Assembly (NCBI GenBank): GCA_030748415.1
Contig: JASMMA010000001.1
Span: forward strand, 62,001-126,000
Origin: Planctomycetota bacterium
Lineage (GTDB): Bacteria > Planctomycetota > UBA1135
Direction of reading: 5' to 3'
DNA: 64,000 bases
The position numbers were made by a program, and so were the translations under genes. Positions 1-64,000 of this stretch are shown here, piece after piece. The notes beneath the pieces are model-generated. The model was given only the letters and a program-made list of their open reading frames with translations, did no database searches and was not told where the DNA came from. Within the stretch, counting starts at the first letter, position 1, and each line of letters starts with the position of its first letter.

Positions 1-2
1 AT

Positions 3-929
3 CACGATGCGATTGGTGCTCGTGTAATTCTTCAAGCTGGTGGAAAGACTTTCCGCAAAACCCTTTATGGGGGGGAAGGATACTTGGCGCAATCATCAAA
101 AAGGTTGCACTTTGGAATTGGAGAGGCAAAAACCGTTCAAAAATTGACGGTTCTGTGGCCGGATGGAACGACGGACTCATTCGAGAACATTCCTGCCGGC
201 TCTCGTCTGGGGATTGTCCAGGGCGAGGACCTTCCATTTATTTTGCCTGAGCGTCGTGCTCCTCGATTTGCTTCTGCGGAATCCAAAACCTTGCACCCAG
301 AAGGTGGCACCGTCCGCCGCGTTCCCCTTGGGGAGAAAATTCCTCTTTCCCCATGGGGGATCCCGCCTTGGAAGGGCAAAGCAAACCGCAAAGTTGAAAA
401 TTTAAGTGGGGGGCCTGTTCTCTTGAATATTTGGAGCACTACCTGCCGTGCATGCCTACTCGAACTCGAAGATTTTAAAGAAAATCAAGCACGAATTAAA
501 AAAAGCGGTTTGCGAATTGTCCCGCTTTGCGCAGATGAAGCCGACTCCCTTGAGCGTGCGAAATCATACCTAGAAGAGTTTGGTCTTCTCAGTGATGCTG
601 GCTGGGCAGACGACCAATTTAAATCTTCTCTGAAGGCTTTGCTCGATGTTTTATTAGGCCCAAATAGCGGAAGCCCCTTGCCCACTTCCTTGCTGTTGGA
701 TTCAAAAGGGCAGTTGGTTGCCATTTATCCGGGCCCGGTGGAAATGAGCCGCCTTCTCCAGGATGTTTCTCTGTTGAAAGAGATGGATTCAGGTAATCTG
801 CTGGATTCACTTCTCCTAGGAGGCAAACGAATTATCCGGAAGCCTCGTAACTGGAATGGACTTGCCGACGGTTTCCGAGACGCTGGCCTGAAGCGCCTGG
901 AAGATTATTACCGACGACTTTCGCAGTAG
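3..929 (+). CDS. ASPIC/UnbV domain protein fused to a thioredoxin-like domain (5' end missing)
   Basis: The gene enters from the left edge. The reading frame is open from base 3, well before the first start-like codon (TTG at 84), so the true start lies outside the window. The first ~75 visible residues match the ASPIC/UnbV module found at the end of CRTAC1/FG-GAP repeat proteins (HDAIGARV, then GGEGYLAQSSKRLHFGIG and VLWPDG). A thioredoxin/TlpA-like domain follows, with a beta strand VLLNIWS and a CxxC motif (CRAC) coded near base 450, which suggests extracytoplasmic redox or binding activity. Family knowledge: ASPIC/UnbV proteins are usually secreted and calcium-binding. The fusion to a redoxin is visible; its role is unknown. 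The 3' end overlaps the convergent glcF by 22 bases. Confidence 0.8.
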   Translation, partial: HDAIGARVILQAGGKTFRKTLYGGEGYLAQSSKRLHFGIGEAKTVQKLTVLWPDGTTDSFENIPAGSRLGIVQGEDLPFILPERRAPRFASAESKTLHPEGGTVRRVPLGEKIPLSPWGIPPWKGKANRKVENLSGGPVLLNIWSTTCRACLLELEDFKENQARIKKSGLRIVPLCADEADSLERAKSYLEEFGLLSDAGWADDQFKSSLKALLDVLLGPNSGSPLPTSLLLDSKGQLVAIYPGPVEMSRLLQDVSLLKEMDSGNLLDSLLLGGKRIIRKPRNWNGLADGFRDAGLKRLEDYYRRLSQ

Positions 930-2089
930 GATTCTGCGAGCAATGAAATCGGATGCTTTACGGGAAGCGGGTTTTTAGAATCACGACTCCCGGAGTCCAA
1001 GCGCATCTGGCAACCAGGATTGCTGGAAAGGATGATGTCCGCCTCCGCCGCTTGGATATGTTCCATTTTGCGACGAGTTACTTCATCTGAAATTTTTGGA
1101 CTCCTGATAAAGTTGATTCCTCCTGCACCACAACACAAGCCGGACTCTTTTAGTGGTAGCAAGTTGAGCTTCGGGATGGAAGCAAGGAGGGAAGGAACCT
1201 CATCGGTGCTCCCAAGGACATGCTGTAAGTGGCACGGGGGATCCCAAGCCACGCGAATTGGAAGGGGCTCTGGGGTTCCACGAAGCCCTCGCTGATGCAA
1301 GAAAAGGAGAGGCTCTTCAATGTTGGAAGAGTCACTGAGGTTTTCTTTTATGTGAGCGGCGCAACCGGCTGCCGGAATCAAAATGGCATCTAGGGGTTCT
1401 GGGAAGGCCGCCAAAGTAAGTTCAGCAAGGTGTCTAGCTTTTTCGCCCATTCCCGAATGTGCATGAATCGCGCCGCAGCAAACGGGTTGGGGAGGAGCCA
1501 CTACATCGAATCCCTGTTCCTGAAGTAGGGCAATCGTGTCTTTTAGGGTGGAGCCAAATAAACCTGGCTGAGTGCAACCCAAGTGAATGCCTACCTTTCC
1601 CCGAACGGCACCCTTTGCCGGCCATTGTTGGCCAGGTTTCGGATGAAAAGAAGTTGGGCGGGTAGGGATAGCCGAGAGCATTCCGCGAAGGGGCTGTGGG
1701 CTGAATTTTTCTAATACTGTCGCGATGTGTAAACCTCGCAATAAGCGCAAGCAGAGGGCAAGCAGGCGAACGATTATTCTTGAGGAGAAGGCGACCGAGA
1801 GAAAACCACGAAGAAATAGATTTGCTTGTCCCTCTCGCGATTGGCTCAGTAGGGAGCCGTACTCAACTCCAGAGGGGCAAGCGGTCTCGCAGGCACGACA
1901 AAGGAGGCAATCATCAAGGTGAATCTTGGTGTCACTAGGAGAAAGGCGTCCCTCTTCGTTGGCCCGCATGAGGAATAGCCGCCCTCGAGGGGATTTGGTT
2001 TCATTTCCTGTGACTCGGTAGGTTGGACATTTTTCGAGGCACAAACCACAGTGCATGCAGTCGCTCAAACTGGGGAGACTCGAACTCAT
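908..2089 (-). CDS. glcF: glycolate oxidase iron-sulfur subunit
   Basis: 393 residues. Two ferredoxin-type 4Fe-4S motifs lie at the N-terminus (CMHCGLCLEKCP, Cys 11-21, and CLLCRACETACP, Cys 61-71). Two CCG domains follow (VCCGAIHAHSG and GLCCGAGG), as in GlcF and LutA/HdrB-type proteins. GlcF passes electrons from the flavin subunits GlcD/GlcE, which oxidise glycolate to glyoxylate, to the membrane quinone pool. It is the last gene of a glcD-glcE-glcF run on the minus strand. Its start shares one base with the glcE stop (TAATG), so translation is probably coupled. Length is normal for the family. D-lactate is an alternative substrate for such complexes. Confidence 0.93.
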   Translation of the reverse strand: MSSSLPSLSDCMHCGLCLEKCPTYRVTGNETKSPRGRLFLMRANEEGRLSPSDTKIHLDDCLLCRACETACPSGVEYGSLLSQSREGQANLFLRGFLSVAFSSRIIVRLLALCLRLLRGLHIATVLEKFSPQPLRGMLSAIPTRPTSFHPKPGQQWPAKGAVRGKVGIHLGCTQPGLFGSTLKDTIALLQEQGFDVVAPPQPVCCGAIHAHSGMGEKARHLAELTLAAFPEPLDAILIPAAGCAAHIKENLSDSSNIEEPLLFLHQRGLRGTPEPLPIRVAWDPPCHLQHVLGSTDEVPSLLASIPKLNLLPLKESGLCCGAGGINFIRSPKISDEVTRRKMEHIQAAEADIILSSNPGCQMRLDSGSRDSKNPLPVKHPISLLAESYCESRR

Positions 2090-3036
2090 TAGCTAATGCG
2101 TCCTCCAAATGGAGAGCAGTTCGGGGCGCAAGCTTCCTGGATTTTTTGAAGCCAAGGGGAGAGCTCTTGTCGAGGAAAGGCTGTTGCCCTCAAGGGAACA
2201 TTTAGAGAGGCGGCGCCTTGGATTTTGCCGAGAAAATCAACCGGGCCTGCGGTGGAATTTAAATCGCAGACGCGCGCAGAGTGATAGCGGAAGGGAGATG
2301 TTTCGAAGTTCTTTAGCGTTGAAGAGAGTTCTTGTTGAGCGAGGGCCTCGTTGCAGGAGTGAGATTTCATTTCTGGAGTAAATGAAGCTTCATCAGCGCG
2401 AAAGCAAATTTTGGAATTGGAACTCGCTTGAAACAAATAGTCCAAGTTCTGGGTGGAATCGAATGGAGTAGGTTCCTCTGGGCTTAAAAGACCCCATTGA
2501 GGGTGTCGCGAGATGGGTTTCAGTCGAAGGCACAGGGATAAGCAAATAGCCAATCGGCCTTGCGAACCAAGAAGAAGTCGGGTTGTGTCATAGCCTGCAA
2601 CATTTTTGACCACTTGCCCGCCACTTTTTACGAGAGTTCCATCAGCCAGCATCCACTCAGCTCCCAACACTTGGTCTCGTGGAGGACCGTGTAAAGATGT
2701 CGCGAGGCTTAGTTCGCCGGCTAAAAACAACCCCCCCAATGTTCCGTTTGTCGCACATGGAGAAACAACTCCAAGCTCTAGGCCGAACTTTTTTGATTCG
2801 GCGTTCAGGGCAGCAGCGGAAACACCTGATTCAACAACACATGTTTGCTCTGAAGGGTTCAAGTCCAGGATTTGGTTCATTCCTGAAAGAGAAAGGAGGT
2901 GATTTGGAGAGGAAAGTGAGGAGTGTCTTTCTAATCGGGTCCCGTTCCCGATGGGCAACACGCCTTCCTGCATCAAAGATGAATCCGAGACGACTTCCTG
3001 GATTTCTTCAATCGAGCTTGCATTGAATAGGGTCAC
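2089..3036 (-). CDS. glcE: glycolate oxidase FAD-binding subunit
   Basis: 315 residues, slightly shorter than typical GlcE (~350). It shows the PCMH-type FAD-binding fold: a GNGTRLE phosphate loop near residue 30, CATNGTLGGLF near 115, and VKNVAGYDTTRLLLGS near 165. GlcE is the second flavin subunit of the GlcDEF complex, at the cytoplasmic face of the membrane. It starts inside the glcD stop (4-base ATGA overlap) and ends one base into glcF. Position and motifs together make the assignment firm. The C-terminal part is less conserved. Confidence 0.9.
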   Translation of the reverse strand: MTLFNASSIEEIQEVVSDSSLMQEGVLPIGNGTRLERHSSLSSPNHLLSLSGMNQILDLNPSEQTCVVESGVSAAALNAESKKFGLELGVVSPCATNGTLGGLFLAGELSLATSLHGPPRDQVLGAEWMLADGTLVKSGGQVVKNVAGYDTTRLLLGSQGRLAICLSLCLRLKPISRHPQWGLLSPEEPTPFDSTQNLDYLFQASSNSKICFRADEASFTPEMKSHSCNEALAQQELSSTLKNFETSPFRYHSARVCDLNSTAGPVDFLGKIQGAASLNVPLRATAFPRQELSPWLQKIQEACAPNCSPFGGRIS

Positions 3037-4469
3037 TGAGATTCACCCCCTCCACGGTGCCGATGAAATGCTTCGGCGCATGCCTTTCCAAGGGGTAACC
3101 CTTTTCCGGGGTTCAGTTGGTCGTTGGGGTTAAAAACACCGCGCATCCTTTCCATGAAAGAGAGGGTGGATTTGTCAAACTGTAAATCCAACAAAGCTTC
3201 TTTCTCTAAACCAATTCCATGTTCTCCTGTAAGCGAACCTCCGAGCTTCAGGCACCGTTTAAGAATTTTTGCACCAGCCTCTTCGACAATCTTTGCCTGC
3301 TTCGGGCAACGGGCATCGTAAGAGAAGTGAGGATGGATATTTCCATCTCCCGCGTGGAACAAGTTTGCGACGGGGAGCCCAGTTTCGCTTTGAACACTCT
3401 GAACAAAGGCCATAATTTCTGCAAGTTTTGAACGGGGAACAACGCCGTCCATAACATAACTATCAGGTGCAAGACGACCCAATGCCCCTCCAGCACCTTT
3501 TCGCCCTTTCCAAAGAGCAGCCTGCTCAAGAGCAGATAGAGCTTCTTCGAAAGAAATAGGGCCTCTTTTTTTAAGGGTCCGCTCAATAGAGACAGCGTCG
3601 CGTTCTAAAACGCCGGGGTGACCTTCCAGCTCCAACAAAAGAACTGCCGCAGCGTTCTTGGGGAGGCCACATCGATAGACAGAATCTTCAACGGCGTGAA
3701 TTGCTTGTTGGTCCATGACCTCCATGGCTGCTGGTTGCAACCCCTCTGCCACAATCTCTGAAACTGTGTCACAGGCATCGTTCATGGATGAGTAAGCGGC
3801 GAGCCAGGTCCGAGTTCCCAAAGGAAGAGGGACCAGCCGAAGGCCAAGCTTACTGGCAATTGCAACAGAGCCTTCGGAGCCAAGGAAGAATCCTCGAAGA
3901 TCTAGGGCATCATCAGCGCTATTTTGAGTGCCCCATGTTTCAATATCTCCGTTGGGAAGGATGACCTCAACAAATAGAACATGCTGAGTGGTCATTCCGT
4001 GCAGGAAACAATGGGGGCCGCCAGAATTTTCAGCAGCATTCCCGCCGACGGTACAGACTCTTTGGCTAGCAGGATCTGGAGCAAACTGAAGCCCGTACTT
4101 TTTTACACTTCTCGACAAGGAGGCATTGATTACTCCAGGCTCCACCAAAGCCCAAGATTCTTCGGGATGAACTTCTAGGACTTTATTTAGCCGGGTTAAG
4201 GCCAAAACCACGCCACCAGGCGGGACCAAGGCACCTCCGGATAGCCCAGTGCCCGCACCTCTTGCTGCAAAGGGAACTTTGGATTCGTGCAGTATCTGCA
4301 CGCAGCGAATCAGTTCCTCCTGGTTTCCAGGAAGAGCGACACAAAGTGGCTTTGCTCGAAAAAGAGTAAGGGCGTCTGATTCGTAAGCATAGAGAGAAGC
4401 GAGGTCTTCAAGGAGATAATCAGGGCCGCATATTTCCCGAAGCTTAGAAATTAAGTCAGAGGGAGTCAT
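3033..4469 (-). CDS. glcD: glycolate oxidase subunit, FAD-linked
   Basis: About 478 residues from the start chosen here. This ATG overlaps the previous stop as ATGA. An ATG 33 bases further upstream would add 11 residues and run deeper into the neighbour. Motifs of the FAD-linked oxidase family are clear: ARGAGTGLSGGA, CTVGGNAAENSGG, and a C-terminal NLFHAGDGNIHPHFSYD metal/substrate segment followed by GGSLTGEHGIG. It oxidises glycolate (or a related 2-hydroxy acid) to the 2-oxo acid. Glycolate use could reflect uptake of algal exudate or phosphoglycolate salvage; this is inference. Confidence 0.93.
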   Translation of the reverse strand: MTPSDLISKLREICGPDYLLEDLASLYAYESDALTLFRAKPLCVALPGNQEELIRCVQILHESKVPFAARGAGTGLSGGALVPPGGVVLALTRLNKVLEVHPEESWALVEPGVINASLSRSVKKYGLQFAPDPASQRVCTVGGNAAENSGGPHCFLHGMTTQHVLFVEVILPNGDIETWGTQNSADDALDLRGFFLGSEGSVAIASKLGLRLVPLPLGTRTWLAAYSSMNDACDTVSEIVAEGLQPAAMEVMDQQAIHAVEDSVYRCGLPKNAAAVLLLELEGHPGVLERDAVSIERTLKKRGPISFEEALSALEQAALWKGRKGAGGALGRLAPDSYVMDGVVPRSKLAEIMAFVQSVQSETGLPVANLFHAGDGNIHPHFSYDARCPKQAKIVEEAGAKILKRCLKLGGSLTGEHGIGLEKEALLDLQFDKSTLSFMERMRGVFNPNDQLNPGKGLPLGKACAEAFHRHRGGGESQ

Positions 4470-5278
4470 GATTCGGAACGATCGCCGAACTTTGGAATCC
4501 ACCGAGGAGTTCGCGCTTTATAGTCCAAGTAGGCAGTTCCAAATGTGATTTCCGAATCCCGTTCTTCATAGGGAGCGCAAAGTAAAATCCAAATGGCCGT
4601 TCCGATGCCCAGAAGCAACCTGTCTGCGGTAACTTCAGGCATACCCAAAAGGAAAAGAAGAAAACCAGCGTTGATGGGTTGCCTTAGCCAACAATAAGGG
4701 GGCAGAGCGACAAACTCTTGACTCGGGGCATGCTGGCCTTTTTCTAGTGCGCGAAGTTGGGGCAAACCCAAAAGTTGTGTCCCGCCTACAACGAGGGCGG
4801 CCCATGTTGCAAGGAGTAGCCCGGTAGTTTGAATAAGGCGAGACAAGATGAGAAGTCCATCGTTGTAATCCCAAAGAATTGGGCCCGTTGTTTTCCATGA
4901 GAAAACTAATACACATAGAGTTACACCAGAAATAAAAACATAAACGGGACGCTCGGCATCGGGACCAAAGGGACGATTAAGAAAACGACGCCCAAATCCT
5001 CGAGCCAAAAGTGAGTGGGGTAAAAAGAAGAGAAGGAGAAGGAGGAAATTAAGACCCAAGGCGGACCAGGATATGGGAGTTCCATCTAGAGATGGTGCCT
5101 CGATGCAGATTCTCAGCCACCCAAGCACGCCTACAACCGAAAGAATTGGGCCCAATAGGAGCCATGCAGCTAGGCCTGGCCGTGAAAGGTTGACTGGTTC
5201 AAAAGGCTCTTCCAGCTCGCTTTCAGGTCGAACTGGCTGAACTCGGCGAGATTTTTTATTAGATTGGGGGGTGGCCAT
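4466..5278 (-). CDS. integral membrane protein of the isoprenylcysteine carboxyl methyltransferase/NnrU-like superfamily
   Basis: About 270 residues from ATG 5278 (MATPQSNKK). That start overlaps the preceding ferredoxin gene by 20 bases; a longer reading frame to 5401 is unlikely. The N-terminal tail is basic and polar, then five to six hydrophobic segments follow. The C-terminal block resembles ICMT, NnrU and MddA-type methyltransferases: a PYCWLRQPINAGF segment in the place of the usual Y-x-RHP-xYxG motif, then a helix, then PYEERDSEITFG..YLDYKART. The usual His of the RHP motif reads Gln here (RQP), so activity is uncertain. It lies between a polyferredoxin gene and glcD, with overlaps at both ends. 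Confidence 0.65.
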   Translation of the reverse strand: MATPQSNKKSRRVQPVRPESELEEPFEPVNLSRPGLAAWLLLGPILSVVGVLGWLRICIEAPSLDGTPISWSALGLNFLLLLLFFLPHSLLARGFGRRFLNRPFGPDAERPVYVFISGVTLCVLVFSWKTTGPILWDYNDGLLILSRLIQTTGLLLATWAALVVGGTQLLGLPQLRALEKGQHAPSQEFVALPPYCWLRQPINAGFLLFLLGMPEVTADRLLLGIGTAIWILLCAPYEERDSEITFGTAYLDYKARTPRWIPKFGDRSES

Positions 5279-5882
5279 CGGTGAGTGGTGGCGGTTGTGG
5301 CGGGGCAATCCGGATTGCACGTGGTTCGGTGGGGCATCTTTCTTCACAAATGCCGCAACCTGTGCAAGGTTCCTCGACAACTTCAGGGCGCCCACGCTCA
5401 TTGAGGCGGATAGCCTTGGGTGTTACGGGACAAATGTTGTAACAGGTTACGCAGAATGTTCCATTGAATGCAAAGCAGGTGCTCTCGTCCAGAACGGCAA
5501 GCCCCATGGCGATTTTCTCAGGACTCTCAATTGGGCGGAGGGCACCAGTGTCACAAACATGAGTGCAGGAAACATCGAGACAAGAAGCGCATGCCCTGAG
5601 GCTTGGGACAATGACAGGCGTTTTTGCATCTGGAAAGGAATCAGGCACCTGAACAATGGCATCACAAGGGCATGCGTCGATGCAAGCAGTGCAGGATTCT
5701 GGCGTGCAGGAAGCTAAAAAATCGGATTCGGGAAGGGCACCTGGTGGCCGAATTCTTCGATTCTGGTCAACGGTTTTATGGCCCCTAAATTCCCTCGAAG
5801 CATCAGCAGTTTCAGCGAGGGCTCGAACAAAGGCGCGCATGCCTTCGCGAAAAAACCCTCGCCTGCCAATTTCGTCGGTCAC
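5259..5882 (-). CDS. NapF/NapG-like polyferredoxin with four 4Fe-4S clusters
   Basis: 207 residues rich in cysteine. Four cluster motifs can be seen: CTPESCTACIDACP near residue 60, CASCLDVSCTHVC near 100, CFAFNGTFCVTCYNICP near 137, and CTGCGICEERCP near 173. The start reads MTDEIGRRGFFREG. This resembles NapF/NapG starts, but no hydrophobic Tat signal core follows, so export is doubtful. It probably relays electrons for a membrane dehydrogenase. It overlaps the P5C dehydrogenase stop by 4 bases (ATGA) and the next gene by 20, so it belongs to the same transcript as glcDEF. The partner enzyme is not certain. Confidence 0.8.
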   Translation of the reverse strand: MTDEIGRRGFFREGMRAFVRALAETADASREFRGHKTVDQNRRIRPPGALPESDFLASCTPESCTACIDACPCDAIVQVPDSFPDAKTPVIVPSLRACASCLDVSCTHVCDTGALRPIESPEKIAMGLAVLDESTCFAFNGTFCVTCYNICPVTPKAIRLNERGRPEVVEEPCTGCGICEERCPTEPRAIRIAPPQPPPLTDGHPPI

Positions 5883-7450
5883 TTGGAACGAGAAACCATT
5901 TTGCCTTGGAGGAACAGCAAGAGGTAATCTCTACCACCAGCTTTAGAGTCCGTTCCAGACATGTTGAATCCACCAAAGGGATGGGCACCTACAAGAGCTC
6001 CGGTGCATTTCCGATTGATGTACAGATTGCCGCAGTGGAGATCCCGTCTGGCAATGGCAATTTTTTCCTCGTCCTTACCCCAGTAGGCGCCGGTGAGGCC
6101 AAAGATGGTGTCATTGGCAGCTTCAATCCCTTCCTCGAAGGAAGAAACTTTGTGAACGGCGAGAACGGGTGCGAATAGTTCCTCTTTCCAGATGGTGTCG
6201 CCGCGCTTGACCCCAGTGAAAACAGTGGGTTGCAGGTACCATCCTTCGCCTTCTCCAACTTCGCCACCGGCAATGAGAGTATTGCCGTCTTTTTTGGCGG
6301 CTTCAATTCCGTCAAGGGCAGTTTGACGGGCAGATTCGTTGACCATCGCCGCAAGGTAGTTGGTAGGAGAACTTGGGTGACCTGAAACCGTTGCTTCAAC
6401 CAATGGCAGGAATTTCTCCATGAACTCATCATGTATTTTTTCGTGGAGAATCAAGCGAGAACATGCAGAACACTTTTGTCCTTGGTAGCCAAAGGCAGCT
6501 GAGTGAGTATCAGTAACGGCTTTGTCGATGTCGGCGTCTTCGTCCAGGAACATGAAATCTTTTCCGCCCATTTCTGCAACAACCCGTTTGAGCCAGACTT
6601 GGCCCTCAACTACTTTTCCGGCTTTCTCGTAAATCCCCATGCCAACTTCAGCAGACCCTGTGAAGGAAATGAAACGAGTGAGGGCATGTTCAACAATGGC
6701 ATTGCCCACTTCGGAACCAGAGCCGGGGACAAACTGAAGAACGCCAGCTGGGAGACCAATCTCTTTCATCAGATCCACAAACATGGAAGCAATTCCCGGA
6801 GTGTCAGAAGATGGTTTCAGAACAACAGTGTTCCCAGTAACCAAGGCAGCACAAGTCATGCCTACAAGGATGGCAAGAGGAAAGTTCCAGGGTGGAATGA
6901 CTGCACCAACCCCAAGCGGGATGTAAATCAATTCATTGTCTTCGCCAGCGCAAGGGACAATGGGCTGTTTGCCACCGTAGCGCAATGCTTCTCTGGCGTA
7001 GAACTCTAAAAAGTCAATTGCCTCAGCGGTGTCGCCGTCGGCTTCAGCCCAGTTTTTGCCGGCTTCATAAACCATCATTGCTGAGAACTCATGCTTCCGA
7101 AGGCGCATAATCTCTGCAGCTTTGAAAAGGTATTCAGCACGTTCTTCGCAAGAGCGTTGGGACCATTCCCCAAAAGCTTTGTGTGCGCCTGCAATCGCCG
7201 TGAGTGCATCTTCCCGACTTGCTTTTGCAGAATTTGCAACGGCGCGGGAAGTTAAGGATGGATCAAGGGATTCAAAAGTTCCAGAGCCACCTTCTTTTTC
7301 TTCACCATCAATCCAAAGGCGAACCACAACTGGAAAGGAGGCCTCAACCTTTTTGAGGGCTTCTTCAAAGGCAGATGAATTCTCTTCTTTGGAAAAGTCT
7401 GTGAAGGCTTCGTTTTTGAAAGTTGTTATTTCGTGGGAGCTTGTGAGCAT
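5879..7450 (-). CDS. pruA: L-glutamate gamma-semialdehyde (1-pyrroline-5-carboxylate) dehydrogenase
   Basis: 523 residues, the usual length of stand-alone P5C dehydrogenase (PruA/RocA type). It oxidises glutamate semialdehyde to glutamate with NAD+, the second step of proline breakdown. ALDH motifs are all present: the IPPWNFPLA substrate region (185-193), TGSAEVG (264-270), catalytic Glu293 in VAEMGGKD, nucleophile Cys327 in GQKCSACSR, and the terminal PFGGFNMSGTDSKAGG typical of P5CDH. No proline dehydrogenase is seen in the window. The 5' end overlaps trmFO by 25 bases and the stop overlaps the polyferredoxin start by 4. Confidence 0.92.
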   Translation of the reverse strand: MLTSSHEITTFKNEAFTDFSKEENSSAFEEALKKVEASFPVVVRLWIDGEEKEGGSGTFESLDPSLTSRAVANSAKASREDALTAIAGAHKAFGEWSQRSCEERAEYLFKAAEIMRLRKHEFSAMMVYEAGKNWAEADGDTAEAIDFLEFYAREALRYGGKQPIVPCAGEDNELIYIPLGVGAVIPPWNFPLAILVGMTCAALVTGNTVVLKPSSDTPGIASMFVDLMKEIGLPAGVLQFVPGSGSEVGNAIVEHALTRFISFTGSAEVGMGIYEKAGKVVEGQVWLKRVVAEMGGKDFMFLDEDADIDKAVTDTHSAAFGYQGQKCSACSRLILHEKIHDEFMEKFLPLVEATVSGHPSSPTNYLAAMVNESARQTALDGIEAAKKDGNTLIAGGEVGEGEGWYLQPTVFTGVKRGDTIWKEELFAPVLAVHKVSSFEEGIEAANDTIFGLTGAYWGKDEEKIAIARRDLHCGNLYINRKCTGALVGAHPFGGFNMSGTDSKAGGRDYLLLFLQGKMVSRSK

Positions 7451-8847
7451 GATTTCTCAGGGTGTCGTTCGGGATGGGGAAGAGGGTTAGCCAGCAAGTG
7501 CGAGGCCAGGGCGCTTTGGGAGCGTTGAGCGCGAACTTTACGGCGCTCATTTTTGCGTATCCCTCGCGGAAGGGGAGGAAGAATTCCAAATTCTGCCTTC
7601 ATGGGCTGAAATCCCTTAGCCGGGGCTTCGGAAATGTGCAGTGCCAGGGCGCCTAGAAGGGTTTCAGGGGGGAGGGTTTCAAGGGGTTCGCCGAGGGCTT
7701 TTCGGATGGCATTTCGGCCTGCAAGGAGCCCAGAACCGATATTGCCCAGATATCCTTCTATGCCCGAGAGTTGGCCGGCAATAAAGAGGCCAGGGCGAGT
7801 TTTCCATTCAAGGGAGCTCGTAAGGAGTTTTGGCGAGCAAATGAAGGTGTTTCGGTGCATGGAACCGAGGCGGACGAATTCGGCATTTTTCATGCCGGGG
7901 AGGGCGTGTAGAAGTGCTTCCTGTTCCCCGTAACGGAGGTTGGTTTGGAAGCCCACCAAATTCCAGAGGGTGCCTTCTTTGTTTTCCGCTCGAAGTTGCA
8001 CAACGGCATAGGGGCGTTTTCCCGTTTTTGGAACAAACAAACCAACAGGTCGAAGAGGGCCATAGCGGAGGGAATCACGACCCCGACTGGCCAAGATTTC
8101 GACAGGAAGACATCTTTCGAAAAAGGATTCTGCTCGGGGATCTTGCTCTTCAAATTCTTTTAGCTCATGTTTCTCAGCTGTCAAAAGGCCATCGAGGAGG
8201 TTTTCGTAGTCATCTTTATCCAATGGGATGTTTAAGTAATCGCCGCTAATCCCATCTTCTTCCTTTGCTTGCCAGCGAGAAGCGCGAAAAATGACTTCCA
8301 AATCTAAACTATCCCCCGTGACCACTGGTGCGATTGCGTCAAAGAATGAAAGATTCTCAGTTCCGGCCCATGACTGAATGGAATGAGCCATGGATTCGGA
8401 AGTCAGAGGACCGGTTGCGAGGACAATAATGGAGTCCTCTGGAATCTTGTTGACCTCTTCACGAATAATCTGGATGCGAGGGTGCTCTTCCAAGTGCTTT
8501 GTGACGGCCTTCCCAAAGGCATCCCGATCCACAGCGAGAGCTTGACCTGCTGGAACCGAGGCTTTTTGCGCTTCTAGGAGGAGCATCGAGTCCATGGAGG
8601 CCAACTCAGTTTGAAGAACACCTGCCGCCCGATCGGGAAGAGTCGAACCCAATGAATTGGAACAAACAAGTTCGGCACAGTGGTCACTTTGGTGGGCAGG
8701 AGTGGGCTGGTGAGGGCGCATCTCGTACAAACGCACATCCAGGCCGGCCTCGGCGATTTGCCAAGCGGCTTCTGAGCCAGCGAGGCCAGCTCCGATTACG
8801 GGGATAGAGTCCAAAGGGGAGAATAGAATACCCTTCCCCGGAGGCAT
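7426..8847 (-). CDS. trmFO: methylenetetrahydrofolate-tRNA-(uracil-5-)-methyltransferase
   Basis: 473 residues. TrmFO makes m5U54 in the tRNA T-loop using methylene-THF and FADH2. The FAD-binding glycine motif GAGLAGSEAA starts at residue 19. The diagnostic AELVCSNSLGS follows, with Cys62, the residue that holds the folate-derived carbon or uracil adduct in known enzymes, then FFERCLPVEILASRG and the GQLSGIEGY segment near the end. ATG 8847 is taken as the start, but a TTG eleven codons downstream would place the glycine motif nearer the N-terminus, as is usual. It is divergent from the DUF4139 gene with only 18 bases between, so its promoter must lie inside that gene. Confidence 0.93.
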   Translation of the reverse strand: MPPGKGILFSPLDSIPVIGAGLAGSEAAWQIAEAGLDVRLYEMRPHQPTPAHQSDHCAELVCSNSLGSTLPDRAAGVLQTELASMDSMLLLEAQKASVPAGQALAVDRDAFGKAVTKHLEEHPRIQIIREEVNKIPEDSIIVLATGPLTSESMAHSIQSWAGTENLSFFDAIAPVVTGDSLDLEVIFRASRWQAKEEDGISGDYLNIPLDKDDYENLLDGLLTAEKHELKEFEEQDPRAESFFERCLPVEILASRGRDSLRYGPLRPVGLFVPKTGKRPYAVVQLRAENKEGTLWNLVGFQTNLRYGEQEALLHALPGMKNAEFVRLGSMHRNTFICSPKLLTSSLEWKTRPGLFIAGQLSGIEGYLGNIGSGLLAGRNAIRKALGEPLETLPPETLLGALALHISEAPAKGFQPMKAEFGILPPLPRGIRKNERRKVRAQRSQSALASHLLANPLPHPERHPEKSCSQAPTK

Positions 8848-8865
8848 TCAGCCCCGTGTAAAGCC

Positions 8866-10518
8866 ATGATCACCAGCCTTCTGCTTTTCGTTTTTGCTCT
8901 GCCCCAAGAACCAAGTCTTGTTCCCGTGGAGGCCACCATTGATCGGGTTACGATTTACGGTGGTCAAGCCCTCGTCGAGCGAACGATTCAATTAAAGGTG
9001 AGCGAGCCCGGTGAGATGTGGCTTTCACTTTCACCCCTTCCTTTGGGCTTGGACTCAACATCGTTTCAAACGAAAATTGAACAAGGCGAAGCTAAAGTTC
9101 TTTCGGTCGAAGCTCACACGGTAACGGGCTCTGCCTTGGATAACACACGCCGCGACCAACTCAGAAGTGAGTTGTCATCCTTGCAAAAAGAAAGGCGAGT
9201 TTTGAGAAGCGATAGGGTTGCGATTGAAACCGAGCAAGCTCTTCTTTCCTCCATGATTCAGGCCGTTGCCAATGGTGAGAAACCAGATGCTTTTTTGGGC
9301 GACCTGGAGACAGTTGGAGAGATGGCTGCTGCATTGGACCGCCGGCTTGCCCAGTTCGAGCTTGATGTCGAAGAGCTGGATCTTCAAATCAAAGCAATTG
9401 AATCTCAACTCGGTGGAGGAAGTCGTCAGTTGCGCCGGTACAAAGAAGGTCGGCTTCGAGTTTGGGTCGAAAGGCCTGGTGATGTTGCATTGCGCGCAAG
9501 TTACCTCATTGGGGGTGCTTCCTGGCGCCCCACCTATACAGTTCGGGTCTCTCCCGATCTGACCGGTGTTACCGTTGGATTGGTGGCTCACCTTGTTCAG
9601 AAAACTGGCGAAGACTGGGAAGACGCTGAGATTCTTTTATCCACATCCACCCCAAGTATTGGTTTGGATCCTCCAGCTTTGCCTGTAAGGGTCTTTCGAC
9701 TTCTTCGTGAAGTCGTTTCAGTTCGAGAGAGACTTGAACAGGACAAAGTTGTGCTTGGTGCAGAAATGGCCTTCGAAGATGCAAATGAGGACTCAGTAAT
9801 TGGTTTGGCAGGCGGCGCCGGAGGAAGCAAAAAATTCCTCGCCGCTCCCGAGGTTCAAGTGCAGGACCTTGGCTTGACGGCTCTATTCCAATTGCCAGAA
9901 AGGAAAACTTTGCCATCTGATGGAGAACCTTATCGCTTTCGGATTCGAGAAGTTCCTCTGGATGTCCGACCCGAACGCTATGTAGTCCCAACTCTGAGTT
10001 CCCAAGCATTTCTGAGAGCACGAGTCCAACTTTCTGGCGATGCTCCCTTGCTTCCAGGTACCGCGAAAATCTTCTTGGGTCCAGACTATTTGGGCGAATC
10101 CCAATTCCCTGTATTGCGTCCGGGAGACTCGACTACTATTCACTTAGGCATCGACCCCAATCTTTCCGTTCAATGGGAAACGGTTTTGGATGAGAGAGAT
10201 AACCCCGGATTGCTCAGTTCAACCGTTACGCTTTCTCGTGTTTACCGCGCAATGCTGAAGCTGAGTTCGAACGCGCCAGGCGATATCGAAGTGGTAATGG
10301 AAGAGGCTATCCCTCTAAGTCGAACAAGCTCCTTGAAGGTGTCCCCAACCGAACTTCGCCCCGCACCGATTCGAAACAAGGAAACTACCCGACTCCGAAA
10401 GGAAAAGGGAATTTTCAGATGGCGGATTTCAATGGCCCCAGGTCAGGGACAGAATATTTATTGGGGTTATGACCTTGAATTCGACGAAGACATAAATCCG
10501 GTTCTTGCAGAAGAGTAA
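8866..10518 (+). CDS. secreted DUF4139 / mucoidy inhibitor MuiA-family protein
   Basis: 550 residues. A short hydrophobic start (MITSLLLFVFALPQEP) could be a signal peptide. The N-terminal DUF4140-like beta domain (residues ~20-90; VTIYGGQALVERTI) is followed by a long coiled coil (~95-195; SLQKERRVLRSDR...QFELDVEELDLQIKAIES). The DUF4139 domain follows, with ASYLIGGASWRPTYTVRV and KTGEDWEDAEILLST. This order is standard for the MuiA family, whose biochemical role is unknown. Proteins of this type are common in planctomycetes and bacteroidetes. gltX begins 8 bases after its stop and may be co-transcribed. Confidence 0.82.
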   Translation: MITSLLLFVFALPQEPSLVPVEATIDRVTIYGGQALVERTIQLKVSEPGEMWLSLSPLPLGLDSTSFQTKIEQGEAKVLSVEAHTVTGSALDNTRRDQLRSELSSLQKERRVLRSDRVAIETEQALLSSMIQAVANGEKPDAFLGDLETVGEMAAALDRRLAQFELDVEELDLQIKAIESQLGGGSRQLRRYKEGRLRVWVERPGDVALRASYLIGGASWRPTYTVRVSPDLTGVTVGLVAHLVQKTGEDWEDAEILLSTSTPSIGLDPPALPVRVFRLLREVVSVRERLEQDKVVLGAEMAFEDANEDSVIGLAGGAGGSKKFLAAPEVQVQDLGLTALFQLPERKTLPSDGEPYRFRIREVPLDVRPERYVVPTLSSQAFLRARVQLSGDAPLLPGTAKIFLGPDYLGESQFPVLRPGDSTTIHLGIDPNLSVQWETVLDERDNPGLLSSTVTLSRVYRAMLKLSSNAPGDIEVVMEEAIPLSRTSSLKVSPTELRPAPIRNKETTRLRKEKGIFRWRISMAPGQGQNIYWGYDLEFDEDINPVLAEE

Positions 10519-10526
10519 CTCGTCCC

Positions 10527-11972
10527 ATGACTGAGCTTAATCGACCTGTCCGGCTGCGTTTTGCACCATCTCCTACTGGACGGCTTCACATTGGGGGAGC
10601 GCGCACGGCCCTTTTTAATTGGGCCTACGCTCGAAAAATGGGCGGGACTTTCATCTTGCGCATCGAAGACACCGATCAGGAGCGCAATAGCCAGGAATCT
10701 CTGGATTCCATTCTGGATTCCCTTCGTTGGCTGGGCTTAGATTGGGATGAAGGTCCTGGTGCCGAAGGTGATTACGGCCCTTACTTCCAATCGGAGCGAA
10801 GCGAGCATTACGCCTCTGCTGCGGCGAAGGGTCTGGAAGAGGGTTGGCTTTATCGATGTTTCTGTACTCCCGAAAGAATTCAGAAGCTGAAAGAAGAAAA
10901 ATTAGCGGCCAAAGAAAACCCGCACTATGACCGTTGTTGTCGTTCGATGTGCCGCGAAGAGTCCGACCTGAAAGCTGAGACTGACGAGTCCTTTGTCCTT
11001 CGGTTTGCAGTTCCCGACGAAGAACCCATCATCATCCAGGACCATGTTCGGGGCGAAGTTCGATTCCATTCTTCGCAAGTAGAGGATTGGGTTGCTGTTC
11101 GTAGTGGGGGAATGCCGACTTATAACTTTGTGTGCGCTCTTGATGATGCCGCAATGGAAATCAGCCATGTTCTTCGGGGCGAAGAGCACTTGGTGAACAC
11201 TCCTAAGCAAATTCTCATCTATCGTGCTATGGGTCTGCCAGAACCTGAGTTTGTGCATGTGCCCCTGATATTGGGGCAAAATGGAAAAAAATTATCCAAA
11301 CGAACGGGGGACACCGCTGTGGCGGATTACCAAATCAAGGGCTATCCTGCAGAGGCTCTATTTAACTTTCTTTCCTTACTTGGTTTTTCCATTGATGATG
11401 AAACGACTATCTTTGATTCAAACCGACTTATCGAAGCATTTGACCTAAAGAGAATCAATTCTTCGGGTGCCATTTTTGACACGGACAAGTTGGCCTGGAT
11501 ATGTGGAGATTACATTCGTTCAAGCACACCTTCTGATTTGGTGGAAAAAACAAAACCATTTTTAAAAGATGCGGGGCTACTTTCTGGGACCGAATCTGAA
11601 GAATGGCTTTCCCAAGTGGCAGCCGCCTACCAAGAGAGAATTCAGCTTTATTCCGAACTTCCCGAAGTTGCATCTTGGATTTTCCAAGAGCTTATCGAAC
11701 CCGACAAAAAGGCGGCAAAGGCTCTTCGTGCAGATACCGCATGTGGAGTGCTTGCAGAAATATCAAAGCGGCTTGAGGCAGAACCCCATTTCCCTCCATC
11801 AGAATTCGATGGCTGGATGAAAGCCGTGTCCCAAGAGTTGGGTATTGGAATGGGCAACCTCATGAAGCCGATTCGTGCAAGATTGGCAGGCACCTTGGGT
11901 GGACCACCTGTTGGAGAAATGATGGCCCTTCTGGGAAAAGAAAAGACCTTGACTCGCCTTCGGGCTACTTAG
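10527..11972 (+). CDS. gltX: glutamyl-tRNA synthetase
   Basis: 481 residues, full length. This class I synthetase charges tRNA-Glu, and in organisms lacking GlnRS also tRNA-Gln. The HIGH-type motif is PSPTGRLHIGGARTALFNW (HIGG at 21-24) and the KMSKS-type loop is KKLSKRTGD near 254-258. A zinc-type knuckle with several cysteines (CFCTPE..., YDRCCRSMC) lies around residues 112-135. The C-terminal anticodon-binding region is present. The last 8 bases overlap the convergent thioredoxin gene. Confidence 0.96.
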   Translation: MTELNRPVRLRFAPSPTGRLHIGGARTALFNWAYARKMGGTFILRIEDTDQERNSQESLDSILDSLRWLGLDWDEGPGAEGDYGPYFQSERSEHYASAAAKGLEEGWLYRCFCTPERIQKLKEEKLAAKENPHYDRCCRSMCREESDLKAETDESFVLRFAVPDEEPIIIQDHVRGEVRFHSSQVEDWVAVRSGGMPTYNFVCALDDAAMEISHVLRGEEHLVNTPKQILIYRAMGLPEPEFVHVPLILGQNGKKLSKRTGDTAVADYQIKGYPAEALFNFLSLLGFSIDDETTIFDSNRLIEAFDLKRINSSGAIFDTDKLAWICGDYIRSSTPSDLVEKTKPFLKDAGLLSGTESEEWLSQVAAAYQERIQLYSELPEVASWIFQELIEPDKKAAKALRADTACGVLAEISKRLEAEPHFPPSEFDGWMKAVSQELGIGMGNLMKPIRARLAGTLGGPPVGEMMALLGKEKTLTRLRAT

Positions 11973-13407
11973 TGTCTTCTGCCATTAAGGCTTCCACTGC
12001 CTTCGTGAGTTCTTCCCCACGAATTTTCTTGTATCGGATGACCCCCTTTCTATCCACTAGCATGGTGAATGGGATGGAATGCACAGCAAACTCTTGAGCT
12101 ATAGCAGCTTTCCAATAACCACCATCGTAAATCTGAGGCCAAGGCATTGCTTGTTCTTGAACCCAGTTTTTCAAAATATGAGCATCCATTCGAGTTGGAA
12201 GCCGCTTTGCTCCTTTTGCTTCTGCATCTTGAACATCCTTTTCGGTAACCAAACGGTCTAGAGATATTCCCAAAACTTCAAACCCCTGCGAGTTCCACTT
12301 TTCATAAGTTGAAACGACGAGGGGAATCTCTGCTCGACACGGGCCGCACCAAGTAGCCCAAAAATCTAACAACAAAACTTTTCCCCGGAACATTTCTGGA
12401 GTTAGTAAATTTCCATCCAAACCCTTTCCCTCGAAATGGGGGATAACTTTCCCAATTTGCATTCGGCGGAGGATGGGAATTTCCTTAAGCAAGCCTTCGG
12501 CGCGCTCAGCATTTCGGCCCTCTCCTTTGCTGGTGTCTTGGAGAACCTTCTCAGCTTCATCGAGCTGGTCCTGTTCGATTAGACCACGGACAAGGTCTAT
12601 AGCCAATCGAGAGGAATCTACATGCACTCCTTCAGGTTGAACGGTAGTCAGGGCAAGAGATTGAGCATAGGCGAACCGAAGAGATTTGAGGCCCTTTTCA
12701 GGTTCACCCAATATGCGAAGATCAATTTGGCCTGCGGATGTAAGCGCGCTAATCGAAGCCCAAGTCCCAGCCCAGTCCTTTGCGAATTGGGTCATTTTCT
12801 CATGCATAGAATTGAAATAAGTGGAACGACCGTCGGGGTTTTGTGGAGGGCGCTTGCCTAGGTTTTCACGAATTGAATGAAGAGCGGTGGCCGCCTCGAT
12901 GTCTCGAGGGCTAGCCTCTGGGGATTTTGCTGAGGCTTCTTGAGGTTTTGGAGTGACTTTGTTTTGCGGCCGTTCTGTCTGCAGTTTTTTCACATGCTCT
13001 ACATAAAGTTCTGGGCCACCTTTTCGATAGCCAGTCTTTCCGTAAACCTCACCGTCAGGGGTCATCAGAAGAATTGTTGGATAACCACGGATGGCATATT
13101 TCTTTTTAAGCTCTTGGTTCCGTTTCGGATTGGGTACCAATGCTTTAGCCGCCTCCTTTCGGGGATAGTCTAAGGCAACCAAAATGTAATCCTCTTGGAT
13201 GGGTTTGAGAAAAGCATCATGTTGAAAGACTTCATCGTGAAGTTTGATGCACCATCCGCACCAGTCGGAGCCCGTAAAGTCAACGAAAAGATCCTTGCCC
13301 TCTTTCTGGGCAAGCTGGGTGGCTTTGTCGAAGTCTGCCATCCAGTGAGAGTCTTGGGCAAAGGACGGAGTTGAAAAGAGGAAGGGAAGCAGGAGGAGGA
13401 GTCTCAT
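11965..13407 (-). CDS. secreted protein with two thioredoxin-fold domains
   Basis: 480 residues with a clear signal peptide (MRLLLLLPFLFSTPSFAQ). Domain 1 (~20-140) is a DsbD-gamma/thioredoxin_7 type module with CGWC at 50-53 and VDFTGSDW before it. A helical, TPR-like linker (~170-310) follows. Domain 2 (~320-475) is a TlpA/ResA-type module with FWATWCGPCRAEIP, CGPC near 353-356, and a cis-Pro segment IPFTML. Both active sites are intact, so the protein could relay disulfides in the periplasm. The 3' end overlaps gltX by 8 bases. Confidence 0.88.
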   Translation of the reverse strand: MRLLLLLPFLFSTPSFAQDSHWMADFDKATQLAQKEGKDLFVDFTGSDWCGWCIKLHDEVFQHDAFLKPIQEDYILVALDYPRKEAAKALVPNPKRNQELKKKYAIRGYPTILLMTPDGEVYGKTGYRKGGPELYVEHVKKLQTERPQNKVTPKPQEASAKSPEASPRDIEAATALHSIRENLGKRPPQNPDGRSTYFNSMHEKMTQFAKDWAGTWASISALTSAGQIDLRILGEPEKGLKSLRFAYAQSLALTTVQPEGVHVDSSRLAIDLVRGLIEQDQLDEAEKVLQDTSKGEGRNAERAEGLLKEIPILRRMQIGKVIPHFEGKGLDGNLLTPEMFRGKVLLLDFWATWCGPCRAEIPLVVSTYEKWNSQGFEVLGISLDRLVTEKDVQDAEAKGAKRLPTRMDAHILKNWVQEQAMPWPQIYDGGYWKAAIAQEFAVHSIPFTMLVDRKGVIRYKKIRGEELTKAVEALMAEDTK

Positions 13408-13477
13408 GGAAATCAGTCTAAGGGTTGGGATGAATGTTGCCTGGATGAAGATGCCGGGGGCCGCTAGAATCTCCCTC

Positions 13478-13495
13478 CCGCCAGGCTCCTGGCGG
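13478..13495. repeat. perfect 8-bp inverted repeat just upstream of tRNA-Met
   Basis: CCGCCAGG and CCTGGCGG are separated by two bases and end two bases before the first base of the tRNA. The hairpin would sit in the 5' leader of the tRNA precursor. A TAGAAT box at 13465-13470 could be the -10 element, though I see no well-spaced -35 box. It is one of several hairpins clustered around this tRNA. Confidence 0.6.
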
Positions 13496-13497
13496 AC

Positions 13498-13574
13498 GGC
13501 GGAGTAGCTCAGTTGGTTAGAGCAGCGGAATCATAATCCGCGTGTCGGGGGTTCGAATCCCTCCTCCGCTACCA
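13498..13574 (+). tRNA. tRNA-Met (anticodon CAT)
   Basis: The full cloverleaf can be folded by eye. The acceptor GGCGGAG pairs with CTCCGCT (one G-U), the D-arm is GCTC/GAGC, the anticodon stem GCGGA/TCCGC holds loop ATCATAA, the variable loop is GTGTC, the T-stem GGGGG/CCCTC holds loop TTCGAAT, and the discriminator is A with an encoded CCA. A CAT anticodon can also mark tRNA-Ile2 (lysidine-modified). The body resembles elongator tRNA-Met, which I prefer. Confidence 0.95.
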
Positions 13575-13581
13575 ATTCAAT

Positions 13582-13616
13582 GCGACCATTTCGCGCAAGC
13601 GCGATGGTCGCTTTTT
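13582..13616 (+). terminator. intrinsic terminator after tRNA-Met
   Basis: The stem GCGACCA/TGGTCGC is stacked on an inner stem TCGCGC/GCGCGA and followed by five T residues. It starts 7 bases after the tRNA CCA. The inner GCGCAAGC core recurs in the terminator-like hairpin at 13726-13756, and a related GCGCAACGAGCGC core lies after tRNA-Lys. Confidence 0.88.
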
Positions 13617-13644
13617 CATTGGCAGCTGGGATTCTTGCAGAACG

Positions 13645-13689
13645 GTGTGCGTCGCTTTGCTCCGCACGCCTTGAGGGCTTTGCCCTCAT
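13645..13689. repeat. hairpin cluster between the tRNA terminator and the second tRNA-tail repeat
   Basis: Two inverted repeats sit next to each other: GGTGTGCG/CGCACGCC (8 bp, one G-U pair) and TGAGGGC/GCCCTCA (7 bp, TTT loop). They end a few bases before the second copy of the tRNA 3' end. No convincing coding signal is present, although both strands are nominally open. Confidence 0.6.
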
Positions 13690-13694
13690 CAGCG

Positions 13695-13716
13695 GCGAAT
13701 CCCTGCTCCGCTACCA
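13695..13716 (+). repeat. second copy of the tRNA-Met 3' end (T-arm/acceptor/CCA)
   Basis: This 22-base stretch matches tRNA positions 13553-13574 at all but two positions: its first base and one internal C-to-G change. The D-arm, anticodon arm and 5' acceptor strand are missing, so it is not a functional tRNA. It lies 142 bases downstream of the genuine copy and has its own terminator-like hairpin. Confidence 0.85.
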
Positions 13717-13725
13717 AACAAAAGG

Positions 13726-13756
13726 GTCGGTCCGCGCAAGCACGACCGACTTTTTT
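13726..13756 (+). terminator. terminator-like hairpin after the second tRNA tail
   Basis: The stem GTCGGTC/GACCGAC (7 bp) encloses an 11-base region containing CGCGCAAGC and is followed by six T residues. The layout copies the terminator after the intact tRNA: same distance from CCA and a similar inner core, but different stem bases with pairing kept. Confidence 0.75.
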
Positions 13757-13785
13757 GTTTGGTGGCTCCGTCGGCCTTCGGTGTC

Positions 13786-13876
13786 TTGGGCGATGGCCAA
13801 GCCATGCGGGCTTCGCCCGCACCCCCGAGGGGGTGGCCGGACAGCTGCGCCGTCCGGCGCGCTTGCTTCGCAAGCG
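13786..13876. repeat. run of hairpins ending at the third tRNA tail
   Basis: Five inverted repeats follow in quick succession: CTTGG/CCAAG, GCGGGC/GCCCGC with a TTC loop, ACCCCC/GGGGGT, GCCGGAC/GTCCGGC, and CGCTTGC/GCAAGCG with a TTC loop. The last one abuts the third tRNA-tail copy. The tract looks richer in GC than the flanks. I see no protein-coding pattern. Confidence 0.65.
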
Positions 13877-13898
13877 TCGAATCCCCCCTTCGCTACCA
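13877..13898 (+). repeat. third copy of the tRNA-Met 3' end
   Basis: Twenty of 22 bases match tRNA positions 13553-13574, ending in CGCTACCA. It starts 182 bases after the second copy. No obvious terminator follows. The stretch from 13899 to 14000 holds no gene that I can recognise; it leads to the 3' end of the convergent beta-helix pseudogene. Confidence 0.8.
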
Positions 13899-14000
13899 CC
13901 AATCCGAAGCTGGCGTTAAAAAACTGGGATAGGCAGTCAATTCACTTTTGGTTCATCAAATATAGAGGGCCGTAGTGGGCTGTGATGGGGGAGGGTTTTC

Positions 14001-15045
14001 TTATTGAATTGTCATCGCCAATGGATTCAACATTCTGTCCGACCCTAAATCCACTCCATGAAACCAAATGGGTGTTCCGGAGAGATAGGAGGGTATGAGA
14101 TTGCTGAAGGTGCCCAATCCGTTTGCATCAGTGTTGAAGGGTCTTTGAAGGTAGGGGACAGAAACATATCCCAGTCCATAAGGAGTATTGATGGGACCTC
14201 CGCCGGCAAGTGACCACACAAGAAACACCGTGTGGTTGGGAGTGCAATTCGTGAATTCAACAGTGGCCATTTGGCCAGCAATGAGATTCATCACAGACAA
14301 ATTGGGCGAAGTTTGGTCGTAATAATAGGCGCCCATATCGGCAAGAGTGCCATCTGGGTCGAGAGGAGAGTTCGGGTCACCAGCATCGATGCAAGGGGAG
14401 TCGGATTGCAAATGAAGATTGCTATTTACAGGATCCACATAAAGAGGGTCGGCGTTGATGTTGCCTGTACCCGTTGGCCAGCCGCCCACAATCTTGCAGT
14501 AGTTCAGTGTAGGGGATGAAAGAACGGCGTAGCTTATTTCTGGGTCACTCGGCGAATGGTTTACCCAGAGAATGCAGTTGGTCAAGGTCGGGGAAGATTT
14601 ATAACAAATCACTCCGCCTCCATAGGTTGTAGCGATGTTGTGGGAAAAGGTGCAGTTGTCAATGGATGGGGAAGAGTTGTCGTAGCAACCCACTCCACCG
14701 CCACTCCCATTATTGATGGCCTTCCCATTCGTCACCGTAAATCCTTCAAACACAGTGTCGGAGCCCTCCCCCGCAATAAAGCAAACGACAGTGCCCGCTT
14801 GATTCCCATCAATGATTGTGGTCTTGGGGCCATTTTCACTTTTGAGCGTAATCGCCTTTCCCTTGAGAATGATGAGCTCAACATAAGTTCCATCTCTTAC
14901 GATGACCGTGTCTCCATTTGTGGACCCGTCAATGCCCGCCTAAATTGTGGCAAAATCATCTGGGACATACCATGTGGTCTGAGCAAAGCCCACAGAGGGG
15001 AAGAGCAGGAGGGCGCAGGGGAAGAGGAACTGTTTTATAAGCAAT
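14001..15045 (-). pseudogene. secreted right-handed beta-helix protein interrupted by an amber codon
   Basis: Read from a TTG at 15045, the frame gives a signal peptide (LLIKQFLFPCALLLFPSVGFAQ-like) and the start of a parallel beta-helix protein, TTWYVPDDFATI. It then meets TAG at 14942-14940, where related proteins usually have Gln (the TIQxGI motif). The same frame continues at once with AGIDGSTNGDTVIVRDGTY and runs uninterrupted to TAA at 14001. One C-to-T change would explain it. The downstream part has beta-helix rungs (SSPSIDNCTFSHN, SSPTLTNCIL), an ADPLYVDP..DSPCIDAGDP segment, and a C-terminal beta-sandwich-like domain. A separate product from GTG 14753 (250 aa) would lack a signal peptide. 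A sequencing error is possible. Confidence 0.8.
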
Positions 15046-15100
15046 AGAGTGTATCAATTAAAAAGAGGGTGATAGGGGGTGCTTGAGTTATGCTATTGCG

Positions 15101-15505
15101 ATGAGCGAAGACCTTGAGTTTCCCTTAGAAACCTTCGATAACCCTCGTCCGGAACAGTCGTTTTTGATTGAGATTGTTACTCCAGAATTTACCTGCCTTT
15201 GCCCCATGACAGGCCAACCCGATTTTGCAACCATTCGGGTTCGTTATGTTCCCGGCCCACGGTGCGTTGAATTAAAATCACTAAAGCTATATTTGCGCTG
15301 TTTTCGAAATGCTGGGCATTTCCATGAAGATGCCACCAACCGAATGTTGGCAAAATTGGTCGATGCAACCTCTCCCGAATGGATGGAAGTTCGTGGAGAA
15401 TTCAATGTCCGGGGGGGCTTTGCAACAACCGTGACTGCTCGCCACGGGAGTTTGCCTGCGAACTTGGAACGGATTGAGCCCGCAGCTTGGAACGGGCCGG
15501 CTTAG
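15101..15505 (+). CDS. queF: NADPH-dependent 7-cyano-7-deazaguanine reductase
   Basis: 134 residues from ATG 15101. A TTG at 15083 would add six residues and has a G-rich stretch just upstream, so the start is not certain. QueF reduces preQ0 to preQ1 in queuosine synthesis. It is the short unimodular type: catalytic Cys34 in [11 protein letters not shown], the QueF signature [14 protein letters not shown] (58-70) and the FHE motif (74-76). tgt, which inserts preQ1 into tRNA, lies at 42.6 kb in the same window. The stop overlaps the convergent methyltransferase by 4 bases. Confidence 0.95.
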
Positions 15506-16149
15506 GGCTGGCGTTTTGCCAGAACGAGCCGGTGGCCACTTCCGATGGCAAAGAGCATCGGGTCCGCCACGATTTCGAATCCACTCTTTACAGCGATCTC
15601 ATGAACCTCAGCGCGAGTGAGTGTATTTTTGAGAACTTTTTTACCTCCAAAGAACTTCCGCACACGGCGGGTCCAACTCTTTAGGGAGTTTTTGTCAAAA
15701 TAAGAAAATATTGCCCACTGGTTGGAGACCCGAAAGAGCTCCTGAACATGTTGGCGGCGAACTTTGGGGTCCACAAGGTGGTGATTCAGACGCATGGAAA
15801 AACAAAGGTCCATACTTTTGGAATCAAGAGGTAGTTGATTTCCCAGAGAGCGAAAGCGACCCGCAGAAGATTCATCGCCGAAGCGTTCTTTTCCTAAAGC
15901 CAACATATCGTGGCTCCAATCGGACTGGTACACCTCTTTGGACTGCGATTGCAAGTAAGGCAAGTAGCGACCCCAACCACATGGAAGGTCAAGACTCCTG
16001 TTCAGCTCACCCATTTTCTGAAAATAACCCGCAAGCAGTTTGCGTTCCCGTTTGTCTGAAAGCTTGCGGTGAGACTTTTCATACTCCTCCAGATATTCCA
16101 CTGCGCCTTCAGGCGAGTTATAAAAGTCGAGTCGATGAGGAAGGGTCAT
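15502..16149 (-). CDS. class I SAM-dependent methyltransferase
   Basis: About 215 residues from the ATG at 16149 ([15 protein letters not shown]), which lies 7 bases after the stop of the upstream kinase-like gene. The longer frame to 16278 would overlap that gene heavily. SAM-binding motif I is [14 protein letters not shown], with an acidic residue at the end of strand 2 (QSDWSHDML) and a motif IV-like [13 protein letters not shown]. The substrate is unknown. Pairing with a Kdo/LPS-kinase-like gene hints at lipid or glycan modification; that is inference. Confidence 0.78.
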
Positions 16150-16156
16150 GAGTTTT

Positions 16157-16945
16157 TTAAGGGCGGTGGCCAGTATTGATGGCGAGAAGGTAGCCGATGA
16201 TTCGGCGCAGCTTTTGGCCAAGAGGATTGCGAGAGTGCAATGCCTCAGCAGTGGTGATGGGCGCGGCACCGTTTGCATAGGCTACCAGCAAGGCACGGGC
16301 ATCATCCAGAGAAAGGACGCTTTCATTACCTGCGAAATCAACAAGGTCCAGAATCCTCAAAGAGTGGGGGGCGCCGGTTGAAAAGTGGCAAGAATAGGGA
16401 GTATCCAGCCAAAGGAGAGTTGAATCGCCAGTTTGTTCGGTTTCAGCGGCAATCAAGTTTCTTGTTTGCATTCGGAAGTGAACAAAACCCGCATCATGCA
16501 ATTTTCGAATCGCTTGCCCAGCTTTTTGCAGAAGCTGCTCCCGCTCTGAACCTTGAGTTTTTTTAAATAAAACCCGGAGGTCCTCGCCCTTTGGAATCCC
16601 CTTAGTGACAAGGAGGGATGAAAGAAGAATGGGACCTTTACGCTCTTCACCCATGCCGAGTGGGGTCACGGCAGGTACGCCTTTATCAGTGAATGCACGC
16701 AGAGCCCGCCACTCACGGCGGGCGCGACTTCGAGCGGCGAAGGCGAAGAAGCGCCTTCGAAGGGGAACTCGGTAGAGTTTCCACCAACAATCCTTCGAGT
16801 CTCGAACAAGGAGTGTTTCTTCCTCATCTTTGATGAGGTCTCCGGTCGCGACTGCATCCTGGAGACCATCGGCTAAGTTTTTCCCCAACTTAGCTTGATG
16901 AGATGTCTCAAACTTGAATTGCTTCGGTAGGGAAAAGGTTTGCAT
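16157..16945 (-). CDS. LPS (Kdo/WaaP-like) kinase-family protein, possible pseudokinase
   Basis: 262 residues. The N-lobe shows WWKLYR (candidate ATP-binding Lys56), REWRALRAFTDKGVPAVTPLG (residues 77-97) and a SLLVTKGIP hinge, as in the lipopolysaccharide kinase family. The catalytic loop reads HFRMQTRN (156-163), where family members carry an HxD...N pattern. Alignment against HRDFHSRN of the amgK product in this window puts Arg158 in place of the catalytic Asp. A later LLWLD (Asp181) could be the metal-binding residue. The protein may be inactive or use an altered mechanism. It lies upstream of a methyltransferase and divergent from lepB. Confidence 0.7.
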   Translation of the reverse strand: MQTFSLPKQFKFETSHQAKLGKNLADGLQDAVATGDLIKDEEETLLVRDSKDCWWKLYRVPLRRRFFAFAARSRARREWRALRAFTDKGVPAVTPLGMGEERKGPILLSSLLVTKGIPKGEDLRVLFKKTQGSEREQLLQKAGQAIRKLHDAGFVHFRMQTRNLIAAETEQTGDSTLLWLDTPYSCHFSTGAPHSLRILDLVDFAGNESVLSLDDARALLVAYANGAAPITTAEALHSRNPLGQKLRRIIGYLLAINTGHRP

Positions 16946-17039
16946 CGTTAAATGGAGGGGGCGTCAGCTCGGGCCGCTCATTCTCCCAACCGGCTCGATT
17001 TCACTCAAGAAATGGCCCCTTTTTCGACGAAAGAGGGGG

Positions 17040-17552
17040 GTGCAAGCCCACCATCAAAACATTGCCCTCAAACTGAGCCGGAACCTTTCCGTGGTCAGTT
17101 TGCGTGTTTTGGGGCTCTCACTGCTTCTTTTTGGGCCTGCCATGGCCTCCTACCGCCTTGCTCCGGTGCATGGAGCCAGCATGGAGCCAACTCTCTGGGA
17201 CGGGCAAAGTGTGGTTTATCGGGAATCTACAGACATCCATTGGCGCCCCCGTCGAGGCCAAGTGGTTGTTTTTCATTCTCCCACCGAGCCTGGCCACCGT
17301 TATGTGAAACGCCTCATTGGCCTTCCAGGTGACGAAATCAAAATCTCCAGGGGAACGGTTTGGGTGAATGGGAAAAAGGCACCCCTTCCGCCGAGTGCCA
17401 TTGAGGCAGATCAATACTTGGCAACTCGTGTCCCCGAAGGAAGTTTTTTCGCCCTTGGTGACCACGCAAAGGTTTCCTTCGATTCCCGTAGTTTTGGTCC
17501 CGTTGCTATGAGCAACTTAGTGGGTCCCTTGGTGTATCCCCGGCACCCTTAG
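17040..17552 (+). CDS. lepB: signal peptidase I
   Basis: The start is uncertain. GTG 17040 gives 170 residues. The frame stays open back to TTG 16914, but that would overlap the divergent kinase-like gene. One membrane segment (LRVLGLSLLLFGPAMASY) is followed by the S26 catalytic signatures: Ser codon at 17178 in GASMEPTLWDG, and the Lys general base at 17307 in RYVKRLIGLPGDE. The protein ends with ALGDHAKVSFDSRSFGPV, a version of the box E GDN..S.DSR.wG motif with GDH in place of GDN. It cleaves signal peptides from exported proteins. It is short for a type I peptidase, and its stop overlaps the FAH gene by 4 bases. Confidence 0.88.
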   Translation: MQAHHQNIALKLSRNLSVVSLRVLGLSLLLFGPAMASYRLAPVHGASMEPTLWDGQSVVYRESTDIHWRPRRGQVVVFHSPTEPGHRYVKRLIGLPGDEIKISRGTVWVNGKKAPLPPSAIEADQYLATRVPEGSFFALGDHAKVSFDSRSFGPVAMSNLVGPLVYPRHP

Positions 17553-18406
17553 GAAACGGATTCCAAGAGTACGATTGGGTTGTTCAGTTCGATGAAGTCG
17601 TTGAGGGAAACTTTGACTTGATCGCCATCGGCTACCGGTCCCACGCCTTCAGGTGTTCCCAAGAAAACAATGTCGCCTGGCAGGAGAGGACACCAGCGAG
17701 AAATTTCCGATAGTGCGTCTTCGGGTTTCCACAAAAAATCGTCAAGGGAGGATTCTTGCTGTATTTTCCCATTCACTTCGCAACGAAGAGTGAGTTCATC
17801 CCAATTTGGAAGACCGTCAGCGGGCAACCAAACGGGCCCGATAGGACCAAAGGTGTGCAAGTTCTTGCACCGTAACCAGGGCCAACTTTGCTTTCGATCT
17901 TTTCCTTGAAGGTTTCGTGCAGTGAAGTCATTGCCAAGTGTGTAGGCGGCAATTCCTTCCCGGCAAGCATCTGGCGAAGCATTATGTAAGGGTGCTCCTA
18001 CGAGGGCCACTAACTCTGCTTCGTAATCCACTCTGGATTCCAACCAACTTGGAATCTGAATGGGTTCACCGGGACCGCAAAGAACATCGGGGAGCTTGGC
18101 AAACCAAATAAGTTCGCTCGGTGGTTCAAAACCAAATTCGCGCGCGTGCGCGGCGAAATTTTTTCCTAAGCAAAGGGCTTTCCCAGGTCGACCGGGTTGG
18201 AGAACCGGGGCCGCCATCAGTTCGGAGTTTGCAAGGGGAGCATTCTTTTGAATGCCTGCTCGCATTTCCGAGTCCAAAAACAAGGAGGCCAATTCACTTA
18301 ACCCATCTCGAACACCTGCTGCTGTCCAATCTTGCCATTCATTGTCCTCTCCCCAAAGCCACGCGGGATGGCCATCGGGGTGGAGGACTCGCTTGAGAGC
18401 CTTCAT
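17549..18406 (-). CDS. fumarylacetoacetate hydrolase (FAH) family protein
   Basis: About 285 residues from ATG 18406, which overlaps the upstream stop as ATGA. The C-terminal FAH fold is evident: CLGKNFAAHAREFG (start of domain), a metal-binding acidic set in RVDYEAELVALVG, AYTLGNDFTARNLQ, WLRCKNLHTFGPIGP, and the final GDIVFLGTPEGVGPVADGD. Family members act as acylpyruvases, oxaloacetate decarboxylases or 2-hydroxyhepta-2,4-diene-1,7-dioate isomerases, so the substrate cannot be told from sequence. It sits behind a secreted cyclase-repeat gene with no obvious pathway link. Confidence 0.88.
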   Translation of the reverse strand: MKALKRVLHPDGHPAWLWGEDNEWQDWTAAGVRDGLSELASLFLDSEMRAGIQKNAPLANSELMAAPVLQPGRPGKALCLGKNFAAHAREFGFEPPSELIWFAKLPDVLCGPGEPIQIPSWLESRVDYEAELVALVGAPLHNASPDACREGIAAYTLGNDFTARNLQGKDRKQSWPWLRCKNLHTFGPIGPVWLPADGLPNWDELTLRCEVNGKIQQESSLDDFLWKPEDALSEISRWCPLLPGDIVFLGTPEGVGPVADGDQVKVSLNDFIELNNPIVLLESVS

Positions 18407-19986
18407 TTTGTGGCGGCCAAAGCGGAAAGAGCATATGCGGTGCAAAGAACTGGGTTACCTTCCCACCATCGTTCCGCTTGGTCGTTCACCCAAGAGCCAT
18501 CTTCGTTTTGAAATTTCAAAAGTTGGGTTTGTAGCTCTGCGCGCCAATTGTGGGATTGGCCATCGCTTCCCTCGATGGTTTCTAACTTGGCAGCGGACAA
18601 GGCTTCAGCGAGAGAGAGGTAGTAGTAATAGAGACCTTGGAAACCAGCACGAGGGTCGCGCAAGGTGTCGAAGCCCGGGTTCACCTCCAAGGTCCAATGA
18701 TGACCTAACCATTGAACGACTGCCTCCACTCTTGGGTCTTCCGGCTGAAGTCCTGCAAAAATGTAACACTTGAGCAGGGCGTAAGTCATGGAGCCATAAG
18801 AGCGCGCAACAAGGCTCCCGTCATCCAATCGGACATAGCCCGCAGGTGAATCCCCGGGCATGTAAGTTGCGCCACCATCGTTTCCAGCTCGGACTTCTTC
18901 GCCAGTTCCAATTTTTTTATATGTCTTTGGGTTGGATTCTGAACGGTTTTGCGAGCGCTGAAGGAAAACGAGAGCTCGTTGGAATGCCGGATCTTCGGAA
19001 GTGGCGCCCGAGTCGTGGAGGGCCTGGAGGGCATACTGGAGATTCGAAAGGTCTGGCCGCAAGTCTCCGCCGTAACCAATGCCACCATAGTAGCGGTCAT
19101 TTTCAGAATAAGATTCACCCTCATCCGATTGAGTTGCGCGCAAGAAGTTGGCAGCATGACCAAGAGCATCTTGATCTTGTGCCCGTTCGCCCGCCGCCAA
19201 AGCCATCATGGCAACAGAGGTGACATACACCGGAAGCCGACCCCCATGGATGGAACCATCTTCCTTCTGCAAGGTTTTGAGGAAATCTAAGGTTTGATAA
19301 GCGGCATTCTGGACCTCTTGCGAATCTGATGCAAGAAGGGCGCGGGCAGCAAGGGCACTGATGCCGGGTTCGGGATGTCCGAAAATTTCCCAAAGGCCGC
19401 TTTCTCCTCTGGATTCCAGAAGGAATTGATTGCCTTTCTTTTGAGCCATCAAGAGGGAGTCAGCAGTCGGTGCTTGAATTGTTTTTCTTACTTTGGCCAA
19501 AAGGGCGCCCGCTTGGGCACAAGTTTCAGCGCGGAGACGAAGACCGGCCACCGGGGGAAGTTCTTGAAGCAAATCGATGGCTGGTTTTTCGCTTTGAGGG
19601 TTTACCCATGCCAACCAAGCCTCCTCGCCGGCTTGTTTTTTGAGACGCTGAATGGTTTTTGCGTATCTTTCCGTATCTAAAGAATGCAAAGCAAAGGCTG
19701 ATGCCGCATCTGTTGCCTTTGAATGGGATTCAGCATCTGCATGGGATGCCGCAATAAGCCACTCCGAGGCCAAGCGAATGAAGGGCCCGTCGTCTTCACG
19801 GTAAGCTCTCGGAGAATGGGCCATGGCGATAAGAACATGGGCAGTGTCTAGGCGGCTTCCGTAATTCCCATCGGGCTCTTGGGCGAGCCGGAAAGCAGCC
19901 AACTCCTGATCAAAAAGGTCCTTAATTGAAGGGCCCTGGGGAATGGAGCAGGGCAAAGCCAACAGAAGGGCGGAGAGTGTCAACAT
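18403..19986 (-). CDS. secreted prenyltransferase/squalene-cyclase-like repeat protein
   Basis: 527 residues with a signal peptide-like start (MLTLSALLLALPCSIPQG). It is built of alpha/alpha-toroid repeats: QEPDGNYGS near 37, ESGLWEIFGHPE near 200, LQKEDGSIHGG near 240, and FQNEDGSWVNDQAERWWEGNPVLCTAYALSAL at the C-terminus. These QxxDGSW-type motifs are shared by terpene cyclases and protein prenyltransferase beta subunits. No DxDD or DCTAE catalytic motif is seen, so I do not call it a hopene cyclase. Planctomycetes have many secreted proteins of this class with unknown roles. Confidence 0.78.
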   Translation of the reverse strand: MLTLSALLLALPCSIPQGPSIKDLFDQELAAFRLAQEPDGNYGSRLDTAHVLIAMAHSPRAYREDDGPFIRLASEWLIAASHADAESHSKATDAASAFALHSLDTERYAKTIQRLKKQAGEEAWLAWVNPQSEKPAIDLLQELPPVAGLRLRAETCAQAGALLAKVRKTIQAPTADSLLMAQKKGNQFLLESRGESGLWEIFGHPEPGISALAARALLASDSQEVQNAAYQTLDFLKTLQKEDGSIHGGRLPVYVTSVAMMALAAGERAQDQDALGHAANFLRATQSDEGESYSENDRYYGGIGYGGDLRPDLSNLQYALQALHDSGATSEDPAFQRALVFLQRSQNRSESNPKTYKKIGTGEEVRAGNDGGATYMPGDSPAGYVRLDDGSLVARSYGSMTYALLKCYIFAGLQPEDPRVEAVVQWLGHHWTLEVNPGFDTLRDPRAGFQGLYYYYLSLAEALSAAKLETIEGSDGQSHNWRAELQTQLLKFQNEDGSWVNDQAERWWEGNPVLCTAYALSALAATK

Positions 19987-20038
19987 GGGGATAGCCTAAC
20001 GGATTGGACCGCAGGGAAGTTCAAGACGCTGGCGTGAA

Positions 20039-20362
20039 CTAGTCAGCAGCAGCTAGGCGAACTGCAGTCCCGTAAGCCAAAACTTCTGCGGCACCTTGCA
20101 TCACTTGGGCAGAAGAAAAACGCACCATGACTACGGCGTCTGCCCCGAGAGCAACCGCTTGCTCCTTCATACGGTCGACAGCTTGCTCGCGGGATTCTGC
20201 AAGAACTTTGGTGTATTCATCCACCTCACCGCCAAAGATGTTTCGAAAGACCGCACTGATGTCTTTTCCAAGGTGACGAGCGCGAATGGTATTGCCCCGT
20301 ACGAGTCCGAGGATCTCAGTGGTCTTTCGATTGGGTACGTTTTCAGCTGTGGAAAGAATCAT
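20039..20362 (-). CDS. YbjQ/UPF0145 family protein
   Basis: 107 residues from ATG 20362, which overlaps the anti-sigma stop as ATGA. A longer frame exists, but its extra 29 residues are unlike the family. It has the family pattern: ILGLVRGNTIRARHLGKDISAVFRNIFGGE, then a helix rich in ESREQAVDRMKEQA, then ALGADAVVMVRFSSAQVMQGAAEVLAYGTAV. Family function is unknown; some members are shown as heavy-metal-binding. It forms an operon with an ECF sigma factor and its anti-sigma factor. Confidence 0.85.
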   Translation of the reverse strand: MILSTAENVPNRKTTEILGLVRGNTIRARHLGKDISAVFRNIFGGEVDEYTKVLAESREQAVDRMKEQAVALGADAVVMVRFSSAQVMQGAAEVLAYGTAVRLAAAD

Positions 20363-20829
20363 CGTTTGACTTGGCGGTAAGGGTCCTTGCGGCGGACACG
20401 GAGTTGTTCCACTAGGGTACGAAATCCAATGAGAAGGATGCCACCCCAAAGGCCGACAATCGCAAAGATTTCGAGATTGCTTTCTTCTTCAAGAACATCA
20501 GCAAAAATAATCCAGGTACAAAGTAGAAGACCCAGAGCCGTGAGGGTCCACCCTAACTTACCGAGAAAGTTAGGAAAGATGGTTCGCTGAAGTGCGGCAC
20601 GCTCAAAATCGGCAGGTTCGAGTAGGCGGGAGCTTTCAAAAGCAAGGCGTGTGCTCTCCAGGGATGACCATTCTTCAGAGCAGGGTTCACATTGCGAAAG
20701 GTGTTGGCTCAACCATCCTTCTTGTTCGGGAGAGCATTCTCCGTCGGAGCGAGCATTCAGCCAGAGTTCGACCTGTTCGCAATCTTTTGGCGGCCAAAGC
20801 GGAATGGAGTGGGGGTTTTCAGAGTTCAT
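20359..20829 (-). CDS. anti-sigma factor with zinc-binding domain
   Basis: 156 residues. The N-terminal ASD-like zinc finger is HLSQCEPC (His43, Cys47, Cys50) in a helical domain. Two membrane segments follow (LGWTLTALGLLLCTWIIF and IFAIVGLWGGILLIGF). This matches membrane anti-sigma factors that hold an ECF sigma factor at the membrane. It overlaps the sigma gene upstream and the YbjQ gene downstream by 4 bases each. The C-terminal tail is short and basic, so there is little room for an extracytoplasmic sensor domain. The signal sensed is unknown. Confidence 0.82.
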   Translation of the reverse strand: MNSENPHSIPLWPPKDCEQVELWLNARSDGECSPEQEGWLSQHLSQCEPCSEEWSSLESTRLAFESSRLLEPADFERAALQRTIFPNFLGKLGWTLTALGLLLCTWIIFADVLEEESNLEIFAIVGLWGGILLIGFRTLVEQLRVRRKDPYRQVKR

Positions 20830-21428
20830 GCTGAATCCTTTGGAAGCAATTGGCGGAGCCGTTTTCGAGCGGTGGACATCCGGGACATGACAGTCCCGAC
20901 GGGAATCCCCAAAGAGTCGGCGATTTCACGATAAGTAAGGCCATCGAAATGTTTCAGGGTTAAGATTTCGCGGTCCGCCAAGGGAAGGCGGCTCAACGCA
21001 TGGGCAACCTTCTGACTGGCTTCATCTTTAGCCAGAAGTTCTTCCGGGAGTGGTGCAGAATGATCCACCGGCTCGGGCAAGGTAATGCCTTCTGGATTAG
21101 TGGCTTGAAGGGGAAGCGTCTGGCGGATTTTTCGGCGGCGAATGCGTTGAATGCAAGCATTGCGCAAAATGCGATAAAACCACGGGAAGAAGGGTTTGCC
21201 AGGAACAAATTGGTCCAGAGCTTTCCAGGATTTAAGGTAGGCTTCTTGAAGTGTTTCTAAAGCATCTTCGCGATTACCAAGAATACCAGTAGCCAAGGCC
21301 AGGCTTCGCGCCTGATGGCGGCTCGTAAGTTGGCCGAAAGCAGACCGATTCCCTTGAAGCGCACGCTCTAGGAGGGCTTGGTCTTCCATTTCGGGGGGTG
21401 CGCTAAGAGGCATACGAGGCTTATGCAC
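20826..21428 (-). CDS. ECF-family RNA polymerase sigma factor
   Basis: 200 residues. Sigma region 2 covers ~20-95 (NRSAFGQLTSRHQ, NREDALETLQEAYLKSWKAL, PWFYRILRNACIQRIRRRK) and region 4 covers ~140-195 (LSRLPLADREILTLKHFDGLTYREIADSLGIPVGTVMSRMSTARKRL). There is no C-terminal extension. It recruits RNA polymerase to a small regulon, probably including this operon. The first ATG (21428) was taken as the start; a Met at residue 14 is a possible alternative. Confidence 0.92.
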   Translation of the reverse strand: MHKPRMPLSAPPEMEDQALLERALQGNRSAFGQLTSRHQARSLALATGILGNREDALETLQEAYLKSWKALDQFVPGKPFFPWFYRILRNACIQRIRRRKIRQTLPLQATNPEGITLPEPVDHSAPLPEELLAKDEASQKVAHALSRLPLADREILTLKHFDGLTYREIADSLGIPVGTVMSRMSTARKRLRQLLPKDSA

Positions 21429-21443
21429 AGCTCAGTCTTTTAT

Positions 21444-22742
21444 TCATGAGATTTCCTCCAGATTTCGAACTACGCGAGCTGCAACCCCCGGCTGGGCAAA
21501 GAAAGGCAGAAGAGGTGCCAAAGATTCAGTAAATGAATTTAGCCCAGAAGGTGTCAGGAAATATGCAAGATCTTGAGCAAGAGCTTGAGGGGATAAGTTG
21601 CGACCCAAGTGTTCGGGAACGAGCTTACGGCCCGCAATAAGATTCAATGAGCCAATATGGGGAACGGCAAGAGCATGGCGAGCCATCCAATCACCCAAAC
21701 GCGACTCCACTCTGTAAACGACCACGGTGGGAACGCCACGAGCGGCAACCTCTAGAGAAGCAGTACCACTTGCAACCCACGCAGCTTTCAAATGCGGCAA
21801 GACAGAATAAAAAGAGCCAGGAGCAGGAAGAATTTGAACGGAGGAAGAGCTCAAAAGGGAATCCGCAACTTCCCATGCGGAGTCGCGGTTTAACGGAAGG
21901 ACAAATCGGGTTTTGGGATTCTCCTTTTGTAATAGTTCTGCAGCCTCCAAAAGCAGCGGGAGGTTCTGTCGAATCTCTCGCCTGCGGCTTCCAGGGAGAA
22001 GGCCTACCCAGTCCGAATGTTCAAGTATTTCATTTGGAACCGGAATCTCTTCGACTGAGGGAGATTCCATGCTGTCTCCTAAGGGGTGGCCAATGTAAAC
22101 CGGTTTCGCGCCCCGTTTTCGATACCAATCTTCTTCGAAAGGAAGAATGGTGAGGAGTCTGTCTGCCTTTTTGAAATCCTCTATCCGCCAAGGTGCCCAA
22201 CCCCAGAGTTGGGGCGCAACGAAATCCACAACAGGAACATTTGCGCGCTTGGCAATTCGGAGAAGGTGCCGGTTCAGGCCGGGATAGTCCACAAGAAGAA
22301 CCACATCAGGAGGGTTCTGATGAAGTTCTTTCGCGAAGCGGTAAACGCAACGAAAGAAGAGGGGGAGCTGTGCAGCGACATCACGGAATCCCATAACATT
22401 TAGATCAGCAAGGGGCTCCCAACAATCCAAGCCGGCATCTTTGAGCTTTTGACTTCCAAAGCCAACGGCAGTTACTTCTGGGTTTCGGTTTTGAAGTTCT
22501 TTAAGAATGCGCAAAGTGTGGGCTTCACCCGATGCATCACCGCACGAAATGAAGATACGGCGAAGAGGCTTTTGCGGCGGGTCATTTGATGCAGGAGTAG
22601 GTTTTTCTGAAAACGAAAGATTTGCGAATTCGGTCCGCCGTTTGCTCACTCGGGAAAAAGACCAAAGGTGTCGAGGGAGTGCCAAGAATAAATCAGCGCA
22701 AGCCAGGAAATATTCGCGAAGAGTTTCGAAGAGAGGAATCAA
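21444..22742 (-). CDS. lpxB: lipid-A-disaccharide synthase with N-terminal extension
   Basis: About 432 residues from TTG 22742, which overlaps the FGE-like stop as TTGA, like the ATGA junctions elsewhere. An ATG at 22826 would overlap that gene by 88 bases. The GT19 core starts near residue 63 (RIFISCGDASGEAHTLRIL) and has VDYPGLNRHLLRIA, PQLWGWAPWR, VYIGHPLGD, LLPGSRRREI and ASGTASLEVAARGVPTVVVYR. LpxB joins UDP-diacylglucosamine and lipid X to make lipid A disaccharide. The extra ~60 N-terminal residues contain a hydrophobic stretch (LIPLFETLREYFLACADLFL), perhaps a membrane contact. No other lpx gene is in the window. Confidence 0.88.
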   Translation of the reverse strand: MIPLFETLREYFLACADLFLALPRHLWSFSRVSKRRTEFANLSFSEKPTPASNDPPQKPLRRIFISCGDASGEAHTLRILKELQNRNPEVTAVGFGSQKLKDAGLDCWEPLADLNVMGFRDVAAQLPLFFRCVYRFAKELHQNPPDVVLLVDYPGLNRHLLRIAKRANVPVVDFVAPQLWGWAPWRIEDFKKADRLLTILPFEEDWYRKRGAKPVYIGHPLGDSMESPSVEEIPVPNEILEHSDWVGLLPGSRRREIRQNLPLLLEAAELLQKENPKTRFVLPLNRDSAWEVADSLLSSSSVQILPAPGSFYSVLPHLKAAWVASGTASLEVAARGVPTVVVYRVESRLGDWMARHALAVPHIGSLNLIAGRKLVPEHLGRNLSPQALAQDLAYFLTPSGLNSFTESLAPLLPFFAQPGVAARVVRNLEEIS

Positions 22743-23929
22743 CGGATGTCCATTGCGCAGCGAAAGCCGACATAGGAGAGTCGAGTGTTCATCGCGGGGA
22801 AAAGCCACCGGAAGTGAGCCTGGCATTTTGCAGGATCATCGCGCCAGCTGCCGCCCTTTACGACGGCCATAGTCTCGGACCCTGCGTTGCGAACAGGTTT
22901 GGCACGGTCAGAGCCCATGGGTTCTTCGTAAAGATCTGAAGTCCATTCCCGTACATTCCCGGTCATGCAAAGCAAGCCCTGTGGGGTACTGTCTTCGGTG
23001 AATTGTTTCGAGGGTAGAACATGCCCAGCACCGAAAGCTTGGCAGTTTATTTTGGATGCATCAAACAAATCGCCCAAGGGGTAGCGGCGTTGCGAGAAAC
23101 CCGTCGCGGCAACTTGCCATTCATTTTCTGTGGGGAGACGCTTCCCAATCCATTCGGCATATTGGGCGGCGGTGGACCAGGAAATTCCGGTGACGGGGTG
23201 TCCGGCATGGCCGTCTGGGAATAGGGGCGAACCATCTGAACTCCAGTGCCAAGTAGAGGGAAGGTGCTCTTCGCGGAGGGCGGGTGGTTGGGCGAGAAGG
23301 AAACGAGAGAATTCCGAGCAAGTGACTTCAAGTTTGTCCAGGTAAAAAGAAGAGACTTGGATTTCTCTCTCTTTCTGGAACTTTGGGTAACCCAAAAGGT
23401 AGCCCTCGGCTGATGCAAGGGTGTACTTGCCCGATGGGATAAGGGCCATGCCCGTGGGCGTTTTTTCGAAACCCTTCTGATATCTTTCGGGGTGGCGAAG
23501 CTTCTCTAGGGAATGAAAGGAGCGCTCCAGTTTTTTAGCTGCAACAGAAAAGGCGCGAGCGGCGCGAGAGCGTTTATAGAGTTCACTATTCCAGAAGAGA
23601 AAGAACTCTTGCCCCTCAAGGATGCGAGCCTGCTCGGCAGAATATTGAGACTCAGGGACGGCGCTGTCTTTGAACCAATCTAATAGTGGCCGCGGAGGAG
23701 GGGTGCCTAAAAGTGTTTCATCGCTTAGCCACTTTTCACATGTATTGTATTCTTCGAGAAGATCTTCGTAGCAGCGATCGCGGGTCGTTAGAGCGTTGTC
23801 GAAGCGCTTTTCTGCTCGGGCAACTTTTCGGTCCATTCGAGGATCCTGTCCCAAAAGAAGAGAAGGAAGGGCGATCGCCAGAAAAGCGACCGACAGCATT
23901 CTTTCCAAGATGGGTCGGGCTGGTAGCAT
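22739..23929 (-). CDS. secreted FGE-sulfatase (SUMF1-like) domain protein
   Basis: About 396 residues from ATG 23929. Starting there avoids overlap with the divergent kinase gene. A signal peptide or anchor (MLSVAFLAIALPSLLLGQ) follows. A helical region (~30-150) comes next, and then the FGE-like C-type-lectin fold: GMALIPSGKYTLAS, FYLDKLEVTCSEFSRFL, HPVTGISWSTAAQYAEWIGKRLPTENEW, LCMTGNVREWTSDLY, VVKGGSWRDDP and YVGFRCAMD. Such proteins range from formylglycine-generating enzymes to plain binding proteins. The paired active-site Cys of true FGEs cannot be confirmed. It is probably translationally coupled to lpxB. Confidence 0.82.
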   Translation of the reverse strand: MLPARPILERMLSVAFLAIALPSLLLGQDPRMDRKVARAEKRFDNALTTRDRCYEDLLEEYNTCEKWLSDETLLGTPPPRPLLDWFKDSAVPESQYSAEQARILEGQEFFLFWNSELYKRSRAARAFSVAAKKLERSFHSLEKLRHPERYQKGFEKTPTGMALIPSGKYTLASAEGYLLGYPKFQKEREIQVSSFYLDKLEVTCSEFSRFLLAQPPALREEHLPSTWHWSSDGSPLFPDGHAGHPVTGISWSTAAQYAEWIGKRLPTENEWQVAATGFSQRRYPLGDLFDASKINCQAFGAGHVLPSKQFTEDSTPQGLLCMTGNVREWTSDLYEEPMGSDRAKPVRNAGSETMAVVKGGSWRDDPAKCQAHFRWLFPAMNTRLSYVGFRCAMDIR

Positions 23930-23935
23930 TTTGTT

Positions 23936-24652
23936 GTGGCGAAAGAAACGCAAGCAGATTCGAGTGCAGAAGGGCTGGCATTCCAACCCGAGTGTCTGCT
24001 GAAGTCCGACCTCCTAGGCCGGGTGGAACGGGGTCATTCTAGCGGTGGCGGTGGCCAAAGCCGAACCCTTTGCCGCCGCGACATTTCTCAGGTCTCGTGG
24101 TGGCTTCGCCCGATTGCCGGTGCTTTGCTTCGCCGGGAAACTCGTGCACTTCGCCAGTTAAGTGGTTTGGCCGGAGTTTCTGATTTAGTTTCAGAATCTA
24201 GGACGAGTTTGCTCCGGACTTGGCTCTCAGGTTCCCCCATGCAAATCACCAAACCAAAAAGCCTGGCCTATTTTGAAAATGCGCGCCGCTTACTGGCTCA
24301 AATTCACCGCGCGGGGGTGGCTCATAATGATTCTGCAAAGGAGCCTAATTGGCTGGTATTAAAAAATGGAGAACCTAGCTTGATTGATTTTCAGCTTGCA
24401 ACCATTTCGAAACGCCGAGGGAAAATCTTCCGCATCTTGGCTCGGGAAGATATCCGACATTTACTTAAACACAAGCGTACTTATTGCCCCGACTCATTGA
24501 CTCCCCGAGAGCGAAAGATTTTGCAAACCCCTAGTCCACTTTCCTGGATATGGATGCGAACGGGGAAGCAAATTTACCTTTTCATGACTCGCCGTATTTT
24601 TGGGTGGCAAGATCGGGAAGGTGCAGGGGACCGAGGTGGGGTCAATCCTTAG
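23936..24652 (+). CDS. small Kdo/LPS- or RIO-like kinase
   Basis: 238 residues from GTG 23936. The catalytic loop HNDSAKEPN (His130, Asp132, Asn138) and the metal site LIDFQLA (Asp151) fit the lipopolysaccharide kinase/RIO-like group, unlike the related gene at 16.2 kb, where the Asp is missing. The N-lobe is short, with RDISQVSWWLRPIAGALLRRETRALRQL around 48-75. The C-terminal half is basic and tryptophan-rich, which suggests membrane association. It lies divergent from the FGE-like and lpxB pair, so phosphorylation of a lipid A or core sugar is plausible; this is inference. Confidence 0.72.
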   Translation: MAKETQADSSAEGLAFQPECLLKSDLLGRVERGHSSGGGGQSRTLCRRDISQVSWWLRPIAGALLRRETRALRQLSGLAGVSDLVSESRTSLLRTWLSGSPMQITKPKSLAYFENARRLLAQIHRAGVAHNDSAKEPNWLVLKNGEPSLIDFQLATISKRRGKIFRILAREDIRHLLKHKRTYCPDSLTPRERKILQTPSPLSWIWMRTGKQIYLFMTRRIFGWQDREGAGDRGGVNP

Positions 24653-24694
24653 CCTGGTATCAAAATCGCCGACCGGCGAAAAAAATTAAAGACT

Positions 24695-24928
24695 TCAGCC
24701 GCCCCCGTCAGGGCAGTCATTTTTTTGGGCACAAGCTTCGCTGGATTTTTTGTAATCAGTTTCGTAGAAACCAGAGCCCTTAAAAAGCAAACCGCCACCA
24801 GATCCGATAAGACGTTGCAGGGAAGAGTCTTTGCACTCAGGGCAGTCGGTTTCTGGTGTGGCACTCATGTTCTGAAAGAGTTCAAATTCGTGTCCGCACC
24901 CAATACACCGGTAATCGTAATGTGGCAT
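24695..24928 (-). CDS. FmdB-family zinc ribbon protein
   Basis: 77 residues. It begins MPHYDYRCIGCGHEFELFQNM, the standard start of FmdB-type zinc ribbons, and has a second knuckle CPECKD, so four cysteines can bind one zinc. The family is annotated as putative regulatory proteins on weak grounds. The tail is rich in Gly, Asp and Lys. Its start shares one base with the grpE stop, so it is the last gene of the chaperone operon. Confidence 0.88.
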   Translation of the reverse strand: MPHYDYRCIGCGHEFELFQNMSATPETDCPECKDSSLQRLIGSGGGLLFKGSGFYETDYKKSSEACAQKNDCPDGGG

Positions 24929-25449
24929 TAGGCAGAGTCCTCGTCAGGGGTTATAGGATTCAGAATGTTCACTTGAGCAGGTCGAAGGATTCGATTACCC
25001 ATTTTGTACCCCGTTCGGACTTTTTGGATTTGAGGCGACTCTAAGCCTTCTTTCTCAATCGTTTGAATAGCTTCGTGTATGGCTGGGTCAAATTTGTCTT
25101 CCGGTTCGGGATCAACGGCCTGGACACCAAAGCGGGTAAGAAGCATTCCTAGGGACATGTGAATGGCACGAACTCCTTGGGCGAATGGACCAGCATTCTT
25201 GTCCTTCTCTAGCTCCGCTGGCATTGCTTCTAGGGCCAATTCAAAGTGGTCCAGAATCATGACCACTTCGCTCAACAAAGCTTCAGTGCGCGCGCGGGTT
25301 CGCTCCTCGACATCGGAATCCAAGCGCTTGCGCATGTTTTGCATATCCGCTTGGGCTCGAAGAGCGCGGTCTTGCCAATCTTCAAGAGTTTCGGTTTCTT
25401 CAGCGACCTCTTCAGTTTCGGCTTCAGGTTCTTTTTCTTCTTCAGTCAT
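24928..25449 (-). CDS. grpE: nucleotide exchange factor GrpE
   Basis: About 173 residues from ATG 25449 (MTEEEKEPEAE), 7 bases after the dnaJ stop. The longer open frame runs into dnaJ and is rejected. A Glu-rich N-terminus is followed by a long coiled coil (WQDRALRAQADMQNMRKR) and the beta-wing head domain ending GYKMGNRILRPAQVNI. GrpE releases ADP from DnaK and so works with DnaJ encoded next to it. dnaK itself is not in this cluster. Confidence 0.94.
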   Translation of the reverse strand: MTEEEKEPEAETEEVAEETETLEDWQDRALRAQADMQNMRKRLDSDVEERTRARTEALLSEVVMILDHFELALEAMPAELEKDKNAGPFAQGVRAIHMSLGMLLTRFGVQAVDPEPEDKFDPAIHEAIQTIEKEGLESPQIQKVRTGYKMGNRILRPAQVNILNPITPDEDSA

Positions 25450-25456
25450 CACGGAA

Positions 25457-26554
25457 TCAGTTTCCTTTATCTTCAAGTTCTTTGAGCTTGCGGACCAACT
25501 TCTTTTCTTCTCGGCACATTTTTTCGGGCACGGCAACAAACACGCGGACAAACTGATCTCCCCGGCGGCCTCCATGAAGTTGGGGGAGTCCCTGGCCTTT
25601 CAGGCGGAAAACTTTCCCCGTGGGAGTGCCGGCAGGAATGCTCATGCGGACATCAGCTTCTAAAGTTTGAACCATAATCTTGTCACCCAAGGCGGCTTGA
25701 GGGTAGGTCAATGGAACTTCCACATAAAGGTCGGCACCATCTCGATGGAAGCCCTCTTCTTCAGTTATGTGAACTTCTACAAATAAGTCTCCCGATGGTC
25801 CGCCTTTTTTCCCAGCTTCCCCTTGTTGACTGAGTCGGATTTGGGCGCCGTCCTCAATGCCTGGGGGAATTTTGACGAGGATTTCACGCTTTTGGTCTTC
25901 GAGCCCGGTTCCACGGCAAGTCTTACATGGGTTTGCAACTACTTCCCCTTCGCCTTGGCAATGGGGACAAGTGGTTCGGACAGCAAAGAAACCCTGTTGC
26001 TGATGAACTTGTCCATGGCCTTTGCAAGTGCCGCACGCTTCAGGTTTGGCCCCTTCGCTTGCACCTGTTCCCGAACAACTGGTACAGGATTCAGCTCGGT
26101 GAAGGGAAAGAGTTCGCTCGCAACCCTTGAGAACTTCAGGGAGAGAAATTTGAACGGTTGCTCGAAGGCTTCTGCCTCGCCTTGCGTTCGAGCGACCGCC
26201 GCCGCCTCCGAAGCCAAAAATGTTCTCAAAGAAACTGCTTCCTTGACCCTGTCCACCAAAGATGTCGGAGAACTGGGAAAAGATGTCCTCCATGTTGTCG
26301 AAATGGACACCGCCGCCGCCTGGGCCGCCACCTAATCCTGCGTGGCCATATTGGTCATAAGTGCGCCGCTTTTGAGTATCCGAAAGGACCGCATAAGCCT
26401 CTGCTGCTACCTTAAATTTTTCTGCTGCAGTTTCATCCCCTTTGTTGCGGTCAGGATGGTGTTTTAGGGCCAACTTTCGATAGGCACTTTTAATCGTGCC
26501 CTCGTCGGCATCTCGGGAAACCCCGAGGACTTCGTAGTAATCTCGTTGGCTCAT
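25457..26554 (-). CDS. dnaJ: co-chaperone DnaJ
   Basis: 365 residues with all DnaJ parts in order. The J domain carries HPD (33-35) in [14 protein letters not shown] Gly/Phe-rich linker spans ~75-120. Four CxxCxGxG zinc repeats follow ([32 protein letters not shown]), then the substrate-binding beta domains with [17 protein letters not shown]. It delivers substrates to DnaK and stimulates ATP hydrolysis. Its gene sits between groEL (50 bases upstream) and grpE (7 bases downstream). No strong ribosome-binding site is seen before the ATG. Confidence 0.95.
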
Positions 26555-26561
26555 GGTTTAC

Positions 26562-26590
26562 AAGGGAGAGTTCTCGAAGAACTCTCCCTT
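26562..26590. repeat. perfect 13-bp inverted repeat between groEL and dnaJ
   Basis: Two 13-base arms starting AAGGGAGAG are separated by CGA. In the direction of the operon (minus strand) no T-run follows, so it is not a standard intrinsic terminator there. It may be an mRNA stabilising or processing hairpin that sets the GroEL to DnaJ ratio. On the plus strand a TTTTT tract comes 7 bases after the repeat, so weak termination of antisense transcription is also possible. Confidence 0.7.
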
Positions 26591-26604
26591 CGTAGCTTTT
26601 TAAC

Positions 26605-28215
26605 TCAGGAAACTGCGCCTTCGGTGGCTTTGGCGTCTTTGTCCTCGCTGAGCTCCGTAACCAGAGTGTTGGTGGTCAGCATGAGGCCTGCAATGGAGCC
26701 CGCATTTTGGAGAGCAGTACGGACTACTTTTGCCGGGTCAAGAACGCCAGAGACAGCAAGATCCTCATAGTCGCCCGTCAGAGCGTTGAAGCCATTCCAC
26801 CCGGTGGATTGGACAACAGTCTCTGCAATGAGTGAACCATCATGACCTGCATTATCCGCAATCGAAGTGGTTGGAGCTCGAAGAGCGCGGCAAACAATTT
26901 CTGCGCCAAATTTTTGATCGTCTTCAAGGTTCAATCCTTCTACTGTTGGAATGCAACGAAGGAGAGTGGTTCCGCCGCCTGGAACAACACCTTCTTCAAT
27001 TGCCGCGCGAGTTGCGTGAAGGGCATCTTCGACGCGATGCTTCTTTTCCTTCATCTCGGCCTCGGTCAAGCCGCCAACTTGGATTACTGCGACGCCACCA
27101 GAGAGTTTGGCGAGGCGCTCGTTCAGTTTTTCCTTGTCGTACTCAGAAGTGCTCCGCTCAATTTGAGCTTCAATCTGACGAATGCAAGCGTTGATTTCGT
27201 CTTTGCTTCCTGCGCCATCCACAAGAACAGTGCAGTCTTTTTCAACAGTTACTTTCTTTACCTGTCCAAGGTCTTCTAGTGTTACATCTTTCAGGTCACC
27301 GCCAGTTTCTTCCATGACTGCGTTCGCTCCTGTTAGTGCAGCGATGTCGCCTAGCATGGCTTTGCGCCGGTCCCCAAATCCTGGTGCCTTGACCGCAACA
27401 ACCTTCATGACACCACGAAGTTTGTTTACAACAAGAGCAGAGAGTGCATCGCCGTCGAGGTCCTCAGCAATTACCAAAAGGGGCTTTCCAGTTTGGGCAA
27501 CTTTTTCAAGAAGGGGGAGGAAGTCTTGCAGGGAAGAAATCTTCTTCTCGTGAATCAAGACGAGAGCATTTTCATACTCTGCATTCATGGTCGCGAGGTC
27601 AGAGATGAAGTAAGGGGAGATGTAGCCCTTGTCGAAGGACATACCATCAACAAAGTCGAGGTAAGTCTCAATGCCTTGAGCTTCTTCAACAGTAATCACT
27701 CCGTTCTGGCCTGCCTTCTCAACAGCTTCAGCGAAAAGGTCGCCGATTTCGGTGTCTTGGTTGGCTGAAATGGTGCCTACCTTTGCGATGTCCTCTTTGC
27801 CGTTCACGGGCTTGGACATCTCAGCAATGGTTTTCACGGAAGCTTGAACGGCCTTTTCCATTCCTGCACGAAGAGCGGTTGGGCTAACACCAGAAGCCAT
27901 GAAGCGCAGGCCTTGGCTCAACATGTCAGCAGCAAGAACGGTTGCAGTGGTGGTTCCATCGCCCGCTTCGTCGTTCGTCTTGGAGGCAACTTCGCGCACG
28001 AGCTTTGCGCCCATGTTTTCGAATGCATCTTCAAACTCAACTTCTTTGGCGACAGTAACGCCGTCTTTTGTCACGGTAGGTCCGCCAAAACTGCGCTCAA
28101 GAATGACATTTCGGCCAGCTGGGCCGAGTGTCACAGAAACAGTTTTTGAAAGGTTGCTCACACCCGAGAAAAGTTTCTCGCGTGCTTTGTCATCAAAAAG
28201 AATTTGTTTTGCCAT
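26605..28215 (-). CDS. groEL: chaperonin GroEL, paralog 1
   Basis: 536 residues, a standard Cpn60 that assists folding inside a GroES-capped cage. N-terminal SVTLGPAGRNVILERSFGGPTVTKDGVTVAKE and the ATP motif GDGTTTATVLA are intact. The C-terminus ends DKDAKATEGAVS without the Gly-Gly-Met tail of E. coli GroEL. It lies right after groES (9-base gap) and before dnaJ. This copy, directly paired with groES, is the likelier housekeeping one. Confidence 0.95.
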   Translation of the reverse strand: MAKQILFDDKAREKLFSGVSNLSKTVSVTLGPAGRNVILERSFGGPTVTKDGVTVAKEVEFEDAFENMGAKLVREVASKTNDEAGDGTTTATVLAADMLSQGLRFMASGVSPTALRAGMEKAVQASVKTIAEMSKPVNGKEDIAKVGTISANQDTEIGDLFAEAVEKAGQNGVITVEEAQGIETYLDFVDGMSFDKGYISPYFISDLATMNAEYENALVLIHEKKISSLQDFLPLLEKVAQTGKPLLVIAEDLDGDALSALVVNKLRGVMKVVAVKAPGFGDRRKAMLGDIAALTGANAVMEETGGDLKDVTLEDLGQVKKVTVEKDCTVLVDGAGSKDEINACIRQIEAQIERSTSEYDKEKLNERLAKLSGGVAVIQVGGLTEAEMKEKKHRVEDALHATRAAIEEGVVPGGGTTLLRCIPTVEGLNLEDDQKFGAEIVCRALRAPTTSIADNAGHDGSLIAETVVQSTGWNGFNALTGDYEDLAVSGVLDPAKVVRTALQNAGSIAGLMLTTNTLVTELSEDKDAKATEGAVS

Positions 28216-28224
28216 GATTATTTC

Positions 28225-28530
28225 TTAACGCTCAATCTTTGCGAGGATTTCGTCGGCACGGAGAACCTTGTAGGTTTCGCCTTCGAATTCAATTTCAGTT
28301 CCGGAGTACTTTCCAAAGATGACTTCGTCACCGTTGGCTACCGGCATGGGGATGCGGCTTCCAGCCTTGTCGTATCGACCTGGGCCTGCAGCCATGATGG
28401 TTCCGCTTAATGGTTTTTCCTGAGCGGAGTCAGGGAGAACGATGCCGCCGGTACTGACAGTTTCAGCAGCCGTAGGAAGAACGAGGACACGATCTTCAAT
28501 GGGGGTAAAGGCGATTGTTGTAGTGGACAT
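28225..28530 (-). CDS. groES: co-chaperonin GroES
   Basis: 101 residues. It contains the Cpn10 fold with FTPIEDRVLVLPTAAE at the start, a mobile loop ETVSTGGIVLPDSAQEKP, and GRYDKAGSRIPMPVANGDEVIFGKYSGTEIEF. It caps GroEL. A groEL gene lies on each side (20 bases and 9 bases away), so one GroES probably serves two GroEL rings. Confidence 0.95.
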   Translation of the reverse strand: MSTTTIAFTPIEDRVLVLPTAAETVSTGGIVLPDSAQEKPLSGTIMAAGPGRYDKAGSRIPMPVANGDEVIFGKYSGTEIEFEGETYKVLRADEILAKIER

Positions 28531-28550
28531 TTTTTTCAGGGGCTCAGGGT

Positions 28551-30167
28551 CTAAAAGTCGCCTTCGAAGTCGCTTCCTTCGGGCATGGGTTCTTTGTCAG
28601 GGAGTTCAGTAATGATGCAGTCGGTTGTGACCAGAGTTCCAGCAACGGAGACGGCATTTTCCAATGCTGTTCGCGTTACTTTCACGGGATCCATGACGCC
28701 GAGTTCCAGCAAGTCGCCGAACTCGCCGGTCAGGGCGTTCCAACCAAAGGAGAAGGAGTCATTGGCCAAAATTTTATGCAAAATGACGCTTCCGTCTTGT
28801 CCAGCATTTTCAGCAATGGAACGGGTTGGCTGGCTAAGGGCCCAAGCCAGTATGGAACGGCCAAGGGCTTCGTCACCTTCAGCAGAGGTGTCGATTTGGG
28901 TGCTTGCTCGCAAAAGAGCTACCCCTCCGCCAGGAAGGATGCCCTCAGCGATGGCGGCTTGAGTTGCGTTTTTCGCATCTTCGAAGCGCGCCTTCTTTTC
29001 TTTCACTTCAGTTTCGGTTGCGCCACCGATGCGGATTTCAGCAATGCCTCCAACAAGTTTGGCGAGCCGCTCCTCTAGCTTTTCTCGGTCGTAATCTGAG
29101 GTAGTCTCTTCAATTTGGCGACGAATCAAGTTCGCGCGGGATTCTACATCTGAAGAATTCCCAGCACCTTCGATAATGGTCGTATCGTTGTTGTTTATGA
29201 GGATTTTTTTAGCAGTTCCTAAAGAACTCAGTTCTACAGCCTTTAAGTCAGCGCCCGTATCTTTCATGAAAGGTTCCGCGGCTGTCAATGTGGCAATGTC
29301 GCGGAGCATTTCCTTGCGGCGGTCGCCGTAGCCCGGAGCTTTCACTGCGCAAACATCCACAATGCCCCGCATTTTGTTCAAGACAAGAGTGGCAAGGGCT
29401 TCCCCTTCAATATCTTCAGCAATGATGAGCAATGTTTTGCTTTGCTCTTTAGCAGCTTCCAAAAGTGGAAGAAGATCCTGAGCAGAGGAAATTTTGTCCT
29501 CGTAAACCAAGACAAGAGGGCTTTCTAAAACAGCTTCGAGGGTGTCTGGGTTTGTTGCGAAGTGCGGGGACAAGAAGCCGCGGTCGAACTGCATTCCTTC
29601 AACAACGGTCACTTCGGTATCCAAAGAACGGCCTTCATCAATAGTGATGACTCCGTCTTGCCCAACTTTTTCAAAAGCTTCAGCAAGGATTGCCCCAACG
29701 GATTCGTCGTTGTTAGAAGCAATCGTGGCAACCGCGCGGATGTCATCATTTGAGTTCAGCGTCTTGGCATTGCTATTTAGGTAGTCTTTTACCTCAGCAA
29801 GCCCGGAGCGCATTCCGCGAATGATGTTTGTAGGACTTGCGCCAACGCTAAGGTGCCGTTGGGCTTTCTGGAACAAAGACCAAGCGAGAAGAGTCGCCGT
29901 TGTGGTTCCATCGCCAGCGCGATCTGAAGTTTTAGTAGCGGCTTCACGAACCAGCTGAGCACCAAGATTCTCACCTTTGTCCTGCAGTTCGACTTCTTTG
30001 GCAACGCTGTGACCATCTTTGGTCACCGTTGGGCCGCCCCAAGATTTATCTAAAACAGCACAGCGTCCCTTGGGGCCAAGAGTGGAAACGACGGCGTTGG
30101 CGAGTTTTTCGACACCCTTCGAGACAGCGTCTCGGGCATCAACATCAAAGCAAAGTTCTTTGGGCAT
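28551..30167 (-). CDS. chaperonin GroEL, paralog 2
   Basis: About 538 residues from ATG 30167 (MPKELCFDVDARDAV). The frame is open further upstream, but the extra 32 residues are Pro/Gly-rich and unlike Cpn60. Core motifs are present (STLGPKGRCAVLDKSWGGPTVTKDGHSVAKE and GDGTTTATLLAW). The N-terminal segment and the acidic C-terminus (EPMPEGSDFEGDF) differ from paralog 1, and the two clearly diverged well before this strain. It also lacks a GGM tail. It is the first gene of the chaperone operon. Multiple groEL genes are known in planctomycetes and chlamydiae. Confidence 0.92.
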   Translation of the reverse strand: MPKELCFDVDARDAVSKGVEKLANAVVSTLGPKGRCAVLDKSWGGPTVTKDGHSVAKEVELQDKGENLGAQLVREAATKTSDRAGDGTTTATLLAWSLFQKAQRHLSVGASPTNIIRGMRSGLAEVKDYLNSNAKTLNSNDDIRAVATIASNNDESVGAILAEAFEKVGQDGVITIDEGRSLDTEVTVVEGMQFDRGFLSPHFATNPDTLEAVLESPLVLVYEDKISSAQDLLPLLEAAKEQSKTLLIIAEDIEGEALATLVLNKMRGIVDVCAVKAPGYGDRRKEMLRDIATLTAAEPFMKDTGADLKAVELSSLGTAKKILINNNDTTIIEGAGNSSDVESRANLIRRQIEETTSDYDREKLEERLAKLVGGIAEIRIGGATETEVKEKKARFEDAKNATQAAIAEGILPGGGVALLRASTQIDTSAEGDEALGRSILAWALSQPTRSIAENAGQDGSVILHKILANDSFSFGWNALTGEFGDLLELGVMDPVKVTRTALENAVSVAGTLVTTDCIITELPDKEPMPEGSDFEGDF

Positions 30168-30261
30168 TTCGTAAGGGCGGCGACATGGGCCGCTAGGAAG
30201 AGTTTGCCGGGGGGGAAGCCCCGGGAAGGGGAGTGGTGAAAGGGAAGACCCTTTGCCTTTC

Positions 30262-30289
30262 ATTACACGGCAACTAGGATGCCAAGCAA
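30262..30289 (-). promoter_or_regulatory. possible sigma-70-type promoter of the chaperone operon
   Basis: On the minus strand TTGCTT (30289-30284) and TGTAAT (30267-30262) are 16 bases apart, about 95 bases before the groEL paralog 2 start. The leader between them and the ATG includes a G/C-rich hairpin (CCGGGG/CCCCGG). I found no CIRCE-type repeat (TTAGCACTC...GAGTGCTAA) here. This is motif reading only. Confidence 0.35.
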
Positions 30290-30361
30290 TTGGGCAAGAA
30301 AAGGCCTATTATGGCTTCCCCGCCTGCCGAAATGGCACAACTTCTCTCCTTACTCTGCCGG

Positions 30362-31423
30362 ATGGCCTTTTTGAGGCTTCGGGCTCCTTCTTGGGCAGTC
30401 TTTGCCCTTCTGGGGCTACCCTTGCTGAGTGCCTCGGCACAGGAATCTCTCCCGCCCACACCTTCGCCGCCCTGGCAATTGGATTTGGGGGTTCTGGGCT
30501 GGCTTCCTGGCGCACCTGCTGACGGAGAGGGGGATTATGCTTGGTGGCAGCTGCCCGGCGGGGTTCTGATTCCCGTGGATACGCTTTGGATTCGAGGCTT
30601 GGGCCGGGATGGAATTCCCCGAGTTCCAGGTGCTGAAACGGACTTGCTTTGGGTTTCAGCGCAGAAGAGCTCCCCAGATTTGAGGAAGGGTTGGTTGACC
30701 TCTTGGCAGGCAGAGGGGCTTCGTTTTCAAGGGCCAGGCGGAGAACGCCTCCACTCCTGGGAGAAGCTGGTAGCTTTGCAATTATTGGCCGAGCCAATGC
30801 CCTTTCCTCAGGGAGAAACCACGCGCTACTTAGTTTTTGAGGGGGGCGGGTTTCTGAGAGTTCAAGCGCTTAGAGAAAAGGAGGGGACTTGGGTTGCTCA
30901 ACTACCTTGGGATCGAGAGGTTGAGCTGAAGAAAGAAGATTTGTCCGATGTTTTCCCAGGAAAATATTCCATGCCTCCTGTTTTGAAAATGACTGGTCCA
31001 GAAGGGGCCCTCATGCGAACTCCGCGCCAGGGAAGAAGCGTCGAAGGTGCACCATTACGGTGCGGTTCCAAAGTTTGGCCAAGCGGTTGGGGAACCATGG
31101 TCCCTTCTTCCATTGACTTTGAATGGGACGGTCCATCTGTATTCCAATGTTGGGTAGGTGTGGATGAAGAAGTTCTTGGTTTTCAAAACTCGCAACCTGT
31201 GAGCTTCCAGGTTTATCTAAATGGAAAACTTCTTTGGGAATCTCCCCCAATGAAAGTCCAAGATGCTCCACTTCCTGTGAGCCTTGCTGTGCCGAAGAAG
31301 GGAGTATTGAGTTTGCGCACGAAAGCTGCTCAAGGTCTCCCATGGGGAGGACACGCGAATTGGTTGATGCCCACTCAGTCGCCCGTGGGCTCGCCCAACA
31401 ACATCGGCGCATCCACTTGGTGA
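30362..31423 (+). CDS. secreted NPCBM/NEW2-like domain protein
   Basis: About 353 residues from ATG 30362, chosen because it puts a clean signal peptide first (MAFLRLRAPSWAVFALLGLPLLSASAQ). In-frame ATGs at 30290, 30311 and 30332 are alternatives. The middle is beta-rich and tryptophan-rich without a recognised domain. The C-terminal ~150 residues resemble the NPCBM/NEW2 carbohydrate-binding-like domain: SIDFEWDGPSVFQCWVGVDEEV, VSFQVYLNGKLLWESPPMK, LSLRTKAAQGLPWGGHANWLMP. The last 49 bases overlap the convergent GGDEF gene. Confidence 0.72.
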   Translation: MAFLRLRAPSWAVFALLGLPLLSASAQESLPPTPSPPWQLDLGVLGWLPGAPADGEGDYAWWQLPGGVLIPVDTLWIRGLGRDGIPRVPGAETDLLWVSAQKSSPDLRKGWLTSWQAEGLRFQGPGGERLHSWEKLVALQLLAEPMPFPQGETTRYLVFEGGGFLRVQALREKEGTWVAQLPWDREVELKKEDLSDVFPGKYSMPPVLKMTGPEGALMRTPRQGRSVEGAPLRCGSKVWPSGWGTMVPSSIDFEWDGPSVFQCWVGVDEEVLGFQNSQPVSFQVYLNGKLLWESPPMKVQDAPLPVSLAVPKKGVLSLRTKAAQGLPWGGHANWLMPTQSPVGSPNNIGASTW

Positions 31424-32373
31424 TCCCAAAAAGCAATCCGGTTTTTGCCTGATTTTTTTGCAATCGTTTTCATAGCTCGCTCTGCCCGTCGAAGCATTTC
31501 TTCACCAGAATGAATGTCATCTCCTGTGAAGTGAGCAAGGCCAATGGAAATATGAATTCGTGCCGTTTGTCCGTCGAGAGAAACCACTTGTTGTTGAACT
31601 CGACCTAGAACGCGTTTCGCTTTTTCTATTGCGCCTTGGAGCCCTGTGTTGGGAAGAAGGAAAACGAATTCGTCTCCACCCCAACGAGCTACCAAGTCTT
31701 GGCTTCGGCCTTCTTTCAAACTAAGGGCCATCGTTTTAAGGGCGTGGTCGGCAAAAATGTGGCCGTGCTCATCGTTGAAGTCTTTGAAGTCATCAATGTC
31801 AATAAACAAAACAGACAAATCGTGCCGGTGTCGCTGGCTACCATCAAACGCCGAGATTAAGCGCTCAAGGAAATGCCCTTTGGTGTACACACCTGTGAGT
31901 TCATCTGTAATGACTAATTGCCTCAGGCGTTGGATTTCGGCCTGCTTTTCAGCGACGGCAAAACCAAGCTGGAGGAGAACTTGAAGGCGAGTGTCTGCCT
32001 CCGCAGCGCTAACAGGAAGAGCCAGCAGGTTGGCCAGGGTGTCCCTCTGGCGGCGCAGGAGGCCACCAACGGAGCCAGGAGGTGCATCCTCCCAGGGAAC
32101 GACTAGCCAAGGAATGGGACAAGAAGGGGAGAGCCGCTGAAAGAGTTCCTGCCATTCCAGGTTCTCGGGCCGCAGAGTGAGGGGAGCAACGATGGCAGCC
32201 GTAAAATCTTGACTGTCAAGGAGTTGAAGGCTGCCCTCTAAATCCCTTGCTGTAAACACCTCCCAGCCCCGGTCCTGGAAACCGGTACGCAACTCAGACA
32301 AGCGCTCACCTCGGTGGTTCAAGATGGCGAGGGTCCGGGGGCCCGAGTGGGGGCCTGGAGAGGGGAAATTCAT
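31375..32373 (-). CDS. GGDEF-domain diguanylate cyclase with degenerate receiver-like N-terminus
   Basis: 332 residues. Residues ~15-110 look like a response-regulator fold (LAILNHRGERLSELRTGF...FTARDLEGSLQLLDSQDFTAAIVAPL), but the usual phospho-Asp is not evident. A helical signalling linker (~135-165) leads to the GGDEF domain with ITDELTGVYTKGHFLERL, LFIDIDDFKDFNDEHGH and the active-site RWGGDEFVF near 233. An inhibitory I-site RSQD sits five residues before GGDEF, so product feedback is likely. It makes cyclic di-GMP, controlling surface versus motile life. The final 49 bases overlap the NPCBM gene. Confidence 0.9.
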   Translation of the reverse strand: MNFPSPGPHSGPRTLAILNHRGERLSELRTGFQDRGWEVFTARDLEGSLQLLDSQDFTAAIVAPLTLRPENLEWQELFQRLSPSCPIPWLVVPWEDAPPGSVGGLLRRQRDTLANLLALPVSAAEADTRLQVLLQLGFAVAEKQAEIQRLRQLVITDELTGVYTKGHFLERLISAFDGSQRHRHDLSVLFIDIDDFKDFNDEHGHIFADHALKTMALSLKEGRSQDLVARWGGDEFVFLLPNTGLQGAIEKAKRVLGRVQQQVVSLDGQTARIHISIGLAHFTGDDIHSGEEMLRRAERAMKTIAKKSGKNRIAFWDHQVDAPMLLGEPTGD

Positions 32374-32467
32374 TCGCTACATACTAAGAATACCACCAGA
32401 TAGTTAGGAAGTTGGAAAATGACTGGATTCCTGGGAAAAATAGGGCCGAAAAGGGTTTTTTCTGGGT

Positions 32468-32495
32468 TTGACTATGGAATGAGAACGGATATGAT
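32468..32495 (+). promoter_or_regulatory. sigma-70-type promoter of rpsB-tsf-pyrH-frr
   Basis: TTGACT (32468-32473) and TATGAT (32490-32495) are separated by 16 bases, close to the bacterial housekeeping consensus. It lies 56 bases before the rpsB GTG start, which leaves a leader of about 50 bases that could carry S2 autoregulation. This is the best promoter match I saw in the window. Confidence 0.75.
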
Positions 32496-32551
32496 GCCTT
32501 GCCCTAAATCAGGCCAGACCGCCTGAAAACCCAAATAAACCTCATAAAATC

Positions 32552-33478
32552 GTGTCAGATCTCTCCGTACAGGAGTTCGTAGATGCCGGAACCCACATCG
32601 GGTGCCGCGTTGGCCGATGGAACCCCAAAATGGAGCCATACATTCATGGTTCCCGCAACGGGATTCACATCATTGATTTGCGCTTGACCATTAAGGGAAT
32701 TCTCCGCGCTCGTCACTTCATTCGCGAAGTGGTTGCAAGCGGTCTAGATGTTCTCTTCGTGGGCACCAAGCCGCAGATTCAGGCTGAAACGCGGAAGGCA
32801 CACGAAGCCACCCAAATGCATTACGTGGACGACCGCTGGATTGGCGGAACGCTCACCAACTTCGAAGTCATTGGTAGCCGCCTTGCTTATCTCGAGGATC
32901 TCGAGAAAAAAGAATCGGAAGGTTACCTCGACACCATTACCAGTAAGGAAGCCGCCCGGTTTGGTCGCGAAAAGCGGAAAGTTTGGCGAAACCTGCACGG
33001 CATTCGCGACATGTTCCGTTTGCCCGGTGTTTTGGTTGTCGTAGACCCCAAAACGGAAAGGAACGCTGTGCGCGAAGCTCGCCGAATGGGAATCCCCGTG
33101 ATTGGCATTGTTGACACCGACGGTGACCCTGACATTTGTGACATTGTCATTCCAGCCAACGATGACGCGATTCGTTCCGTCGCACTTGTCTTTGACAAGT
33201 TGGTGAAGGCAGTAGAAGACGGAAAGCAACTTCGCACTGAGCGTGGCGTTAAGGTCAAAGGCCGCGAAGAGGCCATTGCTGAAATGCCCGGAGCTCCCGT
33301 TCCTCGCCCCCGAGGTAACGGTCGGCGGCGTCCTAAGGCAATTCCTGGCGGCTTAACCCGCTCTGTTGAAATTGCACCCATGGAGGAAGGGGGAACGGCA
33401 ACTGAAGAGGCCGAACCCAAAGTTGACACTCCTTCCGAGCCTGCTCCAGAAACCGAAACTCCTCCCTCCGAGGAGTAG
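32552..33478 (+). CDS. rpsB: 30S ribosomal protein S2 with extended C-terminal tail
   Basis: 308 residues from GTG 32552. The S2 core (~1-230) is intact, with AGTHIGCRVGRWNPKMEPYIHGSRNGIHIIDL, VDDRWIGGTLTNF, LPGVLVVVDPKTERNAVREA and VIGIVDTDGDPDICDIVIPANDDAIRS. The last ~70 residues form a low-complexity tail, first basic (RPRGNGRRRPK) and then Glu/Pro-rich (EEAEPKVDTPSEPAPETE), absent from E. coli S2 (241 aa). It is the first gene of the conserved rpsB-tsf-pyrH-frr cluster. Confidence 0.95.
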   Translation: MSDLSVQEFVDAGTHIGCRVGRWNPKMEPYIHGSRNGIHIIDLRLTIKGILRARHFIREVVASGLDVLFVGTKPQIQAETRKAHEATQMHYVDDRWIGGTLTNFEVIGSRLAYLEDLEKKESEGYLDTITSKEAARFGREKRKVWRNLHGIRDMFRLPGVLVVVDPKTERNAVREARRMGIPVIGIVDTDGDPDICDIVIPANDDAIRSVALVFDKLVKAVEDGKQLRTERGVKVKGREEAIAEMPGAPVPRPRGNGRRRPKAIPGGLTRSVEIAPMEEGGTATEEAEPKVDTPSEPAPETETPPSEE

Positions 33479-33539
33479 CCCTTTTTCGTCCCCCTGACGG
33501 CCGGCTGCGCTCGGATTCCGTCCAGACCCTCAAATAAAC

Positions 33540-34142
33540 ATGACCACAATCTCTGCAAAAGATGTTGCCCAACTTCGTTCTGCCTCCGGTGCTGGAATGA
33601 TGGATTGCAAGAAGGCCCTCGTTGAAACGGGTGGCGACGCTGAACGGGCTATTGAGCTTCTCCGCGCGAAAGGCCTAAAAACTGCTGACAAAAAAGCTGA
33701 ACGCTCGACGGGTGATGGTCGAGTTCATTCTTACATTCACCACAACCAAAAGGTCGGCGTTCTGCTTGAAGTCGCTTGCGAAACGGACTTTGTTGCAAAG
33801 GGGGAAGCCTTTGAGGGCCTACTGAATGACCTTTGCATGCACATTGCCGCGAACCAGCCTTCCCCGATTGCTGTTCGCCCAGATGAGATTTCTCCCGAAC
33901 TGGTTGCTGAAGAAAAGCGCCAGCTTTTGATGTCTGAAGAGCTTGCCAACAAGCCCGAAGAGATTCAGGAGAAAATTGTGGGCGGTCGCCTGGATAAGTT
34001 CGTTCAAGACCGCGCCCTGCTTTCTCAGCCCTTCGTAAAGGATCCCAATCAGAGCGTTGAGGAAATGGTGAAGGGGGTAGTCGCTCAAGTGGGCGAAAAC
34101 ATCCAGGTCAACCGTTTCGTTCGCTTCGAACTGGGTTCCTGA
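33540..34142 (+). CDS. tsf: translation elongation factor Ts (short form)
   Basis: 200 residues, the short EF-Ts type known from Thermus and some other phyla (E. coli has 283). The N-terminal UBA-like domain is VAQLRSASGAGMMDCKKALVETGGDAERAIELLRAKG. The core TDFVAK motif that enters EF-Tu follows (VACETDFVAKGEAF), then a single dimerisation-type subdomain ending QVNRFVRFELG. It exchanges GDP for GTP on EF-Tu. pyrH follows after 28 bases. Confidence 0.95.
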   Translation: MTTISAKDVAQLRSASGAGMMDCKKALVETGGDAERAIELLRAKGLKTADKKAERSTGDGRVHSYIHHNQKVGVLLEVACETDFVAKGEAFEGLLNDLCMHIAANQPSPIAVRPDEISPELVAEEKRQLLMSEELANKPEEIQEKIVGGRLDKFVQDRALLSQPFVKDPNQSVEEMVKGVVAQVGENIQVNRFVRFELGS

Positions 34143-34170
34143 TTCCCTTCGCGGCGTTATCCTGCCGTCC

Positions 34171-34884
34171 ATGACTTCACGCTACAAGAGGCTCCTCCTT
34201 AAGGTTAGCGGGGAAGGCTTTGCTCGGAAGGGTGAAACCGGCCTCGATGTCGAGCGCGTTCGTGCATTAGCCGAACAGCTGAAACAACTAACCGCTGAGG
34301 GTGTTGAAATAGCCTGTGTGATTGGTGGGGGCAATATTTTGCGTGGTGCGCAAAGTAGCGACCTGGGAATTGACCGCGCAACAGCCGACTACATGGGAAT
34401 GTTAGCAACGGTTATTAACGGCCTTGCCCTGTGCGATGCTCTTGAAGCCCACGGTGTTTCTACCCGTGTTTTGTCCGCCATTGAAGTGAACAAAGTTTGC
34501 GAACCTTTCATTCGTCGCCGCGCTTTGCGGCACATGGAGAAAGGTCGCGTCGTTGTTCTTGCCGGTGGTCTGGGTTCGCCGTACTTCACGACTGATACAG
34601 CTGCCGCTCAGCGCGCGGTCGAGTTGGGTTGCGATGTCCTCCTCAAAGCCACCATGGTAGATGGAGTTTACGACAGTGACCCAAATGAAAATCCTGATGC
34701 GGTCCACTTACCCGAATTAAGTTTCACTGAAGTCTTAGACCGCCAACTCCGAGTCATGGACCAAACGGCCTTCGCGATGTGTCGTGAAAATGGCTTGTCC
34801 CTCATGGTATTCAACATGGAATGCCCAGATGGTGTTGTTCGCGCCGCATCGGGTGAAAATGTGGGCACCGTCATTCATAATTAA
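34171..34884 (+). CDS. pyrH: uridylate kinase
   Basis: 237 residues, the normal size for bacterial UMP kinase of the amino-acid-kinase fold. Motifs: KRLLLKVSGEGF at the N-terminus, ACVIGGGNILRG (glycine loop near 50-60), RATADYMGMLATVINGLAL, VVLAGGLGSPYFTTDTAAAQRA and LLKATMVDGVYDSDP. It turns UMP into UDP. frr begins 2 bases after its stop, so the genes are translationally close. Confidence 0.96.
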   Translation: MTSRYKRLLLKVSGEGFARKGETGLDVERVRALAEQLKQLTAEGVEIACVIGGGNILRGAQSSDLGIDRATADYMGMLATVINGLALCDALEAHGVSTRVLSAIEVNKVCEPFIRRRALRHMEKGRVVVLAGGLGSPYFTTDTAAAQRAVELGCDVLLKATMVDGVYDSDPNENPDAVHLPELSFTEVLDRQLRVMDQTAFAMCRENGLSLMVFNMECPDGVVRAASGENVGTVIHN

Positions 34885-34886
34885 TC

Positions 34887-35465
34887 ATGTCTTCCTCCAT
34901 TCAGCCATTTCTTCGCTCGGCAAAAGAGCGCCTTCATAAATCTGTTGAGCACTTTGGAGCCGAGACCCGTGGCATTCGAACGGGTCGGGCCACTACTGGT
35001 TTGGTGGATAACATCCGAGTGGATTACTACGGTTCGAAAACGCCTCTGAATCAGTTGGCTTCAGTTGCCGTTCCTGACCCTCGTTCGATTTTAGTCAAGC
35101 CATTCGACGCAACTGCCCTTAAGGATATTGAAAAAGCCATCCTGGCTTCAGATTTGGGAATGAACCCATCTATTGAAGGGAATGCTCTCCGCATTTCCAT
35201 CCCTCCACTCTCTGCTGAACAACGCCAAAAGTTGGCTGGCCGGATTAAAAGCCTTGCTGAGGAGGCCCGGGTTTCTATGCGAAATGTTCGTCGCGATTGC
35301 ATCAAAGATGTTGAAACTGCGAACAAGGACAAAAAACGAGAAGAGGCTGTAAGCGAGGATGATGTCCGTCAAGCCAAGAACGAAATTCAAGATTTGCTCA
35401 AAGAACATGAGGGTCAAATCGAGGATTTGCTTGCATCCAAAACCAAGGAAATCTTGGAGGTTTGA
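34887..35465 (+). CDS. frr: ribosome recycling factor
   Basis: 192 residues. It shows the RRF pattern: HFGAETRGIRTGRATTGLVDNIRVDYYGSKTPLNQLASVAVPDPRSILVKPFD in the first half, then IPPLSAEQRQKLAGRIKSLAEEARVSMRNVRRD and the long helix KDKKREEAVSEDDVRQAKNEIQDL. With EF-G it splits ribosomes after termination. It is the last gene of the rpsB operon; a tRNA-Lys gene follows 31 bases later on the same strand. Confidence 0.96.
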   Translation: MSSSIQPFLRSAKERLHKSVEHFGAETRGIRTGRATTGLVDNIRVDYYGSKTPLNQLASVAVPDPRSILVKPFDATALKDIEKAILASDLGMNPSIEGNALRISIPPLSAEQRQKLAGRIKSLAEEARVSMRNVRRDCIKDVETANKDKKREEAVSEDDVRQAKNEIQDLLKEHEGQIEDLLASKTKEILEV

Positions 35466-35496
35466 GACCGCAACGCTAACCTATGCGGCCTCATCT

Positions 35497-35572
35497 GGGG
35501 GCATAACTCAGTTGGTAGAGTAGCTGGCTTTTAACCAGTAGGTCCAAGGTTCAAGTCCTTGTGCCCTCACCA
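35497..35572 (+). tRNA. tRNA-Lys (anticodon TTT)
   Basis: The acceptor GGGGGCA pairs with TGCCCTC (one G-U). The anticodon stem GCTGG/CCAGT holds loop CTTTTAA, the T-stem CAAGG/CCTTG holds loop TTCAAGT, and the discriminator is A with encoded CCA. It lies 31 bases after frr and may be co-transcribed with it. Confidence 0.95.
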
Positions 35573-35576
35573 GATG

Positions 35577-36494
35577 TCAAGCACCGTGCGCAACGAGCGC
35601 TCGGTGCTTTTTTTCAATCATGCCGTGCACTTTAGCGCGCGAGGGCCAATCCGCAGGAGCCAAATAGCTTTCTGCAGGATTTTCTGCAACCAGCCGATGA
35701 ACCACCATCTCGGGGGGGATTCGGGTAAGAACTTGGGCGACCATTTCAACATATTCGTTCACTTCCAAGAGGTCCAGTTCGCCCTTCCTCCAGATGGATT
35801 CCAGTTTTGTTTTTCGTAGAACCATGAGTTGATGAAACTTAATCCCATGGGAGCCTGCGCGTATTGTTTCTTTGACTTGTTCTGCAAGCCCGGTCATTTT
35901 TTCCCCGGGCAAACCAGCAAGAGTATGGGTCACAATTTTAAGGTCGTGCTGATGTGCAAGTTCACATGCGGTATGGTAGTTCGCAAGTGTGTCGTTTCGG
36001 CCGATTACTTTTTGTACTTCATCACTTGTTGTTTCCAAACCAAACTCAACCCAAACCTCAGAAAACTTTTTTCCATAACTTTTTAATAGGGCGGCGGCTT
36101 CTTTTCCAAAACAATCCGGTCGAGTTCCTACGCTTAAGATGGGCGCGATATTCGACTTGTCCGAAAGGAAATCCAAGGCCCCAGCAAGAGGAAGTAAGTC
36201 AGGGTAAGTGTTGGAATAGGATTGCACATAAGCAATGGCGGCGGGACCCTCAGGTTGACTGCGCCTGACCCGCTTGAGCCCCTCTTCCCATTGCTCCAGT
36301 AAGCTCTTTTGGTTACGCATAGCGCCTGTGCCTGACCCATCGATGTCACAATAAATGCACCCTCCGTAGCCTGTTTCCCCATCTCGGTTGGGGCAATCCG
36401 TGCCAATGTCGAACATGATTCGCCGAAGCTTCCGCCCATATTGGGCCCTTAAATATCGGCCCAGGGTGTGAATGGGGGGGTGCTCCGGTAGCAT
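35577..36494 (-). CDS. YhcC-type (TIGR01212) radical SAM protein
   Basis: 305 residues. The unusual cluster motif [17 protein letters not shown] (Cys34, Cys46, Cys49) has the long first spacing typical of the YhcC/TIGR01212 family, related to Elp3-like enzymes. Further family motifs: [35 protein letters not shown] and [12 protein letters not shown]. It should bind a 4Fe-4S cluster and cleave SAM; the substrate is not established. Its last codons form the terminator of tRNA-Lys on the other strand. Confidence 0.9.
35580..35614 (+). terminator. intrinsic terminator after tRNA-Lys, overlapping the end of the convergent gene
   Basis: The stem AGCACCG/CGGTGCT encloses an inner GCGC/GCGC pair and is followed by a run of T residues. 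It starts 7 bases after the tRNA CCA, the same distance as after tRNA-Met. The hairpin lies within the last codons of the convergent radical SAM gene, whose stop codon is at 35577-35579, so one DNA element serves both as coding sequence and terminator. Confidence 0.88.
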
Positions 36495-36511
36495 GTTGTC
36501 TGATTTTAACC

Positions 36512-38431
36512 ATGGTTAACCCCTCCACCGTCCCTGTTGTCCTCGGCACTGCTGGGCATATTGACCATGGCAAGTCCACTTTGGTGGAAGCCCTCACGGG
36601 CACGCACCCAGATCGTTGGGAAGAGGAGAAAAAACGGGGAATCACGATGGATTTGGGGTATGCACAAGTGACCTATGAAGATGGCTTCGAGGTGGGATTT
36701 GTAGATGTTCCCGGCCACGAGCGCTTGGTTCGGAAAATGGTCGCTGGCGCCACCGGGATGGGGGCAGCCGTTCTGGTAGTGGCTTGTGACGATGGCGTGA
36801 TGCCCCAAACGCGGGAGCACTTTGAAGTTTTACAAATGCTCGGCGTGAAATGTGGCCTGATTGCCTTAACGAAGGCTGACCTAGCAGATGAGGACACCCG
36901 CTTGTTTGTGCAAGCCGATGTGGAAGAACTTGTTGCAGGGTCTTTGTGGGAGTCCGCCCGGGTCTTGGAAGTTTCTGCCCACTCCGGAGAAGGAATAGAT
37001 GCTTTGCGGGAAGCAATTCGTGAACTGGCTCTAAGCGCTCAAGAAGAGGTATCTGCTCGCTACGCTTTTCGACTCCCTGTTCAGCGTTCTTTTGCTATGG
37101 AAGGAGCGGGAACTGTGGCAACTGGAGTTTGCGCCTCTGGAACCGTCTCCGAGGGCGACTCTTTAATGGTGTTGCCGGGTGAAGGGAAGAGTCGTGTTCG
37201 GCGGGTTCAGGTTCACGGTCGAGTTACCGAGACTTCTTCTCCGGGCCTTCGGACAGCGCTAAACCTGCCAGACTTGAATCCCAAACACTGTCGCCGCGGT
37301 TCCGTTTTGGCCGCCCCTGGCTCCCTTTGTTCAGGCTCTCTCTTGCGAAGTACTCTCCAAGCGGTTGCCGGAGCCCCAGAATTGGAACATGGGCAGGAAA
37401 TCTTATTGCTAGCTGGTACCGCTTCCGTGAACGGGCGTGTTTGGTTACCTCCTGAAACAGCCGAAGGCGATTCCTTGCTTGTGGATTTGCAACTCGAGGA
37501 TGAAGTTGCCCTCGTTCCCGGGGAATCGCTCATCCTTCGGCGCCCCTCCCCAGCGCGAAACCTTGCTTCAGGGAGATTCGTTTGTTTTGGGGAGCACCGT
37601 TTGCGAAAGAAAGATAAACGCCTTCGGGAGGGTCTTCAAAAATGCGCCCTTGCTTTAGACAATCCCTCCGAGCTTGCTGCTGCCTTTTTAGAACTCCAAG
37701 GTGGGGCTCTCACCGAGACCGAACTAGCCAAATTATTGGGTTGGACCTCAACGGCATTGTCCCAAGAGCTTCAACTTGCATCATCAAGGGGAGAAGTTCG
37801 AAGCATGCCCGGGAACCGCTGGTCTAGCACGGGAAGTATTGGTGCCTTAGGGTCTGAAGTTTCATCTGCAGTAACGGCTTGGCTTCGAAAGAACCCTCAC
37901 CGATTACGCATCCCCATTTCTGAGTTGCGTAAAGGATTAGGGAAGAAAAAATCTCGAGCTTTGGATGAGCTTAACGAATCCGATTTGGAGTCCATTGGTT
38001 TGAAAAGATTGCATGGAACCGAGTGGCAATTATTAGATGCCACCCCTCCGGAAGAGGTCAGCGAGAGAGCAAAGGTTTTTCTGGATGCACTTTCAGAGGC
38101 GGGCCTAAGTACCCCGAACCCAGAAACGCTCTCAGATGTTTTGTCTTGGGCTCCTGAAGATGTCCCCAAAATCTTGGACCACCTATCGGATACCGATTCT
38201 TTGGTTCGAGTTTCAGGTGGGAACCTTTACGCCCGAAAAGTTGTAGAGGAGCTCCGGAACCTAGTGGTTTCCCAACTCCAAGCGGGCTCCCTGGATATTC
38301 CTTCCTTACGAGATCATTTTCAGACCTCCAGAAAGTACCTCATGCCGCTTTTGGAACATTTCGACTCCAAGGGAATTACCCAACGCCGTGGTCCCAACAG
38401 AATTCTCCGCAACCCCGATGCAGAGATTTAG
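36512..38431 (+). CDS. selB: selenocysteine-specific translation elongation factor
   Basis: 639 residues. The N-terminal GTPase domain has [19 protein letters not shown] (residues 12-30), [28 protein letters not shown] and LTKADL, the SelB-specific versions of EF-Tu motifs. Beta-barrel domains follow (~180-380), then a ~250-residue C-terminal part of winged-helix repeats that reads the SECIS hairpin, ending [11 protein letters not shown]. SelB brings Sec-tRNA to UGA codons. No selA, selD, tRNA-Sec or evident selenoprotein lies in the window, so the rest of the pathway must be elsewhere. A tRNA-Sec-like fold was not found in the 120 bases after the stop. Confidence 0.93.
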
Positions 38432-38551
38432 GCCACAAATTCCTCCTAAAAACAAACCCATTAGACGGCTAGGTCATACAACATTGCGGGGTTTGGTTCT
38501 GGAACCTTGGTTGCGTCGCCCTATATTACGAACCTATAAAGGTCGAAAGGG

Positions 38552-39256
38552 CTAAGGGTGCCCCAGTAAATCGCGGGCAGCGTCTACGCGATCGGGGGTG
38601 CTGATTTCGTGCCACCAACCGTTGTGAACTTGAGCGCGACAGGAGTGACCCTCGGCGAGCGCGGGAAGGAGGCCATCGCGGACCATGCATAGAGTGCCCT
38701 CTCTTTCCGACTTCCGAAGACTCGTAAGCCATTGGGGAGAGGGTTTGCAGATTCCAGTAAAAACTGCGGCCGCATCAGAGTGGGGCGTGCCTTTGGGTGC
38801 GAGGCCAGTTACTCGGCCTTCGTGATACTGAAGGCCGCCAAAAGTAGAGAGGTCATTTCCCGAATGCAAAACCACTCCAGGTTCTTCTTGTTGAAGTAAA
38901 TCTTCAAATGGATAATCCGTGAACATTTTTGCATTCACGACCAAATCCGGGAGTGCGTCAAGGGATGAGACTTGGAGCAATGTTCCCCCTGTTCCAAGAA
39001 GTTCTTTTTCTCGAAGAAAGCGAAGCTCAATATTTTTCGGTGCGACCCGTTCGGCTTCTTCTCGGACCTGGTCCGGGCGGAAATGAAGATTGACCCAAAT
39101 CCGTTCCACGCCAGCGGTGGCTAGGCGGGGGATTAAAAATCCCAAGGGAGTCGTGTCGCCGACGGGAACGCATGCCTTTGCCCACTGTTCTCGGAGGGCA
39201 CCCAGGCGAGTAGCTTTGCCACCGGCAAGGAGGAGGGCGGAAGTGGGTGAGGTCAT
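38552..39256 (-). CDS. murU: MurU-like N-acetylmuramate-1-phosphate uridylyltransferase
   Basis: About 234 residues from ATG 39256, which overlaps the kinase stop as ATGA. The nucleotidyltransferase motif is ALLLAGGKATRLG (7-19), followed by KACVPVGD with the conserved Lys, FLREKELLGTGGTL, and an AKMFTDYPFEDLL segment near the metal site. A general sugar-1-phosphate nucleotidyltransferase is possible from the sequence alone. The adjacent amgK gene makes MurU the best call. It would turn MurNAc-1-P into UDP-MurNAc, bypassing de novo synthesis and fosfomycin-sensitive MurA. Confidence 0.75.
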   Translation of the reverse strand: MTSPTSALLLAGGKATRLGALREQWAKACVPVGDTTPLGFLIPRLATAGVERIWVNLHFRPDQVREEAERVAPKNIELRFLREKELLGTGGTLLQVSSLDALPDLVVNAKMFTDYPFEDLLQQEEPGVVLHSGNDLSTFGGLQYHEGRVTGLAPKGTPHSDAAAVFTGICKPSPQWLTSLRKSEREGTLCMVRDGLLPALAEGHSCRAQVHNGWWHEISTPDRVDAARDLLGHP

Positions 39257-40188
39257 GGTTGGGTAGAGGACTGGGAGAAAAAGATTCTCCACTCTTCCCA
39301 TTCGGAAACAAAATGGGGAAGTACATGGAGGCAATCTTCTTTACGGTCCGGCGACAAAAGGGCCCTAGCCCTATTCAGGGCGCGTTTCTCTGGTTTCCTG
39401 TAATCCTCCCGCCCACTTTGAACCAGGCGGCCGAAGGTGCCCAGGGCTTTCACGACTCGCTGGAGTGCCGTCATCAAAAAATGATGCGCACTCTGCGATT
39501 CTTCAAGACCTGCCTCGGCGCCCACTTGGAAACATTCATCAAGTAGAAGGGTGCGAACTTCATCAGAGTACTCCACATATGCATCGGTCCAAAGGGAGGC
39601 AAGGTCATAAAAGAGGGGGCCTTTGCGTAAGTCCTGGTGGTCAATAAGCGCAAGCTCGCCACTTTCCAAAATGAGGACATTCCTTGAATGAAAATCACGA
39701 TGCTGAATCTGTTGGGGGCCTAAGGAGGCTTCCTCCGCTAATAGTGAGCAGAGATGATTTGGTGCCCTTTGATGTTCAGAGGATAGGGTGAGCTCCTGCA
39801 GGAAAAGTTCCTCATTCAGAGCAAGTTGGGCGTTGGGATGAGTGGAATGGAGCGGATGAAGAGCAAACTTTTTCCGCAAGCAAAGGAGATTAATGTAATG
39901 CTCAAGAGAAGGGGAATGGGAAAGGTGGAGATCCCCAAGGTCTTCTACGAGGTAATTCCCGTTTGAGGAATCACCCAGGCGAGGAGTTCGGACTCCTGCC
40001 GATTGAAGCCAATCCGCAGTTGCGTGGGGGGCTGGAGTTTGGGTTTCAACTCTTAGCCAGGAGGTTTTTCTATCTGAACCCTTAGCTCGGTAATAACGAC
40101 GGTCTCCTGCTTCAGGGGTGAGGAGTTCGAAAGACTCCAAGGGTAAATTTAGAAGAGAACTCAAAGGGGTAAGCCCTCCGAAAGGCAT
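39253..40188 (-). CDS. amgK: AmgK-like N-acetylmuramate/N-acetylglucosamine kinase
   Basis: 311 residues of the aminoglycoside phosphotransferase fold. The catalytic loop QHRDFHSRNVLI sits near 160-171, the metal site LALIDHQDLRKGPLFYDLASLW follows, and a C-terminal ALQRVVKALGTFGRL block is typical of AmgK rather than antibiotic kinases. The N-lobe has RYYRAKG. AmgK phosphorylates the anomeric carbon of MurNAc/GlcNAc in peptidoglycan recycling and is normally paired with murU, as here. The start overlaps the TIM-barrel gene by 28 bases. Confidence 0.78.
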   Translation of the reverse strand: MPFGGLTPLSSLLNLPLESFELLTPEAGDRRYYRAKGSDRKTSWLRVETQTPAPHATADWLQSAGVRTPRLGDSSNGNYLVEDLGDLHLSHSPSLEHYINLLCLRKKFALHPLHSTHPNAQLALNEELFLQELTLSSEHQRAPNHLCSLLAEEASLGPQQIQHRDFHSRNVLILESGELALIDHQDLRKGPLFYDLASLWTDAYVEYSDEVRTLLLDECFQVGAEAGLEESQSAHHFLMTALQRVVKALGTFGRLVQSGREDYRKPEKRALNRARALLSPDRKEDCLHVLPHFVSEWEEWRIFFSQSSTQP

Positions 40189-41021
40189 TGAGCGCGGAAA
40201 TTGTTGAGGTGCCTCATTTCCAGTTCTAACACTTCTGTTGAACTTTTTTCTCCTTTGCTAAAGTCTCGCAACTCTAATGCAGCTTGTCCTCGGAAGCCAT
40301 GGTCTTCCAGAGATTGCAAAACTAGGGGCCAAGGGATGGTTCCTTGGCCTGGAGCGAAATGAGAATCGCAAGTTCCATCGTTGTCATGGACATGAAGATG
40401 AGCAAGGCGGGGTAGGGCGTTTTGAAGCTCTTCCAGGACATCACCCTCTACATGGGCATGTCCCAAATCCAGACAAATCCCTGCTTCGCCAGAGGGGTCG
40501 AGTTCATTTAAGATTTTGACTAAGGAACTTGTTCTGGTCCCTTTGGAAATGATATTTTCCAAAAGAAGTTGAACGGCACAGTGTTTCGCGACGGCTAAGA
40601 GTTCAGCAACGGCATTGCGGGCCCAGGAATAGTGGTCCTGCGACCAGGCATCGCCAGGCCATCCCAAGTGCAATACCGCGCAATCTGCTCCTAAGAAGGA
40701 GGCGGCTCGGATTCCTTCAGCAGCGCCTTCCAAAGCCGTTTGGCGCGCCGTAGTTTCTGAAGACAACAAGGACCACTTCTTCCCTTCGTTTAGGAGTTCA
40801 CCCACAGAAGGGTAAAAAGGTAAGTGCACACTTCCTGCCCGCAAGCCATGGGCCGCGAGGCGGGCACGGAACTTTTCAAGTCCACGCTCATGCCGCCATG
40901 GGACATGGGGTTCTGCCAACCAAACTTCAATCTTGGAAAACCCATTCTCGGCCATGAGGGCGAGAGCAGTTTCTTCAAGAGGTCGGTACACCAGGAGGTG
41001 CGAGGAAAGGGTGAGGTCCAT
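40161..41021 (-). CDS. xylose-isomerase-like TIM barrel (sugar phosphate isomerase/epimerase family)
   Basis: 286 residues. It has the AP-endonuclease-2/xylose-isomerase-like pattern: FSKIEVWLAEP near strand 2, AGSVHLPFYPSVGE, CAVLHLGWPGDAW, QLLLENI with the metal-binding Glu, AGICLDLGHAHVEGD, LAHLHVHDNDGTCDSH, and QGTIPWPLVLQSL. Metal-binding His, Glu and Asp residues are all present, so it should be an active metalloenzyme. Substrate is unknown. The close link to amgK and murU suggests sugar metabolism. Confidence 0.82.
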   Translation of the reverse strand: MDLTLSSHLLVYRPLEETALALMAENGFSKIEVWLAEPHVPWRHERGLEKFRARLAAHGLRAGSVHLPFYPSVGELLNEGKKWSLLSSETTARQTALEGAAEGIRAASFLGADCAVLHLGWPGDAWSQDHYSWARNAVAELLAVAKHCAVQLLLENIISKGTRTSSLVKILNELDPSGEAGICLDLGHAHVEGDVLEELQNALPRLAHLHVHDNDGTCDSHFAPGQGTIPWPLVLQSLEDHGFRGQAALELRDFSKGEKSSTEVLELEMRHLNNFRAQCLSEGLPL

Positions 41022-41044
41022 GAGTCGGTTATCCTAGTCGCCCC

Positions 41045-42583
41045 ATGCCTCTTGGCCCTCTCCTCCTTTTGATTCCTCTTCTTGCCCCACAACAAGATGA
41101 AACGGTCCAGGATTTCAAGAAGTACTTCAAACGATCTAGGGACACTCTCGAGAAGGTTGAATACATTCAGGCTCTCAAGGGAATTGACGACCCCAGTATC
41201 GCCACGCTGTTGCTACCTCTTTTGGTGCACAAAGAATCCCCGATAGCGCTGGCATCTCATGAAGTCATGGCCTCGCTTTCCAAACCAGAGCTAAGGGCTT
41301 CTCTTGCGGAGTCCATTGAGAAGGGGAAACCGAAAGCATCTTTTCCTATTCTGTTGCGGGTTGCCGGCGATGGCGGATGGTTGGAATTTGCTCCCCTCAT
41401 TCGGCCGCACTTGGAATCTCGCTCTGAAGAAGTTCGCCTTTGGGCTTCGTATGCATTGGGGCGATTTCGGGATGAAGAAGCGATACCCGCTTTGGCCTTG
41501 CTCGCAGGTGAAGACAAATCGGCCACCGTTCGAGTTGCCGCCTTGAATGCTCTCGCCAAAATGGGAGAAGGGCATGAAGAAATTTCTGGCCCCCCTGCGG
41601 TTGCATGCCTCAGCCACCCATCACTACCGGTGCAAGCCGCCGCGTGTAAAGCTCTTCAGAAAATAAGAGTCAAGGAAGCGATTGGCCCCTTGATTGGAAT
41701 GCTGGAAAATTCAAAGGGGCGTGTTTTGGAGTTGGTTTACCCGACTTTGATTGAAATTACCGACCTTCAATATTCCGATGAAGTTTCCCTGTGGAAAAAA
41801 TGGTGGGCGCGGTCCGAGGAAAACTATGTCATGCCAACTTCCGATGAAATCGCACGACGGAGAAGTGCGCGGAAGGCAACGAATGAGTTATATCGACCCA
41901 GCAAAAAGACGGGTAGTTTTGTTGGCGTTGCGACGCCTAGTGAACATATAGTCTTTGTGATTGATATTTCAGGGTCCATGGAAGAGTTTGTCGTGGATCG
42001 CGATTTGTTTCGTGAAAAAGGCTTTACTCGGTTTGAAAAGATTGAGATTGTCCGAGAAGAGGTGTCCAAGGCAATTGAGAGCTTAGGCCCCAATGTTTAT
42101 TTCAACATTTTGGCCTTTGCTTCTGAGATTGAACCTTGGCGAAAGAAGCGAGTCCCAGCCAATTCCCTCAACAAGCGAAGCGCCCATGATTTTTTGAGAA
42201 AATTGGAGCCAATAGGAGGAGCGGCTGCCAGCGAAATGGCTCAAGCCGGCTTGACCGGGTCAGCAGGATTGGGGAAAGGCCGAACCAATACCTACGGTGC
42301 TCTTTGCCGTGCTCTAGGTGTTGAACCGAATCAAGAGGCAGGTGTCGTGACTCCAGGAGTCGTCGAGAAGAAAGATGGCGTGGACACCATTTTCTTTTTG
42401 TCAGATGGCATTCCCAGCGTGGGTTCCATTGTGGAGCCCGATGATATTTTGAGTGCCATCTTGGAGTTTAACCGTTTCCGTGGCGTGGTGATTCACACGG
42501 TTTCTATTGGCGAATTTAAGAAAGATTTTATGATTGACCTCGCCCATAAAACGGATGGCGTTTATGTCAATCTTGGTCGATAA
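41045..42583 (+). CDS. secreted HEAT-repeat plus von Willebrand factor A protein
   Basis: 512 residues. A short hydrophobic start (MPLGPLLLLIPLLAPQQ) may be a signal peptide. HEAT/PBS-lyase-like helical repeats cover ~45-250 (SEEVRLWASYALGRFRDEEAIPALALL, SATVRVAALNALAKMG, LPVQAAACKALQKIRVKEAIGPL). A VWA domain covers ~295-512 with an intact MIDAS start, HIVFVIDISGSMEEF, and DTIFFLSDGIPSVG. It probably binds proteins in a metal-dependent way. The 3' end overlaps tgt by 22 bases. The partner is unknown. Confidence 0.82.
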   Translation: MPLGPLLLLIPLLAPQQDETVQDFKKYFKRSRDTLEKVEYIQALKGIDDPSIATLLLPLLVHKESPIALASHEVMASLSKPELRASLAESIEKGKPKASFPILLRVAGDGGWLEFAPLIRPHLESRSEEVRLWASYALGRFRDEEAIPALALLAGEDKSATVRVAALNALAKMGEGHEEISGPPAVACLSHPSLPVQAAACKALQKIRVKEAIGPLIGMLENSKGRVLELVYPTLIEITDLQYSDEVSLWKKWWARSEENYVMPTSDEIARRRSARKATNELYRPSKKTGSFVGVATPSEHIVFVIDISGSMEEFVVDRDLFREKGFTRFEKIEIVREEVSKAIESLGPNVYFNILAFASEIEPWRKKRVPANSLNKRSAHDFLRKLEPIGGAAASEMAQAGLTGSAGLGKGRTNTYGALCRALGVEPNQEAGVVTPGVVEKKDGVDTIFFLSDGIPSVGSIVEPDDILSAILEFNRFRGVVIHTVSIGEFKKDFMIDLAHKTDGVYVNLGR

Positions 42584-43698
42584 ACCTGCGCGATTTCAGC
42601 CCGCAGTTCTTCAAAGGAACCCTCTGCAATAGCAACTCGAATGCGCTTCATTAAATCTAGAATGAAGTGTAAGTTGTGAACGGCAACTAGCATTGATGAG
42701 TTGATTTCTTTGGATTGAAATCCCGCCCGAATTGCGCCCCTAGGAATCATAGATAGGCATGAAGAGCAATTGCACCCAGGCTCAATGGGGTCGGTGTCTT
42801 CGCGGAATCGGGCATTGAGTAAATGCAAGCGCCCAGCATGCGTGAGGGCAGTCCCAAAGCGTCCGGTTCGTGTGGGAAAAACGCAATCAAACAAATCTAC
42901 TCCACGCGCAACGGACTCAACGATGTCGATAGGGGTTCCAACACCCATCAGGTATCGAACTTTATTCTCAGGTAAATGCGCGGCAGAAGATTCGACTGCG
43001 GTCATCATTTCAGCGTGAGCTTCACCAACAGAAACACCGCCTATGGCATATCCATCAAACTCCATTTCACGCAATCCAATCGCACATTCCGTGCGAAGGT
43101 CCTCAAAAATACCGCCTTGGACAATGCCAAACAAAGCTTGGCCACTTCCCGCACCACCACGGGCCTCATGAAGTTCGCGCTGCTCCTTTGCCCAACGCAT
43201 CGTGCGCTCAACTGCAGGGGCAACATCATCTCGATTCGAGGGCTCGGATGGGCAGTGGTCGAGGACCATGGCCACATCGGGTTCTAAACCAGCCTGGACT
43301 TCAAAGGCCATCTTTGGAGTCCAATCAATCCAGCCACCATGAATTGGGTTTTCCACTTTCACACCTCCCTCATGGAGTTTGCATATGTCCGACATGGAGA
43401 AAACTTGAAATCCACCACTGTCTGTAAGGATTGGGCCATCCCAGGCCATCATTCCGTGAACGCCGTTGAGTTTTTGTACGCTTTCAACTCCTGGGCGTAT
43501 GAATAGATGAAAAGCATTGCTCAACATCATTTCAGCACCCATGGGGCGAAGTCGGTCGTGTGGCACACCGCGCATCATGCCTCGGGTGGCGACGGGCATA
43601 AAAGCTGGCGTGGCTACCGAGCCGCGAGGGGTTTGGAAGCTTCCCAGGCGAGGGCCTTTGGGTGAACAAGAGTCGCTAAGTGTGAACTGGAAGTTCAA
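42562..43698 (-). CDS. tgt: queuine tRNA-ribosyltransferase
   Basis: 378 residues. Tgt swaps guanine 34 for preQ1 in tRNAs with GUN anticodons. Motifs: TPAFMPVATRGMMRG at the start, the active-site Asp in ILTDSGGFQVFS, FGIVQGGIFEDLR, the nucleophile Asp in VDLFDCVFPTRTGRFGTA, and the zinc site CNCSSC plus a His in AVHNLHF. QueF, encoded at 15.1 kb, supplies preQ1. It overlaps the SpoIID gene start region by 4 bases. Confidence 0.96.
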   Translation of the reverse strand: MNFQFTLSDSCSPKGPRLGSFQTPRGSVATPAFMPVATRGMMRGVPHDRLRPMGAEMMLSNAFHLFIRPGVESVQKLNGVHGMMAWDGPILTDSGGFQVFSMSDICKLHEGGVKVENPIHGGWIDWTPKMAFEVQAGLEPDVAMVLDHCPSEPSNRDDVAPAVERTMRWAKEQRELHEARGGAGSGQALFGIVQGGIFEDLRTECAIGLREMEFDGYAIGGVSVGEAHAEMMTAVESSAAHLPENKVRYLMGVGTPIDIVESVARGVDLFDCVFPTRTGRFGTALTHAGRLHLLNARFREDTDPIEPGCNCSSCLSMIPRGAIRAGFQSKEINSSMLVAVHNLHFILDLMKRIRVAIAEGSFEELRAEIAQVYRPRLT

Positions 43699-44912
43699 GG
43701 GAGAAGAGCAGGGTACTGGTGGTAGGAAACGATTTCAGCACCGGGATAGTAGTGTGCAAGAATAGATGAATACGGAAGTCCTTTGCGTGAAAGAGCGAGT
43801 GCTCCGAGTTGACTTAGCCCAATCCCATGGCCCCGGCCCCGGCCACGGATTTCTAAGCCACCATCCGCTAAGGGTTGCAAGGAGTCCCAAAGAGCGGAAG
43901 GAGGTCCTAATGCTTGGCGAAGTTGTTCTCCGAATAAGCGAATGGAGCCCGACTCGCCATCAACACGGGCTTCCAGAATTCGTCCGCCTGGATCGCGCTC
44001 CAACAGCTGAATGCGGGAAACCCAAGAGCCAATCCCTTTCTCTAGAGCAAGGGCATCAAGGCGTTCAGCAGAGACGGTGAATGTCCAAGGATTCTCCCAT
44101 GCCTCTGGGGGTTCTTCACTGCCCTTGAGGGGAGGCAGTTCCTTTTGAAGAAAACCAGCATCATGGGCGTTGGTTGTTCGAATACCAGGAGCCGCGTGAT
44201 ACCAGGCGGGAAGCAACCGCTCATTCCAAAGGAGCACCTCGCCCCAAGTTGCTGCGATGGCTTCACGGGCAGCATCTGTTTCGAAGTCAACACTCTCGAA
44301 GCGTTGGTCAGCTGGACCATCACTTAAACTTTGTCGGCCGCCAGCCAAACGCCAAAGAGCGTAAGTGCGGGCGGCAATAGCTTGGGCTTTGAGGGCTTCC
44401 ATTCCACCATCACTCCGAGTTGCCATTTCGCCACAAACAACGCCCAGAATGTAATCTTCGATAGGAAGGTGAAGGATCAGTTCAAACTTACTGGGTAAGT
44501 TTTTCTTGTCTCGAAGAACGCGAACCTCCAAGCGGCCACGGTAGGTACGACTTCCGAGGCGAATGCCCGCATCACCATGGGTTTGAATTGAAAAAATTTC
44601 AGGGGAGACTGACCATGAACCCAAGTGGGCACCATCGGGTTCTAAGCGAAGGAAACCATCAAAGGAATCTCCAGCAAGAAGAAGTTCATCCGATTGGGAA
44701 TACAGTTCCCAATGGCCGATAAGTTGAAGAGGGATGGGTTTTGGTGAGCACCATTTTCCCATACGAACAGGAATTTCTGCATGTTCAATATGGTCAGCAG
44801 ATAGCCCGCGAGCGGCAAGCCCTTGAGAATCGTGAAGTTGGCTGGCAAGCCAAATCAAGAACAACAATGCGAACAGACCCGCGAAGCGCGGGATGAACTT
44901 GGCTGAGTTCAT
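43695..44912 (-). CDS. SpoIID/LytB-domain protein
   Basis: About 405 residues from ATG 44912, overlapping the ruvB stop as ATGA. A longer frame to 45047 runs inside ruvB. One N-terminal membrane segment (FAGLFALLFLIWLASQL) is followed by a beta domain and the SpoIID core: LPIEDYILGVVCGEMATRSDGGMEALKAQAIAARTYAL near 170-205 and RGRGHGIGLSQLGALALSRKGLPYSSILAHYYPGAEI near the end. SpoIID in Bacillus is a peptidoglycan lytic transglycosylase. Outside spore formers the domain is linked to cell wall remodelling. The conserved catalytic Glu position (GEMA) is kept. Confidence 0.87.
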   Translation of the reverse strand: MNSAKFIPRFAGLFALLFLIWLASQLHDSQGLAARGLSADHIEHAEIPVRMGKWCSPKPIPLQLIGHWELYSQSDELLLAGDSFDGFLRLEPDGAHLGSWSVSPEIFSIQTHGDAGIRLGSRTYRGRLEVRVLRDKKNLPSKFELILHLPIEDYILGVVCGEMATRSDGGMEALKAQAIAARTYALWRLAGGRQSLSDGPADQRFESVDFETDAAREAIAATWGEVLLWNERLLPAWYHAAPGIRTTNAHDAGFLQKELPPLKGSEEPPEAWENPWTFTVSAERLDALALEKGIGSWVSRIQLLERDPGGRILEARVDGESGSIRLFGEQLRQALGPPSALWDSLQPLADGGLEIRGRGRGHGIGLSQLGALALSRKGLPYSSILAHYYPGAEIVSYHQYPALLP

Positions 44913-45934
44913 TCCAAATCGAGGGAGGGTTGCACCCCTTGTTTGGGAGTTTGGCCAATTGCTTTCCACCCAGCTTCCATCAAAATGCGGCCCTGTGGAG
45001 TTCGAGCAATGAATCCCTCTCGAACCAACCACGGTTCGTAAACGCATTCGAGAGTGTCTTCACCTTCGTCCACTACGACCGCCAAATTCTTCAAGCCGAG
45101 GGGTCGACCTTCATTCAAGGCGAGGGCTTCCAAAATCCGGCGGTCGGTCCGCTCCAGCCCAAAGGAGTCCACGCCCATAAGCTCAAAGCTACGCCTAACA
45201 GCCTTTTGATCAAGTTTGCCATTTCCCTCAATTTGGGCGACATCCCGTGCTCGCCGGAGAAGACGATTCGCAACGCGGGGAGTCCCTCGGGAATGGTCCG
45301 CCAAAAGTGAAAGGGCCTCGGGCTGAGATTCCAAGCCCAGAATACCCGCAGACCGAGCCAGAATGAGTTCCAAGGCAGCAGGTGAATAGGGTTCGAAGCG
45401 GAAAACCTGACCAAAGCGGGAGCGGAAGGGGGCCGAAAGGAGAGCTTCGCGAGTGGTTGCTCCAACGAGAGTGAAAGGTTGGATTTCTAATTTTAGTAAA
45501 CGGGCGTGAACTCCTTGGTCCAGGGTAAATTCCACGCAAAATCGCTCCATGGCTCCATAAAGATATTCTTCCACGACTTTGGGGAGCCTGTGGATTTCAT
45601 CAATAAACAGAATCGAGCCCGCCTCGAGGGAGCTTAGGATTCCCACCAAATCTTTTGCGCGCTCCATGGCGGGCCCCGAGGTCACTTTGAGGGGGGCCCC
45701 GATTTCATTGGCAAGGGCGAGGGCTAAACTGGTTTTGCCAAGCCCCGGAAGTCCTGAAAACAAAAGGTGTTCCAGCGTTTCCCTTCGCTCCTTGGATGCC
45801 TGAATCATGAGCTGAAGAGGGCTCAAGAGAGCGTCTTGGCCAAGAAAATCCCCAAAACCAGCAGGGCGGAGATCCCGTTCGAGGGCTTCCTCTCCCTGTC
45901 GGGGGGCGGGCTGAAAGGCCGAGGGGGCAGTCAT
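44909..45934 (-). CDS. ruvB: Holliday junction branch migration ATPase
   Basis: 341 residues from ATG 45934 (MTAPSAF); an ATG at 45973 would add 13. Motifs: RPAGFGDFLGQ, Walker A GLPGLGKTSLA, Walker B ILFIDEIHRLP, sensor 1 LVGATTREALLSAPFRSRFG, arginine finger region, and the C-terminal winged helix with YEPWLVREGFIARTPQGR. RuvB drives branch migration with RuvA; ruvA and ruvC are not adjacent. It starts the operon ruvB-spoIID-tgt. Confidence 0.95.
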   Translation of the reverse strand: MTAPSAFQPAPRQGEEALERDLRPAGFGDFLGQDALLSPLQLMIQASKERRETLEHLLFSGLPGLGKTSLALALANEIGAPLKVTSGPAMERAKDLVGILSSLEAGSILFIDEIHRLPKVVEEYLYGAMERFCVEFTLDQGVHARLLKLEIQPFTLVGATTREALLSAPFRSRFGQVFRFEPYSPAALELILARSAGILGLESQPEALSLLADHSRGTPRVANRLLRRARDVAQIEGNGKLDQKAVRRSFELMGVDSFGLERTDRRILEALALNEGRPLGLKNLAVVVDEGEDTLECVYEPWLVREGFIARTPQGRILMEAGWKAIGQTPKQGVQPSLDLE

Positions 45935-46103
45935 GTATTGATGATTCTGCCCAATTATCCACCCATAATTCAATCCCTGACTAGGATTTGGTAGCCGAGC
46001 CAGAGAAGCTGCCTAGAATGTGGTGCCCTGAACGTGCGAAAGCGCACGCTCTGGCACGCAAATTGTCCCCTTTCTGGGTGGTTCTTCCCCCTAGGGAGAT
46101 GGC

Positions 46104-49100
46104 ATGATTGTTGCCCCTTCCTTCAGAGGGGCCCCCACGAATCCCTTCATCAGCAGAATGAAAAGCCGAACCCTTTACTCTGCCACTGCCCTAGCGGCAT
46201 TGGTCTTCTTGCCTGCCTGTTTCAATTCCGACGAAGATGCGAATGCTCTCGGAAGTGATAACAATGCGACATCTTCTTCGATGCTCATTGTCGAAGTGAC
46301 CAATGGTTTTGGCCGTCAGCTACCCCATATGGTTCATAAGGTGAATCCAGATGGGTCTGTCTCCACAGATCAACTGGTTGAAATTCGCGATATGGACACC
46401 TTGCTGGCAAATCGACCATCGCCCAACAATCCTGTCCTTCCGCCAACGGCATGGCCTGTAGCCGCAATCATTCCTAGTGGCCAAAGCGGTAACCATTTTG
46501 TATCGGTTAAGTTCTCTCGAACTTTGATGACCGATACGGTGTTGGACTCCTCTGCTGGTGGTCTTTCAAACAACGGATTAACGGGTGCGATTCAGGTTGT
46601 TGCCTATGACCCATCTACTGGGTCATCCGTTCAAATTTCTGGTCAAGGATTTGTTGATGGCTCTACTTATGCTGGTAACCCACCGGTCCTGGAGCGTTGG
46701 GTTGCCCAAGATGGTTTGAATCATGTTCTTGTTTCCGATGTGGACCGGAATGGAATCATTGCCCAACCTGGTGTTGGCTACCCAGGCACAGACCTTGGGG
46801 TCTTGGATGGTTCATTCCCTGCAGCAGGGGACCTTGTTCGGGGAAGTGTGTTCACCTTTGTAATGGACACCGATGATGACCTCAGCACATTCGAAACTTT
46901 CCCCACAGGAGTCGTAATTCGAGTTGTTATCGATGATTCCGTTCTTTCCTGGGACAACCGGCAATTGGTTGACCCAGGAGTCGCCACATCTATGGTCGGG
47001 AACGACCTTATGGCGCCTCATGTTTTGCTGGATGGTGTAGGCGGCAGCCCGGTTACTCAACCGATTGACCTTGCAATTAATGTTGCCTGCGACCAAGAAA
47101 TTCATTACCACATGGATGAATCTTGCCAGCCCTACTCCTTGGGACCTCTTCCTTCCAGTGTGCCACCTGCACTTTCAAGTGAGTTCACAGTTGAGTTTTT
47201 ACCTGGGGTTCCTCCAGGCTTCCCACAGCCTGGTCAGAAAGTGAAAGTTCCATACACGGTTCTGCCTGTTAGCCCGTTCGACTTTACGGAGTTTGTTGTG
47301 ACTCCCGTTGTCCCTTTCCCAGGAAGCGATCCGCAAGGATCTGCCGCTCAGGCGTTCATCACTTACTTCGATAATGCTGCCGAAGATTTGTTTTTTAACA
47401 ATGATGGGAACAGCCTAGACACAGTTGCCATTGAATTTGAAGTGAATGGGGAATGCCCTGGAATCGTTAACGCTCCTGTTGCGCCGGGCGCCATTTATGT
47501 TGTTTCCAACGGTGGCGGTGCCACTGGTGGAATGCGAGTCCTGGACCTTGATGGTTTCGGACAAGGGACTGGCGACCCAACTCACAACGAAGTTGACCCA
47601 TTTTTTGACTCGGGAGACATTTCTAAATTTCCCTTTAACCCGAACCTGACCAGCCCTCAAGGTTCCTTTATGTTCCCGCCTTTGTCCCACGACAATACGA
47701 CTTTGGCCGGTGGTTCTGCTGGTGTCTTTACCCTTGCGAAGGACAGTAGCTTGGATACTCAGTTAATGACAGGGGAGACCCTCGGCACGATTGCCGATGT
47801 CATGATTGGACATCCTCTTGACCTTCTCTTTAATAACTGGGATTGCTTGTCTGGTGGACAGAACCTGTGTGCAAGTTCAGCCTTCCAGGTCCACCCCTAC
47901 AACGCGAACCTCGTTTATCCAGGAAACTCGATTAGTTTTTCTCCCCATCCTAATCCCCCTCGGATTCGTTTGGCTCCGTCTTGTTTCGCTCCTTTGATTA
48001 TGACCGAAGAGCCCACCTTCGGAGACGCAGGTGGTGGCCACGCGGTCAACCTTTTGGTCCCGGGTGATGCATTTGGAACTCTAGGAGGGCTTGGGCCCTC
48101 CGGTCTCTTGACTACTTTCACAACCTATGCTGGTTTCTACGGGCCACAAGCCACAAGTTCGAGCTGTTATGCAGGAACTGTTGCAGTGGGCTTTACCTTA
48201 AGGCAGCAAGTTGGTCACTTTCTTTACCTTCTTGATGCAGCTGGAAATCGGGTCGTCGTCGTGAACAGCAACCGAATGGTTGTCTTGGACACGATTTCCG
48301 TTCCCGACCCTCGTGACTTGGCCATGTCTCCAGACATGAACCTTCTTGCAGTATCGAACGGCGGCACCAACTCAGTTACCTTCATCGATACGAATCCGGC
48401 CTCCCCGAACTTTCACACTGTTGTGAAAAGCACCCCCTTGGTAGATGTCGCAAATAACCGTGTCGGCATTTCTCCAGGTGAGCTTGTTTGGCAGCCCGAC
48501 GACGAAGATGTCCTTGTCGTATGCGAGGATTCCAATTCGATTGCGCTAATTTCTACTGGAGACTTAGAAGTTCGGAAGATTATTCCTGGTGTTGCCCAAC
48601 CTCGCCTCATCGCAGTGACCAATCGCGACACTGTACTTCACACCTTTTGGACAGGCCTTTATTACGGTTTTGTGATTTCTGAGGATGGACAAACGACCAT
48701 TTTTGAATCCGGTCCCGATGGTGTTCAGGGGATTGGTTTTGACACCTTCATTGGTGTACCATCACTTGAAAACCAGTCAGGTTTTGAAACTCCTATGGCA
48801 ATTCAGCCCAATCCGAACAGCCTTCAGCACGGGGTCTATGTTGCCTACCGCAAGTCTGGGCAAGCTTCTGTCGCTGAAATGCACCTTAAAGATGCGCCAA
48901 ACGCCCCGCGTCAAATTGCTTTAAACGGATTCTTGCCAGACCCATCTTTCCGGACAAAGGAATTCACCATCAACCGAGAATATATCGGCAACTTCTCGTC
49001 TTCCACGATTGTTGACATTGCCGTAGATGATTTGAGCAACTTTGGCGATTTCTCCTCCATTACGAGTTCAACGGCAGGAGCTAGGGTAGTCAACCACTCT

Positions 49101-49274
49101 TCCAAGTCATTGTTCCGAACCACTGCAGCGGGCCCGGTGAGCAAGCCCCGCTTCCTTTTTGTCGCGAATGCGAACGGAAAATTGGATGTTATTGAGCTTT
49201 CTACCGGAGGCCTCTATGTGCCATCCATTTCTGTGCCTGGTGCACAGGTGTTGGCTCATTATTGGCGCCAATAA
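46104..49274 (+). CDS. large lipoprotein with YVTN-like beta-propeller segment
   Basis: Up to 1056 residues. The lipobox LPAC lies in ATALAALVFLPACFNSDED. ATG 46104 follows a G-rich ribosome-binding-like stretch (AGGGAG); ATG 46158 would give a more usual short n-region, so the start is open. The first ~600 residues are beta-rich with Ig-like fold hints (HFVSVKFSRTLMTD, QPIDLAINVACDQEI). From ~700 there are propeller-like repeats: NRVVVVNSNRMVVLDTISVPDPRDLAMSPDMNLLAVSNGGTNSVTFID and ELVWQPDDEDVLVVCEDSNSIALIS. It is probably on the outer surface; function is unknown. The codon pattern does not look different from neighbours. Confidence 0.82.
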   Translation: MIVAPSFRGAPTNPFISRMKSRTLYSATALAALVFLPACFNSDEDANALGSDNNATSSSMLIVEVTNGFGRQLPHMVHKVNPDGSVSTDQLVEIRDMDTLLANRPSPNNPVLPPTAWPVAAIIPSGQSGNHFVSVKFSRTLMTDTVLDSSAGGLSNNGLTGAIQVVAYDPSTGSSVQISGQGFVDGSTYAGNPPVLERWVAQDGLNHVLVSDVDRNGIIAQPGVGYPGTDLGVLDGSFPAAGDLVRGSVFTFVMDTDDDLSTFETFPTGVVIRVVIDDSVLSWDNRQLVDPGVATSMVGNDLMAPHVLLDGVGGSPVTQPIDLAINVACDQEIHYHMDESCQPYSLGPLPSSVPPALSSEFTVEFLPGVPPGFPQPGQKVKVPYTVLPVSPFDFTEFVVTPVVPFPGSDPQGSAAQAFITYFDNAAEDLFFNNDGNSLDTVAIEFEVNGECPGIVNAPVAPGAIYVVSNGGGATGGMRVLDLDGFGQGTGDPTHNEVDPFFDSGDISKFPFNPNLTSPQGSFMFPPLSHDNTTLAGGSAGVFTLAKDSSLDTQLMTGETLGTIADVMIGHPLDLLFNNWDCLSGGQNLCASSAFQVHPYNANLVYPGNSISFSPHPNPPRIRLAPSCFAPLIMTEEPTFGDAGGGHAVNLLVPGDAFGTLGGLGPSGLLTTFTTYAGFYGPQATSSSCYAGTVAVGFTLRQQVGHFLYLLDAAGNRVVVVNSNRMVVLDTISVPDPRDLAMSPDMNLLAVSNGGTNSVTFIDTNPASPNFHTVVKSTPLVDVANNRVGISPGELVWQPDDEDVLVVCEDSNSIALISTGDLEVRKIIPGVAQPRLIAVTNRDTVLHTFWTGLYYGFVISEDGQTTIFESGPDGVQGIGFDTFIGVPSLENQSGFETPMAIQPNPNSLQHGVYVAYRKSGQASVAEMHLKDAPNAPRQIALNGFLPDPSFRTKEFTINREYIGNFSSSTIVDIAVDDLSNFGDFSSITSSTAGARVVNHSSKSLFRTTAAGPVSKPRFLFVANANGKLDVIELSTGGLYVPSISVPGAQVLAHYWRQ

Positions 49275-49285
49275 TCCTCTTTCCC

Positions 49286-49316
49286 TTGGATGTAATAGGG
49301 GCGGAAGAGGGATAAT
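49286..49316 (+). promoter_or_regulatory. possible promoter right before the menG/ubiE operon
   Basis: TTGGAT (49286-49291) and GATAAT (49311-49316) are 19 bases apart, wider than ideal. The -10 box ends only 6 bases before the ATG at 49323, so transcription from it would give a nearly leaderless mRNA. This is a weak candidate based on motif reading only. Confidence 0.25.
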
Positions 49317-49322
49317 GTCCCC

Positions 49323-50039
49323 ATGCCCGCACCTGCTGGATCCATTGTTCAGGAAATGTTCGGGGAGATTGCGCCTCAATATGATTTCCTAAACAGAGCC
49401 CTCTCCTTCGGAATTGACCGCCGTTGGCGGGGTCGTGCCGTTCGAGAATTAAACCTTTCAAGAGGGAATCGTCTATTGGACCTATGCTGTGGGACCGGAG
49501 ATCTTGCCTTGGCTTTTGCTAAAACAGGTGTCCAAGTCTATGGCGCTGACTTCACGGCTCCCATGCTTCCGATTGCTCGTGTAAAAGCCGAGCGTGCCTC
49601 GTTGCCTGCCGAATGGACTCGGGCGGATGCACAGCACCTTCCCCTTGCTGATTCTTCGCTACATGGGGTCAGCATTTCTTTTGGAATACGAAACGTTGTT
49701 GACCCAGAATTAGCTCTTAAAGAGTGTTTTCGAGTTCTAAAGCCTGGGGGAAAGCTCGCAGTTCTTGAATTTTTCCCTATTCATAACCCCCTCTGGCGTG
49801 GAATATTCCGTTTTTACTTTCATTACATCCTTCCCAGGATAGCTCGATTGACCCGCGCCGGAAGGACGGGCGCCTACGAGTATTTACCGGAAAGCGTGGA
49901 TGGGTTTTCTACTCCCCAACTTTTCCTTGATTGGATGAGCAAGGCCGGTTTTGTGGAGAGAAAGAACATTGCCCTTACGGGTGGTGTTGCTCGCCTCATG
50001 TTGGGAACAGTCCCTTCTTCTGAGGAGCGGAAAGAATGA
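49323..50039 (+). CDS. ubiE: demethylmenaquinone/2-polyprenyl-benzoquinol methyltransferase
   Basis: 238 residues. UbiE/MenG signatures: FGEIAPQYDFLNRALSFGIDRRWR at the start, SAM motif LLDLCCGTGDLALAFA (51-66), YGADFTAPML, ADAQHLPLADSSLHGVSISFGIRNV, and FRVLKPGGKLAVLEF. It C-methylates demethylmenaquinone in the last step of quinone synthesis. ubiX and ubiA homologs lie downstream in the same transcript, with a protease gene between. It overlaps that gene by 4 bases. Confidence 0.93.
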   Translation: MPAPAGSIVQEMFGEIAPQYDFLNRALSFGIDRRWRGRAVRELNLSRGNRLLDLCCGTGDLALAFAKTGVQVYGADFTAPMLPIARVKAERASLPAEWTRADAQHLPLADSSLHGVSISFGIRNVVDPELALKECFRVLKPGGKLAVLEFFPIHNPLWRGIFRFYFHYILPRIARLTRAGRTGAYEYLPESVDGFSTPQLFLDWMSKAGFVERKNIALTGGVARLMLGTVPSSEERKE

Positions 50040-50755
50040 GTTGGAAGGAAGCGAAGCGCTTGGGGGCTGCATCTCAAGATTCAGCAGTCACCTTTCTTCT
50101 TCTGTTGCCTTTGGCCCTGATTCACCTGAGTGGTTGGCGTCTTGCAAAAAGTGGTGCCTTTAGTTTGGTTGAATCGACCCTTCGTTGGTTTGGGTCGCCC
50201 GCCTATTGGGCTCTCGGTGCCATCCTTGCCCTTCTGCTCTTTTGGGCAATCGGACGAATAAAAGAACAGGCGATTGCATGGCGAGGAGGGAGCGCTCTTG
50301 TTTTTTTAGAGGGCGTATTGTGGGGCGCGGCATTGGGGCCCGTTCTGCACTCAATCATGGAATATATTCCAGCTAGTGGGCTCGCGTGGAGCCCTCATTT
50401 GAGCGAGGGGATGACCCTCCACGGGGCCTTGGCACTCGCCGCCGGAGCCGGGCTTTATGAAGAACTCCTTTTCCGCGCATTCCTTCTCGGTGGCTTATTC
50501 ATTCTGTTTAAAACTTCTTTTTATGCGATTGGTTGGCGCGAAGCAGGACCGACCATTGCTCTATTCCTTTCCTTCGTTGCATCTTCTGCCCTCTTTGCTC
50601 TCGCTCATGCCTGGGGAGATCCCTCCGCGATGGCGACATCCTCTCTCATTTATCGGTTTTTGGCCGGCATTCTTCTAGGTGCCATTTTTGCTACCCGCGG
50701 AATCGCAGTCGCCGCCTGGGCCCATGCAAGCTACGATGCCATCCTCATCCTATGA
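50036..50755 (+). CDS. CPBP-family intramembrane glutamic protease
   Basis: 239 residues with about six to eight hydrophobic helices. The Abi/CPBP motifs are in order: EELLFRAFLLGG (Glu pair near 141-142, plus Arg), FALAHAWGD (His near 190) and a final AAWAHASYD. Family members, such as Rce1 relatives, cut near membrane surfaces; many bacterial ones have unknown targets. It overlaps ubiE and ubiX by 4 bases each, so it is embedded in a quinone gene operon. Whether it acts on that pathway is unknown. Confidence 0.88.
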   Translation: MSWKEAKRLGAASQDSAVTFLLLLPLALIHLSGWRLAKSGAFSLVESTLRWFGSPAYWALGAILALLLFWAIGRIKEQAIAWRGGSALVFLEGVLWGAALGPVLHSIMEYIPASGLAWSPHLSEGMTLHGALALAAGAGLYEELLFRAFLLGGLFILFKTSFYAIGWREAGPTIALFLSFVASSALFALAHAWGDPSAMATSSLIYRFLAGILLGAIFATRGIAVAAWAHASYDAILIL

Positions 50756-51369
50756 AAGCAGAACATTCATCCCCTAAGTTATTCCTTGGTGTTTCGGGCG
50801 CTAGCGGTGCAATCTATGCCCTTCGGTGTCTTCAAATGCTCGTAGAGGCTGATGTCCAAGTTTCATTGTGCTACAGCGATGCTGCCCGGCGCGTACTGGC
50901 TGAAGAATGTGGAATTGTTCTTGGAGAGGACCCCTCGGTCTTACTTCCTGATTCGTGCGATTCTAAGTTGGTTGTGCTTGAGTCCAATGACAACATCGGC
51001 GCGCCTGCAGCTTCGGGCACAGCATTGGGGGGGGGCGCTCTCATCTTGCCCTGCTCTCTTTCCACATTGGCGAAAGTTTCTTCCGGCTCGGCATCCAATT
51101 TGATTGAAAGAGTTTGCCAAGTAGCACTAAAGGAAGCCAAGCCCTTGCTTATCGTTCCCAGAGAGACCCCTCTTTCTCGTATTCATTTAGATTGCATGAG
51201 CCGGCTTGCTTGGGCTGGAGCGACGATTCTTCCCGCGAGCCCTGGTTTCTACCACAACCCGCGAAGCATTGAAGAACTCGTGGACCATCTTTGTGCGAAA
51301 ATTTTGGGTGTCCTAGATATACCCCAAACGAAAATTGCGCCATGGGCGGGGAGCCGCAAAACAACATGA
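50752..51369 (+). CDS. ubiX: UbiX-type flavin prenyltransferase
   Basis: 205 residues from ATG 50752, overlapping the CPBP stop as ATGA. The longer frame to 50533 lies inside that gene and is rejected. Motifs: FLGVSGASGAIYALRCL (FMN phosphate loop), a middle ALILPCSLSTLAKVSSGSASNLIERVCQVALKEAKPLLIVPRETPLS, and the end SPGFYHNPRSIEELVDHLCAKILGVL. UbiX makes prenylated FMN, the cofactor of UbiD-type decarboxylases. No ubiD is in the window. Confidence 0.94.
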   Translation: MKAEHSSPKLFLGVSGASGAIYALRCLQMLVEADVQVSLCYSDAARRVLAEECGIVLGEDPSVLLPDSCDSKLVVLESNDNIGAPAASGTALGGGALILPCSLSTLAKVSSGSASNLIERVCQVALKEAKPLLIVPRETPLSRIHLDCMSRLAWAGATILPASPGFYHNPRSIEELVDHLCAKILGVLDIPQTKIAPWAGSRKTT

Positions 51370-52235
51370 GCCAACTTTCCCGAGTTTTGCGCATGATTCA
51401 ATTTGAACACAGTGTGTTCGCACTTCCGTTTGCGTTGGGGGGCGCCTGGCTTGCAGCCGGCGGAATTCCGCCGCTTCGCGACCTATTCTGGATTGTATTG
51501 GCTGCCATCTTTGCACGAAGTGCAGCCATGGCCTTCAATAGAATTGTTGACCGTTCATTTGATGCCACTAATGTTAGAACTTCAAATAGAGCACTGGTCA
51601 CGGGTGAACTTAAGATTGGGTGGACTCGAGCTTTTGTTTTTGTTTGTAGTGCTTCTTTTGTGGCCTCCTCATGGATGCTCGCGCCCGTTTGCGCACTCTT
51701 TGCTCTGCCTGTACTGGTGATTCTCCTGGGTTATTCTTATTTGAAACGTTGGACTTATTTGTGCCATTTTGGTTTAGGGCTCGCTCTTGCTTGTGCACCC
51801 GCTGGTGCTTGGCTCGCCATTTCTAAAGGTTTTGTGGATGGATGGTGGCTTCCGTTATGGATAGGAGCGGGGGTTATTGCCTGGGTTGCTGGCTTTGACC
51901 TTCTTTATGCAATCCAAGACATTGAGCACGATCGGAAATCGAAACTTCGTTCCATTCCATCTCGCCTGGGTATTCGCCGGACTCGGTTTCTTGCAGCTGT
52001 CCTCCACGCCCTTGCACTTTTGTTTTGGTGGAAGTTTGGAGACTTAGTTGGCCTGGGAGTGCCCTATTGGTGCGGCCTTCTGGCAGTCGCTGCCCTTTTG
52101 GTTTGGGAGCATGCCCTTTTAAGTGGCGGGCGATTGGATCGGATTCCGAAGGCATTTTTTCAAGTCAATGCATGGGTTGGGCCTGCTTGGTTCTTGGGAC
52201 TTGTTCTCGCCCTTCACAGCCCGCAGGTATCCTGA
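51366..52235 (+). CDS. ubiA: UbiA-family polyprenyltransferase
   Basis: 289 residues from ATG 51366 (MSQLSRVLRMIQFEHS), ATGA overlap with ubiX. It is a multi-pass membrane protein with two Asp-rich motifs: MAFNRIVDRSFDATNVRTSNRAL (first) and DLLYAIQDIEHDRKSKLRSIPSRLG (second). It attaches a polyprenyl tail to an aromatic acid. With ubiX and ubiE next to it and no men genes here, it may be the MqnP-like enzyme of the futalosine menaquinone route. That is inference. Confidence 0.9.
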   Translation: MSQLSRVLRMIQFEHSVFALPFALGGAWLAAGGIPPLRDLFWIVLAAIFARSAAMAFNRIVDRSFDATNVRTSNRALVTGELKIGWTRAFVFVCSASFVASSWMLAPVCALFALPVLVILLGYSYLKRWTYLCHFGLGLALACAPAGAWLAISKGFVDGWWLPLWIGAGVIAWVAGFDLLYAIQDIEHDRKSKLRSIPSRLGIRRTRFLAAVLHALALLFWWKFGDLVGLGVPYWCGLLAVAALLVWEHALLSGGRLDRIPKAFFQVNAWVGPAWFLGLVLALHSPQVS

Positions 52236-52239
52236 AGGG

Positions 52240-53391
52240 ATGAGCGCTGCTACCCGCAAACGAAAACCTGACCCGGGCTCGGTTTGTCGAGAACTCTGTG
52301 ACCTGGCATCTAGGGGAGAACTCCCCAGACTATTGGTTTTAGCCCCTCCTGCTAGAGGTGAAGAAGAGGGCTGGTTCGCCGAACAAGTATTAAAGAGTGC
52401 CCGTCAGTTTGCCATCAATCAAGGCGACCTTGATTTCCTCGACTTAGATGGCGGAATATCCGATTTTGACCCGGGCTCCGTTGAAGCTTTTTTGGGTTCA
52501 GCTTCTTTGTTCGGCGGTGGGCAGCGCGCTCTTCTGCTTGGGCGGGCGTCGAAGGCGCTAAGTCGTTGGAAAAAACTAAGCACGCAATTAATTGAAGCCT
52601 CCAAGGATCCAGGTGGACCCAGCTGGATTGTTCTTCAACTAGATGGAAAAACGGGTGCTAAGTTTGCGACTTCTATGGGGAAGGGGAGTGGCGAAGGTTT
52701 TCGCCTTGAACGCTTCCGCCGTTTGTACGGTGACCCACCCCCGTGGCGGCCAAACGACTTTGATGCATCCGAAGCCGCTCAGTTTGTTGCCGCTCAGGCC
52801 AAGTTAATGGGTGTTCACCTTTTGCCTGGGGCGCCTGGAACTCTGGTTCAAGTAGCCGGTGCCTCTCCAGCAGAACTTTGCCAAGCCTTGGAGCACTTTG
52901 CGCTTTTGGAAGCTGATTCCATTAGCGAGAGCCAAGTGCGTGAAACCGTTGCTCACACAGCAGAAGGAAGTGCGTTCGAGTTTGCCGAAGCTGTCCTGAA
53001 AGGTGAGGGGTCTGCCGCCTTCGCTCTATTGGCTCGTTTACGGAGTCGTGGGCTGCGCTCCTGGGACGGAAAACGGATTGCTTCCCAGGATGCCTTCTCC
53101 ATGTTGCTTGCCGTGCTTGCTGGAGAACGCCGTAGAACTTCTGCGGTATTGGATGGAACTGAAAAAGGCATGTCTTTTTCTGAAGCTTGCAAAGAAGCAG
53201 GTGTGCCTGCAACGGGTCCCATTGCCAAACGAATGGAGCGGCGCATTCGTTCGACTTCTTCCACTCGCTTGTCGCAAGTGCTGCACTCAATTCGTGAGGC
53301 CGAATGTCAGGTGAAGCGGGAAGGTCGGCGCGACAACCTTAAAAGTCTGGAACAACTTGCCTTTCATAACCACAGGAGTCGCAGAAGCTAA
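52240..53391 (+). CDS. holA: DNA polymerase III delta subunit
   Basis: 383 residues from ATG 52240, 4 bases after the ubiA stop. Similarity to HolA is moderate but in the right order: LVLAPPARGEEEGWFAEQVL (N-terminal AAA-like start), AFLGSASLFGGGQRALLLGRA, WIVLQLDGKTGAKFATSM, FVAAQAKLMGVHLLPGAPGTLVQVAGASPAELCQALEHFALL, and a C-terminal collar part with LARLRSRGLRSW. HolA opens the beta clamp within the clamp loader. Its family is poorly conserved, so the call rests on motif order. Confidence 0.78.
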   Translation: MSAATRKRKPDPGSVCRELCDLASRGELPRLLVLAPPARGEEEGWFAEQVLKSARQFAINQGDLDFLDLDGGISDFDPGSVEAFLGSASLFGGGQRALLLGRASKALSRWKKLSTQLIEASKDPGGPSWIVLQLDGKTGAKFATSMGKGSGEGFRLERFRRLYGDPPPWRPNDFDASEAAQFVAAQAKLMGVHLLPGAPGTLVQVAGASPAELCQALEHFALLEADSISESQVRETVAHTAEGSAFEFAEAVLKGEGSAAFALLARLRSRGLRSWDGKRIASQDAFSMLLAVLAGERRRTSAVLDGTEKGMSFSEACKEAGVPATGPIAKRMERRIRSTSSTRLSQVLHSIREAECQVKREGRRDNLKSLEQLAFHNHRSRRS

Positions 53392-55094
53392 TGAGTATCC
53401 AAAAACTGGACTCAGTCCTAGTCGATCAGATTGCAGCAGGTGAGGTTGTTGAGCGGCCGGCTTCGGTTGTGAAAGAACTTGTGGAAAACTCAATCGATGC
53501 GGGTGCAGAGCGAATTGTGGTCATGCTTGAAGAAGGTGGATTGCGCCGTATTGAAGTCCGCGATGATGGCCCTGGGATTCCTTCTGATGAGCTAGAGCTT
53601 GCCCTGACCTCCCATGCAACATCCAAGGTGCGGTCTCAGAAAGATTTGGAAAGTGTGGGAACCCTTGGATTCCGGGGTGAAGCTCTTGCTTCCATTTCCT
53701 CAGTTAGCCGAATGGAAATCCACTCCTGCCGAAGCGGGGAAGAGGGCGCTTCCATCAAGATTCGCTTTGGGAAACGCTCTCCAATTCAAGCTTCTGCTTG
53801 CGCACCTGGGACTCGCCTAATTGTTGAAGATTTGTTTGCAGAACTACCGGCTAGGTTGAAGTTCATGAAGCGAACATCTACCGAACTTTCCCACTGTCGT
53901 GCATGGGTTGAACGCTTGGCTTTAGCCCATCCTGGAATTGGCTTTCGTTGCGACCACAACGGAAAGACTATCTTTGAAGCCTTAGCCGAAGATGACCTTC
54001 CTAGTCGTTGTTCCTCGGTTTATGGGAAGGGTGTTGCCTCTGCTATGGTTTCCCTCGAGGGGGAAGCGCCTGGATTTAAGCTTGAGGCTCGAATCGGTCC
54101 TCCTGAATCCGCTCGGCGTAATGCGAGCCGAGTCCACATTTTCCTAAATGGCCGTTGGGTGCGCGACGCCCGCCTCTTGAGAGCTGTACGGGAAGGTGTT
54201 CGTGAGTTTGTTCCTGTTGGCCATTATCCAAGTTTGTTGCTCTTTCTCGTTGTCCCTCCCGAACGCGTTGATGTGAATGTTCATCCGCAGAAAACGGAGG
54301 TACGATTTCGGGACGAGCGCTTGGTCTTTAGCATGATTCTGAAAACTTTCCAGCGCGGACTCTGCGATGCCCCTTGGGCTACCCGGCAAGTTGGAAGCAT
54401 TGGCGTTTCCTCAAACTCCATTTCAAGTTTAAGCTCCGAGGAGAACTGGCAGAGACCCCTCTCCAAGCCAGCGTCTGTTGTATCGGACGCTCCTCCCGAG
54501 CTGCCAGTTACACCCGTTGAAAGTTCGGTCGGTAATTTTTTGAGCGTCTCGCGTACCTTTCTGGTCCGTGAAGTTCCTGGCGGCATGGAAATAATTGACC
54601 AACATGCTTTGCATGAACGAGTGAACCTTGAGGAACTTCGAAAGGAAATTCAAAACGGTCAAGTTGTCTCTCAGAAATTGTTGGTTCCTTCGCTGGTAGA
54701 TGTTGAGAAAACCGAGCTGGACTTGCTACTTGCCAGAAAAGAAGTTTTTTCAAAGTTAGGAGTGGAGATTGAAGCATTCGGAGAGGCCACTTTGGCCGTA
54801 AATGCAGTGCCCGCAAGAATTGCTCGGTTAGTGCCCGAAAAGTTGGTCATGGATTTGCTTGAAATTGCTGCTGAATTTCGCAAGGCCACCCCCGACACTC
54901 TTCAGGAAGAAAGTTTGCACAGGATGGCATGTCGAGGCGCTGTTATGGCTGGCGACTATCTGGACCAAACTGCTCTTGAGGACTTATTGCGCCGTGGGGC
55001 CAATCTTCCTCAAGATCGAACATGCGCCCATGGGCGCCCAGTGAGGGTGTTCTTGTCGAACGAGGATTTGGAAAAAGCTTTTCACCGCCGCTAA
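53391..55094 (+). CDS. mutL: DNA mismatch repair protein MutL
   Basis: 567 residues. The GHKL ATPase domain is intact: DQIAAGEVVERPASVVKELVENSIDAGA, RDDGPGI, LTSHATSK and LGFRGEALASISSV. The C-terminal domain has the nuclease motif DQHALHERVNLEE near 401-413, CRGAVMAGDYL, and the final CAHGRPVRVF metal-site motif. It should therefore be a nicking MutL, as in organisms without MutH. The start shares one base with the holA stop. No mutS is adjacent. Confidence 0.95.
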   Translation: MSIQKLDSVLVDQIAAGEVVERPASVVKELVENSIDAGAERIVVMLEEGGLRRIEVRDDGPGIPSDELELALTSHATSKVRSQKDLESVGTLGFRGEALASISSVSRMEIHSCRSGEEGASIKIRFGKRSPIQASACAPGTRLIVEDLFAELPARLKFMKRTSTELSHCRAWVERLALAHPGIGFRCDHNGKTIFEALAEDDLPSRCSSVYGKGVASAMVSLEGEAPGFKLEARIGPPESARRNASRVHIFLNGRWVRDARLLRAVREGVREFVPVGHYPSLLLFLVVPPERVDVNVHPQKTEVRFRDERLVFSMILKTFQRGLCDAPWATRQVGSIGVSSNSISSLSSEENWQRPLSKPASVVSDAPPELPVTPVESSVGNFLSVSRTFLVREVPGGMEIIDQHALHERVNLEELRKEIQNGQVVSQKLLVPSLVDVEKTELDLLLARKEVFSKLGVEIEAFGEATLAVNAVPARIARLVPEKLVMDLLEIAAEFRKATPDTLQEESLHRMACRGAVMAGDYLDQTALEDLLRRGANLPQDRTCAHGRPVRVFLSNEDLEKAFHRR

Positions 55095-55106
55095 TCGAGT
55101 TCCCGA

Positions 55107-55940
55107 TTATTTCGGCGGGGAAGTATTTGGAGGGTTTTGCCAGTCCAAGCCATGCACCTCCACAATTCGGGAAGGTGATGGAGTTTTAGGGCTGGAGTCT
55201 GCCTTAGGGATAGGGGCAGGAAGGATGTGGAACTCGCGAAGGATTTGAGGCGCATAGAGTCCCTTAAAGTCGCGGTAGTGTAGTAGCTCATATTCAGTGA
55301 GTTGAGTGAATACAGGCTCGCTGCCTTCCCAGATTGTGGTTCCCTTTTCATCCAGGGCAGGTTTGCCAATTCGTAGCCTGTCGGTGAGGAGAGTTTCTGG
55401 GTTTAGAATGAGATAGAAATAAGTTAGCTCACCATGCAGAAGGAGGCTCCCGCGAATGGATGGGCCAGCTTCATTTTCCCGAAGCCAAAGCCCTTCACAC
55501 GCCTCAGGGAGATACTTGAAATCTAAAAGAAGAAGGAGGCGGTTTGAGAACTCGATGGCCTGCTCGATGGCTTCTCGGTCTTGGGAGAATTCTCGGCCAT
55601 CGAGGTGGAGTAAAGCATTGTCAGGTTCTTTGAGCCAGTAGGATTTTCCGTCAAATCCTTTTGAAATTCGAGTGCTTCTTTTGGAGTCCTCCAGCGAAAT
55701 CCGGATTTGCTCCCGGCCTGCGGCAAAGTCTAGCTCAAGGTCGTAGTCATTCCTGGACTGGCCCCTTTCTCGGATATTGAGGTTGAGATGGAATCCCCCA
55801 ATAGGGTCGGAGCGCTTTGTGCCGTTCTGTTTTTTCGCAGCTTTGTCAAGAAGCTGGACTGCCTCAGGTTGGTGAGGAGCAATGGGGCGGCTGGGTGTTG
55901 CCTGCGGAAATGAGGCAAGAGAAAGTAAGAATAGTAGCAT
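55107..55940 (-). CDS. secreted hypothetical protein
   Basis: 277 residues. A short signal peptide-like start (MLLFLLSLASFPQA) is followed by a beta-rich body (GGFHLNLNIRERGQSRNDYDLELDF, KGFDGKSYWLK, YFYLILNPETLLTDRLRIG). The alternating strands recall LolA/outer-membrane-lipoprotein-sorting folds, but I see no firm match. The C-terminus is Pro-rich. It is encoded just after three glycosyltransferase genes (6-base gap), so it is probably the last gene of that operon. Function is not recognised. Confidence 0.65.
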   Translation of the reverse strand: MLLFLLSLASFPQATPSRPIAPHQPEAVQLLDKAAKKQNGTKRSDPIGGFHLNLNIRERGQSRNDYDLELDFAAGREQIRISLEDSKRSTRISKGFDGKSYWLKEPDNALLHLDGREFSQDREAIEQAIEFSNRLLLLLDFKYLPEACEGLWLRENEAGPSIRGSLLLHGELTYFYLILNPETLLTDRLRIGKPALDEKGTTIWEGSEPVFTQLTEYELLHYRDFKGLYAPQILREFHILPAPIPKADSSPKTPSPSRIVEVHGLDWQNPPNTSPPK

Positions 55941-55946
55941 GATTCC

Positions 55947-56435
55947 TTAAGATCCTTCTTCGAGCCATTCCTTGAGGGCTTTCCCTAAAGTTGGCTTAGA
56001 TGTTTTGCCCTCTTGGATTTTTTGTAGGACATCGTCGTAGTTTAATACGAGTTCACAGAGTTCTTCTGGAGTCTCTCCAATAACGGCATGCCCGAGATAG
56101 GACATTTTGTCAGCAAGTTCTGTTTGGTGATTGTCAACATGTTCCCCAAACTTGTGAAGGCGAGGAACGGTTATGGCTACTTTTCCAAGCCAGGCGCAGG
56201 ATAAAAGAGAACCCGCACCTGCATGAGTGACAACAATTCGGGCGTCCTGGACTCTTTGGACAAAGTCCTGGTAACTCAACCATCGCTCCCATTGGGCGGA
56301 CTTTGGCGTTTGAGTGTTGTCGGCAATTTGAATGAAAACCTCTTCGCTTGGTAAAGCATCTGCAACAAGGTCAGCAGCTTCAATCATCCGTTGAAAATCA
56401 AACTGTTCCGTGCCTACAGTGAAGAAAATCATCAA
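55947..56435 (-). CDS. Alg13/PssE-like glycosyltransferase catalytic half
   Basis: 162 residues. It begins MIFFTVGTEQFDFQRMIEAAD, typical of PssE/EpsE/Alg13, and has the UDP-sugar site VVTHAGAGSLLSCAWLGKVAITVPRLHKFGEHVDNHQTELA of the GT28 C-terminal domain. It works only with a partner that supplies the acceptor-binding half, encoded directly upstream (4-base overlap). Together they add one sugar to a lipid-linked intermediate of a surface polysaccharide. Confidence 0.88.
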   Translation of the reverse strand: MMIFFTVGTEQFDFQRMIEAADLVADALPSEEVFIQIADNTQTPKSAQWERWLSYQDFVQRVQDARIVVTHAGAGSLLSCAWLGKVAITVPRLHKFGEHVDNHQTELADKMSYLGHAVIGETPEELCELVLNYDDVLQKIQEGKTSKPTLGKALKEWLEEGS

Positions 56436-56881
56436 ACATTCCTCCCGTCGTAATCGATTTTTGGATGGAGCTCAGCAAGCTCTTCCCATTGACCATAAAA
56501 TTTGTCCACAGCAGGAAGAATCATTTTCCCGGCCATGGAGATGGAGTGAATGCGAGTAATGCACTCAAGATAAACGGTTCGCATTCCCATCATTCGACCG
56601 AGCCAAATAAAGGGCACGGCAGGGCCCGCACCGGTTGAAACTACAACATCAGGCCTTTCTTTGCGCAGGATTTTCCAAGCCAACCAAACATTGCGAATCA
56701 AGTTCTTGAGGCTGCGATTGGTTGGGTGATAAGCCCAATATACTTTTTCACCATCCAAGAGCGTTTTTGCATCTTGGAGGGGGAAGGTAACGAAGAACCT
56801 TTCGTGCCCTTCCCAAGCTTCCCGAAGATTCATCATCTCTAGAAGATGGCCGCCAGTCGAAGTTACAAGGGCAAGTTTCAT
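56432..56881 (-). CDS. Alg14/PssD-like glycosyltransferase membrane-anchor half
   Basis: 149 residues. The pattern LVTSTGGHLLEMMNL at the N-terminus, VVSTGAGPAVPFIWLGRMMGMRTVYLECITRI in the middle and a FYGQWEELAE end match Alg14/PssD/EpsD. It binds the acceptor and recruits the Alg13-like half encoded next. ATGA overlaps on both sides tie it to the GT4 gene upstream and the Alg13-like gene downstream. Confidence 0.88.
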   Translation of the reverse strand: MKLALVTSTGGHLLEMMNLREAWEGHERFFVTFPLQDAKTLLDGEKVYWAYHPTNRSLKNLIRNVWLAWKILRKERPDVVVSTGAGPAVPFIWLGRMMGMRTVYLECITRIHSISMAGKMILPAVDKFYGQWEELAELHPKIDYDGRNV

Positions 56882-58083
56882 GATGAACTCCTTTCTTGTG
56901 CGTGGGCGCGGATTGAATCGTAAACCGGTTGCAAGACCTTCCTTGGGGTGTAGGGGTCAGCGGCCAGAAGGCAAGCACTTGGGTCGCGCTCCTGGGTGAG
57001 TACTTCTGCCACAGCGGCAGCGAGGGACTCTGGAGTGCGGTCATCTACAATTCTTCCATGAGCTGGCTGAGTGATAACCCTCGGAGCTTCACCCACACGG
57101 GTGGTCACAACAGGAACTCCACTCGCAAGCGCTTCAACCATGGAAAGCGCCATGCCTTCAAAGGCAGAGGAGAGTACAAAAATGTCGGAGGCGTTAAGCC
57201 ATTCTGCAACCGCGGATTGGTTCAAGGTTCCAAGGAAGGCAATTTGGGAATCAAGGCCAGCTTCAGTAGTGAACTGTCGCATTTCTTGTTCGCAGGAACC
57301 AGCACCAGCTAAGGCAAGTTGGGTACCCGGTGCAATTTTTTGTAGCTCCTTCCAGCTGCGAATAAGAAGCATGGGGTCTTTCTGTCCTTCAAAGCGGGCG
57401 GCGAAGAAAGCCAATTTTTTTGCGGGGTCCAACCCTGCCTTTTTGCAGAGCTGATTGCGAAGTTCGGATGCCCGTTGTTTTTCGAAGGGGTAGAAAACAC
57501 GATCTTCTGCCCAAGTAGGGAGAAAGTCCGCGCGATCTTGCAAAATGGGATAGCGTTTCTTCCACCAATCAATGCCGTCCGATCTCTCGGACCAAAGGTG
57601 GTCCATTTTGGGGAGGATACGCTTTTCAAGAGCGAAATAAAGCCAAGGGACTTTGCTCCAGGTAACCTCAGACTTGGGGTTCAGGATTTGGTCATCCACA
57701 TGGTAGTGGAGGAACATGAGCTTTTGAGCATCGACATGGCGGACTCCCCATGCAGTTTCTAGTCGATGAAAAAGCAGGCTGGCACCAGTGAGATCCACCT
57801 TTTTGGACCATTTCTTTAAGAGCCAGGTGTAGCGGAAGGAAAGTGGGATTCGAGATCGAATGGAGGGATGGTCAACCAGGATCGGCAGGTGACGAATGGG
57901 TCGCCCATCCACCTCAGTGTCGCGCAATTTTCCAAGTGGAACCGCATTCGGGTCACCAGTAATGCCCAAAAGTTCAATGTCCATATCATCGGGAGCGCAG
58001 GAGATGAAGGTATTAATCATCGTGCCCACACCCGAGGCGTAGGGGACATCAGGGTCGTGGGGGTGCAACAGGACCACTCGCAT
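56878..58083 (-). CDS. GT4-family glycosyltransferase
   Basis: 401 residues, GT-B fold. N-terminal domain starts MRVVLLHPHDPDVPYASGVGTMI with an acceptor-side glycine-rich loop. The C-terminal domain has LAFFAARFEGQKDPMLLIRSW, LALAGAGSCEQEMR, IAFLGTL and the GT4 signature SSAFEGMALSMVEALASGVPVVTTRVGEAPRVI. Donor and acceptor are unknown. It opens an operon of three glycosyltransferases and a secreted protein, probably for exopolysaccharide or LPS side chains. Confidence 0.9.
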   Translation of the reverse strand: MRVVLLHPHDPDVPYASGVGTMINTFISCAPDDMDIELLGITGDPNAVPLGKLRDTEVDGRPIRHLPILVDHPSIRSRIPLSFRYTWLLKKWSKKVDLTGASLLFHRLETAWGVRHVDAQKLMFLHYHVDDQILNPKSEVTWSKVPWLYFALEKRILPKMDHLWSERSDGIDWWKKRYPILQDRADFLPTWAEDRVFYPFEKQRASELRNQLCKKAGLDPAKKLAFFAARFEGQKDPMLLIRSWKELQKIAPGTQLALAGAGSCEQEMRQFTTEAGLDSQIAFLGTLNQSAVAEWLNASDIFVLSSAFEGMALSMVEALASGVPVVTTRVGEAPRVITQPAHGRIVDDRTPESLAAAVAEVLTQERDPSACLLAADPYTPRKVLQPVYDSIRAHAQERSSS

Positions 58084-58150
58084 TCAAGCTACTTTAGAAA
58101 ACCGCCCTCCGTGTTCCTAGGATGTTTCGCTCTTAGGCAATAAGCCACCC

Positions 58151-59440
58151 ATGGTCATCCTCCAAGCTTCTCCATCTCACACTACTCCTTTTCCGGGTGT
58201 AGAACTTTTTACCCTTCCCGATTCACGCTTCAAACGCGCCATTCTTGAGGTGCACTTTGACCGTTCTTTGGCGGATGCATCTTCTCCAGCTCGCTCCCTT
58301 CTTGGTCGAATCCTGGAACAGGGAACCGTGAGCTGCCCCTCTCAGATGGAATTGACTCGCCAGGAAGAGTCCTTTTGGGGTGGCAGAATCGGATTCGACG
58401 GGAACCGTTTGGCAGATGCCCATCGCATGACCTTGTCCAGTAGTTGGGTTGGAGCTGATTACCTTCCCGAAGGGGAATCAGCCCAGGAGGGAATCCTGAG
58501 CCTTGCTCAAGAACTTCTCGAGGACCCTTTCCCAGATTCTTCGGGCTCCCCTTTTCAAGAGGCCGCTTTCCAGCGCGAACGGGCCCAGCTAGCCCTTCGC
58601 ATAAGGACTCTCAAGGACGACAAAGCCGCCTGGGCTCAGGAGCGCTACCTGCAGTTTCTATGCGAAGGTGAAAATTATGGGAAGCCACCATGGGGTAGCG
58701 AAGAGGAAATCCTCTCCCTGACCCCGGATGATGTAAACAACGCCCGTCTGGATTTGCTCCGCAATGCCCCTATTACTGCAATTGCGGTGGGGCCTGTTGA
58801 GGCAGATTCCATTGGGAATTGGCTCAGGGATTGGTTCAAAGGTGAGAAGCGGGAGCAACGGCCTTCCAAGCAAGCGATTCCCGTTCCAAATGAACTTCGC
58901 GAAGTGCGCGAGCATATGCCGATGGACCAGGCGCGGTTTTTGATGGGGTTCCGGTATCCGGAAATCTCACATCCCAAAGACATGGAAGCTCTCGGGCTTG
59001 CGGTTTCTTTGCTTGGTGGGGGAACCCATAGCCGCTTATTCCGCATCGTACGGGAGGAAAAATCGTTGTGTTACGGCATCTCCTCCGGGGTTCGGCTTCG
59101 AAAAGGCATCTTAACGGTGGGAGCTGGAATTGACTCTCAAGCCTATGAAGAAGTTCGCGATGAGGTGTTGCGCCAAGTCCAAGTTCTTGTTGAGGGAGGC
59201 TTCTCTGATAAGGAGCTCGAAGATTCTCGCGCTGGACTGTTGCATGACCTGGATACGCTCGGGGATTCGGCCGCTGGTTTGGCCAGACATTCTGCCCGAG
59301 AGGCGTTGTTCGGCCTGAACCGGAGCCCCTTCGAGCGCTCGGAGTTGATTCAAGCTCTAACGAAAGAGGATGTGGCAACAGCTGCAGAACAATGGAAACC
59401 CAGCCTGGTGTACCTTCTTGAAGGGGGGGCGGAATCATGA
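58151..59440 (+). CDS. M16 peptidase-family protein lacking the zinc motif (YfmF-like)
   Basis: 429 residues with the M16 fold but no HxxEH motif in the N-terminal half: the corresponding area reads SLLGRILEQGTVSCPSQ. The second half is conserved (YPEISHPKDMEALGLAVSLLGGGTHSRLFRIVREEKSLCYGISSGV). In B. subtilis-type pairs a zinc-less subunit works with an active one. The partner gene starts 4 bases before this stop. It is probably the structural half of a heterodimeric metalloprotease. Confidence 0.85.
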   Translation: MVILQASPSHTTPFPGVELFTLPDSRFKRAILEVHFDRSLADASSPARSLLGRILEQGTVSCPSQMELTRQEESFWGGRIGFDGNRLADAHRMTLSSSWVGADYLPEGESAQEGILSLAQELLEDPFPDSSGSPFQEAAFQRERAQLALRIRTLKDDKAAWAQERYLQFLCEGENYGKPPWGSEEEILSLTPDDVNNARLDLLRNAPITAIAVGPVEADSIGNWLRDWFKGEKREQRPSKQAIPVPNELREVREHMPMDQARFLMGFRYPEISHPKDMEALGLAVSLLGGGTHSRLFRIVREEKSLCYGISSGVRLRKGILTVGAGIDSQAYEEVRDEVLRQVQVLVEGGFSDKELEDSRAGLLHDLDTLGDSAAGLARHSAREALFGLNRSPFERSELIQALTKEDVATAAEQWKPSLVYLLEGGAES

Positions 59441-60720
59441 AAATCCAAAAACACAGGGAAGTGAGACTTTCTGAAACTGTCTGGACTGCCCATAGCCCCT
59501 CCGGTGTGGAGATTGCCATCACTCCAAAGAAAGGGTTCTCTTCTGCAGCAGGACATTTTGGACTCCGATATGGTTCCACAGATACCGACTTCTTTCTAGA
59601 CGGGAAACCCGTCCAAGTCCCAGATGGAAGTGCCCACTTTTTGGAACATAAGTTGTTTGAAGGGCGTGAAGAGAAAGTATTCGACCGCTTTGGAAAGCTT
59701 GGCGCAGACTTTAATGGTGGAACAGGATTTCAGTCCACCACATATTGGTTCGTTTCTGCGGGCCATTTCGAGGAATGCTTGGACATTCTTCTGGACTTTG
59801 TTCAAAGGCCACTCATTACCGAAGAGCGGGTCGAAAAAGAGAAGGGGATTATCGAGCAAGAAGTTCGGATGTATGAAGACAATCCCAATTTTCGCGGTTT
59901 ATTCCTTTTGCACCGTGCGCTGTTTCATAAGCATCCGATTCGCATTCCACCAGGTGGGTCTGTCGAAGCGGTTCGCAGTACTACTGCCCAAGACTTGCAA
60001 GTTTGCTGGGACTCCTTTTACCGGCCAGCAAACTTGAAATTGTCCCTCTCCGGAGATTTAGATCCCGAAAGAATTTTTGCCTTCGTTGAAGACCGTTTAG
60101 CTCCTTGCCAGTCGTTGCCACTAGTGGAGCGAAAGCCTGTGCCCGAACCTTTGGCCCCTTGTGAAACATGGATAGAGGAAGAATTCCCTGTGATGCGCCC
60201 ACAAGTTAGAATCGGCTGGCGTGACCAAACAGGTTGTGGTTTGGGGCGACCCTTGTTGGAACGCCAAATATTAACTTCTTTGGCATTGGACCTCGCCCTC
60301 GGCGATGCCGCCCCTTTGCACCAAGAACTTTATGAAAAGGAAATCGTTGATGAAAGTTTTCACACAAGTTTTTCCGGAGATTCAGATTACAGTTATGCCT
60401 ATGCAGGGGGACAAACAGACAACCCAGAGAGATTTGTTGAGGGCGTTCGCGCCGCCCTTGCTCAGTTTTTGAGAGAGGGCCCCCAGGCTGAAGATTTGGG
60501 CCGTGTGCGTAGAGCAGCTTGGGGTAATTTGGTGAGTGGACTTCAGACACCCCAGGCTCTGGCCTCGTCTGTGTTGAGCGCTCAACTGATGGAGCAGCGG
60601 CCCTTTGAGGTACTCAGTGTTCTTGATGGAATTACTGCTGAGGCGATTCATGCTCGCGCCCTTGAACTCTTTCACGATGAAAAATCCTCGGTTGCTGTTT
60701 TGAGGCCTGGAGAAGCCTAA
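59437..60720 (+). CDS. M16-family zinc metalloprotease (YfmH-like)
   Basis: 427 residues. The inverted zinc motif HFLEH (67-71) and downstream Glu residues in EKGIIEQEV (near 135-142) form the active site. The conserved GADFNGGTGFQSTTYWF follows the motif, as in active M16 subunits. The C-terminal domain shows the substrate-side pattern GDSDYSYAYAGGQTDNPERF. It shares 4 bases with the zinc-less partner upstream and one with miaA downstream. The target is unknown. Confidence 0.9.
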   Translation: MKIQKHREVRLSETVWTAHSPSGVEIAITPKKGFSSAAGHFGLRYGSTDTDFFLDGKPVQVPDGSAHFLEHKLFEGREEKVFDRFGKLGADFNGGTGFQSTTYWFVSAGHFEECLDILLDFVQRPLITEERVEKEKGIIEQEVRMYEDNPNFRGLFLLHRALFHKHPIRIPPGGSVEAVRSTTAQDLQVCWDSFYRPANLKLSLSGDLDPERIFAFVEDRLAPCQSLPLVERKPVPEPLAPCETWIEEEFPVMRPQVRIGWRDQTGCGLGRPLLERQILTSLALDLALGDAAPLHQELYEKEIVDESFHTSFSGDSDYSYAYAGGQTDNPERFVEGVRAALAQFLREGPQAEDLGRVRRAAWGNLVSGLQTPQALASSVLSAQLMEQRPFEVLSVLDGITAEAIHARALELFHDEKSSVAVLRPGEA

Positions 60721-61631
60721 TGCGTTACTTTCTTTTGGGTCCGACTGCCTCGGGAAAGACAGAGGTTTCTCTTGAACTTGCGAAGTCATTGAACGCAGAA
60801 ATATTGTCCATGGACTCCATGTTGGTTTACCGAGGGATGGACATCGGAACAGCCAAGCCGAGCATGGTGGAGCGAGGGAAAGTCCCGCACCATCTCATTG
60901 ACCTGGTTTCTCCCGATGAAGATTTTTCCGTTTCAAAATACATCAAGGAAGCCCAAAAGATAGAGCTCAGCGTTACTTCTAAAGGCAAATCGGTTCTTTA
61001 TGTCGGCGGAACGGGGCTCTATTTCAAATCCCTTTTGTTTGGACTCTTTGAAGGGCCACCCATTCCCGCAGAGCTTCGAGCCGAGTTGGAAGGGAGAATT
61101 GAAAATGGAGAGCGAGGAGCCCTTCGAAATGAACTCCAACACGCCGACCCTGACCTGTTTCACAAGCTCCATGAAAACGATGACAAGAGGTTACTCCGCG
61201 GTCTAGAAACCTACCTCGCCACCGGGCGCCCCCTTTCGGATTGGCAAGCGCAATGGCAGGGGCACCGCCCTGTTGAAGAACCTGCCGCTGCCCTTATTTG
61301 GGACCGCGCGGAAGCTCACCGGCGGGTCGAGGGTCGTTTCCAAGCCATGATGGGGGAAGGGCTGCTTGAAGAAACGGAAAATATTTTGGCGACGGGTGGG
61401 TTTGGTCGCTCTGCAAGACAAGCGATTGGCTATCGCCAAGTCCTTGAGCATCTTGAGGAGGGGCTTCCCCTTGAGGAAGCTTCACGGAAAGCAATCTCGG
61501 CAACTAGGCGCCTGATTCGTCGCCAAACGACATGGATCCGTAATTTCCCAGGTGTCCAACTCATTCCTATGAACGAGGAAACAACCCCGCAAGAGATTGC
61601 GAAGCAAATTGCGGCCACTTGGCTTTCCTAG
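60720..61631 (+). CDS. miaA: tRNA dimethylallyltransferase
   Basis: 303 residues. P-loop GPTASGKT (7-14), then NAEILSMDSMLVYRGMDIGTAKPS, VPHHLIDLVSPDEDFSVSKYI, YVGGTGLYFKSLL, and RQAIGYRQVLEHLEEG plus TRRLIRRQTTWIRNF at the end. MiaA prenylates A37 of tRNAs reading UNN codons. It starts within the stop of the M16 protease gene (TAATG), so the three genes are one transcript. Confidence 0.96.
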   Translation: MRYFLLGPTASGKTEVSLELAKSLNAEILSMDSMLVYRGMDIGTAKPSMVERGKVPHHLIDLVSPDEDFSVSKYIKEAQKIELSVTSKGKSVLYVGGTGLYFKSLLFGLFEGPPIPAELRAELEGRIENGERGALRNELQHADPDLFHKLHENDDKRLLRGLETYLATGRPLSDWQAQWQGHRPVEEPAAALIWDRAEAHRRVEGRFQAMMGEGLLEETENILATGGFGRSARQAIGYRQVLEHLEEGLPLEEASRKAISATRRLIRRQTTWIRNFPGVQLIPMNEETTPQEIAKQIAATWLS

Positions 61632-61694
61632 AACTCCCCACATAAGACCGAATAAATAGGCTCCTCGCCTGTAAAGTGTTTCAAGAGATTCAAC

Positions 61695-62873
61695 ATGACT
61701 GACTTCGACCCATTCAAAACTCCTTCTGGTGGCTCGGGCGGCAGCCCACCTCCTCGCCCTACGCGCCCAACTACTCCTCAGTTTTCGGGCAAGCTTCCCG
61801 GTGGCCGGGGAATCATTCTTGCCGTTGTCGGCTTCATCATGCTTGTTGGACTCGGGGCGGTTTTCGTGACAGGCCGCGGCGGAATTGTTGAAGTTCGCGA
61901 TACTGAAGTTGCTGTTGTGGTGAATTATTTATCCGGGGAAAGCGAACTTGTTGCCATGCCGGGCTACCGCGTTTTCATGCCTTTCTTTTCACAGGCATTT
62001 GTCTTTGACAAGTCGCCCAACAAATTTGTGATGGAAGGGGAAAAAGACCGAGATTCCAACCACGTCAGTAAGCTCACCGTTCGTGCGAATGATGGGTCAA
62101 ATTTTTGGTTCGAGACACTGGAAATTCAGTACCAACTAATTATTGCTCAGGCTCCTACCGTTTTGTATGACAGTGGACCTGGAGATGCATTTAAATCTCA
62201 TTGGGTGCGTACTTTTGCCCGCTCTGTGCTTCGAGACGAATTCGGCCGGTTTTCTGCTGAGGAGGTTGCTGACCCATCAAGCTATTCTGTGGCAACGCAA
62301 AGGTCAACTGAGCGCTTAAATGATCTTTTGGAGCCTCATGGCGTTAAGGTCATTCAAATCATTACTCCAAAGCCGAAGTTCGAGACTGCATACGAAGATG
62401 CCATTGAAGAGCGCAAAGTTGCGAACCAAGAAGTGGAGCGACTTAAGATCGAGGCCGAACAGCTCGTCTTGGAGCGAGAACGCCGACTTGCCAACATTGA
62501 CCGAGACAAGGCAACCGACTACGAACAACTTCTGGGCCAATTGGAAGCCGAACGGATTGCTGCCGAGAAAGAGCGACTTGAGCTAGAAAAAAGTGCTGAT
62601 GCATATTACATCTCTCAAGTCGCTGAGGGGAAAGCCTCTCTGCAACGGATGGCTCAGCAAGCAACTGCAAAGGAAGCCGAAGCGCGAAAAGAAGCTGAAG
62701 GTCTGAATGCCAAAGTAAATTCTTTAGCTAAACAGGGCGACATTTTGGTTCGCGAAGCCATTGCAAAAAAATTGAATCAAATCAGATTTGAAATTATCCC
62801 ATATCGCCGAGATCCTGCTCCGACTCGAATCGAGCACCTTGGTGCTGTGCCAGCCACCGGAGGAAAACGATGA
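61695..62873 (+). CDS. SPFH/band-7 membrane protein A
   Basis: 392 residues. A Pro/Gly-rich cytoplasmic start (1-38) precedes one membrane segment (40-59, IILAVVGFIMLVGLGAVFV). A band-7 domain (~65-235) follows (VNYLSGESELVAMPGYRVFMPFFSQAFVFDKSPNKFVME, WVRTFARSVLRDEF). A long charged coiled coil comes next (~240-345; EERKVANQEVERLKIEAEQLVLERERRLANIDRDKA) and a short tail. SPFH proteins form membrane microdomain cages, for example HflKC and flotillin. The next gene encodes a second one with a 4-base overlap, so they may assemble together. Confidence 0.86.
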   Translation: MTDFDPFKTPSGGSGGSPPPRPTRPTTPQFSGKLPGGRGIILAVVGFIMLVGLGAVFVTGRGGIVEVRDTEVAVVVNYLSGESELVAMPGYRVFMPFFSQAFVFDKSPNKFVMEGEKDRDSNHVSKLTVRANDGSNFWFETLEIQYQLIIAQAPTVLYDSGPGDAFKSHWVRTFARSVLRDEFGRFSAEEVADPSSYSVATQRSTERLNDLLEPHGVKVIQIITPKPKFETAYEDAIEERKVANQEVERLKIEAEQLVLERERRLANIDRDKATDYEQLLGQLEAERIAAEKERLELEKSADAYYISQVAEGKASLQRMAQQATAKEAEARKEAEGLNAKVNSLAKQGDILVREAIAKKLNQIRFEIIPYRRDPAPTRIEHLGAVPATGGKR

Positions 62874-63949
62874 AAAATGCCCGTTTCTTAATTGCTCTAC
62901 TCGCACTTTTGGTGTTGGTTCCAACCGTCTTTGCCCTTTGCTTCAAGAGGATTCCCCCGGATGTTATCGGCATTAAGCAAGCCCGCTGGGGTGGTGGCGG
63001 GATCATTCCAGAAGATAATCTTGCTGGATTTAAGTTGGGTATTTCCGGGTACCATTTGTGGCACTACCTACCTCGGGAAACTCACTTCCTTCACTTCACA
63101 AAATCTCGACCAGCAGGAAGAACACTTACCTTAATCGATTCCTGGAAGCCGTCTCAGGAAATTCGAACACGGGACAATAATGTGGTTTCGGTTGATATTT
63201 CCATTCCTTACCACATTATCCCAGGGCAGGGATTTAAGGTGGTTCAGGATGGTCTCAAACATGAATACCGAGACCGAGTGCAGTCCACTGTCGAGCGAGT
63301 AATTCGTTCCGAACTTTCAACCCTTTCTTCGGAAGACTTCCAAGACACGGATAGTCGACTTAAGCGTACTCAGCAAATCCTTCCGATATTGAATGTTCAG
63401 CTTGCTGAGTTTTACTGTAAAGCTGAGGGGATTCTGATTCGCCGGTTTGGTTTTTCAAATCAATACGAAGATAAACTCCAAGAGAAGCAACTGCTTCGTC
63501 AAAAAGCCAACCTTGACCAAGCTCTTGCTATGCAGGCGAATGAACAGAAAGTTGTGAACTTGATTGAGAGACAAATTGTTGCCGCAGAAAAAGCTTTGAA
63601 TGCAGACTGGGATTTCAAGTTGCAAGACAAGCAATCTGAATACCAAGTATTGCTTGCTGACATTGCGGCAAAGGCCCAAGTTTATTCTGCCACAAAGCGC
63701 GCAGAAGGAGAAGCCCAGCGAGACATCAACATTGCTGAAGGCCGCCTTGCATTGGATCAGTCGGAGGCGATTCGAAATGAACTTCGAACCTCTGCATTGA
63801 ATTCCGAAGGTGGGCGGATTCTTCTCGCACTGGAGGCCGCGGACAACTTGTCGATTCCAACGGTAACACTAAACAGTGATGACCCTTCTGTCCCCATGCT
63901 TCTTGACCTTGGAACTATGACGCGATTGTTAGTGGGTAAAGACAACTAA
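62870..63949 (+). CDS. SPFH/band-7 membrane protein B
   Basis: 359 residues. The membrane segment is at the very N-terminus (7-24, FLIALLALLVLVPTVFAL). A band-7 domain follows with GFKLGISGYHLWHYLPRETHFLHF and RTRDNNVVSVDISIPYHII, then a QRE/AEG-rich coiled coil (QLLRQKANLDQALAMQANEQK, TKRAEGEAQRDINIAEGRLAL). Its start overlaps the stop of protein A as ATGA. Like HflK and HflC, the two differ in N-terminal length, but neither is close enough to be named hflK or hflC. Confidence 0.86.
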   Translation: MKNARFLIALLALLVLVPTVFALCFKRIPPDVIGIKQARWGGGGIIPEDNLAGFKLGISGYHLWHYLPRETHFLHFTKSRPAGRTLTLIDSWKPSQEIRTRDNNVVSVDISIPYHIIPGQGFKVVQDGLKHEYRDRVQSTVERVIRSELSTLSSEDFQDTDSRLKRTQQILPILNVQLAEFYCKAEGILIRRFGFSNQYEDKLQEKQLLRQKANLDQALAMQANEQKVVNLIERQIVAAEKALNADWDFKLQDKQSEYQVLLADIAAKAQVYSATKRAEGEAQRDINIAEGRLALDQSEAIRNELRTSALNSEGGRILLALEAADNLSIPTVTLNSDDPSVPMLLDLGTMTRLLVGKDN

Positions 63950-63952
63950 GGG

Positions 63953-64000
63953 TTATTTCCCTGGATGGCCTCCTCGTTTAGCCAGCGCATCCTTCAGCAT
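63953..64000 (-). CDS. possible 3' end of a convergent gene
   Basis: On the minus strand a frame open to the right edge reads MLKDALAKRGGHPGK and stops with TAA at 63955-63953, three bases past the SPFH B stop. Convergent genes this close are common in the window. With only 15 codons visible it cannot be identified and may be chance. Confidence 0.3.
   Translation of the reverse strand: MLKDALAKRGGHPGK

Follow-up and report, generated by a model that had tools for sequence, protein, structure and literature searches.

The region at positions 13478-13898 of the window, that is, of the whole 64,000-nucleotide stretch of Planctomycetota DNA analysed here, holds an array of two units of an RtT-type tRNA-tail element, a variant of the architecture known from RtT and the tyrT repeats that is not RtT by model. 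The array follows a tRNA-Met(CAT) gene with an encoded CCA (13498..13574, + strand; ARAGORN; Rfam tRNA 68 bits), whose last 22 nt (13553-13574, +) serve as the reference tail. Two copies of this tail stand downstream, at 13695..13716 and 13877..13898 (both +), each with two mismatches and the first homologous to the tRNA from the T-loop on; the start spacings from the tRNA tail to the first copy and from the first to the second are 142 and 182. A preliminary description of the region had reported these copies, and the re-check of the sequence agrees with it on their positions, mismatches and spacing. It had overlooked that both copies begin within the T-loop and that each terminator is followed by an antitail, an imperfect reverse complement of the host tRNA's own tail.

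The order of parts in a unit is the CCA end, the H1 hairpin with its terminator, the antitail, the hairpin core and finally a new tail, which begins in the T-loop. The first unit opens with H1a, an intrinsic-terminator-like hairpin (GCGACCATTTCGCGCAAGCGCGATGGTCGC followed by T5; 13582..13616, +; DNA fold z=-4.5), and a hairpin core resembling it is also found behind other tRNAs. Antitail 1 (TTGGCAGCTGGGATTC; 13619..13634, +), placed by alignment to the tail, forms base pairs with tail copy 1 when either strand is folded to minimum energy; taken singly, it does not rise above shuffles (75/300). Core 1, made of the hairpins from antitail to tail copy (13635..13694, +), gives together with its arms (13618-13718) a fold z of -3.9 on the + strand. 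The second unit consists of H1b (GTCGGTCCGCGCAAGCACGACCGAC followed by T6; 13726..13756, +; fold z=-4.0), which is 75% identical to H1a over 24 nt (family D2), of the weaker antitail 2 (TGGTGGCTCCGTCGGCCTTCG; 13760..13780, +), aligned in the same way and not significant when taken singly, and of core 2 with its additional hairpins (13781..13876, +). Each of H1a and H1b, with its T-run, folds better than all 200 shuffles. The R1 search matched 13618-13716 (20.5 bits, E=2.7e-5 for 1 kb, unfiltered) and, in unit 2, 13806-13898 (18 bits); under strict filters R1 missed the window's own units, both of which were recovered by the unfiltered run on 1 kb. The region had been said to carry no convincing gene, in agreement with a best Pfam match over its frames of E=0.047, which falls short of the cut-off, and no recognisable gene or integrase gene was found in the units of 142 and 182 bp. 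The Rfam model Plastid-ycf2 (RF04354) matches, below its cut-off, the antisense strand of tRNA genes, both in the window (13499-13571, -) and at two other loci (L186, L187).

The closest known family is that of the 178-bp repeats of E. coli tyrT/tyrV, Rfam RtT (RF00391). These repeats likewise stand behind a tRNA, end in a tRNA tail with CCA, hold hairpins between the tails and vary in copy number; the Rfam model spans antitail, core and tail, with antitail-tail pairing as its outer helix, and the tyrV repeats of E. coli show the same order of parts as the window units, antitail included. Such an outer helix, ending in CCA behind a tRNA, is present in the window, weakly so in unit 2. The differences lie in the core sequence, the host tRNAs and the phylum, and the units of the window and of other Planctomycetota often have an intrinsic terminator before the antitail. 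The RtT model (curated cut-off 45 bits) found no match in window positions 13300-14200 at E<=5 and none in the Planctomycetota loci tested at E<=0.5; because of this failure to match, the array is not a member of RtT by the model test, although the architecture is the same. The suggestion that the array could be something not described is thereby superseded, since the kind is already known from the E. coli tyrT repeats and Rfam RtT. RtT, itself little understood, has mainly been known from enterobacteria and related bacteria, where it counts as a by-product of the tRNA operons, and our search for literature on it found little.

The same architecture bears on the idea, raised at the outset as the alternative, that the region is the remains of decayed tandem tRNA genes. 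Tandem tails followed by terminators would be expected of such remains, and one genuine tRNA-Ser pseudogene does occur in a gammaproteobacterium (G421), but the units read have neither D-arm nor anticodon arm, their 5' part is an inverted tail and their cores are common to different tRNAs. In the window region, ARAGORN and Rfam detected tRNA-Met alone and no second tRNA, and whole tRNA genes were not seen at the positions of the second and third tails. We consider decay extremely improbable.

Tail copies (<=4 mismatches, within 420 nt downstream) were found downstream in 23/203 distinct tRNA contexts, a fraction that is not a prevalence because the contexts were partly picked where units had already been found, and in 0/203 either upstream or in reverse complement; the copies downstream of tRNAs are not due to chance. 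Comparison with relatives, which the preliminary description had proposed, showed the same kind of unit at other tRNAs, and in Planctomycetota units were read at nine tRNA species: elongator tRNA-Met, initiator tRNA-Met, a third tRNA-Met(CAT), Arg (CCT, CCG, ACG), Gly-CCC, Pro-TGG and Val-CAC. Within the window's own family, the loci read at the elongator tRNA-Met show copies in G000 and G007 alone; the underlying list also holds two initiator loci belonging to another family. The named-genome scan revealed units at the initiator tRNA-Met of Oscillospiraceae, Candidatus Yanofskybacteria (Patescibacteria) and Alphaproteobacteria, single cases each, and of a Mesorhizobium alhagi record; 22 of its 28 loci lie away from any tRNA and were judged by inspection to be chance matches. 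Weak R1 matches in other families also lie mostly away from tRNAs, the exceptions being G072 and G104, and a search of 151 genomes for the motif TTCTTTGGC...AGGT gave few useful matches. In Gammaproteobacteria, the RtT model matched 62/274 genomes at E<=0.01, 18 of them above the curated cut-off, and the units read follow Ser, Tyr and Gln tRNAs or the displaced ends of Arg and Lys tRNAs, each with its own tail. A further unit (L343) probably sits behind the displaced 3' end of a tmRNA, again with its own tail, to judge from the sequence; ARAGORN found no whole tmRNA at this locus. A solitary unit whose copy of the initiator tRNA tail comprises just the final bases was observed at L033 (G002:C22:4800-6800), and a reverse transcriptase match (G002:C22:4553-5119) lies about 0.5 kb from it.

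The number of units varies, as comparison between strains and relatives made clear: the tyrTV locus of E. coli has 4, 3, 2, 1 or 0 RtT (rows sampled from 5,411 records), and members of genus g4 have 1 or 2 units at the same tRNA. Three copies, the third decayed, stand behind the initiator tRNA of G072, and in 35/68 units the sequence following the CCA is repeated after the tail copy. In the sister genome G001, the orthologous tRNA-Met (L036, G001:C17) is interrupted by an N run (360 in the stretch), which makes the unit number there unreadable.

The arms of the units match the host tRNA. As single antitail tests are mostly not significant, each unit's antitail region was scored against its own and the other tails and the tails were then permuted among units; the observed sum of own-tail scores was reached in 2/20,000 permutations for 27 Planctomycetota units and in 0/20,000 for 35 gamma units. 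The own tail is the best of all tails in only 6 Planctomycetota and 3 gamma units, and the antitail signal is therefore collective. The separation of arms and core is seen in G004, whose tRNA-Val and tRNA-Met units have an identical final 48 nt before the tail (identity 1.00), whereas their antitails and tails differ, each being near its own tRNA. The cores follow the genome: mean core identity is 0.71 for the same genome and different tRNAs versus 0.66 for different genomes and the same tRNA in Planctomycetota (p=7e-5), and 0.72 versus 0.67 in the gamma units (p=0.007), these p-values being guides only because the pairs are not independent.

In one gammaproteobacterium, G421, the only genome from which core-only T-loop inserts are known, cores of about 80 bp lacking an antitail are found at GGTTCGA^AATCC in the T-loops of broken tRNA copies, namely a tRNA-Ser pseudogene, a displaced tRNA-Arg half and a displaced tRNA-Lys half. 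Core matches in G421 lie at seven places, of which C129 has no recognised tRNA nearby and C60 and C78 are unread, so that confinement of these cores to tRNAs is not proven. The tRNA-Ser pseudogene (L332, reverse complement about 1390-1780) holds one core in the D-loop and another in the T-loop, and an intact tRNA-Ser directly follows it.

The reading that we favour, tentatively and at a little under an even chance, is that of a short non-coding element lying in the T-loops of duplicated tRNA ends and spread largely by host recombination. The unit would be a duplicated tRNA 3' end, from T-loop to CCA and often with the next hairpin, with a hairpin core in its T-loop and, before the core, part of the same tail copied in inverted orientation. 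As each unit has a full T-loop-to-CCA end, the functional tRNA would stay intact. Recombination or slippage between the tails, which are direct repeats, would lengthen and shorten the arrays; within a genome, cores would move from one tRNA locus to another by way of the conserved T-arm ends (GGTTCGA ... AATCC), the arms remaining those of the host tRNA. Such a spread, by host recombination or template switching, would presumably follow this order of events, with a structure that may matter mainly as DNA. Against this reading, the antitails have conserved mismatch positions, such as one column where 15/27 units carry C instead of A, and these look like a recognised feature. A bolder formulation, in which bacteria-wide gene-free mobile DNA elements with a core of about 80 bp enter tRNA T-loops, rebuild the end and adopt the arms of the local tRNA, is conceivable and in our view rather unlikely.

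Whether the units act as DNA or as RNA is addressed by their terminators and base pairs. A structured RNA of the RtT kind, produced by read-through or from its own promoter, would fold by antitail-tail pairing and act as a small RNA or a cis element. The outer helix and the CCA end are shared with Rfam RtT, and the apical stems of the tRNA-Arg(ACG) units of G023, G017 and G041 covary by eye. Expression of RtT RNAs has been reported from E. coli and A. pleuropneumoniae, with Northern blots in the latter (PMC4986893), so that the main role may be that of an RNA; a covarying tandem-GA motif has also been reported for RtT in the literature. Against an RNA role, a terminator-like site lies between the tRNA and the antitail in 32/70 units, E. 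coli strains range from 0 to 4 copies, and gamma cores lack an excess of G-U pairs on the top strand (0.047/0.052 for top and bottom, no strand bias), compared with 0.078/0.044 in tRNAs. Counting against the favoured reading, G-U pairs are more frequent on the top strand in Planctomycetota cores (0.138/0.078), while the mean folding energy there slightly favours the bottom strand. We regard the RNA explanation as a possibility to be taken seriously, and a doubtful one.

The position of the junction raises the question of a dedicated enzyme. The T-loop is a usual crossover zone of tyrosine recombinases, and the units could be mini-insertions made by such an enzyme crossing over in the T-loop, in the manner of integrative elements or of integron cassettes with an attC-like folded site. 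The tail copies do begin in the T-loop, the arms form an imperfect inverted repeat with conserved mismatches, and an integrase gene lies 0.3 kb behind the initiator tRNA-Met unit of G004. In G017, however, where units follow tRNA-Arg(CCT) and tRNA-Arg(ACG) and an initiator unit has no tail copy, a generic PF00589 search detected only two tyrosine recombinases, presumably XerC and XerD. Units at L179, L111, L183 and L357 stand on tRNA 3' halves that have no 5' half and start near the anticodon arm; we read them as the far ends of ordinary islands, so that real integrases would seem to cut elsewhere, near the anticodon arm, and to carry the units along. In G023, a displaced 3' half of the elongator tRNA-Met lies 1.8 kb beyond that tRNA (L040), the mark of an insertion. 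The phage collection contained no unit match, and of two matches in viral contigs one is an array at a displaced tRNA-Lys end, which disfavours, as far as seen, a phage-borne element. The recombinase explanation thus appears quite improbable. Of the earlier proposal of very small insertions rebuilding the tRNA end, what stands is the small gene-free unit that recreates the sequence from T-loop to CCA; a dedicated integrase is not supported.

Among other known systems, integron attC sites and cassette arrays likewise have imperfect inverted arms flanking a variable hairpin region, occur in arrays and show conserved mismatches, but here the arms follow the host tRNA, cassette genes are absent and the generic PF00589 search in G017 gave no sign of a dedicated integrase. 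Compared by eye only with the attC boxes (RYYYAAC / GTTRRRY), the junction is GTTCGAA in the tRNA and either GTCGAAT or GGCGAAT in the copies, which differs from GTTRRRY. The tRNA-targeted integrative elements (tycheposons, islands) also rebuild the tRNA 3' end, whereas the units here measure about 110-200 bp and carry neither genes nor integrase. REP/BIME sequences are likewise short non-coding palindromes, and rtT-like sequences have been linked with BIMEs (PMC2965389), but our units are tied to tRNA tails and no Y1 transposase was found in G002, G004, G017 and G023, nor in G007 and G013. Neither PF01797 (Y1 transposase) nor PF00078 (reverse transcriptase) was detected in G004, G017 and G023, an absence that is provisional because these draft genomes are 87-88% complete (G017 87%). 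The two Y1 transposases of G000 lie away from its units.

In conclusion, the occurrence of the same architecture over several phyla places what seemed a local oddity behind a planctomycete tRNA-Met within a wide class of short repeats. It raises the general question by what means a short non-coding sequence can spread through tRNA genes and leave them unharmed, and whether its action is that of DNA or of RNA. With its 0 to 4 copies per strain, E. coli makes this question testable.

Follow-up and report, generated by a model that had tools for sequence, protein, structure and literature searches.

The window analysed here is a stretch of 64,000 nucleotides, and the gene of interest lies on its minus strand between a tRNA gene and queF (Table 1), with the tRNA (CAT), a thioredoxin-type gene and gltX located downstream of it. 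At positions 14940-14942 the plus strand reads CTA and the minus strand TAG, and frame 1 of positions 13974-15110 (minus strand) translates as ...LLIKQFLFPCALLLFPSVGFAQTTWYVPDDFATI*AGIDGSTNGDTVIV...LNPLAMTIQ*, with asterisks denoting stops. The amber codon is genuine in the sequence and in frame, with homology on either side, and the original prediction, which had described a lone amber codon in an otherwise open gene for a secreted beta-helix protein, was correct in both coordinates and description.

Table 1. Positions in the window of the interrupted gene, its parts and its neighbors.
Feature	Positions	Strand	Remarks
Interrupted gene, secreted, probably right-handed beta-helix protein	14001..15044	-	347 codons including the amber, plus TAA
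In-frame TAG (amber) codon	14940..14942	-	Residue 35 counted from TTG at 15044
34 codons 5' of the amber: putative signal peptide and start of first coil (TTWYVPDDFATI)	14943..15044	-	
312 open codons 3' of the amber, to TAA at 14003-14001	14001..14939	-	
C-terminal module, ~100 residues, common to many secreted proteins of the own genome	14004..14312	-	
ATA codon, aligned to the ATG start of the closest congener homolog	15036..15038	-	Possible second lesion
queF, divergent neighbor upstream of the interrupted gene	15101..15505	+	Start codon chosen by eye
tRNA, anticodon CAT, downstream of the interrupted gene	13498..13574	+	

The length of the open frame alone is no proof of a real gene, as the window holds seven open runs of at least 150 codons with a late first ATG, GTG or TTG, the interrupted gene among them. 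It is the homology on both sides of the amber codon which, at the level of sequence, proves the gene to be real, with one BLASTP alignment crossing the stop and pairing query residues 22-347 with an intact homolog of 438 residues (G009.C30, E 1.6e-81). The signal peptide of the interrupted gene was judged by eye. The first ATG, GTG or TTG 3' of the amber is a GTG at 14753 with codon index 62, so that the product of a restart would be without a signal peptide; such a restart is too late to supply one.

The start codon of the gene is also doubtful. No ATG is present 5' of the amber in this frame, and the candidates are a TTG (15044-15042) and the ATA listed in Table 1, the TTG being two codons upstream of the ATA. 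It is with this ATA that the ATG of the congener homolog G001.C21 (474 residues) aligns, and Met occupies the ATA column of the alignment in 3 of 12 rows. At least one congener homolog appears to use a TTG start, and the ATA may represent a second lesion unless the TTG is the true start.

The encoded protein is probably a beta-helix, called only probable since its profile scores are all under cut-off: Pfam PF13229 (Beta_helix) gave 23.2 bits against a gathering cut-off of 25.9, and NCBIfam gave weak NosD-like and choice-of-anchor Q matches. As in right-handed beta-helix secreted proteins of the PF13229 type, there is a signal peptide (by eye), there are coil repeats with GGG and SSP motifs, and homologs align over the length of the protein. 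Unlike these, the protein of the window shows by eye no more than about two clear coil repeats, and the open frames of the 12 homologs aligned below are longer (421-590 residues) than that of the interrupted gene. A protein search of the own genome (2,464,371 bases, 68 contigs, completeness 90.63) returned 35 matches, of which many match the C-terminal module only, two come from one gene (C44) and two (L041, L042) look like chance; the interrupted gene is the only one with an internal stop, the other 34 having none.

The C-terminal module follows a pattern like GGGP..TPfG.gyvspP...WfhgaD.gs..mlNpla.ti and ends close to the stop codon, or right at it, in 26 of the 28 matches inspected in the own genome (interrupted gene included; the window locus of Table 1 and loci L015-L040), on otherwise different proteins. 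No match to it was obtained in Pfam or NCBIfam at E 0.1, and a limited search of the literature on planctomycete C-terminal sorting gave nothing fitting. The module is possibly a domain for sorting or anchoring that has not been described before.

The protein of the window was aligned with 12 homologs from seven genomes, giving 13 rows; one homolog is encoded elsewhere in the own genome and another (G012.C16) is cut by its contig end. These homologs were picked from the protein matches, leaving out G007.C22, G007.C23, G046.C116 and frames matching the C-terminal module only. The claim that family members usually carry Gln at the place of the amber was borne out, with Gln in all 12 homologs and in 54 of 55 other distinct N-terminal matches covering the position (many of them from distant phyla, and the 12 homologs partly included); the remaining match has Ser and none has a stop. 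In the weak homolog G007.C22, outside both sets, the residue is apparently Thr (by eye).

Conserved columns were defined by agreement among 70% or more of the other rows, and the amber column was left out. The interrupted gene keeps 90 of 99 such columns (0.91), the highest share of the 13 rows, with the homologs ranging from 78/110 (0.71) to 92/103 (0.89), and its nearest homologs are about half identical to it. No frameshift was found in the interrupted gene, nor any relaxed constraint at the conserved columns, so that, by this comparison, it presents itself as an interrupted gene without trace of long decay apart from the stop. The retention of these columns implies that the lesion is recent, or that it is an error, or that the protein is still made.

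The same stop was found in none of the 12 aligned homologs and in none of the 55 further N-terminal matches, and no internal stop was present in the other 30 of 31 family matches from 26 family genomes (E up to 1e-25). In a protein search of 61 genomes, one other internal stop was present among the matches listed, on contig C23 of G007 (L146, 6500-10500, minus strand), where a gene of the beta-helix family is open apart from a single in-frame TGA (GGW*GNGNI). Its frame begins with a signal peptide (by eye), continues with beta-helix coils and reaches the C-terminal end, and its TGA is at a different position from the amber of the window, indicating that isolated stops appear from time to time in this family, at places unrelated to one another. 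These solitary stops are sporadic, as expected of nonsense changes or draft errors and not of a programmed site. A DNA search of the 61 genomes gave matches in eight, the window's own included; beyond the locus itself these were 50 to 260 bases long, and those in the own genome outside the locus were two short pieces. A scan of named genome contigs, which may omit records close to the window, gave 30 loci whose best segments were 25 to 60% identical, too distant in every case for a strain of the same species.

Analysis of stop codon usage indicates that TAG works as a stop in the own genome. The ends of 52 long frames of the window, chosen mechanically and nearly non-overlapping, one being the tail of the interrupted gene, were TAG in 10 cases, TAA in 19 and TGA in 23. 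Release factor 1 (prfA, TIGR00019) is present at 428.2 bits against a cut-off of 423.25, and no match to PylS (TIGR02367) was obtained in the own genome, one control genome giving a match over cut-off. The check for a suppressor tRNA suggested with the original prediction was run and gave no anticodon CTA among 33 tRNAs (ARAGORN); this set is incomplete, being without a Gln, an Ile-GAT and an Ala-TGC tRNA, so that the assembly misses tRNA genes and the absence of CTA is only moderate evidence. An RNA fold of positions 14840-15000 (minus strand), around the amber, was no better than shuffles (z 0.02). On these data a code with TAG as a sense codon was rejected from the frame ends and prfA, and a structured readthrough element at the amber from the fold; amber recoding gained no support from the frame ends and prfA together with the PylS and CTA results. 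The in-frame TAG is shared with pyrrolysine or amber-suppressor decoding, but PylS and a CTA tRNA were not found here and RF1 is present.

The interval between the tRNA and queF appears, from the comparison of relatives, to be a variable site with changing passengers. In the only congener compared (G001), gene order is kept for the next gene, a signal peptidase, a Kdo-type kinase, a methyltransferase and queF, and DNA similarity ends at about the queF start; a TPR-type gene (by eye) abuts queF there in place of the window gene (L128, G001:C22), and as the contig ends at this gene, a copy may lie further on. A homolog between the tRNA and queF on one contig was absent in all three genomes inspected (G007, G008 and G014, the span of G008 being read in two pieces), and no beta-helix homolog was found beside queF in 24 relatives, in flanks reaching about 1.5 kb or as far as the end of the contig. 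In G006 (L048, G006:C28, 494-1500) the divergent neighbor of queF encodes a different secreted-type protein, with an open frame of 322 and the C-terminal module described above. The changing passengers of this interval fit a tolerated loss. Composition gave no signal of foreign origin, the G+C being 0.495 against 0.516 for the window and the third-position G+C of the interrupted gene 0.54 against 0.45-0.55 in six neighbors. A promoter and terminator scan gave nothing clearly above shuffles.

The reading that we favor, with a probability of roughly 0.6, is that of a nonsense allele of very recent origin, in the gene of a secreted protein that is dispensable and has many relatives in the genome. 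The gene would be one of a large group encoding secreted proteins, would be specific to its lineage and dispensable, and would lie in the variable tRNA-queF interval; a very recent single-base change in it would have produced TAG at the codon after DDFATI. Translation would then end about 12 residues past the putative signal-peptide cleavage site and no protein would be exported, making this a nonsense null allele for which the population may be polymorphic. The start codon may have been lost as well, and the loss of the protein would be tolerated owing to the related genes. We infer here that the organism really carries this base, that no protein is made as a result and that the related genes make its loss tolerable. 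This reading is supported by the in-frame stop in a homologous frame, absent from relatives and found in 1 of the 35 matches of the own genome, by the 90 of 99 other conserved columns retained, which mark the change as recent, by the evidence that TAG is read as a stop (RF1, the 10 frames ending in TAG, and the PylS and CTA results), by the lack of conservation of the site among the queF flanks of the 24 relatives, by the possible second lesion at the start codon and by the lone TGA in the G007 family gene. Against it, the rest of the protein is without the relaxed constraint expected of a gene long dead, the TTG apparently used by at least one congener homolog means that the start may be intact, and the same-module protein beside queF in G006 suggests that there may be some reason for this site to carry such genes. 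In a prokaryote genome survey (PMC7918605), bacterial in-frame stops tend to last only short evolutionary times. The recent nonsense pseudogenes and population alleles described there are like the present case in having a single stop, one substitution from a sense codon, in a frame otherwise conserved, but unlike them the stop of the window is common to no second genome (PMC7918605).

Four options had been put forward in the original prediction. A fresh pseudogene agrees with the findings, and so does a sequence error, while a suppressed stop and phase variation gained no positive support. The main rival to the nonsense allele is an error of the consensus, or a minority variant that entered it, with the gene intact in the organism, and this is a possible, though not a likely, explanation. 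It would agree with the other columns being as conserved as in intact homologs and with the draft state of the genome (68 contigs, 90.63% completeness), but the doubtful ATA would then call for a further error, unless translation starts at TTG. Consensus errors of a single base are generally rare, which also counts against it. That the amber is read through at a useful rate, through a near-cognate tRNA or a suppressor that escaped notice, so that some full protein is made at a low level, is unlikely; the frame 3' of the stop is fully conserved, as readthrough would have it, but the stop recurs in none of the 12 and 55 homologs, RF1 is present, PylS and a CTA tRNA were not found (the latter weak, the set being incomplete) and the fold around the stop is unremarkable. 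The suppressed stop of the original prediction finds no positive evidence in these results, nor in the other frames that end in TAG. The same survey argues for in-frame stops being widespread, many of them read through and not pseudogenes, but it took only stops common to at least two species, which is not the case for the amber of the window (PMC7918605). It is slightly more doubtful again that the lone stop is a tolerated regulatory state, in which the gene would be kept under selection with trickle readthrough or with alternation of stop and sense alleles; a related genome likewise has a lone TGA in this family. Reversible on/off switching of a surface protein, of the phase-variation type, is very improbable: the protein is secreted and has many relatives in the genome, but the change is a point change, no aligned homolog has a stop there, and the search for switching elements, made up of a repeat scan and of Pfam on seven genes, lists no repeat at the stop in positions 13400-15120. 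As to recombining copies, the DNA search gave, outside the locus, the two short pieces of the own genome mentioned above.

The case has the look of an ordinary recent loss affecting one gene among many similar ones, or of a sequence error, and not of a new reading of the code. If ordinary, it would mean little, that is, one of many related secreted proteins switched off, or a draft error, and it cautions against inferring amber recoding from one gene alone. Readthrough, if demonstrated, would make the gene a clear example from nature, in an uncultured lineage, of a frame conserved beyond a stop.

A separate feature of the locus concerns the tRNA (CAT), the tail of which is repeated twice downstream. 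The 22-base units lie at 13554-13575, 13696-13717 and 13878-13899, are spaced 142 and 182 bases apart, with the repeats 95% and 86% identical, and a hairpin and a T-run follow the first two. These are possible footprints of elements integrating at the tRNA end, or alternatively a repeat of the tRNA tail and terminator. A similar tail is also present near the same tRNA in the congener.
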